Part shown: positions 1 through 32,837 of the stretch, piece by piece
Numbering within the stretch: the stretch's first letter is position 1
Layout of the letters: every line of letters starts with the position of its first letter
Source of the DNA: Polyangiaceae bacterium
Lineage (GTDB): Bacteria > Myxococcota_A > Polyangia > Polyangiales > Polyangiaceae
Direction of reading: 5' to 3'
Length of the DNA: 32,837 nt
Assembly: GCA_023150915.1 (NCBI GenBank)
Contig: JAKLKA010000077.1
Span: 1 to 32,837, forward strand
Notes under the pieces: model-generated
The model's database searches: none
Told to the model about the DNA's origin: nothing
The model's input: only the letters and a program-made list of their open reading frames with translations
Made by a program: the position numbers and the translations under genes

Positions 1-189
1 GCAGGCGGATCGGGCGGCGGCGTTCCGAGCGGCGGCGGCGGCGCGAGCGGCGGCGGCGGCGCCACCGCCAGCGGGCAGTGCGGCGGCAAGTGCGGCTCGA
101 CCGAGCCGCAGGGCGCGGGCTGCTACTGCGACGTGCTGTGCATCGCCAACCTGGACTGCTGCCCGGACTTCTTCGCGTACTGCTTGTGA
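1..189 (+). CDS. Secreted protein, C-terminal part, with somatomedin-B-like domain (partial)
   Basis: Reading frame 1 is open from the window edge to a TGA at 187-189 and gives the last 62 residues; the start lies outside the window. The first part is a Gly/Ser linker. The last ~37 residues hold eight cysteines spaced C-x3-C-x9-C-x-C-x3-C-x5-CC-x6-C, with the segments GCYCDVLC and DCCPDFFAYC. This matches the somatomedin B knot (C-x3-C, CxCDxxC, CCxDFxxxC). In animals that domain is an extracellular disulfide-bonded module in proteins such as vitronectin. A Gly/Ser tether followed by a cysteine knot implies export to the periplasm or cell surface. The upstream domains cannot be seen, so the overall function is unknown. 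The gene converges with the hydrolase, leaving six bases between the two stops. Confidence 0.8.
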   Translation, partial: AGGSGGGVPSGGGGASGGGGATASGQCGGKCGSTEPQGAGCYCDVLCIANLDCCPDFFAYCL

Positions 190-195
190 GCTCGG

Positions 196-984
196 TCAGA
201 AGCGCTGCAAGAACTGGCGAAGCTCGGCCGCCACCTCGGCGCGCTCCAGATCGCGGGTCAAGATGTGGCGCGAGCGCGGCAAGACCACCACCCGCACGTC
301 CCGCGTACCCAGTCGCGCCGCCACGCGTTCGGCATTCGCCACCGGGCACACGCGATCGCGCGAACCGTGCACGATCAGCGTGGGGGCCTGGACCTCGGGC
401 AATCGAAGGCGCATGCGGGCGCCGGCCCGCTCGACCGCCACCGCGGCGTGAACCGGGTGCTCACCGTAGGTCAGGTGGGTGCGCCGCGCCTCGGGGTCGG
501 CGATGTCAGCCGCGACCTTGGGAAGGCGAAAGTCCGGGAGCTTCAGCGCGCCGACTGCGTACAGCGCCCAGGCCGGGAACGGTGCCGCCAGCCAGAACGC
601 GTTGGCCAAGAGCACCAGCGCCTTCACCCGCTCGGGGTGAGTGACCGCCAGGTGGGTCGCGAGCAGCGACCCCAGCGAGAGGCCCACCACGATGGCGGGC
701 TCGGCCTCGCGCTCGAGCGCCGCGACCGCCGCCGCCGCCCAGTCGTCCCAGCCGGTGCGGGAGAGATCGTCGGCGTGCGTGCCGTGGCCGGGCAAGAGCG
801 GCAGGTGAGCACGGCGCCCCAGCGACCGCGCCACCTCGGCAACCAGCGCGACCTCGAGCGGCGTGCCGCCGAAGCCGTGGATGCCCAGGATCGGCGGGCC
901 CGCACCGTCGACCTGGATCGCGGCCGGGTCGCCGGGCCCCAGCAGACGGCCGCGCCCCTCAGCCTTCACCGCGCTTGATGCCAT
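196..984 (-). CDS. Alpha/beta hydrolase, carboxylesterase/monoacylglycerol lipase-like
   Basis: A 262-residue single-domain serine hydrolase. Visible motifs are the oxyanion-region HGFGG (36-40), the nucleophile elbow GLSLG with Ser103, Asp210 in HGSRDRV and His240 in RSRHIL, so the catalytic triad is complete. The layout resembles small bacterial carboxylesterases (Est30 type) and monoglyceride lipases. The substrate cannot be read from sequence but is probably a short acyl ester. There is no signal peptide, so it is likely cytoplasmic. It is the last gene of a minus-strand operon. An ATG start gives a 26-base overlap with the response regulator; a GTG five codons in (first base 972-969 region) would shorten this overlap. 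Family assignment is firm, substrate is not. Confidence 0.85.
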   Translation of the reverse strand: MASSAVKAEGRGRLLGPGDPAAIQVDGAGPPILGIHGFGGTPLEVALVAEVARSLGRRAHLPLLPGHGTHADDLSRTGWDDWAAAAVAALEREAEPAIVVGLSLGSLLATHLAVTHPERVKALVLLANAFWLAAPFPAWALYAVGALKLPDFRLPKVAADIADPEARRTHLTYGEHPVHAAVAVERAGARMRLRLPEVQAPTLIVHGSRDRVCPVANAERVAARLGTRDVRVVVLPRSRHILTRDLERAEVAAELRQFLQRF

Positions 985-2413
985 ACGCGCGGATCTTCTT
1001 GTGCAGGTTGGTGCGCTCCACGCCCAGCACCACCGACGCCTTGGAGATGTTCCAGTCGAAGGCCTTGAGCGTATCCACGATGTACGAGCGCTCGGTCGCT
1101 TCGCGGTACTCGCGCAGCGTCAGCCGCTCGCCGCCGGGCTTGGCCGACAGAACGCCGACTGCGGCCAGGCCGACGCCGCCCTCGAGCGCGTCGTCCGCGT
1201 CGTCCTCGAAGGGGCTCTCGTGGGGATCTTCGGGCAGGTCCGCGATGGTGATCACGTCGGCCGAGAGGATGGCGGCGCGCTCGACCACGTTCTTCAGCTC
1301 GCGCACGTTGCCGGGCCACTTGCGGCGGCTCAGCGCCTCTTTCACCGCTGCGTGCATGGCCTTGGATTTCAGGCCGTTGTCCTTGCAGAACGCCTCGACG
1401 AAGGCCTCGGCCAAGAGCGCGATGTCGGCCGGCCGCTCGCGCAGCGCCGGCACGCGGATCGGGAACACATCGAGCCGGAAGAACAGATCTTCGCGGAACG
1501 CGCCGGCGGCCACCTCTTTCGACAGGTCCTTGTTGGTGGCGGCCAAGACCCGCACGTCGACCTGGATCACGTGCTCGCTGCCGACCCGGACCACCTCGCC
1601 GTTCTGCAGCGCGCGCAGCACCTTGGCCTGCGCGGTCAGGTCCATGTCGCCGATCTCGTCCAAGAACAGCGTGCCGCCGTGGGCCTGCTCGAAGAACCCG
1701 CGCTTGCGGGCCTGGGCGCCGGTGAAGCTGCCGCGCTCGTGGCCGAACAGCTCGCTCTCGATCAGCTCGCGGGGGATGGCCGCGCAGTTCACCTTGATGA
1801 AGGGCGCGTCTTTCCGGGGCGAAAGCCGGTGAATCGCCCGGCTCACCAGCTCTTTGCCGGTGCCACTCTCGCCGGTGATCAGCACGCTGGCCTTGGTGGG
1901 CGCCACCTTGTCGATCTTGGCGTACAGCTCTTGCATCACCGAGCTGGTGCCGATCATCTCGTAGCGAGCTTCCAGCTCGCCGCGCATCTGCTCGAGGGTG
2001 CGCGACAGGCGCGCCGTCTTGATGCAGTTGTCGACGCTGACCAGCACGCGCTCGCGGTTCAGGGGCTTCTCGAAGAAGTCACTGGCGCCGAGCTTGATGG
2101 CGTTGACCGCGTCGTGAACCGTGGCGTGCCCGCTGATCACGATCACCGGCAGGTCGCGGGTGGCGTCGTCGGCGCGCATCTTCTCGAGGGCCTCGAGGCC
2201 GCTCATCCCCGGCAGCTTCAGGTCGAAGATGGCCAGATCCACCGGGTGAGCGGGGCTTCTCAGGGTGGCCAGGGCCTCTTCGGCGCTACCGGCCTCGATC
2301 ACGCGGTAGCCCTCGCCCGTGAGCACCATCTCGACGGTGCGGCGGATGTTCTTCTCGTCGTCGACGATCAGGACCGTGGGCGCAACGGTGGAGAGCGGCG
2401 ACGGTTCGGCCAT
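959..2413 (-). CDS. Sigma54-dependent response regulator, NtrC/NtrX type
   Basis: 484 residues in three parts. The receiver domain (about 12-130) has the acidic pair D18/D19 and phosphoacceptor D64 in AIFDLKLPG. The AAA+ sigma54-interaction domain (about 155-390) has Walker A GESGTGKE near 178 and Walker [11 protein letters not shown]. The C-terminal Fis-type helix-turn-helix (about 440-480) contains NISKASVVLGVERTNLHKKI, as in NtrX-like proteins. The sigma54-contacting loop reads GSFTGA instead of the usual GAFTGA, a variant also seen in functional activators. ATG at 2413 is chosen because it lies two bases after the bamD stop and directly before the receiver domain; the frame stays open upstream but is antisense to nothing recognisable. 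No partner histidine kinase is encoded in the window. Targets are unknown. Confidence 0.93.
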   Translation of the reverse strand: MAEPSPLSTVAPTVLIVDDEKNIRRTVEMVLTGEGYRVIEAGSAEEALATLRSPAHPVDLAIFDLKLPGMSGLEALEKMRADDATRDLPVIVISGHATVHDAVNAIKLGASDFFEKPLNRERVLVSVDNCIKTARLSRTLEQMRGELEARYEMIGTSSVMQELYAKIDKVAPTKASVLITGESGTGKELVSRAIHRLSPRKDAPFIKVNCAAIPRELIESELFGHERGSFTGAQARKRGFFEQAHGGTLFLDEIGDMDLTAQAKVLRALQNGEVVRVGSEHVIQVDVRVLAATNKDLSKEVAAGAFREDLFFRLDVFPIRVPALRERPADIALLAEAFVEAFCKDNGLKSKAMHAAVKEALSRRKWPGNVRELKNVVERAAILSADVITIADLPEDPHESPFEDDADDALEGGVGLAAVGVLSAKPGGERLTLREYREATERSYIVDTLKAFDWNISKASVVLGVERTNLHKKIRAYGIKRGEG

Positions 2414-2415
2414 GA

Positions 2416-3231
2416 TCACGGCAGGGGGGCAGGGGGGACGACCGCGTCGTCTTGCATCAGGCGCAAGAAGCCCTTGGCCGGGATGCCAAAGGGGCTGTCG
2501 GGGTAGAGCGAGAGCAGCTGGCGGAGCACGGCGCGGGCCTTCTTCCGCTTGTGCATCTTCATGTAGGTCTCGCCGAGCAAGAGCATGGCCTCGGCTTCCA
2601 GCCCCGAGCCCTCGTAAGTGCTGAGCGCGTGCTGGCAGCGGGCCACCGCCGCGGGGAAGTTGCCCTTGCCCAGATAGAAGCGGGCCACGTACAGCTCGTG
2701 CCGCGCCAGCAGCCCGGCCACCATCTCGAGCATGTACTCGAGCTCGCGCGCGCGCTTGTAGTGGGGGAAGTCGCCCAGGAAGGCGCGGATGGTGTCGTAT
2801 GCGTCGTAGACGTTGGCCAGGTCGCGCTCTTCGAGCGGCGGCAAGAGCAAGGTCGGGCTCGACTGCTCGAACAGCGCCTTGGCCACGCGGAAGCGGGCGT
2901 AGGGCACGTCCGGATCGTTCGGGTAGTCCTGAACGAAGCCCTTGTAGGCGCTGATCGCCTCGGCGTACTTCTCTTGCTTGAACTCGATGTCGGCCAGGCG
3001 CAGGTCGGCCAGGCGCGCATAGCGGCTGTAGCCGTACTTGCGCTTGACCTCTTTGAACAGCAGCGCCGCCTCTTCCCAGTCCTTGTCGAAGAACGCCTTC
3101 AGCGCCTGCTCGTACTCGAGCTTGGCGTTCTCGGAGTAGGCGAGGGGGCTCGCCGCAGGCTTCGTGGCCCCACACGCGGGCAGGGCCGCACCCAGCACAC
3201 ACAGGACCGCGATTTTCCCGACCAGACGCAT
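2416..3231 (-). CDS. bamD: BamD-like outer membrane assembly lipoprotein
   Basis: 271 residues beginning with a lipoprotein signal peptide; the lipobox LPAC places the lipidated Cys at 20. The rest is helical TPR repeats: an N-terminal segment with the BamD/ComL pattern (AKLEYEQALKAFFDKDWEEA, then repeats around YARLADLRLADIEFKQEKY and YPNDPDVPYARFRVAKALFE), and further repeats ending near YPDSPFG. BamD is an essential periplasmic subunit of the BAM complex, which inserts beta-barrel proteins into the outer membrane. The start at 3231 is set by the signal peptide. It is the first gene of an operon with the NtrC-type regulator and the hydrolase, and is divergent from greA. The C-terminal ~70 residues are less like classical BamD. 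Confidence 0.85.
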   Translation of the reverse strand: MRLVGKIAVLCVLGAALPACGATKPAASPLAYSENAKLEYEQALKAFFDKDWEEAALLFKEVKRKYGYSRYARLADLRLADIEFKQEKYAEAISAYKGFVQDYPNDPDVPYARFRVAKALFEQSSPTLLLPPLEERDLANVYDAYDTIRAFLGDFPHYKRARELEYMLEMVAGLLARHELYVARFYLGKGNFPAAVARCQHALSTYEGSGLEAEAMLLLGETYMKMHKRKKARAVLRQLLSLYPDSPFGIPAKGFLRLMQDDAVVPPAPLP

Positions 3232-3243
3232 GGCGCGGAGGCT

Positions 3244-3272
3244 TGAGTAGCGGTTCGACCGAGCGGGGGCAA
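3244..3272 (-). promoter_or_regulatory. Probable sigma70-type promoter of the bamD operon
   Basis: On the minus strand TTGCCC (3272-3267) is followed after exactly 17 bases by TACTCA (3249-3244). The -10 ends 12 bases before the bamD ATG, giving a leader of only about five bases. Called by eye from hexamers and spacing. Confidence 0.5.
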
Positions 3273-3302
3273 GCTCTGGCACCCCGGCGCCGCGGTTCTG
3301 GC

Positions 3303-3335
3303 TTGATCGGGGGCGCGCCTCAGGTAGATCGGAGG
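3303..3335 (+). promoter_or_regulatory. Candidate greA promoter and Shine-Dalgarno site
   Basis: TTGATC (3303-3308), a 16-base spacer and TAGATC (3325-3330) form a weak sigma70-like pair. GGAGG at 3331-3335 is a strong ribosome binding site five bases before the greA ATG at 3341. The Shine-Dalgarno call is firmer than the promoter, because the -10 would lie so close that a leader starting after it would lose the ribosome site. Confidence 0.45.
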
Positions 3336-3340
3336 TCCCC

Positions 3341-3814
3341 ATGGTCGAGAAGGTCCCGATGACACCCCGCGGGGCGGAGAAGCTCAAGGAAGAGCTGGCC
3401 CGTCTGAAGGAAGAGCGGCCGAAGATCTCCCGCGAGATCGGCGTCGCCCGCGAGCACGGCGACCTCTCCGAGAACGCCGAGTACCACGCGGCCAAGGAGC
3501 GCCAGGGCATGGTCGAGGCCCGCATCAAGGACCTCGAAGACAAGATCTCGCGCGCCGAGGTCATCGACCCGGCCTCGCTCAGCGGCGACAAGGTGCGCTT
3601 CGGCGCCACGGTCAAGCTGCTGAACGTCGAGAACGACGAGGAGTCGACCTACCAGATCATCGGGGCCGACGAGGCCGACCTGAACCAAGGCACGATCTCG
3701 ATCTCTGCACCGCTCGCCCGGGCCCTGATCGGCAAAGAGGTGGGGGACGAGGTCAAGGTCCAGCTCCCCGGGGGCGCCCGTCACTACGAGATTGTCAGCG
3801 TCGAGTTCCGCTGA
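3341..3814 (+). CDS. greA: Transcription elongation factor GreA
   Basis: 157 residues, the usual GreA length. The N-terminal coiled coil carries the acidic tip [14 protein letters not shown], whose Asp and Glu residues enter the secondary channel of RNA polymerase and stimulate transcript cleavage to rescue backtracked complexes. The C-terminal FKBP-like domain ends with the typical [21 protein letters not shown] strong GGAGG Shine-Dalgarno sits five bases before the ATG. The gene is divergent from bamD and is followed immediately by the sulfatase-fold membrane protein, probably in one transcript. Confidence 0.97.
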
Positions 3815-3818
3815 GCGC

Positions 3819-6800
3819 GTGACCCAGGCCTGGGTGGCCGCCGGGGTGGTCGCCGCTGGCGAGCTCGTGGTCGTGCTCGCCAGTCAGCGACGTCTGATCT
3901 CTGGCGTGTGGGAGGCCCAGTGGGGCCTGGTCTATCTGGCGCCGGTGCTGCTGCTCTTGGTCGCGGCCGCCGGGCTCACGGGGGCGGCGCTGCTCGGCGC
4001 CGCCGCCCGCGGCGATCGGCACGACGCGCGTCTGGCGCTGGCGCTGATCGTGGCCGGGCTGGCCGGGCTCTCGGCCTGGGGGGTCGGCGGCGGGCGCCTG
4101 CTCGAGTCGCTGCCCCGGCGCGGCGGCTTCGCGCTCGGCGTGGGCCTCGGCGCGGCCGTCGTGGCGTACCTGCTCGCGCCGCGGCTCAGCGCCTGGATCC
4201 GCCTCCGCCCGGGGCGCACCGCGCTCGCAGCGCTGGGCCTGGTCCTCGGCTGCGAGCTGGTCAATCAGCTGGTGCTGGTCCGGCTCTACCCGGCCTTTCA
4301 CCTGACGCTCTCGGTGCTGGCGCTGATGCTCGCCCCGGCCCTGGCGCTGGCGCTGCCGCCCGCCGAAGCACGGCGTCGCGTCCCAGGCTTCGTGGTCGGC
4401 GCGCTGGGGCTCGCCGCGCTGGCAGCGCTGGCAGCCCTGGCTCGGCCGGCCGCCACCCGCCTCGGGCGCTTCGACAACTTCCGGCTGCTGCTCATCGGGC
4501 GTGCGCCGATCGCCGGCCAAGCCGTGCGCCTGGCGGCCTGGCTCTCGCCGCCGCCCCCCATCACCGACGCCGAGGGCGGCGGTCTCGAGACCCCCACCTC
4601 CGGAGAACGCAGCGTCGACTTCCGGGATCGCGACGTGCTGCTCATCACGGTGGACGCGCTGCGCGCCGACCACGTGGGCGCCTACGGCTACCCGCGCCCG
4701 ACCACCCCGAACCTGGACGCGCTGGCCGCCTCGTCCGCGCGCTTCACCCACGCCTACGCCCCGACGCCGCACACCAGCTACTCGGTGACCTCGCTGATGA
4801 CCGGCAAGTACATGCGCCCATTGCTGCTTCAGGGCGCCGGCGCCGACAGCGACACCTGGGCGTCACTGATGCGGACCTATGCCCGGAAGACCGCCGCCTT
4901 CTATCCGCCCGCCGTGTTCTTCATCGACACCGAGCGCTTCGCCCCGTTCCGCGATTCGTTCCTCGGCTTCGAGTACCAGAAGGTCGAGTTCATGGAAGGG
5001 CAGGGGCGGGTGGAGCAAGTCGCGAGCTATCTCGCCGAGGCCGGCCGCGAGCAACGCCTGTTCCTTTGGGTCCACCTGTTCGGCCCCCACGAGCCCTACG
5101 AGGCCCACTCGGCCCACGACTTCGGCTCGCGCGACGTCGACCGTTACGACTCGGAGGTGCGGGCCGCCGACGAGACCGTGGGCGCGCTGACCCGGCTGTT
5201 TCGCGAGCAACGTCCGGGTGGGGTGGTGATCGTGACCGCCGACCACGGCGAGGAGTTCGGCGACCACGGCGGGCGCTATCACGGCACCACGGTCTACGAA
5301 GAGCAGGTCCGCGTCCCGCTGGTGGTGTCGGCGCCGGGCGTGGTCGCACCGCGCACCATCGGCGAGGTGGTGCAGACCATCGATCTTCTGCCGACGGTCC
5401 TGGGGGCGCTCGACATCCCGCGCCCTCCGCGGCTGCGTGGTCGCGATCTGGGCCCGCTGCTGTCGGGCGCCCGCCCCAGCGGGCCTGGGCTGGCGCTGTC
5501 CGAGACCGAAGAGCACGCGCTCTTGGCCGAAGGGCCCTGGCGCCTGGTCTGCCAGCGCAAGCTGGGCGCCTGCCAGCTGTTCGACGTGCTGGCCGATCCG
5601 GCCCAGAGCATCGACCGCTCGGGCGACGAGGCCGCGCGCTTTCGCGAGCTCCGCGCCCGACTGCGCGAGCTCGGCGCGTCCCACGGGCGCTACGAGGTGA
5701 AGGGCCTGCGGGCCGAAGGCAAGGGCTGGCCCCAGGCCATCTTGCGTGGGATTTCCGGGGACGGTGACGCCGCCGACGAGCTTCTGCCGTTGCTCGACGA
5801 CGCGGACGTGGCCATCCGCCGCAAGGCGGCAGAGATCTTGTTCGAGCTGCGCCGGCCCGAGACCGCCCAGAGCCTGCGGCTGGCGCTCGGCCGCGACGAA
5901 GACGTCGAGGTGCGGCGCTGGGCCGCGCTGGCGCTCACGCGCCTGGACCAGGGGGCGCCGCTGGTGTTCGAGCTCGAGCGCTCCGACGACCTGCGCTGGA
6001 AGCGCCTGGCGTCGCTGGCCCTGGCCGAGTCCGGCGACAAGCGCGGCGAGGCGGCGCTGGTCGCCTGGTGGAAAGACGCGGGCACCCGCGACCACGCGCG
6101 CTCGCGGGAGCTGCTCGAGGCGCTCGCCAAGATCCGCAGCAAGGACGCGGTCTGGCCGTTGATCCAGAGCCTGGACGACGTCCGCCTGCGTCCCTTCATC
6201 GCCCAGGCCCTGGCACGCATCGGCGACGAGGCCGCCCGGGTGCCACTGGCGCGCGCGCTGGCCACCGAGCGCTACCAGGGCGCGCGGGTCGCCATCGCCC
6301 AGGCCCTGGTCGAGCTCGGTGCCGAGGCCGAGATGGCCGAGCCGCTGCTGCGGTTCCTGGGCGTGCCCGACCCGTTGCCCGATGGGCTCGCGCTTGCCCG
6401 GCGAGCGGGCATCCTCCAGAACGTGGGCGGCCCCGAGCCGCGCGACGTCACGCGGCTCGCCAAGCAGAGCCCGCTCGGTGCACGGCTCGAGCTGGTGGTG
6501 CCGCGCGGGGGCAATGGGCGAGGGGTGCGGGTTCTGCTCCGGGCGGGGGCTGCCGGTCGCGCAGGGCGGGTGCACATCGGGGCCCCCCACGAGGCCATCA
6601 AGTACGACCGCAAAGGTTTACCCGTAAAAGACCGAAAACTGCCACAAATTCACCCAAGCCACCGGGTCACACTCGAGCTTGCCCCGGGCCCCTCGCGCGA
6701 GGTCCATGCGCTCTTGCCCGAGAGCCTGGGCGCCAAGCCCGGGCGGCCGCTGAGCCTGGTGGTGTTCTCGGAAGAGCACGTCGCGGTCGAGGCCATCGCG

Positions 6801-6875
6801 GTGGTCCCGCTCGCCGACGAGCTGCCGCCTCCGGCGCCAAAACCCTGGAAGCCTGGCGACCCCACCACTGGGTGA
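3819..6875 (+). CDS. Membrane sulfatase-fold (alkaline phosphatase superfamily) protein with HEAT repeats
   Basis: About 1018 residues. Roughly seven hydrophobic segments fill residues 1-220. A sulfatase-type domain follows (about 265-560): metal-binding VDALRADHVGAYGY, nucleophile region PHTSYSVTSLMTG near 317, and TADHGEEFGDHG near 470. Residues about 640-850 form HEAT-like repeats (DADVAIRRKAAEILFELRRP and DEDVEVRRWAALALTRL). No Cys or Ser sits in a C/S-x-P-x-R sulfatase motif, and Thr in HTSYS is the likely nucleophile. This suggests a phosphoester or phosphoglycerol-transfer activity rather than a formylglycine sulfatase. Start chosen at GTG 3819, four bases after greA stops; a TTG at 3792 would overlap greA. 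A rare-codon patch lies near 6610-6660. Confidence 0.85.
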   Translation: MTQAWVAAGVVAAGELVVVLASQRRLISGVWEAQWGLVYLAPVLLLLVAAAGLTGAALLGAAARGDRHDARLALALIVAGLAGLSAWGVGGGRLLESLPRRGGFALGVGLGAAVVAYLLAPRLSAWIRLRPGRTALAALGLVLGCELVNQLVLVRLYPAFHLTLSVLALMLAPALALALPPAEARRRVPGFVVGALGLAALAALAALARPAATRLGRFDNFRLLLIGRAPIAGQAVRLAAWLSPPPPITDAEGGGLETPTSGERSVDFRDRDVLLITVDALRADHVGAYGYPRPTTPNLDALAASSARFTHAYAPTPHTSYSVTSLMTGKYMRPLLLQGAGADSDTWASLMRTYARKTAAFYPPAVFFIDTERFAPFRDSFLGFEYQKVEFMEGQGRVEQVASYLAEAGREQRLFLWVHLFGPHEPYEAHSAHDFGSRDVDRYDSEVRAADETVGALTRLFREQRPGGVVIVTADHGEEFGDHGGRYHGTTVYEEQVRVPLVVSAPGVVAPRTIGEVVQTIDLLPTVLGALDIPRPPRLRGRDLGPLLSGARPSGPGLALSETEEHALLAEGPWRLVCQRKLGACQLFDVLADPAQSIDRSGDEAARFRELRARLRELGASHGRYEVKGLRAEGKGWPQAILRGISGDGDAADELLPLLDDADVAIRRKAAEILFELRRPETAQSLRLALGRDEDVEVRRWAALALTRLDQGAPLVFELERSDDLRWKRLASLALAESGDKRGEAALVAWWKDAGTRDHARSRELLEALAKIRSKDAVWPLIQSLDDVRLRPFIAQALARIGDEAARVPLARALATERYQGARVAIAQALVELGAEAEMAEPLLRFLGVPDPLPDGLALARRAGILQNVGGPEPRDVTRLAKQSPLGARLELVVPRGGNGRGVRVLLRAGAAGRAGRVHIGAPHEAIKYDRKGLPVKDRKLPQIHPSHRVTLELAPGPSREVHALLPESLGAKPGRPLSLVVFSEEHVAVEAIAVVPLADELPPPAPKPWKPGDPTTG
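6610..6660 (+). other. AT-rich rare-codon island with inverted repeat inside the sulfatase-fold gene
   Basis: Within a ~70% G+C gene this stretch uses TTA, GTA, AAA, CGA, CCA, CAA and ATT codons almost back to back. It contains the inverted repeat TTTAC-CC-GTAAA at 6617-6628. Reading frame is kept. It could pause translation, hide a protein-binding site, or mark a short replaced segment; the sequence does not decide. Confidence 0.5.
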
Positions 6876-6906
6876 GCGAAACCCTCGCGTGGCTCGGCGA
6901 GGGTGG

Positions 6907-6912
6907 TATAGA
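6907..6912 (+). promoter_or_regulatory. Extended -10 element before the YfgM-like gene
   Basis: TATAGA preceded by TGG (an extended -10, TGn) ends seven bases before the GTG at 6920. That spacing would place the transcript start at or next to the start codon, giving a leaderless mRNA. No clear -35 was found. Confidence 0.5.
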
Positions 6913-6919
6913 GGCGCCG

Positions 6920-8278
6920 GTGGCTGAGCAAGAGGACGAAAAACAGCTCTCGCGGCGCGCGCGTCGGCGTGCCCAGGCCGAGAGTGAGGACGTCGAGGCG
7001 AGCGCGGCAGACGCGTCGAGCGCCGAGGCAGAAGAGCAGGGCGACGACGACCGCGACGCGGGCGACGCAGAAGCGGGGGCGGCCGAGCCTTCGGCCGACG
7101 CCGACGCTAGCGAGGGCGAAGGCGACGACGCTCCCAAGAAGCTGAGCAAGTCCGAGAAGAAGCGCGCCAAGCAGGAAGAGAAGAGCGCGACCGCTACGGT
7201 GCGCGACCGCAACAAGCGGCTGCGCGAGCAGGGCGTCGCCAAGCGGCGCACGAAGCGGGAAAAAGAGCGGCACGCGGCGGTCGCTCAGGGCCTCGACGCG
7301 TCCGAGATGATGGACGACGCGTTCGCGCGCGGCACCCACGCCACCGCGCAGTTCATCCGCAAGAACGCCAGCTTGCTCCAGTGGCTGGTGGTGCTGGCCG
7401 TCGTCGGCGGCATCGGCTGGCAGGTCTACTCGTGGCGCGCCAAGAAGGCAGCGGGGAAGACCTCCGACGGCCTGATGTCGGGCGTCGACTCCGAGCTCGG
7501 CCGCGTCGGAACCGAGAGCGCCCGCCCGGAAGAGGCCGCCGTCAACGGGCGGCCCACGTTCGCGACCGAAGAGGCCCGGCTCGAGGCCGCCGCGAAGGCC
7601 TTCACCGAGGCCGAGCAGGCGAAGCCGGGGTCGGGCACCGCGATCTTGAGCATGCTGGGCCGCGCGGGCGTGCTCTACGACCAAGGCAAGTTCGACGACG
7701 CCAAGGGGCTGTACGAGAAGGTGCAGGGCTCGGAGCTGGCCAAGCACGACGCCGACGTCCGACTCCGCTCGCTCGAGGGCGTGGGTTTGTGCCTCGAGGC
7801 AAAGGCCGACGCCGACGGCGCGCTGAAGGTGTTCCAAGAGCTCGAGAAATCCGACGAGCCGGGCTTTGCGCCACTGGGCCTCTATCACCAGGCCCGCGTG
7901 CACTTCGCCAAGGGCGACAAAGACAAGGCCAAAGAGCTGCTGACCAAGGTCAAAGAGAAGCTCGACAAGGACAAGTCGCCCTTCATGACCGACAGCTACG
8001 TCGAGAAGGCCGCGCGGGACCTCCTCGCCATCATCGACCCGAGCACCGCGCCGGCGGGCGGGTCGAGTTACAGCCCCGAGCAGCTCGACAAGATGCGCGA
8101 GCAGATCCTGAAAGACCCGGCCAAGCTGAAGAAGATGCTCGAGGACATGGGCAAGCTGAAGGTTCCGTCCATGCCGCCCGTTCCTGGCGGCCCGGTCGAG
8201 CCCGGCGAGGCGCCCGTTCCCGGTCCCGCGCCGGCGCCGGACCCGGACCCGGCGCCGCCGGCCAGCGGAGCACCGTGA
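6920..8278 (+). CDS. Membrane-anchored TPR protein, YfgM-like
   Basis: 452 residues. The first ~145 are cytoplasmic and highly charged, acidic then lysine-rich (KKLSKSEKKRAKQEEK). One transmembrane helix follows (about 150-172, LLQWLVVLAVVGGIGWQVYSW), then a TPR region (AILSMLGRAGVLYDQGKFDDA and similar) and a Pro/Gly/Ala-rich tail. One helix followed by periplasmic TPRs, placed directly before a BamB-like gene, is the yfgM-bamB order of proteobacteria, where YfgM assists periplasmic chaperones at the Sec translocon. Orthology is inferred from architecture and neighbour. GTG at 6920 is preferred because a -10-like element sits seven bases upstream; a GTG at 6872 overlapping the previous stop is possible. 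Confidence 0.7.
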   Translation: MAEQEDEKQLSRRARRRAQAESEDVEASAADASSAEAEEQGDDDRDAGDAEAGAAEPSADADASEGEGDDAPKKLSKSEKKRAKQEEKSATATVRDRNKRLREQGVAKRRTKREKERHAAVAQGLDASEMMDDAFARGTHATAQFIRKNASLLQWLVVLAVVGGIGWQVYSWRAKKAAGKTSDGLMSGVDSELGRVGTESARPEEAAVNGRPTFATEEARLEAAAKAFTEAEQAKPGSGTAILSMLGRAGVLYDQGKFDDAKGLYEKVQGSELAKHDADVRLRSLEGVGLCLEAKADADGALKVFQELEKSDEPGFAPLGLYHQARVHFAKGDKDKAKELLTKVKEKLDKDKSPFMTDSYVEKAARDLLAIIDPSTAPAGGSSYSPEQLDKMREQILKDPAKLKKMLEDMGKLKVPSMPPVPGGPVEPGEAPVPGPAPAPDPDPAPPASGAP

Positions 8279-9579
8279 CTCGAAGCACCGCGACCCGGCG
8301 CACCGCGACCCGGCGCACCGTCACGCGCGGTGCTCGGCTCGGCGCCGCCACGTTGGCCGTGGCAGCGCTCGGGCTGGCCGGTTGCGATGCGCTGCGCGCC
8401 GGCGCCAGCCCCGAGCTGCCCTTATGGAAGTACCGGCCCAGCGGCTCGCTGAGCGTGGTCTACAAGAAGCAGATCGTCGCCGAGATGCGCAAGGTCGGCG
8501 AGCCGTACGAACGCGGGCAACCCGAGATCGACGCCAAGAACCGGCGCCTGTTCGTGGGCTCCAGTGACCGTGGGCTGTACGCCATCCGCGCCGTCACCGG
8601 CGAGGTCCTGTGGCGCTTCGAGACGCTGGGTTTCGTGCAGTGCGCGCCGCTCTACGACGCCGGCGAAGACGTGGTCTACTTCGGCTCGAACGACGGCGCG
8701 CTCTACAAGGTGAAGGCCGCCACCGGCGAGCTGATCTGGCGATTTTCGACCAACGCCGAGGTGGCACGCCGCCCGGTGCTGGAGCGCGGCGTGGTCTACG
8801 CGGTCAACGCCAACGACACGGTGGTGGCCCTCGAGTCCAAGACCGGCAAGCTGATCTGGAGCCAGCACCGCACGCCGGCGCTGGGCATGGAGGTCGCGGG
8901 CTATTCGGGCCCGCTGGTCTGGCGCGGCAAGCTCTTCGTGGGCTTCAGCGACGGCACGGTCACGGCGTTCGACGCCAAGCGTGGCGACGAGGTCTGGCAG
9001 CCGGTCGATCTGGCGGCCGAGGCCGAGCAGCGCCAGGGCGAGCTGCCAACGTACCTCGACGTGGACACGACGCCCGTGGCGGACACGATCGAAGCCGGCG
9101 CGGTGGTCTACGTGGGCAGCTACGCCGGCGGGGTGTGGGCGCTGGACGCCGACAGCGGCACGCCGGTCTGGTCGAACCCGGCGGTGGAAGGCGTGAGCGA
9201 GCTCACGCTCTGGACCGAGCCCGCGCATCCGCCGCGCGACGGCAAGGGCCCAACCGTGCCGGAGAAGAAGCTGCTCCTGGCGGCCACGGGAACCACCGGC
9301 CTGTGGGCGCTCGATCCCGAGACCGGCCGCGACGAGTGGCGCCGGTCGCTGCCCGACGGCGGGATTTCGGCGCCGGTGCCGGTGCGAGGCGCGCTCTTGG
9401 TCAACACCAGCAAGCTGGGCGTGTTCTTGCTATCGCCGGTGGACGGCAGCGTGATCGACGGGATCCACATGGTGGACGGCTCGGCGCACACGCCCGCGGC
9501 CTACGGCAACCGCGCGTTCGTGGTCTCGAACCACGGCGACCTGCTCAGCCTGCACGTGGCCGGTCCGGCCGGGCGCTGA
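8275..9579 (+). CDS. bamB: BamB-like PQQ-type beta-propeller lipoprotein
   Basis: 434 residues. The GTG start overlaps the previous stop (GTGA). An Arg/Thr-rich n-region is followed by LGAATLAVAALGLAGC, a lipoprotein signal with lipobox LAGC. The body is a run of propeller blades with the PQQ-like signature, e.g. GLYAIRAVTGEVLWRFET, ALYKVKAATGELIWRFST, TVVALESKTGKLIWS and GLWALDPETGRDEWRR. This matches BamB, the periplasmic BAM subunit that helps deliver substrates to BamA. Adjacency to the YfgM-like gene supports this, although many PQQ-propeller proteins look alike and a binding residue set for BamA was not checked. The 3' end lies inside a 25-bp tandem repeat, so the last residues HVAGPAGR are part of the repeat. 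Confidence 0.75.
   Translation: MTRSTATRRTATRRTVTRGARLGAATLAVAALGLAGCDALRAGASPELPLWKYRPSGSLSVVYKKQIVAEMRKVGEPYERGQPEIDAKNRRLFVGSSDRGLYAIRAVTGEVLWRFETLGFVQCAPLYDAGEDVVYFGSNDGALYKVKAATGELIWRFSTNAEVARRPVLERGVVYAVNANDTVVALESKTGKLIWSQHRTPALGMEVAGYSGPLVWRGKLFVGFSDGTVTAFDAKRGDEVWQPVDLAAEAEQRQGELPTYLDVDTTPVADTIEAGAVVYVGSYAGGVWALDADSGTPVWSNPAVEGVSELTLWTEPAHPPRDGKGPTVPEKKLLLAATGTTGLWALDPETGRDEWRRSLPDGGISAPVPVRGALLVNTSKLGVFLLSPVDGSVIDGIHMVDGSAHTPAAYGNRAFVVSNHGDLLSLHVAGPAGR
8285..8314 (+). repeat. In-frame 15-bp direct repeat in the BamB-like signal region
   Basis: Two perfect copies of GCACCGCGACCCGGC (8285-8299 and 8300-8314) encode Thr-Ala-Thr-Arg-Arg twice. They lengthen the basic n-region of the lipoprotein signal peptide. 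A degenerate third copy follows. Confidence 0.8.
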
Positions 9580-9680
9580 CGTGACCGGTCCGGCCGGGCG
9601 CTGACGTGACCGGTCCGGCCGGGCGCTGACGTGACCGGTCCGGCCGGGCGCTGACGTGGCCGGTCCGACCGGGCGCTGAC
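9556..9680 (+). repeat. Five tandem 25-bp repeats spanning the bamB stop codon
   Basis: Five copies (9556-9580, 9581-9605, 9606-9630, 9631-9655, 9656-9680) of GTGRCCGGTCCGRCCGGGCG plus CTGAC. The first copy is coding and contains the TGA of bamB. Copies 2-4 have GTGACC; 1 and 5 have GTGGCC; 5 has one further change. The unit is dense in short palindromes (GACCGGTC, CCGGCCGG). Because 25 is one more than a multiple of three, the repeated TGAs fall in all three frames. Likely produced by slippage; a role in ending transcription or translation is possible. Confidence 0.9.
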
Positions 9681-9690
9681 GGCGCGAGCC

Positions 9691-9785
9691 GCGAGCCCGG
9701 TTCTCTGGGGGCTGGCGGCGAAATCCCCGCGCGCGAGCCCGGTTCTTAGATCGCATAAGATAGATTATGTTAACTTTCTGATTCA
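9691..9785. other. Spacer with a 14-bp direct repeat and a short AT-rich island
   Basis: GCGAGCCCGGTTCT occurs at 9691-9704 and 9733-9746. From about 9745 to 9785 the sequence becomes AT-rich, including CATAAGATAGATTATG with inverted ends CATAA/TTATG, in strong contrast to the flanking G+C-rich repeats. No gene is seen here. Confidence 0.6.
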
Positions 9786-9810
9786 CCCCAGCCAGGCGGC
9801 GGGCACCGGC

Positions 9811-10325
9811 CCGCCCCACGGAATCCAGGCGTGGAACACGCGGACACCAGGCGTGGAACACGCGCCGTGTCCCGCGCTTTCTGTCCGCCCCATGGACACC
9901 AGGCGTGGAACACGGCCGTGTCCCGCGCTTCCTGTCCGCCCCATGGACACCAGGCGTGGAACACGGGCCGTGTCCCGCGCTTCCTGTCCGCCCCATGGAC
10001 ACCAGGCGCGGAACACGCGCCCTGTCCCGCGCTTTCTGTCCGCCACGCGGACACCAGGCGTGGAACACGGCCGTGTCCCGCGCTTCCTGTCCGCCCCATG
10101 GACACCAGGCGTGGAACACGGCCATGTCCCGCGCTTTCTGTCCGCCCCATGGACACCAGGCGCGGATCACGGCCCTGTCCCGCGCTTTCTGTCCGCCCCA
10201 TGGACACCAGGCGTGGATCACGGCCGTGTTCCGCGCTTTCTGTCCGCCCCATTGACACCAGGCGTGGATCACGCGCCCTGTCCCGCGCTTTCTGTCCGCC
10301 CCATTGACACCAGGCGCGGATCACG
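9811..10325. repeat. Tandem array of 51-52-bp units (nine full, two partial)
   Basis: Full units begin with GACACCAGGCG at 9843, 9895, 9946, 9998, 10050, 10101, 10152, 10203 and 10254. A degenerate partial unit lies at about 9811-9842 and a truncated one at 10306-10325. Periods are 52, 51, 52, 52, 51, 51, 51, 51 and 52. Each unit has a near-palindrome GGAACACGGCCGTGTCCC and, across the junction, GTGTCC/GGACAC arms. Variation sits mostly at the centre (G, CG or GG after ACACG), in GGAAC versus GGATC, and at the junction (CCATGG, CACGCGG, CCATTG). All six frames are nearly open, but the 51/52 alternation breaks any coding period, so it is probably non-coding. It lies between convergent genes. 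Confidence 0.93.
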
Positions 10326-10328
10326 GGC

Positions 10329-10368
10329 GGCGATCACAAGATCGTAGTCACAAGACGAAGTGATCGCC
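10329..10368 (-). terminator. Inverted repeat spanning the phosphodiesterase stop codon
   Basis: GGCGATCAC (10329-10337) and GTGATCGCC (10360-10368) are perfect 9-bp arms around a 22-base loop. The right arm encodes the last residues of the phosphodiesterase. There is no T-tract, so an intrinsic terminator is doubtful; it may shield the mRNA end. Confidence 0.35.
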
Positions 10369-11115
10369 GATGCCCATCACGCCCAGATTGACGCCCTTCA
10401 GGCTTGCGCACTCTTGCTCGACCTCGCCCTGAAATACGGGCTTGATGTGGTAGAGCATCGTCGGCAGGTCCTTGGGGTTGCCGAACTTCTTCAAGTCTTT
10501 GGCCAGGGTCCGCGGGGTGTGGTGGCCGCTGACCGTCGCCAGCTTCTGCTCCCGGTTCGGGAAGCTGACCTCCATCAACAGCGCCTTGAGGTTCGGCGTC
10601 TCGCGCAGCAGCTCCCAGAAACGATCGGTCGGTCCCGTGTCTCCGCTGTACGCGATGGCGGTCGTGGGGGTCTCGATGATGAACCCCGCGGATTCGATGG
10701 TGTGGTTCACCATCACGCTGCGCACCCGGTAGCCAGCCACCACCTGGGGTTTCTCGGGCATCAGCGGCACGAACTGGATCGTCGGCGTCGCCTTGCTCGG
10801 GATCTCGGAGAAGTCCGGCCAGAGCAAGTTATTGAAGAAGTGCTTCTTCAGGACCTTGATGGTCCAGGGCGACGCCGCCACGATCAGCGGCTCGCACTCG
10901 GCCTGGCACCGGTTGTCGGCAATGGTCGCCAGGTCGCGCACGTGATCCAGGTGGGCGTGGCTGACCAGCACCGCCTGCAGCCGGAACTGCAGCTTCAGAT
11001 CGAGCCCGCTGGTGAGCGAGCCGGCATCGAGCGCCATGCGCTCGTCGAGGACGAACGCGCTGGTGCGATGCTTCGGCGTCTCTCCGCCGTGGCAGCCGAC
11101 TACGCGAAGGTCCAT
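10348..11115 (-). CDS. Metallo-beta-lactamase-fold phosphodiesterase, class II cyclic-nucleotide type
   Basis: 255 residues, no signal peptide. The metal site reads SHAHLDHVRDL (His53, His55, Asp57, His58), the HxHLDH signature of class II 3',5'-cyclic nucleotide phosphodiesterases within the metallo-beta-lactamase superfamily. Later motifs fit the fold: VMVNHTIESAGFII, IAYSGDTGPTDRFW, VSGHHTPRTLAKDL and LYHIKPVFQ. The expected reaction is hydrolysis of cAMP or cGMP to the 5'-monophosphate, but related enzymes cut other phosphodiesters, so the substrate is inferred. It has its own promoter and faces the BamB-like gene across the tandem array. Its product could intersect with the cyclase-like domain of the kinase at 18844, though nothing in the sequence links them directly. 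Confidence 0.78.
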   Translation of the reverse strand: MDLRVVGCHGGETPKHRTSAFVLDERMALDAGSLTSGLDLKLQFRLQAVLVSHAHLDHVRDLATIADNRCQAECEPLIVAASPWTIKVLKKHFFNNLLWPDFSEIPSKATPTIQFVPLMPEKPQVVAGYRVRSVMVNHTIESAGFIIETPTTAIAYSGDTGPTDRFWELLRETPNLKALLMEVSFPNREQKLATVSGHHTPRTLAKDLKKFGNPKDLPTMLYHIKPVFQGEVEQECASLKGVNLGVMGIGDHFVL

Positions 11116-11137
11116 GAGGGTCCGAGAACGAGGCCCG

Positions 11138-11167
11138 AGTCTAGCCCGCCGGTTTGTCGGGGGTCAA
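11138..11167 (-). promoter_or_regulatory. Sigma70-type promoter of the phosphodiesterase gene
   Basis: On the minus strand TTGACC (11167-11162), an 18-base spacer and TAGACT (11143-11138) lie 22 bases before the ATG at 11115. Both hexamers are close to consensus. Confidence 0.6.
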
Positions 11168-11220
11168 AAGCCCCCTGAACCATTCGGTAAACGGGCATCG
11201 CCGAGGCGATCTCATGGGAC

Positions 11221-11246
11221 CCGGCGCGCCGACGTCAACGCGCCGG
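11221..11246 (-). terminator. G+C-rich hairpin downstream of groEL
   Basis: Perfect 8-bp arms CCGGCGCG/CGCGCCGG around a 10-base loop. With the hairpin at 11254-11271 it forms a double stem-loop after groEL. No T-run follows. Confidence 0.4.
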
Positions 11247-11253
11247 CCCCACG

Positions 11254-11271
11254 AAACTGCCGCGACGGCAG
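11254..11271 (-). terminator. Terminator-like hairpin just after the groEL stop
   Basis: On the minus strand CTGCCG-TCG-CGGCAG is followed by TTTCG, nine bases past the groEL TGA. The T-run is short, so termination may be partial. Confidence 0.5.
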
Positions 11272-11279
11272 TCGGCGCG

Positions 11280-12995
<1,716 letters not shown>

Positions 12996-13038
12996 GGAAG
13001 TGGGGGCTCCTTTGGCCGCGGCCTGCCGCGGCGCGGGA

Positions 13039-13067
13039 TATCTAGGCGCTCGGCGGCCCGGTGTGAA
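13039..13067 (-). promoter_or_regulatory. Probable groEL promoter
   Basis: On the minus strand TTCACA (13067-13062), a 17-base spacer and TAGATA (13044-13039) precede a leader of about 36 bases with AAAGGAG. The 195-base gap 12996-13190 otherwise holds only the candidate tRNA promoter; no CIRCE repeat is visible. Confidence 0.55.
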
Positions 13068-13099
13068 GCACAAGCCGACGGGCGGTCCCCATTACTTGC

Positions 13100-13128
13100 T
13101 TGCCTGGGCCCGAAAGTGGAGCTAGGAA
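13100..13128 (+). promoter_or_regulatory. Candidate promoter for the tRNA pair
   Basis: TTGCCT (13100-13105), 17 bases, TAGGAA (13123-13128), about 60 bases before tRNA-Gln. Weak match, called by position. Confidence 0.3.
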
Positions 13129-13190
13129 GCCGGCCCCCTCACCCGCCGACCCGGCGGCGTCGGGGGGTAGCCGTCCCGGCTAGTTCCCCC

Positions 13191-13261
13191 TGGGGGATCG
13201 TCTAATGGCAGGACACAAGGCTCTGGTCCTTGGTATCTAGGTTCGAATCCTTGTCCCCCAA
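13191..13261 (+). tRNA. tRNA-Gln (CTG)
   Basis: The acceptor stem TGGGGGA/TCCCCCA is perfect, with discriminator A at 13261. The anticodon stem CAAGG/CCTTG closes the loop CTCTGGT, anticodon CTG. The T arm carries GGTTCGAATCC with one T-T mismatch in its stem. CCA is not encoded. Only six bases separate it from tRNA-Glu, so the two are probably one transcript. Confidence 0.95.
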
Positions 13262-13267
13262 CTCATC

Positions 13268-13339
13268 GGCCCCATCGTCTAGCGGTTAGGACATCGGCCT
13301 CTCACGCCGGTAACACGAGTTCGAGTCTCGTTGGGGTCA
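13268..13339 (+). tRNA. tRNA-Glu (CTC)
   Basis: The acceptor GGCCCCA/TGGGGTC pairs with one G-T, followed by discriminator A. The anticodon stem TCGGC/GCCGG encloses CTCTCAC, anticodon CTC. The T arm ACGAGTTCGAGTCTCGT is regular. CCA is not encoded. Confidence 0.96.
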
Positions 13340-13342
13340 CCG

Positions 13343-13368
13343 AAAAAAACCGGGCAGCTCATGCCCGG
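13343..13368 (-). terminator. Intrinsic terminator of the hydrolase remnant
   Basis: On the minus strand CCGGGCA-TGAGC-TGCCCGG is followed by seven T residues. The stem overlaps the TGA of the hydrolase remnant. It would stop minus-strand transcription before it ran antisense into the tRNAs. On the plus strand the A-run precedes the stem, so it does not act as a terminator in that direction. Confidence 0.85.
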
Positions 13369-13772
13369 CCATGAGCCAGATCGAGCGCGACGTCTTCGTC
13401 GTCCAGGTTCCAGGGCGCCCGCGCCCGCCGCGGGCGGAAGCCGCGCTGCCCGTCGATCAGGTCGTCGAAGAACCAGCGGACCTCGCGCCACAGCGTGTCG
13501 GTGAAGCGCGGTCGGAAGAAGCCGAAGTGGCCAATCGCCTCGACCCCGAGCTCGCTCGGGATCACACGGCGGTGCTCGAGCGGTGCGCTCGACAAGAGCG
13601 CCATCAGCTGCGCGACCGCCGGCTCGGGTGCGAAGTCGTCGTCGCTCATGCTGTAGAGCAGCGTGGGCTTGTCGAAGCGCGCGAAGCGGCGCCGCGCGAC
13701 GGGGTGCTCTTCGAGGAAGTAGCCGCGGGTCAGGCACCAGCGGGCCCACTCTTCGGCGACGCCCTTGGGCAA
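13359..13772 (-). pseudogene. Alpha/beta hydrolase (COG4757-like), C-terminal remnant
   Basis: The minus strand keeps about 137 residues of a predicted alpha/beta hydrolase, from LPKGVAEEWARWCLTRGYF through LLYSMSDDDFAPEPAV (the acid residue) to GHFGFFRPRF (catalytic His) and a normal stop with its own terminator. Upstream of about 13772 the frame stays open but is only the antisense of the LysR remnant. The N-terminal half, including the GxSxG nucleophile, is missing, so the product could not be catalytic. The intact 3' end and the abrupt 5' loss indicate deletion rather than slow decay. The family assignment rests on the pattern LPKGV..EWARWC plus the GHFGFFRP ending. Confidence 0.75.
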
Positions 13773-14585
13773 GCGCTCGAGAAACTGGAAGACACGGCGA
13801 AGGCCCGGCTCTTCGACCGCACCCCCGACGGCTACAGCCTGACCCGCGCGGGCCACGAGCTCATGCCGCGCGCCGAACGGATGGAGGACGAGGCCCTGGC
13901 CTTGGAGCGCGCGGTGGCGGGGGCCGACGACAAGCCCGAGGGCGTGGTGCGGCTGAGCGTCACCGAGATGCTGGGCACGCGCTTCATCGCGCCGCACCTG
14001 CCTCGCTTCAGCCAGCGCTTTCCGGGGATCATGCTCGAGCTCTCGTGTACCAGCCGCGCGGTGCAGCTCGCGCGGCGCGAAGCGGACATAGCGCTCCGGC
14101 TCTCCCAGCCGCGCGAAGACGCACTGGTGGTGAAGAAGCTGACCGCCATCGATCTGTCGCTCTACGCCGCGACCAGCTACCTCGAGGCCCGCGGGCAGCC
14201 GGGGCAGAAGCTGGACGGCCACGACGTGATCCTGTTCGCCGACGCACGCCCGTTCGCCATCGAAAACGAGTGGCTCACCGCCCGCCTGGGCCGCGGTAAG
14301 GTGGTGATGCGGTCGGACAGCGTGAGCGCGATCTTCGCCGCCACGGTGGCCGGCCTGGGGGTCGGTCTCATTCCGAGAATCGTGGGCGACGCCGAGCCGG
14401 CACTCAGCCGAATCGCCACCGACAGCGCCCCCGAGCCGCGGATCATCTGGCAGGCCGTGCACCGCGATCTGGCGCGCGCCGGCCGGATCCGGGCGGTGCT
14501 GGGGTTCCTGAGCGAGACCGTGGTGCCTGCGGCCCGAACCCGATCGCCCGCGGGGGCAGTTCCATCTCGCCGACGGTTGCCCTAA
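13770..14585 (+). pseudogene. LysR-family regulator, 5'-truncated
   Basis: Recognisable LysR sequence begins at about QALEKLED, the end of the recognition helix region, and continues through KARLFDRTPDGYSLTRAG (wing and linker start) and a full substrate-binding domain (VRLSVTEMLGTRFIAPHLPR to GLGVGLIPRIVG) to a stop at 14583-14585. The first ~40 residues, with most of the helix-turn-helix, are absent, so DNA binding should be lost. The frame is open leftward to 13371 only because it reads the antisense of the hydrolase remnant, giving a spurious 404-codon fusion. It ends next to the exporter operon, which it may once have regulated along with the hydrolase. Confidence 0.8.
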
Positions 14586-14597
14586 GTGACTGGCCGG

Positions 14598-15818
14598 ATG
14601 TCGGACCGGCTCTCGAACGACCTGGCCTCGCTCAAGCTCGACCGCAGCGTCGGCGGCGAGGGCTCGGGCTGGCTCAAACGCGGGCTCTGGGTGCTGGGGG
14701 TCGCGGGGCTGCTCGGCGCGGGCTACTTCGTGGTGCTGCCCCGGCTCGAAGCGCGGGTCTTCAAGCCCGAGGTGGGCGTCACCGAGATCACCACGCTCAC
14801 CGTGGCGCAGTCCTCCGTGAAGCTCACCTCCAGCGGATACGTGGTCGCACAGGTGTCCAGCGACGTGGGGCCCGTGGTCGCGGGCCGGGTCAAGAGCATC
14901 TCGATCAAAGAGGGGGACGTGGTCCAGCAGGGCTCGGTGATTGCCATCCTCGAGAACTCGGACCGCAAGGCGGCCATCACCTCGGCGCGCTCACAGATCA
15001 CCAGCTCCGAGGCGCGTGCCCAGGTCTCGCGCGCGGATCTGGCGGCCCTCGAGCTCAAGGCCAAGCGCGAGCGGGCGTTGGCCCGCGAGGGCGTCTCGGC
15101 GCCGGCCATCGCCGACGATTTGGAGGCCCAGATCGCGGCACAGAAGAAGGTGGTCGAGGCCGCCGACGCCCAGACCAAGGCCGCGCGGGCCGAGGTCAAA
15201 AACCTGCAGGTGAACCTGGACTACATGACCGTGACCGCACCCATCAGCGGCACGGTGGTGGGCAAGCCGGTTGGCGTCGGGGCCATGGTCGGTCCGTTCG
15301 TCGGGGCGCTGGCCAAGCTGGTCGACCTCGCGTCGATCATGGTCGAGACCGACGTGCCCGAAGGCCGCGTGCACCTGCTCGCGGTCGGCGCGCCCACCGA
15401 GATTCTGCTCGACGCTTTTCCGGGCAAACGCCTGCGCGGCGAGGTGGCGCAGATCGGCCCGCGAGTGGACCGGGCCAAGGCCACCGTCACGGTCAAGGTG
15501 AAGCTGGTCGACGCCGCCGCCGGGGTGCTGCCCGACATGGCGGCGCGGGTGAACTTCTTGGGTGAGAAGCTGGACGAGAAGAGCCTGAAAGAGCCCCCCA
15601 AGGTGGTGGTCCCGGGCTCGGCCGTGGTCGACCGCGCGGGGGCGAAGGTGGTGTTCGTGATCGACGGCGGCAAGGTGCGCATGCGCGCGGTCACGCTCGG
15701 CGCGCCGGTCGGCAACGGCTTCGAGCTGATCGACGGCCCACCCAGCGGCACGCGCCTGGTGAAAGATCCTCCGAAAGAGCTGAGCGACGGTCGGGACGTG
15801 AAGGAGACGGGCACGTGA
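14598..15818 (+). CDS. Periplasmic adaptor (HlyD/MacA-type membrane fusion protein)
   Basis: About 406 residues. One N-terminal transmembrane helix ([20 protein letters not shown]) is followed by a lipoyl half-motif ([30 protein letters not shown]), a coiled-coil hairpin rich in Ala/Lys/Glu, the second lipoyl half ([24 protein letters not shown]) and beta-barrel/membrane-proximal domains. It would link an inner-membrane transporter to an outer-membrane channel. First gene of a four-gene operon with GTGA/ATGA overlaps. ATG 14598 is chosen over GTG 14586, which is immediately after the LysR stop; neither has a good Shine-Dalgarno. No TolC-like gene is nearby, so an outer-membrane partner must be encoded elsewhere. 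Confidence 0.9.
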
Positions 15819-16492
15819 GTGATGCACCGCTGATCGCCCTACGGGGCGTGAACAAGACATTTTCGCGCGGCAAAGAGCGGCTCGTGGTGCTGAACGACCT
15901 CGACCTCGACATCCCCAAGGGCTCGTTCGAAGCCCTGATGGGGCCCAGCGGCTCGGGCAAGACCACGCTCTTGAACTTGATCGCCGGGCTCGACCGGCCG
16001 ACCCAGGGCAGCGTCGAGGTGGGCGGCAAAGACATCGCCAAGCTGGGCGACTCCGAGCTGTCGCGCTGGCGCTCGCAGAACATCGGCTTCATCTTCCAGC
16101 ACTTCAACCTGATCCCGGTGCTGACCGCCCTCGAGAACGTCGAGCTGCCGCTCTTGCTCACCAACCTGGCCAGCGCCGAGCGCAAGAAGCGCGCGACCAC
16201 GGCGCTCAGGGTCGTGGGGTTGGAAGACCGCATGGGCCACCGCCCGAACCAGCTCTCGGGCGGGCAAGAGCAGCGCGTCGGCATCGCCCGGGCCATCGTC
16301 CACGATCCGACCATCGTGGTGGCCGACGAGCCCACGGGCGAGCTCGATCGTCAGAGCGCCGACGAGATCTTGGGGCTCTTGGACAAGCTCAACAAGGACT
16401 TCGACAAGACCATCCTGATGGTCACCCACGACCCGGCTGCCGCCGAGCGCGCGAGCATCATCCGCAAGCTCGACAAGGGTCAGCTGGTATGA
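15815..16492 (+). CDS. ABC transporter ATP-binding protein, MacB/LolD type
   Basis: 225 residues. Walker A GPSGSGKT (43-50), Q-loop in [20 protein letters not shown], signature [14 protein letters not shown] (from about 147), Walker [13 protein letters not shown] (from about 167) and the H-loop MVTHD are all present. The phrase [20 protein letters not shown] is typical of the LolD/MacB/FtsE class. It energises the two FtsX-like permeases encoded next. The GTG start overlaps the adaptor stop and its own stop overlaps the next ATG. Confidence 0.95.
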
Positions 16493-17655
16493 ATCTCGGC
16501 ACGCTGGCGGTGAAGAACATCCGCCGAAACCAGCTGCGCACGGCGCTCACCGTGGTGGGTGTGGCGGTCGCCATCTTGTCGTTCGTGCTGCTGCGTACGG
16601 TGCTCGACGCCTGGAACACCGGCGCCGAGCACGCCGCGCAAGATCGCCTGGCCACCTGGCACAAGGTCACCTTCGTGATGCCGCTGCCCAAGCGCTATTT
16701 CGAAGAGGTGCGCCAGGTGCAGGGGGTGAAGAAGGCGACCTTCCTCAACTGGTTCGGCGCCAAGCACCCCACCCGCGACCGCGAGTTCTTCGCCAACATG
16801 GCGGTCGACCCGGACACCTTCTTCGACGTCTACGACGACATGGTGGTGCCGCCGGCCCAGCTCGCCGCCTGGAAGCAAGACCGGCAAGGGGCGATCATCG
16901 GCTCGTCGCTGGCCAAGCAGTTCGGCTGGAAGGTCGGCGACGAGGTCACGCTCACCGGGACCATCTACCCCGGCGAGTGGAAGTTCCGCATTTCCGGGGT
17001 GTACACCGCGGCCCGCCGCTCGGTGGACCAGGCGCAGTTCCTGTTCCACTGGGATTACATGAACGAGTCGCTGCCGCCCGGCCGCAAGGATCAGATCGGC
17101 TGGATCGCCAGCACCATCGAGGACGTCTCGCGCGGGGGCAGCGTGGGCACCGCCATCGACAAGGCCTTCGACGAGCGCGAAATCCAGACCCAGACCATGA
17201 GCGAGCGCGCGCTCAACTCCCAGTTCATCGGCGCCGCGTCGGCCATCCTGACTGCGCTCGACGTGGTCAGCATCGTGATCTTGGTGATCATGATGCTGAT
17301 CTTGGGCAACACCATCGCCATGGGCGTGCGCGAGCGCACCCGGGAGTACGGCGTGCTTCTGGCGCTGGGCTTCCGACCCGGCCACATCGTCGGCTTCGTG
17401 ATCGGCGAGAGCGTGACCGTGGGGCTGCTCGGGGGGCTGGTCGGGCTCGGGCTCAGCTACCCCATCGTGCAGCAGTCCATGGGTCGCTGGCTGGAAGAGA
17501 ACATGGGCTCGTGGTTCCCCTACTTCCGGATCCCGGCCACGGTGGCGGCGGGCGCGGTCGGCATCGCCGTGTTGCTCGGCCTGTTCGCGGCGCTGATCCC
17601 CGCCTGGCGCGCATCGAAGCTGGACGCCGTCGAAGCACTGCGGAGGCTGGGATGA
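16489..17655 (+). CDS. FtsX/MacB-type ABC permease, first subunit
   Basis: 388 residues with the type VII exporter layout: one N-terminal helix (LRTALTVVGVAVAILSFVLLRTVL), a large periplasmic MacB-PCD domain (about 45-245), then three C-terminal helices beginning near ALDVVSIVILVIMMLILGN and ending with VAAGAVGIAVLLGLFAALIP. Typical motifs are IRRNQLRTALTVVG, RTREYGVLLALGF and PAWRASKLDAVEALR. Together with the next gene it would form a heterodimer, as LolC/LolE do, while the adaptor is of MacA type. The substrate (lipoprotein, lipid or peptide) cannot be told. Confidence 0.92.
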   Translation: MNLGTLAVKNIRRNQLRTALTVVGVAVAILSFVLLRTVLDAWNTGAEHAAQDRLATWHKVTFVMPLPKRYFEEVRQVQGVKKATFLNWFGAKHPTRDREFFANMAVDPDTFFDVYDDMVVPPAQLAAWKQDRQGAIIGSSLAKQFGWKVGDEVTLTGTIYPGEWKFRISGVYTAARRSVDQAQFLFHWDYMNESLPPGRKDQIGWIASTIEDVSRGGSVGTAIDKAFDEREIQTQTMSERALNSQFIGAASAILTALDVVSIVILVIMMLILGNTIAMGVRERTREYGVLLALGFRPGHIVGFVIGESVTVGLLGGLVGLGLSYPIVQQSMGRWLEENMGSWFPYFRIPATVAAGAVGIAVLLGLFAALIPAWRASKLDAVEALRRLG

Positions 17656-18818
17656 TCCCGCTGTCGTACAACGTGCGAAACCTGGCGGTTCGAAAGGCCA
17701 CCACCGTGGCCTCGGCCGGCGGCATCGCGCTCGTGGTGTTCGTCCTGGCGTCGTCGCTCATGCTGTCCGAGGGCCTGCGGCGCACGATGCAGAGCTCGGG
17801 GCGGGCGGACACGGCGGTGGTGCTGCGCAAGGGCAACAACGCCGAGCTCTCCAGCACCATCGACGACCCGACGGTGGGTATCGTGCGCAGCGCCCCGGGC
17901 GTGAAAGCCAAGGCCGACGGCACCCCGATGGCGGTGGGCGAGCTGATGGTGGTCGCGTTCATGGAGACTTCGGACGGCAAGGGGCGCAGTAACGTGCAGC
18001 TGCGCGGCGTCCCCAGCGACGCTCAGGACTTCCGGTCCGAGGTGAAGGTGATCGAGGGCCGCCCGCTCAAGCCCGGCACCGACGAGGTGATGGTCGGCCG
18101 GGCAATCAGCGGGCGCTTCAAGAACCTGCGCCTCGGCGACTCGTTCGAGCTGCGCAAGAACAGACCGGTGAAGGTGGTGGGCGTGTTCGAGACCGGCGGG
18201 ACCGCCTTCGAGAGCGAGGTCTGGGCCGATCTCGAGGTGCTGCGCGAGGCCTTTGGCCGGCGCGGGGTGGTGTCGTCGGTGCGCGTGCGGCTCGACTCGC
18301 CCAGCCGATTCGAGGGCTTCGAGACCGCCATCGAGAGCGACAAACGCCTGGGCCTGGACGCCATGCCCGAGCGCGAGTTCTACGAGAAGCAGAGCGAGGG
18401 CACGACCCTGTTCATCACCGTGATGGGCGTCTTGATCGCGGTGTTCTTCAGCGTGGGCGCGATGATCGGCGCAATGATCACCATGTATGCCGCCGTGGCG
18501 AACCGCAAGCGCGAGGTCGGCGTGCTGCGCGCCATCGGGTTCTCTCGGCTGAACATCGTGATGAGCTTCTTGTTCGAGTCGCTCTTGATCGCTGCCGTGG
18601 GCGGCGCCATCGGCTCGGTGGCGTCGCTGTGCATGGGCCTGGTCAGCTTCTCGATGATGAATTTCTCGACCTGGAGCGAGATCGTGTTCCGCTTCACGCC
18701 CACCCCGCAGATCATCGGAGCAAGCCTGGCATTCGGCGGCGTGATGGGCGTGCTCGGCGGGTTCTTCCCTGCCCTGCGCGCCGCCGCCGTCTCACCCATC
18801 GAGGCCATGCGGGAATAG
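17652..18818 (+). CDS. FtsX/MacB-type ABC permease, second subunit
   Basis: 388 residues with the same architecture as the preceding gene: N-terminal helix (KATTVASAGGIALVVFVLASSLML), MacB-like periplasmic domain with LRGVPSDAQDFRSEVKVIEG and GRAISGRFKNLRLGD, and three C-terminal helices with NRKREVGVLRAIGFSRLNI and PALRAAAVSPIEAMRE. The ATG overlaps the previous stop (ATGA). The two permeases are diverged copies and probably assemble as a 1:1 pair with two copies of the ATPase. Last gene of the operon; no terminator hairpin with T-run is seen before the next gene 25 bases on. Confidence 0.92.
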   Translation: MIPLSYNVRNLAVRKATTVASAGGIALVVFVLASSLMLSEGLRRTMQSSGRADTAVVLRKGNNAELSSTIDDPTVGIVRSAPGVKAKADGTPMAVGELMVVAFMETSDGKGRSNVQLRGVPSDAQDFRSEVKVIEGRPLKPGTDEVMVGRAISGRFKNLRLGDSFELRKNRPVKVVGVFETGGTAFESEVWADLEVLREAFGRRGVVSSVRVRLDSPSRFEGFETAIESDKRLGLDAMPEREFYEKQSEGTTLFITVMGVLIAVFFSVGAMIGAMITMYAAVANRKREVGVLRAIGFSRLNIVMSFLFESLLIAAVGGAIGSVASLCMGLVSFSMMNFSTWSEIVFRFTPTPQIIGASLAFGGVMGVLGGFFPALRAAAVSPIEAMRE

Positions 18819-18829
18819 GCCGAAGGCGC

Positions 18830-18835
18830 TATCCT
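18830..18835 (+). promoter_or_regulatory. -10-like element before the large kinase gene
   Basis: TATCCT ends eight bases before the TTG at 18844, a spacing expected for a leaderless transcript. No convincing -35 was found. Confidence 0.4.
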
Positions 18836-18843
18836 CGGGGCGC

Positions 18844-21800
18844 TTGAAACGCGGAGAAGTCGTCGGGGGCCGCTTCGAGGTCCAGAGCCTCTCGGGCTCG
18901 GGCGCCATGGGGGTGGTGTGGCGCGCGCTCGATCGGCATCGCGGCGAGCCGGTCGCGCTCAAGCTGTTGCGCCCCGGGGCCGACAGCGAGCGCTTCCTGC
19001 GCGAGTCGCATCTCTTGGCCGAGCTCGATCACCCGGGCATCGTCCGCTACGTCGCCCACGGCAGCTCGGACGAAGGCCCCTATCTGGTGATGGAGTGGCT
19101 CGAGGGCGAGAGCCTGGCCCAGCGTCTCGAGCGCGCCGAGCTGACCCCCGCGCAGGCGGTGGGCATGGTGGCTCACCTGGCCTCGGCCATCGGCGCGGCA
19201 CACCGGCGCCAGATCGTGCACCGCGACTTGAAGCCCTCGAACGTGTTTCTGGTGGGGCGTGCGCTCGACGACGTCCGGGTGCTCGACTTCGGCATCGCAC
19301 GGCAAGGCGCGTTCGGTGAGAGCGAGCTGACCCAGACGGGCGTGATCGTCGGCAGCCCTCGCTACATGTCGCCCGAGCAGGCGCGCGGCTCGAAGAACAT
19401 CGGTCCAGCGGCCGACGTCTGGGCGCTGGGGGCCATCTTGTTCCGGTGCGTCACCGGGCAGCCGCTCTTGACCGATGGCCCGATGGAGCTGGTTCTCTCG
19501 GACTTGTTGATGTCCCCGGTGCCGCGGGTCGCCGACCGGCGCAGCGACGTGCCGCCGGCGCTCGACGACCTGGTCGCGCGGCTTCTCTCGAAAGAGCCGG
19601 AAGACCGCCCCCGCGACGGGGACGCGGTGGCGCGGGCTCTGCGCGAGCTGGATCTGGGCGACACCCTCGACGCCCCCGGCCCGGCCAGCCATCGGGACGT
19701 CGCGATGACCCTGGCCGAGCAGCGCTTCACCTGCGTGGTGCTGGTCTTCGGCGTGACCTCGGACCTGACCCCCCTGACCGAGCGCAACGGCGGCAGCCTG
19801 GTGGCTCGCGACGGCGGGGCCGCGCTGATCTTCGCCAGCCTCGGCACGGCGAGCGACGTGGTCGCGCAGGCGGCGCGCACCGCCCTCGAGATCCAGAAGC
19901 GGCACCCCGAGGCGCGCCTCTCCATCGCCACCGGCGCCGGGCCCGCGCGCGACCTGACGCACCCCGAGCGCAGCATCGTGGCTCGCGCCGAGGCGCTGCT
20001 CGCGCCCCGCGAGCCCGGCATCTGGCTCGATCAAGTCAGCACCGGGCTGCTCGAAGCGCGCTTCGCGCTGAGCCGGCACCCCGATCGCCCAGGCGAGGCG
20101 GCGCTCGTTTCCGAGCGCCTCGACCCCACGCCGCTGCGCCGACTCTTGGGTCGGTCCACGCCGTGCGTGGGTCGCGAGCGCGAGCTGGGCGTGCTCGAGA
20201 GCCTGCTTTGCGAGACCTTGAGCGACAGCGTGGCGCGCGTGGCGGTGGTCACCGGTGAGCCGGGCATCGGCAAGAGCCGGGTGCGTTACGAGCTGCTCCG
20301 GCGGCTCGAGGTCACGGCCAAGAACGCCGGGAGCCCCGTGCCCGAAATCTGGCTCGGGCGCGGCGATCCCATCGCCGAAGGCTCGCCCCTGGGCCTGCTC
20401 GGAAGCGCGCTCCGCTTCGGTCTGGGCGTCGCGCTGGACGCGCCCCGAGAACAGGTGCGGGACCTGCTCGTCACCCGCGTGCACCGCGCGCACTCCCTGG
20501 ACGTCGCGGAGCGGGTCGCCGACGCGCTGTGCGAGGTCGTGACCGGAGAGAGCGAGGCTCCGCGGCGGCTCAGCCCGCTCTTGCTCGGCGACCTGTTGAT
20601 GGCCGCTTGGGAAGACTTTCTCACCGGCGAGCTCGAGCAGCACCCCGTGGTGCTGGTGCTCGAAGACCTTCACTTCGGCGATTGGGGAAGCGTGCGGTTC
20701 GTCGACGCCGCGCTCCGCCAGCACGCCGATCGCCGGTTCTTCACTCTGGGCCTCGCGCGCCCCGGCGTGAGCCAACGCTTCCCCAGCCTGTGGGCCGAGC
20801 GCCGGCCGCTGGTGTTGCCGCTGCCCGAGCTGGGGCGTCGTGCCGGTGAGGCGCTGGTGCACTCGGTCCTGGGCGATGGCGTGGACCCGCACCTCGCCCG
20901 TGCCGTGGTGGACCGCGCCGGCGGCAACGCATTCTTCCTGGAAGAGCTGATCCGCGCCGTGGCCGAGGGCGGGGCCAGCGCCGAGCTTCCGGGCAGCGTG
21001 CGGGCGCTGGCCGAAGCCCGCATCGTGGGGCTGGACCCCGAGCTGCGCCAGGTGCTGCGCGCCGCCAGCGTCTTCGGGACGGTGTTCTGGACGGCGGGGG
21101 TGGCCGAGCTGATGGGGCGGCACCCCGACGCCGTGCGGGCCGACTTGGCGCGGCTGACCGAACGCGAGCTTCTGACCAAGCGGCGCGACGCTCGCTTCGC
21201 GGGTCAGGAAGAGTTCGTGTTCCGCCACGCGTTCGTGCGCGACGCCGCCCACTCGATGCTGACACCGGACGATCTCGAGCGCGGCCATCGGTCGGCTGCC
21301 GCCTGGCTCGAGCGCGCCGGCGAGCGCGAGCCGCTGATCTTGGCCGAGCACCTGCGCCGCGGCAACGAGCCGGCACGGGCGGCGCCGCACCTCTGCCGGG
21401 CGGCAGCCCAGGCCATCAGCGCCAACGACTTCGAGAGCGCGCTCGCCCACGCGCGCCGCGCCCTCGAGACCGAGCCTGACGGTGAGCTGGCCGGCGAGCT
21501 GCACCTCTTGACGAGCGAAGCGCACCTGTGGCGGGGCGAGGCCGAGGCCCGGGAAGAGAGCGCGCGCCGGGCGATGGCCAGCTTCACTCGGCTGTCACCC
21601 CGCTGGTACGTCGCGGCGGCGGAAACCGCCCGCATCGCGTCCCGGGCCGGTCGCCACGACGAGGTGGCCACGCTGTTCGAGCAAGTGGCCGCCGACGACA
21701 CACCCGCCACGGCCGGCGCCCGGGCCGTGGTGCTGGCGCAGCTCTGCGTGCCCGCGCTGCGCGCCGGCCAGACCGGGCTCGCCGCCCGCATCTTCGACGC

Positions 21801-22638
21801 GCTCGGGCAGACCCAGCGGCACCTGTCCGACGACGATCACCCCGGCCGCGGGTGGCTCGCTCGCGCCGAGGGCTACGCCGCGCTGGTCGCCGGCGACGCC
21901 TCGACGTACCTGGAGAAGACCGAGCTCGCGGCCCGCTGCTTCGAGGCCGCAAGCGAAGAGCGTCACGCGCTGACCTTCCGCACCAGCGTCGGATTCGCAC
22001 ACATCGCCCTCGGCAAGTACGCCGAAGCGGCAGCCCTCTTGCGCGACACGCTGAGCCGGGCCGAGCGCATGGGGCTGTCGCACACCCGGGCCATCGCCGA
22101 ACACAACCTGGGGTACGCCGTGGCGCTCGCTGGCGATCTTCCGGCTGGCATCGCCATCGAACGCGACGCCATCGCGGACGCGCGCGCCCAGAAAGATCGC
22201 TGGGTCGAGTGCGTCTCGCACACTTACCTGGCCGATCTGCTGTGGCGAGCGGGGGACGCGGCGGGCGCCCTCGAGTCTGCGATCGCCAGCGCCGCGCTGT
22301 CGGACCGCCCGAACCGCGTGCTCGCGCTGGCCATCGCGGCCCGCGCCGAGCTCACCCTCGGGCGCCTCGACGCGGCTCGCGCCCGTGCGACGGAGTCCGC
22401 CGCGCTGCTCGACGAGCTGGGCAGCATCGAAGACGGCGAAGCGCTGGCCCGTCTGGCATTCGTCGAGGTGATGGTCGCGTGCGGCGACCTCCCCCTGGCC
22501 CAGGCAGCCCTGGCTCGCGCCCAAGAGCGGCTCGAAGCCCGCGCGGCGAAGATCTCGGACCCGGAGCTTCGGAAGAGCTTCCTCGAGAACGTGCCCGACC
22601 ACGCGCAGACGCGGTCGTTCGCGCTGCGCGCGGGCTGA
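18844..22638 (+). CDS. Ser/Thr kinase with cyclase-like, AAA ATPase and TPR domains (PknK-like)
   Basis: 1264 residues, cytoplasmic. The Hanks kinase domain (about 10-265) has the glycine loop GSGAMGVV, Lys40, HRDLKPSN (126-133), DFGIA and SPRYMSPEQA, so it should be active. Residues about 290-395 (CVVLVFGVTSDLTPLTERNG, AALIFASLGTASDVVAQAAR, RLSIATGAG) look like a degraded class III nucleotidyl cyclase domain without the metal aspartates. An AAA/NACHT-type ATPase follows (Walker A GEPGIGKS, 471-478; Walker B VVLVLEDLHFGD), then about 450 residues of TPR-like helices. TTG is the only start before the glycine loop. This family integrates signals and phosphorylates regulators; ligand and target are unknown. 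Confidence 0.9.
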   Translation: MKRGEVVGGRFEVQSLSGSGAMGVVWRALDRHRGEPVALKLLRPGADSERFLRESHLLAELDHPGIVRYVAHGSSDEGPYLVMEWLEGESLAQRLERAELTPAQAVGMVAHLASAIGAAHRRQIVHRDLKPSNVFLVGRALDDVRVLDFGIARQGAFGESELTQTGVIVGSPRYMSPEQARGSKNIGPAADVWALGAILFRCVTGQPLLTDGPMELVLSDLLMSPVPRVADRRSDVPPALDDLVARLLSKEPEDRPRDGDAVARALRELDLGDTLDAPGPASHRDVAMTLAEQRFTCVVLVFGVTSDLTPLTERNGGSLVARDGGAALIFASLGTASDVVAQAARTALEIQKRHPEARLSIATGAGPARDLTHPERSIVARAEALLAPREPGIWLDQVSTGLLEARFALSRHPDRPGEAALVSERLDPTPLRRLLGRSTPCVGRERELGVLESLLCETLSDSVARVAVVTGEPGIGKSRVRYELLRRLEVTAKNAGSPVPEIWLGRGDPIAEGSPLGLLGSALRFGLGVALDAPREQVRDLLVTRVHRAHSLDVAERVADALCEVVTGESEAPRRLSPLLLGDLLMAAWEDFLTGELEQHPVVLVLEDLHFGDWGSVRFVDAALRQHADRRFFTLGLARPGVSQRFPSLWAERRPLVLPLPELGRRAGEALVHSVLGDGVDPHLARAVVDRAGGNAFFLEELIRAVAEGGASAELPGSVRALAEARIVGLDPELRQVLRAASVFGTVFWTAGVAELMGRHPDAVRADLARLTERELLTKRRDARFAGQEEFVFRHAFVRDAAHSMLTPDDLERGHRSAAAWLERAGEREPLILAEHLRRGNEPARAAPHLCRAAAQAISANDFESALAHARRALETEPDGELAGELHLLTSEAHLWRGEAEAREESARRAMASFTRLSPRWYVAAAETARIASRAGRHDEVATLFEQVAADDTPATAGARAVVLAQLCVPALRAGQTGLAARIFDALGQTQRHLSDDDHPGRGWLARAEGYAALVAGDASTYLEKTELAARCFEAASEERHALTFRTSVGFAHIALGKYAEAAALLRDTLSRAERMGLSHTRAIAEHNLGYAVALAGDLPAGIAIERDAIADARAQKDRWVECVSHTYLADLLWRAGDAAGALESAIASAALSDRPNRVLALAIAARAELTLGRLDAARARATESAALLDELGSIEDGEALARLAFVEVMVACGDLPLAQAALARAQERLEARAAKISDPELRKSFLENVPDHAQTRSFALRAG

Positions 22639-22660
22639 CCCCGCCCGCCGGCGGTGGGCT

Positions 22661-23380
22661 TCACAGGCTCAGGCAGCCCTCCATCGGCCAGCAAATCGGT
22701 GTCGCGAACGGCAGGCAGCCCTGGCCCGCGGGGCACGGCTTGGTGCACGCCTTCGTGGCGGGCTGGGCCTTGGGGTTGCCGCAGTACTCCTGCATGTCGT
22801 CCCACTTGCCGTCGCTGTTGTCCGGCCCGCAGTTGCCGCAGTTGCTGCAGTCGCACTTCTTCACGCACGCACCCAGGGCCTGGCAGTGCGCCTCCGGCAC
22901 GCAGGCTTCGTCCGCTGCGCAGTTCGCGCTGGCACACGGGTCGGTGGCCAGCTGACACTTGCCGTTCACCACCTGGTAGTCCTTGGGGCACTCGCAGGCG
23001 GCCACCCCAGCGGTGACCTTGCACTGCCCACAGGTGCCGCAGCTCACGCCGCTGCACGTCTCGTCGGCCTCGCACGCGGTGCCCACCGGGTGAAAGCCCG
23101 GGTTGCACTGGCAGCTCGCCCCGGCGTCGCCTTCCACGCAGGTCCCCTGCCCCGAGCACGTGACCCCGGCGCACGAGCCGGGGGCGCCGCCGGTGCCGGC
23201 GCTGCCGCCACTCGCCGAGCCGCCGCCGCCGGTGCTCGCGCCGCCGGTGCCCGCGCCGCCGCCCGAGCCCGAGCCCCCGGCGATGCCACCACCGTCCGGG
23301 CCGGCGGTGCCTCCGCCCGCCTCGTCGCTGCACTGGGTCAAGAGCAAGAGCGCAAGGACCAGAGCGATGCTTCGAGCCAC
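22661..23380 (-). CDS. Lipoprotein with Gly/Ser/Thr tether and EGF-like cysteine-rich domain
   Basis: 239 residues. GTG 23380 starts VARSIALVLALLLLTQC, a lipoprotein signal with lipobox LTQC. Residues about 20-60 are a low-complexity Gly/Ser/Thr/Ala tether. The remainder has about 26 cysteines in EGF-like and related disulfide modules: CAGVTCSGQGTCVEGDAG, CQCNPGFHPVGTAC, SCGTCGQCKV, CECPKDYQVVNGKC, then CDCSNCGNCGPDNSDGKWDD, whose DNSDGKWDD resembles a calcium-binding or thrombospondin-type loop. Expected on the outer membrane, probably surface-exposed, with a binding or adhesion role that cannot be specified. Convergent with the kinase and divergent from the FGE-fold gene. Older open frame upstream of 23380 is antisense to that gene. 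Confidence 0.82.
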   Translation of the reverse strand: MARSIALVLALLLLTQCSDEAGGGTAGPDGGGIAGGSGSGGGAGTGGASTGGGGSASGGSAGTGGAPGSCAGVTCSGQGTCVEGDAGASCQCNPGFHPVGTACEADETCSGVSCGTCGQCKVTAGVAACECPKDYQVVNGKCQLATDPCASANCAADEACVPEAHCQALGACVKKCDCSNCGNCGPDNSDGKWDDMQEYCGNPKAQPATKACTKPCPAGQGCLPFATPICWPMEGCLSL

Positions 23381-23386
23381 CTTCTC

Positions 23387-23392
23387 ACGATA
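23387..23392 (-). promoter_or_regulatory. -10-like element before the EGF-like lipoprotein gene
   Basis: On the minus strand TATCGT ends six bases before the GTG at 23380, consistent with a leaderless transcript. Confidence 0.4.
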
Positions 23393-23440
23393 CACGAGAA
23401 TGCGTGGCGCTTCTCCCGCGTTATGAGCGAGATCTCCGGG

Positions 23441-24481
23441 ATGCGCCGCTTCGCTCTGCCGACCGCTCTGGCGCTCGCTGCGTGTGACACGCCGCCGCCG
23501 CCACAGCGGCATGGCCCGTCGGCTACTGCGTCCGCCACTGCGCCACCCGAGACCCCTGCCGTCCCGGGCTCGGTCGCGCCGGCGCCCGCTCTCGCCATCG
23601 CCCGCGGGCCGCGGCTCGCCACGCTGGGCCACACACTGACCGAGACGCTCGTCATGCCGCGCCTGGCGTGGCGCCGCTGGAACGGGCTCAGCTGGCAAGG
23701 GGTGGCCGACGGCCTGGCGCCCCTCACCCCGGAGCCCAGCGCCGACGCCCGCGGCTGCCCCGCGGGGATGCTGCGCGTCAGCGGAAGCTTCGTGCTCGAT
23801 CCAGACGGGCGCGACGACACCGATCGCGTGACCGCCGACCAGAACGCGACCTGCACCTTCTGGCGCACCGCCGACCACGGCGACAACGGGCTGTGCGATC
23901 GCTTCGACCCCGAGCGCTGGCGCGCCCGGGTGGCCGAGCTGCCCAAGAAACAGCTCGATTTCTCCATCGACCGCTACGAGTATCCGAACGCGTTCGGCGA
24001 GCTTCCGCTGGTGGTGGTGACGTTCTCGGAAGCCCAAGCCTTCTGCAAGCAAGAGCAGAAGCGGCTCTGCAGCGAGAACGAGTGGACCTTCGCCTGCGAG
24101 GGCGAAGCAGCGCAGCCCTACCCCTATGGGTTCGAGCGCGATCCGGCGAAGTGCAACATCAGCGTCCTCGGGCCGGGCCCGACCAAGGACATGTTCAGCC
24201 CTCGCACCACCCGGGCAACGGCCCGGGGCATCGATCTCTCGTGGCGCGGCAAGCGCTCGGGGGAGCTGCCCGACTGCGTGAGCCCGTTCGGAGTGATGGA
24301 CCTGACCGGCAACGTCGACGAGTGGACGACGAACGCGCGCAAGCACGGGCGCGCCATGATCATGAAGGGCGGACACTGGGGCCCGGCTCGGCAGCGCTGT
24401 CGCCCCGCGACGCGCGGTCATGGTCCGTTCTACCTGCGCTACGACCAGGGCTTTCGCTGCTGCGCGGAGGGGCCGAAGTGA
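23441..24481 (+). CDS. Lipoprotein with formylglycine-generating-enzyme (SUMF1/EgtB) fold
   Basis: 346 residues. MRRFALPTALALAAC is a lipoprotein signal (lipobox ALAAC), followed by a Pro/Ala/Thr-rich linker. The FGE-sulfatase fold is seen in FSIDRYEYPNAFGELPLVVV, VTFSEAQAFCKQEQKRLCSENEW, GVMDLTGNVDEWTTN (the GNVxEW hallmark) and MKGGHWGPARQRCRPATR to GFRCC. Catalytic FGEs need a Cys pair near the GGS region; here only the second position is Cys (QRC), so formylglycine formation is unlikely and a structural or binding role is more probable. ATG 23441 is chosen because the signal peptide starts there; ATG 23423 is six codons longer. Confidence 0.85.
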   Translation: MRRFALPTALALAACDTPPPPQRHGPSATASATAPPETPAVPGSVAPAPALAIARGPRLATLGHTLTETLVMPRLAWRRWNGLSWQGVADGLAPLTPEPSADARGCPAGMLRVSGSFVLDPDGRDDTDRVTADQNATCTFWRTADHGDNGLCDRFDPERWRARVAELPKKQLDFSIDRYEYPNAFGELPLVVVTFSEAQAFCKQEQKRLCSENEWTFACEGEAAQPYPYGFERDPAKCNISVLGPGPTKDMFSPRTTRATARGIDLSWRGKRSGELPDCVSPFGVMDLTGNVDEWTTNARKHGRAMIMKGGHWGPARQRCRPATRGHGPFYLRYDQGFRCCAEGPK

Positions 24482-24514
24482 CCCCGCAGGGGGAGGCCGC
24501 CGCCCCCTCGGACG

Positions 24515-24520
24515 TACCAC
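24515..24520 (+). promoter_or_regulatory. Weak -10-like element before the lipoprotein at 24527
   Basis: TACCAC ends six bases before the GTG start, the same geometry as at 25365 and 23387. The hexamer itself is poor. Confidence 0.25.
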
Positions 24521-24526
24521 TGGCCC

Positions 24527-25348
24527 GTGCGTGTTGCCGCTCTCGCTCTGACCTTGGTCTCGGGCTGCGCCCCTGCGCTCTCGACCTTCGTTCCCGCGGA
24601 AACCACCCCCGAAGGTCACGTGCGCGCAACCGGCGGGCTCGGCCTCAACGTGCCCGCCGGCCAGATCGACGACGCCTACGAGGTGGCCGAGGCCCTGGCG
24701 GACCGCGCCGAGACCCAGGCGCTGACCGCCGACGAGAAGGACCAGCTGATCATCAAGACCGCGGGCGTGATGCTCAACCCGCCGAGCGCAACCTGGGAGG
24801 TCCAAGGGCGCTACGGGATCCACCGCCGCGCCGACGTGGGCCTGCGCCATGCCAGCGGCGCGCTTCGAGGTGACGGGCGCTTCACCTTCCTGAAACCGAG
24901 CGCCGAGGGCGACCTGGCGGGCAGCGTCGGCGTGGGGCTCGCGTACTACACGTTCGAGATCCCGGTGCCGCCGCCCATGGACAGCGTGATCGAGATCGAC
25001 GACTTCCGGCGCTACGAGCTGGACGTGCCGCTGTTGTTCGGCTGGTCGTGGGAAATGGCTCACGTCTGGTTCGGCCCCAAGCTGCTGATCTCGCGCTACA
25101 GCACGGGGATGAGCGCGCGCTTCGTGGACGAGGTGCGGGTGGTGGACGTGTCGGGCACGAACCTCTATTACGGGGGGCAGGTCGGCGCGGCCGTCGGCTA
25201 CAAGAAGGTCTGGCTGGGGCTCGAGCTGACCGTCGCAGGCCTGTCGGGTGCCGCGAAGATCGACGTGCCGGCGGCAGGACGCAGCATCGACGCAAAGTTC
25301 GGCGGTCTGGTCGTCTACCCGACAATCGGCGTGCTGGTGCAACTCTAG
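24527..25348 (+). CDS. Putative lipoprotein with outer-membrane beta-barrel-like domain
   Basis: 273 residues. VRVAALALTLVSGC is a short lipoprotein signal (lipobox VSGC). The remainder shows alternating hydrophobic/polar strands with aromatic girdles, such as LAGSVGVGLAYYTFEI, RYELDVPLLFGWSW, MAHVWFGPKLLISRYS, TNLYYGGQVGAAVGYKKVWLGLEL and FGGLVVYPTIGVLVQL, ending in a C-terminal Leu. This suggests an outer-membrane barrel of about eight to ten strands, or a periplasmic beta-sheet protein tethered by lipid. No known family is recognised. It starts 45 bases after the FGE-fold gene and precedes another lipoprotein by 28 bases, so the three may be partly co-expressed. Confidence 0.7.
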   Translation: MRVAALALTLVSGCAPALSTFVPAETTPEGHVRATGGLGLNVPAGQIDDAYEVAEALADRAETQALTADEKDQLIIKTAGVMLNPPSATWEVQGRYGIHRRADVGLRHASGALRGDGRFTFLKPSAEGDLAGSVGVGLAYYTFEIPVPPPMDSVIEIDDFRRYELDVPLLFGWSWEMAHVWFGPKLLISRYSTGMSARFVDEVRVVDVSGTNLYYGGQVGAAVGYKKVWLGLELTVAGLSGAAKIDVPAAGRSIDAKFGGLVVYPTIGVLVQL

Positions 25349-25364
25349 CGTGCCTGTCGCGTGG

Positions 25365-25370
25365 TACAGT
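25365..25370 (+). promoter_or_regulatory. Extended -10 element before the lipoprotein at 25377
   Basis: TGG-TACAGT (TGn plus -10) ends six bases before the ATG, again suggesting a leaderless mRNA. No -35 is evident. Confidence 0.45.
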
Positions 25371-25376
25371 CGCCGC

Positions 25377-26702
25377 ATGCGCGCTCGTGCCCTGTGCTTG
25401 CTCGCCGCCCTGGCCCTCGGCTGCGGCAGTGACGGCGAAACCGACTCGGGCTCGAGCAACGGCGGGGCTGGCGGCGCGAGCACCGGCGGAAGCAGCAGCG
25501 GCGGTGCCAGCGGCAGCGGTGGGGCCGTCGCCGGCAGCGGCGGCGTGGGCGGCAGCGTGGGCGGCTCGGGTGGGGCGCCCACCGGCGGCACGTCCGGCAC
25601 TGGCGGTTCGGCGTGCAAGTCCACCCTGCCCGCACCCACCGTGGTGGATCCAAAGCCCGCGAACGAGGTGGTGGTGAAGAACGACCCGCCGGCGCCGCGC
25701 GGCATCTTCGATCCCAGCGTCGAATATCCGTTGAACGCCCCGGGCGGCGCCATGAGCTACTCGGGCGTCGTGGCCACCAACGACATCTCGACCCGCATCG
25801 CCGTCTCTCCGGACAAGGGCGCCACCTTCACCTACGTCGCGGCGCCGAACGAGTCGGGGCCGTTCAACGTGACGGTTCCGACCGGCTCACCGCGCTGCCC
25901 GAGCGGGACCTGCAGCGGGCGATTGGTGCACGAGGTCTCGTCGCTGGTCTTCGACGCCGACGATCCGGACGTGACGCGCCGGTGGAAGCTGTTCACCCAC
26001 ACCTATCTGGTGATGGGCGCGGACAAGCTGCAATACGATCTGGGTCACATCTCGCTCTTCACTGCCCAAGAACCGCACCTGGCGTGGAAGGACGAGGGCA
26101 AGGCGCTGGGCTGGAAGAGCGAGTCCGAGTTCTCGAGCAAGGACGCCAAGACCGTGGTGAATGGCTTTCCGCCCATGGCCGACTGCATCGCGCTCACCGA
26201 GCCAGACGTGATGTGGCGCCAGGGCGGCGTGCTCGAGGTCGCCGTGGGCTGTGTGAAAGCGGGCAACCCCAACTCGATCCGCATCGAGCTCTTGCGCTCG
26301 TTCGACCACGCGCAGAGCTTCACCTGGGCGGCGACCCTCTTGCAGGGCAGCGACGCGCTGTGCGTGGGCGGCACCGTTCCCCAGATCAACGCCGCCGAGC
26401 TGTTTCAGGCTCAAGGCAAGACCTGGCTGATTGCCACGCCAGCCGGCCCCGTGCCCGGCGTGGGCACCGCCTATCGCGGCTGCGTCGTCTTTCCGGTCGC
26501 CGCCGGAGGCAAGGGCGTCCCGCGAGACGCTTCGGGCGCGCCGCTGGTCGAGCGCGTGATCGACACGCCCGACGGGCGCTTCACCGGCGCGTGCAGCGTC
26601 GCCGAGGGCGCATCGAGCCTGGGCTACGCGGTGTCGGCCCTCGATTCGGCCACGGCACCGACGGGGTTCCGCATCTACCGGTCCGGGCAGACCGCGCCCT
26701 GA
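25377..26702 (+). CDS. Lipoprotein with Gly/Ser/Thr tether and beta-propeller-like domain
   Basis: 441 residues. MRARALCLLAALALGC is a lipoprotein signal (lipobox ALGC). Residues about 20-80 are a Gly/Ser/Thr/Ala tether. The rest resembles a five-blade propeller of the sialidase or glycoside hydrolase type, with IAVSPDKGATFTYVA (an Asp-box-like SPDKGATF), HEVSSLVFDADDPDVTRRWKLF, ADCIALTEPDVMWRQGGVLEV and RSFDHAQSFTWAATLL. Six or more cysteines could form disulfides. The phrase EVSSLVFDADDP and the repeated call on source-like segments are common in uncharacterised myxobacterial exported proteins; catalytic residues were not identified. It is expected on the outer-membrane surface. It converges with the outer-membrane protein gene, ten bases between stops. 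Confidence 0.75.
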   Translation: MRARALCLLAALALGCGSDGETDSGSSNGGAGGASTGGSSSGGASGSGGAVAGSGGVGGSVGGSGGAPTGGTSGTGGSACKSTLPAPTVVDPKPANEVVVKNDPPAPRGIFDPSVEYPLNAPGGAMSYSGVVATNDISTRIAVSPDKGATFTYVAAPNESGPFNVTVPTGSPRCPSGTCSGRLVHEVSSLVFDADDPDVTRRWKLFTHTYLVMGADKLQYDLGHISLFTAQEPHLAWKDEGKALGWKSESEFSSKDAKTVVNGFPPMADCIALTEPDVMWRQGGVLEVAVGCVKAGNPNSIRIELLRSFDHAQSFTWAATLLQGSDALCVGGTVPQINAAELFQAQGKTWLIATPAGPVPGVGTAYRGCVVFPVAAGGKGVPRDASGAPLVERVIDTPDGRFTGACSVAEGASSLGYAVSALDSATAPTGFRIYRSGQTAP

Positions 26703-26712
26703 ACGCCGCCGC

Positions 26713-28182
26713 TCAGCGCCAGATCCCGACCGATACCGCCCAACCCAAGTACTGGCGGGCGCCGTCGATGGCGGCGCTCAGCGCCAGCGCCTCGTCTTCG
26801 TGAAGCAGCCCGAACAGGCTCCACTCGAACAGCCGCGCGTCGAAACCGAACGTCCCATGGGTGCGAGGCAGGCTGCCGCGGAAGCGCGTCGGCTCGAGGT
26901 AGCTGCCGGCTCGAAGCTTGAGCCAATGGGGCGCGACCTCGGTCTCGGCGCCCAGTCGCGGCGTGAGGCTCACCCGCTCACCCGAGCGGTCGACGTAGCC
27001 CTGCAAGAACGACTCGACGCCGACGGCGTTCTCCAGATCACCGTCCGCGCGCAGCGCGGTGGTCAAGAGCAGATAGCGGCGGGGCATGTCCGCGTAGCGC
27101 CGGCGAAGGAGGTCGCCGAGGCGCTGGCGCTGCAGGGCGCGATAGCGCCGATCGGCCTCGGCCTCGCCCTCGAGCTCGAGCTCCGCGGCTTCCAGCGCGT
27201 CGGAGCCCAGCCCTTCGGCGCGCGCGCGGCGGCCCTCGCGAAGGCGCTCGCGGCGCTCCAAGAAGGCGTCGATGCGTCGCATCACCACCACGGGGTCGAG
27301 CCAGGCCACGTTCATCGGGCGCGGGCCGAGCTGCACGGCCACGCCCAGATCGGTGCTCCACGGTCGCTTCACGCGGCGCGGAAGCCAGAGCGCGTCCGGC
27401 CCCTGGGGGTCCCCCAGCACGATGTCCCCGCCCACGGCGCGGCCTCGAGCGTCCACGTCGGTGGTGACCGGTGCGCGCACCGAGAACCCCAAGCGAAACC
27501 TCTCGCCGGTCGGCCGCCAGAGCATGCCCCCTTCGAAGCTCACGCCGCGAGTGGTGAACACGTTGCCGTCGCGCGACACGATCTCGTCCCGGGTGGTCAC
27601 GTCGAGCGCCGTCACGTGCAAGCCGATGCCGCCCACCACTTGCCCGTCGTCCACCGCGCGCGAGACGAAGGTGCGCACGGTGGAGAATTGCGCGCGGATC
27701 ACCCGCTCTTCGCCGCCCGAGGCGGGGTCGGGCTGGCGCATCAAGCCGTAGCGGAAGAGCTCGAGCCCCACGCCCATGCCCCAGGCCCCGATCTGTACGT
27801 TGCCCGCCGGGGCGAGCAGCGCAAACTCTCGAGGATCGCTGCGCCGCAGATCGGTCCGGCCGCGCCCGCTGTTGTAGAAGTCGGTGCTCGCCAGATTGCC
27901 TGGGAACAGCAGGCCCACGGTCGCGTCCCAGTCGACGTGGGTCGCCGACCAGGCGGCGCGCACCGCCGGCGCCGCCGGGTTGTGCACGTTGCCGTCCACC
28001 CCTTCGGCGATGGCCACGTAGGCGCCCGCCAGGCCGAGCGCACGCGAGCCCGCGAGCACCGGGCCGCCGGCAAGATCCACCGAATAGCTGCTGGTGCGAA
28101 TGGGCGACCCATTCGGTCCCAAAGGCCCGTCGGCCAGCGCCGGCGCGGACCAGGCAAGCAGCAGCGCGAGCGCGCGCTTCAT
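26713..28182 (-). CDS. Outer-membrane beta-barrel protein, FadL/PorV-like
   Basis: 489 residues. MKRALALLLAWSAPALADG is a Sec signal peptide. The start of the mature protein, SRALGLAGAYVAIAEGVDGNVHNPAAPA, is the conserved N-terminal segment of FadL/TodX and PorV-type barrels (GLAGAY.A.A....NPA). Barrel-like strands follow (AWGMGVGLELFRYGL, VVGGIGLHVTALDV, RFRLGFSVRAPVTTDV, STDLGVAVQLG). A charged helical insert (about 300-370, rich in Glu/Arg/Ala) interrupts the barrel and is unusual. The ATG overlaps the stop of the upstream gene (ATGA). It is the last gene of the operon behind the FHA-sigma54 activator. It could transport hydrophobic compounds or serve as a scaffold for secretion; no substrate can be read. 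Confidence 0.75.
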   Translation of the reverse strand: MKRALALLLAWSAPALADGPLGPNGSPIRTSSYSVDLAGGPVLAGSRALGLAGAYVAIAEGVDGNVHNPAAPAVRAAWSATHVDWDATVGLLFPGNLASTDFYNSGRGRTDLRRSDPREFALLAPAGNVQIGAWGMGVGLELFRYGLMRQPDPASGGEERVIRAQFSTVRTFVSRAVDDGQVVGGIGLHVTALDVTTRDEIVSRDGNVFTTRGVSFEGGMLWRPTGERFRLGFSVRAPVTTDVDARGRAVGGDIVLGDPQGPDALWLPRRVKRPWSTDLGVAVQLGPRPMNVAWLDPVVVMRRIDAFLERRERLREGRRARAEGLGSDALEAAELELEGEAEADRRYRALQRQRLGDLLRRRYADMPRRYLLLTTALRADGDLENAVGVESFLQGYVDRSGERVSLTPRLGAETEVAPHWLKLRAGSYLEPTRFRGSLPRTHGTFGFDARLFEWSLFGLLHEDEALALSAAIDGARQYLGWAVSVGIWR

Positions 28183-28817
28183 GATCCGAACGCCCATCCC
28201 GCGGCCACCAGTGTGTACGGCACGGTGGTGTGCCACGTGCTCGGCTCGTCGGTGGCATCGCAGCGCTCGCAGTCGGCCTGGGTCACGTTGAAGATCCCCG
28301 CGCCGCCGAAGCTCCAGCGCAGCGTGAGCCCGCTCTGGCTGCGGCGCTCGAGCATCAAGCCCACGTGGCCCCAGACCGCCCGCTCCCACGAATATGCCGG
28401 TGGGCAGTCGTTGCTCGGACAGTCCGACTGCTCACTGTACGGCCCGAACGAGAGCCCGCCCTCGGCACCCACCGCGAAGCCGGTGGTCGGGATCAGCCGC
28501 AGCCGGACCGCCGTGCCCAGCTGAAGGGTCGGGCCCGGCACGCTGATCCCGGCCCCCAGGTTCCAAGAGAACCCGGCGCTGGGGCTGAGATCGACGGCGA
28601 CACCAACCAGCCCCAGCGGCGCGCCGAGCCCGAGCTGTGCTTCCACGGCGATGGGGCGTTCGGTCCAGGCTCGGGCTTCGGGCCGACGGCGGTCGTCGAA
28701 GGTCTCCGCGTCGGGTCCGACCTCGCGGACGTCGATGCTGGGTGGCACGGCGTCCCCCGCACGAGCCGCGCCCGTGAGCGTGAGACAGAACGCCGCGAGC
28801 CCGCTCCGTGCCGTCAC
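28179..28817 (-). CDS. Putative outer-membrane beta-barrel protein
   Basis: 212 residues. [22 protein letters not shown] is a Sec signal peptide starting at GTG 28817, which overlaps the stop of the FHA activator (GTGA). Strand-like segments include IAVEAQLGLGAPLGLVGVAVDL, GFSWNLGAGISVPGPTLQLG, FAVGAEGGLSFGPYS, WGHVGLMLERR and LTLRWSFGGAGIFNV, with aromatic residues near strand ends. Four cysteines fall as CPSNDC and CERC in two loops and could form disulfides. No specific family is recognised. Position between the activator and the FadL-like protein in one overlapping operon suggests a shared envelope role. Confidence 0.7.
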   Translation of the reverse strand: MTARSGLAAFCLTLTGAARAGDAVPPSIDVREVGPDAETFDDRRRPEARAWTERPIAVEAQLGLGAPLGLVGVAVDLSPSAGFSWNLGAGISVPGPTLQLGTAVRLRLIPTTGFAVGAEGGLSFGPYSEQSDCPSNDCPPAYSWERAVWGHVGLMLERRSQSGLTLRWSFGGAGIFNVTQADCERCDATDEPSTWHTTVPYTLVAAGWAFGS

Positions 28818-30151
28818 GCTTTGACGCCAGGCTGATGGAGCCCCGCCGACTCGAGCAGCCGATACAGGTGCTTGCGATCGATGCCCGAGATGCGCGCCGC
28901 CTGCGAGATGTTGTTGCCCGCGCGCAGCAGCAGGTCTTTCAAATAGTCCCGCTCGAAGCGCGTGATGAGCTCGGTCTTGGCCTCGGAAAACGGCCGATCG
29001 GCCCGGGCCACCCACTCGGTGTCCTTCTTCGCGGTGCTGCCCGCCAGAAGAATGGGCATCGCCGCGAAGCGCGTGCCAGGGGGCGACAGCGCCACCGCGC
29101 GCGTCACGATGTTGCGCAGCTCGCGCACGTTGCCCGGAAAGTGGTAGCTGAGCAGCCGGTCGAGGTTCTCGGAGCGGACGTCGGCCTCTGGCCGCCCCTC
29201 GCGAGCGAGCAACACCTTGACCAGCTCTTCGACGTCTTCCAGCCGCTGGCGCAGAGGCGGCAAGTGCACCTCGACCACGGCCAGCCGGTAGTACAGATCG
29301 CCGCGGAAGCCGCCGCGCGCGACCTCTTCGGACAGATCGCGGTGGGTCGCGGCCACCACGCGCACGTCGTAGCGCGCGGGCTTGCGCCCGCCGAGCGGCG
29401 TCACCTCGCCGGACTCGAGCATGCGCAAGAGCTTGGGCTGCAGGTTGATGGGCAGATCGCCGATCTCGTCCAGGAACAGTGTTCCGCCGTGGGCGAGCTC
29501 GAAGGCGCCCTGACGGTCGGCCTGAGCGCCGGTGAACGCGCCCTTGGTGTGGCCGAACAGGTCGCTCTCGATCAGCGTCTCGGTGGACGCGCCACAGTCG
29601 AACACCACGAAGGGGCCCGGACGGCGCGGGCTGTGGTCGTGGACGGCGCGCGCGGCGAGCTCTTTTCCCGTTCCGCTCTCGCCCAGGAGCAAGATCGGCG
29701 CATTGGACGCGCTGGCTCGCTCGAGCACGGAATAGACCTGGCGCATGGCCAGGCTGCCGCCGACCAGCGCGCCGAAGCTGGCCTTGGCGCTGGGCGGGAT
29801 CAGCACCGCCTCGTCCCCCGGCACCAGTTGGATCAGCGTGCCGCCCACCCGCAGCACCGCGCCCACCGGTACCACCGCCTTCTGGATCGAGACGCCGTCG
29901 AGCAGCGTGCCGTTGCGCGACCCGAGATCGGTCACCTCGAACCCGTCGTCCTTGGGCACCAGCGAGCAGTGGCGGCGCGACACGGCCTCGTCGGCAAGGA
30001 CCACGTCAGCCGACGCGTCGGCGCCAATCACCACTCCGATGGCGGGCACCGCCACCTCGAGCCCGGCATCGGGGCCATGAAGCACCGAGAGCCGCGCCGG
30101 CCGCGCGCCGGCCGTCACCGGGATGCGGTTCGTGGTCCGGGTCATGCGCAT
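28814..30151 (-). CDS. FHA-domain sigma54-dependent transcriptional activator
   Basis: About 445 residues. The FHA domain (20-110) has the phosphothreonine-binding residues SRRH (58-61) and SRNGT (78-82). The AAA+ domain follows with Walker A GESGTGKE (157-164), GAFTGA (204-209) and LFLDEIGD. The C-terminal Fis-type helix-turn-helix contains [20 protein letters not shown]. There is no receiver domain, so the input is a phosphothreonine, fitting a kinase-driven circuit; myxobacteria carry many such proteins. ATG 30151 is chosen with a -10-like TATGCT ten bases upstream; ATGs at 30145 and 30166 are alternatives. Two outer-membrane protein genes follow with overlaps. A sigma54 promoter lies 115 bases away on the divergent side. 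Confidence 0.93.
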
Positions 30152-30161
30152 GGCGGTCGCG

Positions 30162-30167
30162 AGCATA
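30162..30167 (-). promoter_or_regulatory. -10-like element before the FHA activator gene
   Basis: TATGCT on the minus strand ends ten bases before ATG 30151. The -35 region is unclear; TTGGGG lies 20 bases upstream, too far for a typical sigma70 site. Confidence 0.35.
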
Positions 30168-30194
30168 TCGCGGCTGTGGCGCGCACGCCCCAAT

Positions 30195-30214
30195 CCCCGC
30201 CTCGCGCTGCGGGG
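30195..30214. promoter_or_regulatory. Inverted repeat, candidate activator binding site
   Basis: CCCCGC (30195-30200) and GCGGGG (30209-30214) are perfect 6-bp arms around eight bases. It lies about 75-100 bases upstream of the predicted start of the sigma54 promoter, the usual distance for an enhancer site. In G+C-rich DNA such a repeat can arise by chance. Confidence 0.35.
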
Positions 30215-30265
30215 TCGGCGCCCCGGCGCGCGCGCACGAGCGCCCGCGATCGAGGCGTTTTGCCA

Positions 30266-30281
30266 TGGCATGCAGGTTGCT
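30266..30281 (+). promoter_or_regulatory. Sigma54 (-24/-12) promoter for the small lipoprotein
   Basis: TGGCAT-GCAGG-TTGCT fits the sigma54 consensus TGGCAY-N5-TTGCW at every fixed position. Transcription should start near 30292, leaving a leader of about 25 bases with AGGAG at 30303-30307 before ATG 30317. The divergent gene encodes a sigma54-dependent activator. Confidence 0.8.
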
Positions 30282-30316
30282 CAGCGGCGGCCGGCTGGTT
30301 GCCAGGAGATCCCACC

Positions 30317-30781
30317 ATGAAGCTCTGTCTTGCTTTCGCCCCCATCTTCGTCGCCGCCCTTGCCGGCTGCGGCGGTCTCGGTGCCTACGGCGCCATGATG
30401 GCTCAACCCGGAACGCCGGCTGCCCCCAACGCCGGCGCGCCGACCACGCCGGGCGCCTCCCCCGCCGCGACGCCGAGTCCCATCGGCAGTCCCAGCGAGA
30501 GCCCCGCCACGAAGGCGGCCGCAAGCCCCAGCAGCGTGAGCGTCACCATCCGGAACTCGTGCGGCAAGACGGTGAAGGTGTTCTTCGGAAACAAGCCCAA
30601 GTTCGGTAGCGGTACGTACTCGACGGCCAGCAGCAACTCCGTCCAGAGTCACAGCTTCCGGCCCGGTGACCTGTTCTGGATCGTGGATCAAAGCGAAAAT
30701 GGCCTGGCCAGCGTCGAGGTGAAGGACACGACCCGCGAGATCGAAATCCGCGGGGGATGCAGCGAGCTGGCCTCGCGCTGA
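30317..30781 (+). CDS. Small lipoprotein with C-terminal beta-sandwich-like domain
   Basis: 154 residues. MKLCLAFAPIFVAALAGC is a lipoprotein signal (lipobox LAGC, Cys18). Residues about 28-75 are a Pro/Ala/Ser/Thr linker. The last ~80 residues (SVSVTIRNSCGKTVKVFFGN to DTTREIEIRGGCSELASR) are strand-rich, with two cysteines that could form a disulfide; NSCGKTVKVFFG resembles the first strands of small secreted beta-sandwich proteins. AGGAG stands ten bases before the ATG. It is placed behind a sigma54 promoter and divergent from an FHA activator, so its expression is probably switched by that or another enhancer-binding protein. Function is not recognised. Confidence 0.85.
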   Translation: MKLCLAFAPIFVAALAGCGGLGAYGAMMAQPGTPAAPNAGAPTTPGASPAATPSPIGSPSESPATKAAASPSSVSVTIRNSCGKTVKVFFGNKPKFGSGTYSTASSNSVQSHSFRPGDLFWIVDQSENGLASVEVKDTTREIEIRGGCSELASR

Positions 30782-30792
30782 GCCCCCTCGCG

Positions 30793-30820
30793 TTGCCGGA
30801 TCCCCGAGATGCACTATTCT
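30793..30820 (+). promoter_or_regulatory. Promoter of the transmembrane kinase gene
   Basis: TTGCCG (30793-30798), a 16-base spacer and TATTCT (30815-30820) end seven bases before the GTG at 30828. This is the best-supported example of the leaderless geometry because a -35 is also present. Confidence 0.55.
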
Positions 30821-30827
30821 CGGGCCT

Positions 30828-32159
30828 GTGGCGGCGCCCGAACCCACCGCGGTCATCCCGAAGGAGCTTGGCGCCTTCAGCATTCAGGGTGTCCTGGGTG
30901 AAGGCGGAAGTGCCGTCGTGTACCGCGCTCTGTGGGACGGGCAAGACGTCGCGCTGAAGGTACCGCGGGAACGCGAGCTCACTCCCAAGGACCAAGAGCG
31001 ATTCCTGGAAGAAGCGAAGATGCTCGAGCGCGTGCGACATCGCGCCGTGGTCGAGGTCCTCGGCTCCGGTCGCCTGCCCGACGGCCTGCCGTATCTGGTG
31101 ATGCGTCGGTACGAAGGGCAGACCCTGGCCGAGTACTTGACGGCCCAGGGCGCCTTGAGCCTGGCCCACGCCCTCGATCTGTTCGAGCAGCTCTCGAGCG
31201 CGGTCGAGACTCTGCACGACGCCGGCCTCTTGCATCGAGATCTGAAGCCCGAGAACCTGCTGATGGTGGATGGGGGTCGTGCGGTGAAGCTGCTCGACTT
31301 CGGCATCGCCAAACAGATCGATGCCCCCGCCTCGACCACCACTCAGGCGGGTATCGCCCGCGGCACGCCGGCCACGATGGCGCCCGAACGCTTCTTCGGC
31401 GCGCCGGCCAGCAAGAGCACCGACGTGTACGAGCTGGCCGTGGTGTTCTACGCGATGCTCGTCGGGCGCTTGCCGTGGAACGACGTGACCAACGTGCAGG
31501 CGCGGCTCAATCCGCTGTCGCCCAGCGAAGCGGGCGCCGCCGTGCCCGAAACGCTATCGAGCACCGTGATGGAGGCGCTGTCCACCCGGCCCGAGCGCCG
31601 CCCCAGCGGCGTGCCCGAGCTCGTGCAGCGCGTGCGGGCCAGCGTGCGCACCGGCGCCACCACCGGCCGCGTCACCGCGGCCACCAGCATCAGCGCTCCC
31701 CCGCCGCCGCTGTCGCCCCAGCTCAGCGAAGAGGCGCAGGTCATCGAGAGCCGACGCGACGGCCCGGCGTCGGTCGGCCCGTCGCGCGGCGTAATGGGCG
31801 TCGCGGCGGCGGTGCTGGTCGCGGTGGGCGCCGCGGCGGTGTTCTTGCTGCGCGTGAACGCCGCACCCACCCCCGAGCCCAGCGCGAGCGCGGCGCCCCC
31901 GGCAGAGGTGCCGGCAGCGTCGCCGGTGCCCAGCGCCGAGCTGCCCCGAGAGCTGCCGGCGGTGAACCCCAGCGCGCCCGCGGCCGCGCCCGTCAGTGCG
32001 CCTTCGCCCCGCGGAAAACCCACGGCCTCGGCCGCTCCGTCCGCGGCCCCGACCGGCTCGGCGCCCGCCCCCGCCCCGCGAGGAAAACCCAAGGGCGCAC
32101 CGTGTGCCCGATCGAGCGAGTGCGCGAGCATGGTATGCGCGGCTGAAGTCTGCCAGTGA
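30828..32159 (+). CDS. Transmembrane Ser/Thr protein kinase with cysteine-rich C-terminal tail
   Basis: 443 residues. The Hanks kinase domain (about 15-270) has GEGGSAVVY, Lys44 in VALKV, HRDLKPEN (136-143), DFGIA and the APE-like MAPERFF. One transmembrane helix (about 321-341, GVMGVAAAVLVAVGAAAVFLLRV) is followed by a periplasmic Pro/Ala/Ser-rich stalk. The protein ends with GAPCARSSECASMVCAAEVC, four cysteines spaced like a small disulfide knot. The intracellular kinase with an extracellular tip suggests a sensor. It could phosphorylate the FHA activator encoded close by, which is inference. The GTG start is set by a promoter seven bases upstream and the following gene overlaps its stop. 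Confidence 0.92.
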   Translation: MAAPEPTAVIPKELGAFSIQGVLGEGGSAVVYRALWDGQDVALKVPRERELTPKDQERFLEEAKMLERVRHRAVVEVLGSGRLPDGLPYLVMRRYEGQTLAEYLTAQGALSLAHALDLFEQLSSAVETLHDAGLLHRDLKPENLLMVDGGRAVKLLDFGIAKQIDAPASTTTQAGIARGTPATMAPERFFGAPASKSTDVYELAVVFYAMLVGRLPWNDVTNVQARLNPLSPSEAGAAVPETLSSTVMEALSTRPERRPSGVPELVQRVRASVRTGATTGRVTAATSISAPPPPLSPQLSEEAQVIESRRDGPASVGPSRGVMGVAAAVLVAVGAAAVFLLRVNAAPTPEPSASAAPPAEVPAASPVPSAELPRELPAVNPSAPAAAPVSAPSPRGKPTASAAPSAAPTGSAPAPAPRGKPKGAPCARSSECASMVCAAEVCQ

Positions 32160-32837
32160 CCGTGCGCCTTCGACCCCTCGCCCTGGCCCTTGCCCTCGCC
32201 ACCGTGGGTCTGCCCGCTCGCGCCGACGAGTACGACGCGGCGTTCACCCGGGCGATCGCCGCCAAAGAGCGCGCGCTCGACACCAACGATCCGGCCAGCT
32301 GGCAAGCGGCCGTCGACCTGTTCGTCGAGGCCGATCGCATCCGCGCCACCAAAGAGAGCAAGTACGAGCTGGGCGCCGCGGCGTCGCGCGTGAAGCAAGA
32401 CGACGTGGCAGTCGAAGCGTTCGAAGGCGCCCTCTCGCTGGGGCTCGACGGGCCGGCTGCCGACAAGGCACGGGCATTCGTCGACCAGCACGGCAAGGCG
32501 ATGGGCCGCGTGCAGGTGCGCGGGCCGGCGGGCTCCGACGTCTGGGTGGCCGGTCGCTGGCGCGGCAGCGTGCCGCTCCAGAGGCCGCTGGTGGTGTTCC
32601 CGGGCAAACGCCGCTTCGAGCTGCGCGCCGCCGGCGATCGCACCGAGCGCGAGGTCGGTATCACGGCGGGCGCCACCGTGGTCGTCGACTTCACCACCGA
32701 GCGCCCGGCCACGTCGGGGGCGCCCGATCCAAAGCCCGACCAACGGCCGGTCGCGATACCGCCGGCACGCGACGACACCCTGGCCTGGACGCTGACGATC
32801 GGCGGAGCGGGCGTGACGGTGATCGGCGCCGTGAGCC
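32156..32837 (+). CDS. Exported TPR/PEGA-like protein (partial, runs off the window)
   Basis: The GTG at 32156 overlaps the kinase stop (GTGA), and the frame is open for 227 codons to the window end. VTVRLRPLALALALATVGLPARADEY is a Sec signal peptide. A helical TPR-like section follows (KERALDTNDPASWQAAVDLF, DDVAVEAFEGALSLGLDGPA), then a PEGA-like beta domain (GRVQVRGPAGSDVWVAGRWR to RRFELRAAGDRTEREVGITA). A Pro-rich linker leads to LAWTLTIGGAGVTVIGAVS, the start of a transmembrane helix. PEGA domains are common in exported myxobacterial proteins paired with kinases. Translational coupling suggests it partners the kinase, perhaps as a periplasmic sensor element. GTG 32162 is a possible alternative start. 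Confidence 0.82.
   Translation, partial: MTVRLRPLALALALATVGLPARADEYDAAFTRAIAAKERALDTNDPASWQAAVDLFVEADRIRATKESKYELGAAASRVKQDDVAVEAFEGALSLGLDGPAADKARAFVDQHGKAMGRVQVRGPAGSDVWVAGRWRGSVPLQRPLVVFPGKRRFELRAAGDRTEREVGITAGATVVVDFTTERPATSGAPDPKPDQRPVAIPPARDDTLAWTLTIGGAGVTVIGAVS

Follow-up and report, generated by a model that had tools for sequence, protein, structure and literature searches.

A tandem array of 51/52-bp units in the window (the whole stretch of 32,837 nucleotides of Polyangiaceae DNA analyzed here) was found to belong to a genus-wide class of repeat arrays. Probably these arrays are BIME/REP-like elements, non-autonomous and each family spread by its own RAYT-like transposase. The arrays are dispersed, keep a fixed period, share a motif, lie at the 3′ ends of genes and in some cases adjoin transposase genes, and different families occupy orthologous sites. 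Three genomes of the genus were compared: the genome of the window itself (G000; 8.0 Mb in 295 contigs) and those of two congeners (G001 and G002). A preliminary description of the array had pointed to constrained sequence blocks, which are borne out below, and had proposed a protein-binding array, a transcription barrier, a chromosome-organizing repeat or a small-RNA template; none of these four proposals named a transposase-linked repeat. The recurrence of the unit in its own genome and its place in a genus-wide class go beyond that description.

The window array and its surroundings

TRF placed the window array, of the family named F1, at positions 9842–10326 (+ strand; period 51, 9.4 copies, 92% matches, score 794), and a covariance model tiled positions 9865–10327 with nine core-to-core units. 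Truncated F1 pieces fill positions 9811–9864 to the left of these full units, the left edge of the array (9811–9841, + strand) being made of pieces of ~22–30 bp. Where ends of F1 arrays were seen, they mostly lie within a unit dyad, and no sequence framing all F1 arrays was found by eye. The core-to-core lengths of the eight units parsed were 51, 52, 52, 51, 51, 51, 51, and 52 bp; the two lengths reported earlier were thereby recovered, but not in strict alternation. The extra base of the longer units is located at the core center (ACACGG-CCGTGT vs. ACACGGG- or ACACGCG-), where the length changes had been described. Each F1 unit carries two dyads, the tip TGTCCGCCCCATGGACA and the core GGAACACGGCCGTGTCC. 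In the window array, the arms of the core dyad are GGAACACG..CGTGTTCC, and the tip dyad is TGTCC-N7-GGACA, with seven exact matches to the motif. All eight parsed units fold as a single hairpin, usually of ~20 pairs, at −22.9 to −31.2 kcal/mol, and the near-palindromic core and second dyad of the preliminary description are both present.

No match to the array was found in Rfam at the gathering score, where only two tRNAs were detected in the whole window, and a search of positions 9500–10400 at E values up to 1 gave nine sub-threshold matches, the best at E 0.019 and none credible. The proposal of a small-RNA template found no backing in these searches. Likewise, a terminator is not supported, as a consensus scan of positions 9300–10700 detected no U-tract terminator. 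A transcription barrier or a protein-bound array is possible as a secondary effect. The unit had no match in plasmid and phage collections.

The genes on either side converge, as had been stated. The left one (+ strand, 8353–9579 according to a codon-usage script, with a start at 8275 in another run) encodes a protein that looks beta-propeller-like by eye, and the right one (− strand, 10348–11115) encodes a metallo-beta-lactamase-fold protein (PF12706, PF02112). Their ends face the array at positions 9579 and 10348, respectively. A pattern match on the + strand at positions 9752–9773 (CGCATAAGATAGATTATGTTAA) revealed a dif-like XerCD site, as judged by the dif consensus. Each of the three genus genomes has one copy of this site, with the same letters throughout the pattern; it lies some 40–70 bp from the window array, of which it is not thought to be a part. 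In G001, the GC skew, which is weak, changes from mostly positive to negative ~45 kb beyond dif and is positive again ~160 kb beyond, and the window probably spans the replication terminus. The closeness of the array to the dif-like site is apparently a coincidence, since the corresponding place in G001 lacks a 51-bp array and the terminus of that genome lacks an array cluster. Indeed, the 400 kb around the G001 dif contain one 52-bp array (a small test), the same one that was caught in a spaced, unselected 400-kb sample of that genome. A clustering of arrays at the terminus is unsupported by both samples.

Other repeats were observed in these regions. A second tandem array (9554–9681, 25 bp × 5) begins inside the end of the + strand gene, repeats its stop codon, and lies on the other side of the dif-like site from the F1 array. 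A 9-bp array at positions 11292–11396 belongs to a chaperonin (Cpn60) gene, whose tail of GGM repeats it encodes. Near the dif of G001, repeats of 53 bp (L326:17366–17472) and 159 bp (L321:10411–10727) are rich in CGCCACGA.

Dispersal and shared architecture of the 51/52-bp families

Using a DNA search, we identified further F1 arrays in G000 on contigs C15, C26 (two arrays), C40, C67, C205, and C281. A covariance model (R1) built from 24 F1 units added contigs C57 and C200, both at contig ends and maybe representing one locus; F1 arrays are present at seven or eight other places in this genome. A neutral local minisatellite would be expected at one locus only. The unit is not so confined, which contradicts the refuting outcome named in the preliminary description (a unit occurring nowhere else), and the earlier view that the array is more than such a minisatellite holds. 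Weaker R1 matches on C68 and C279 corresponded to other families. A DNA search of 58 relatives with the F1 unit gave no convincing match outside its own genome. R1 was needed to see the family in G002, where it found 38 matches missed by the DNA search; it found none in G001 at an E value of 0.1 or better. One weak R1 match was obtained in each of six other genomes, and these were rejected as arrays, as TRF shows no 51/52-bp array at the six loci. A 16-base piece of the unit matched at least 114 stretches in a collection of genome contigs, with a single match in each of the 80 stretches listed, which we took as chance.

TRF analysis of the G000 and G002 loci revealed arrays of quite different sequence with a period of 51 or 52. 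A joint query with nine consensus sequences showed lineage-specific expansions: F6, F5, and F7 in G002, F2 and F4 in G000, F3 in both, and F8 in G001, which also harbors a further family, F9. A total of 61 array loci were mapped in the three genus genomes, after the exclusion of L326 (the 53-bp repeat of G001) and of L270 (the same place as L332) and the addition of L233; they include the window array together with its ortholog L229, as well as two arrays that share a single gap (L177). The spacing between units was 51 or 52 in 201 of 218 cases, a figure that describes regularity and is no test of the period, as the arrays were preselected for a period of 50–53 or its double. The period histogram is similarly biased, most loci having been chosen because they match a unit. 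In unselected samples, 305 kb of G000 yielded a single 51-bp array, and two 400-kb samples of G001 yielded a single 52-bp array that was caught in both; no such array was found in 394 kb from seven other genera.

A second model, R2, with 144 or 150 candidates scored per genome and both strands counted, gave at least 140 matches in G000 (E 0.05), 42 in G001 (E 0.05), and at least 148 in G002 (E 1). It should be noted that the G000 and G002 counts are near the number scored, which in G002 was 150 of 14463 candidates. In 39 genomes of other genera, R2 found 0–4 weak matches each at E 0.05, the best having an E value of 2e-4. Units inside one array tend to be alike, and at L399, L227, and L177 arrays that belong to different families directly adjoin one another. 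The assemblies break at arrays (G000 C57, C67, and C200, and the ends of several G002 contigs), which means that draft genomes understate their copy numbers. No paper on 51/52-bp repeat arrays in this group was apparent by title among the top-ranked literature matches, and exact-phrase matches were unrelated.

Two observations concern arrays with other unit lengths. The F6 arrays at L388:4972–5460 and L398:4780–5083 of G002 mix 51-bp and 42-bp units, with one half-unit constant and the other in two alternative forms. In another genus of the family, genome G015 carries a 43-bp tandem array (L354:19173–19438) with two dyads visible by eye, maybe an analogous system with another period.

The families differ widely in sequence outside one motif, TGNCS-N7-SGNCA, which was read by eye from consensus half-units (F9 being outside that set) and then counted. 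It occurs 216 times in the 61 arrays, compared with once for the reversed motif, and 56 arrays contain at least one exact copy. With other spacers from 2 to 15, the motif occurs 0–19 times each, except for 48 occurrences with a spacer of 14. The five arrays without an exact copy are four of F5 and one of F8; four of the five (L239, L332, L399, and L401) differ from the motif by one base, the fifth being L400. For the longer skeleton TG-N12-tip-N12-CA, the counts were 115 inside arrays or no more than 60 bp from one, 7 in the remaining intergenic DNA (units that the array list does not include), and 0 in 1.64 Mb called as coding; the reversed skeleton was found nowhere. The constraint on the second dyad of the preliminary description extends to families whose sequences otherwise differ.

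Between families, compensatory changes preserve the pairing of the dyads. This was seen in an ungapped alignment (A2) of 20 representatives, namely 19 of the 26 listed and one window unit; L332:8097 and two rows of L401 were excluded as out of phase, and L176, L177:2277, L233, and L389 as array-edge, odd, or similar rows. Pairing cells amounted to 70.5% (59.1% in shuffles), double-change cells to 64 (38.4 in shuffles), and covariation to 0.339 (0.184 in shuffles, sd 0.022), none of these values being reached in any of 500 shuffles, while versions slid out of register gave a covariation of at most 0.158. Two weaker measures, double changes in 17 of 21 pairs and 49 further pair types, were reached by 29 and 5 of the 500 shuffles, respectively. 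No compensatory changes were found within F1 alone. In the stronger families, the unit is an inverted pair of half-units of 25–26 bp; of 18 consensus units, only 8 had an extended dyad symmetry above that of 95% of their shuffles.

Transposase genes and gene ends

By comparing the flanks of the arrays, we found a recurring gene whose product of ~270 amino acids is, by sequence, a RAYT-like HUH/Y1 tyrosine transposase. The NCBIfam model for REP-associated tyrosine transposases (NF047646) matched all four copies tested (E 1.8e-9, 8.1e-8, 1.4e-11, and 1.8e-10), with scores of 32–45 bits, under its 80-bit cut-off. A profile of these four copies matched E. coli TnpA_REP (PDB 4ER8; E 5.2e-8) with the HxH and Tyr columns aligned. 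The aligned Tyr is, by count, residue 115 of the 4ER8 chain, and Y115F is named as a catalytic mutant of this enzyme in the relevant portion of PMC8266576. Both H47/H49 and Y102 are invariant in the alignment of the four copies (A3), in which an HxH motif and a Y1-type Tyr are present by sequence. Their HUH signatures are DHLH, EHFH, DHLH, and EHTH, and the Tyr motif of the consensus is RYVHLNPCRA; the copy on G000 C26 has the motifs MPDHLHL and RYVWLNPCRA. Pfam Y1_Tnp (PF01797) had no match to the transposase in the three genus genomes or in the four copies. A C-terminal HTH is possible, as three of the four proteins gave weak matches to HTH_28, HTH_29, HTH_36, HTH_23, or the ISL3 HTH (E 0.004–1.2, all below cut-off); the C26 copy gave none.

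At an E value of 1e-10, the genus genomes contain nine copies of this gene: three in G000, one in G001, and five in G002. Four paralogs lie ~65–110 bp from arrays of four different families: F1 on G000 C26, F2 on G000 C205, F3 on G002 C43, and F6 on G002 C4. On C205, arrays flank the gene on both sides, and on C43 a half unit is present on the far side. The G001 copy has a single R2 match ~370 bp away. With this match counted, five of the nine copies have an array or a model match no farther off than ~370 bp. No nearby array is reported for the copies on G000 C123 and on G002 C192, C152, and C31, under the G002 scoring of 150 of 14463 R2 candidates. The G002 site matching that of G000 C26 has a single unit and no transposase gene. 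Gene copies and R2 matches numbered 1 and 42 in G001, 3 and at least 140 in G000, and 5 and at least 148 in G002, where the E value was looser. Among 57 genomes of other genera, 4 carry a relative of the transposase, and all R2 matches in these 4 are weak and scattered. A conserved stretch (AGTTGCGTG and ATCGGC), possibly a promoter or binding site, was recognized by eye in the 5′ flanks of four of the RAYT-like genes, between the start codon and the array (L174:12374–12450, L406:3366–3440, L177:3160–3240, and L396:4975–5060).

The arrays lie close behind genes, the median distance to the nearest stop codon being 25 bp (51 loci). Among the 39 loci with called genes on both sides, 19 were convergent, 18 co-directional, and 2 divergent, compared with 18, 92, and 35 of 145 unselected G000 gaps (Fisher p = 3.6e-6 for the convergent excess and 0.007 for the divergent deficit); with duplicates removed, 17 of 37 were convergent (p = 2.1e-5). 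These counts depend on calls by a simple codon-usage script, some of which are surely wrong, and the other 22 of the 61 loci have one side without a called gene, as a rule a contig end.

Orthologous sites were compared where sequence was at hand. The same family was found at the same site for the window array and G002 C38 (F1, with 9 and 4 units, respectively), and likewise at the site of G000 C249 and at that of G000 C110 (F3 in each case). At four sites, the family differed between species: F1 on G000 C40 corresponds to F3 then F5 on G002 C85; an F2-like array on G000 C197 to F7 at the end of G002 C167 and the start of C137; F3 on G000 C152 to F6 on G002 C5 (one flank only); and F6 on G002 C147 to F8 at G001 C2:1442770. 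In four G000/G002 comparisons, the array was present in one species only, and G001 had no arrays at two further orthologous sites. A short gap without a unit, seen by eye between two stop codons at positions 22633–22660 of the window, matches a G002 site carrying ~1.7 units (L233:9301–9388). No clean insertion with target duplication was seen by eye at the compared sites. Because orthologous sites are occupied by different families across three related genomes, the turnover of the repeats and their co-evolution with the enzyme can be tested directly.

This location behind stop codons and between convergent genes, the sites kept while families differ, and the pairing kept through double changes would also suit bidirectional terminators or insulators useful to the host, whose strong hairpins are kept while their sequence is free to change. 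We consider this explanation unlikely, as a plain hairpin would not need the specific TG..CA motif that is conserved, no U-tract terminator was detected by the consensus scan of the window array region, F1 arrays are, by eye, oriented regardless of the direction of the gene upstream, several orthologous sites are empty, and the adjacency to transposase genes is left unexplained.

Proposed mechanism and relation to known systems

We infer that the units are moved by the transposases, which would recognize them and by some route amplify them in tandem. The building block would be the half-unit of 25–26 bp, with alternating orientation, so that a pair of half-units gives a 51/52-bp unit and its two dyads. 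The tip dyad TGNCS-N7-SGNCA would be recognized, as a folded single strand or as a duplex, by a divergent family of RAYT-like HUH/Y1 transposases whose genes lie elsewhere in these genomes, and each enzyme would spread and amplify its own cognate family. As insertion directly after a stop codon is presumably tolerated, arrays would persist mainly there. Copy-number change and invasion by other families would then exchange the sequence at a site and leave its architecture intact.

The fixed dyad motif with its exact 7-bp spacer and the period of 51.5 bp could instead reflect a docking array for a dimeric sequence-specific DNA-binding protein, for example in chromosome organization, with sites on one helix face every 5 turns; the window array adjoining a dif-like site would fit such a role. 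We regard this as quite unlikely, given that no cluster surrounds the dif of G001 in the small test described above, that the families differ widely apart from the motif, and that the transposase itself could be the binder. A neutral minisatellite, arising by slippage at hairpins without a trans-acting partner, is very improbable: it would account for the variable copy number, the presence or absence of arrays at orthologous sites, and the likeness of units within an array, but the same families at many loci require copying between loci, the motif and period are common to families of different sequence, no full-skeleton unit occurs in called coding DNA, and the transposase genes lie adjacent.

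Compared with known elements, the cognate repeats proposed here resemble the minisatellite-bearing MITEs treated in part of PMC4596501 in being dispersed small elements with internal tandem repeats, and differ from them in that no common frame surrounds the F1 arrays by eye. Likenesses are also seen with the TIRYTs of PMC3733652, which probably equal the TnpA_REP subclass 2.1 described in PMC6006769. As presented there, subclass 2.1 proteins are longer and have a C-terminal HTH_23/HTH_28-like extension, their HUH signatures are NHVH or NH[YF]H (DHLH being listed for subclass 2.2), and automatic and manual searches found no REP-like sequence near their genes. The TIRYT repeats, in the part of PMC3733652 describing them, are single, dimeric, or grouped, and many, not all, have GGGGWSAS. 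The present proteins agree with this group in length, in the Tyr motif Y[IV]HLNP, and in their weak HTH matches, and the repeat motif contains GG[AT][CG]A; a perfect GGGGWSAS was found in none of 460 tip half-sites, and one with a single mismatch in 113 of 460 (11% expected by chance given SGNCA). Unlike subclass 2.1 as so described, the HUH signature is DHLH, EHFH, or EHTH, and long fixed-period hairpin arrays occur beside the genes.

These likenesses permit a joint reading that we offer tentatively, holding it possible rather than probable. In it, the RAYT-like transposases of this genus would compete with one another, and each would carry an extra DNA-binding part at its C terminus and have its own satellite of fixed 51/52-bp hairpin pairs. 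The satellites would share a common recognition architecture and replace one another in place at the same gene-end sites, the enzyme serving as a length ruler that sets two half-units per 5 helical turns. If these proteins belonged in or near subclass 2.1, this would supply a hairpin substrate for that group; the reading is weakened by the mismatch between their HUH signatures and those of subclass 2.1. Should the assignment hold, the repeat class may be linked to long RAYT-like transposases without a reported hairpin partner.

A further close system is that of REPs, BIMEs, and RAYTs, the REPtron, as far as it is covered by the portions of PMC2817692 and PMC8266576 considered here. RAYTs are flanked by inverted REPs, BIMEs contain alternating REPs, and cognate repeats are abundant (PMC2817692); GTAG is crucial for the E. 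coli enzyme (PMC8266576). The units analyzed here differ in being a precise 51/52-bp pair with TGNCS-N7-SGNCA and no GTAG. Only 6 of 230 units contain GTAG, compared with a mean of 60 after letter shuffling, whereas GGAG occurs in 69 of 230 (shuffled, 109) and CGTC in 67 of 230 (shuffled, 108); TGNCS-N7-SGNCA may serve in place of GTAG. The putative transposase differs too: it is longer, its C terminus may carry an HTH, and its scores do not reach the RAYT family cut-off. As in REPs and BIMEs, the units are short extragenic palindromes in many copies, in tandem clusters, and with alternating orientation and regular spacing, and a predicted HUH/Y1 tyrosine transposase has units nearby, its paralogs standing beside different families. 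The present system would thus work like a REPtron and, its repeats having no GTAG, is best called a variant rather than a standard REP system.
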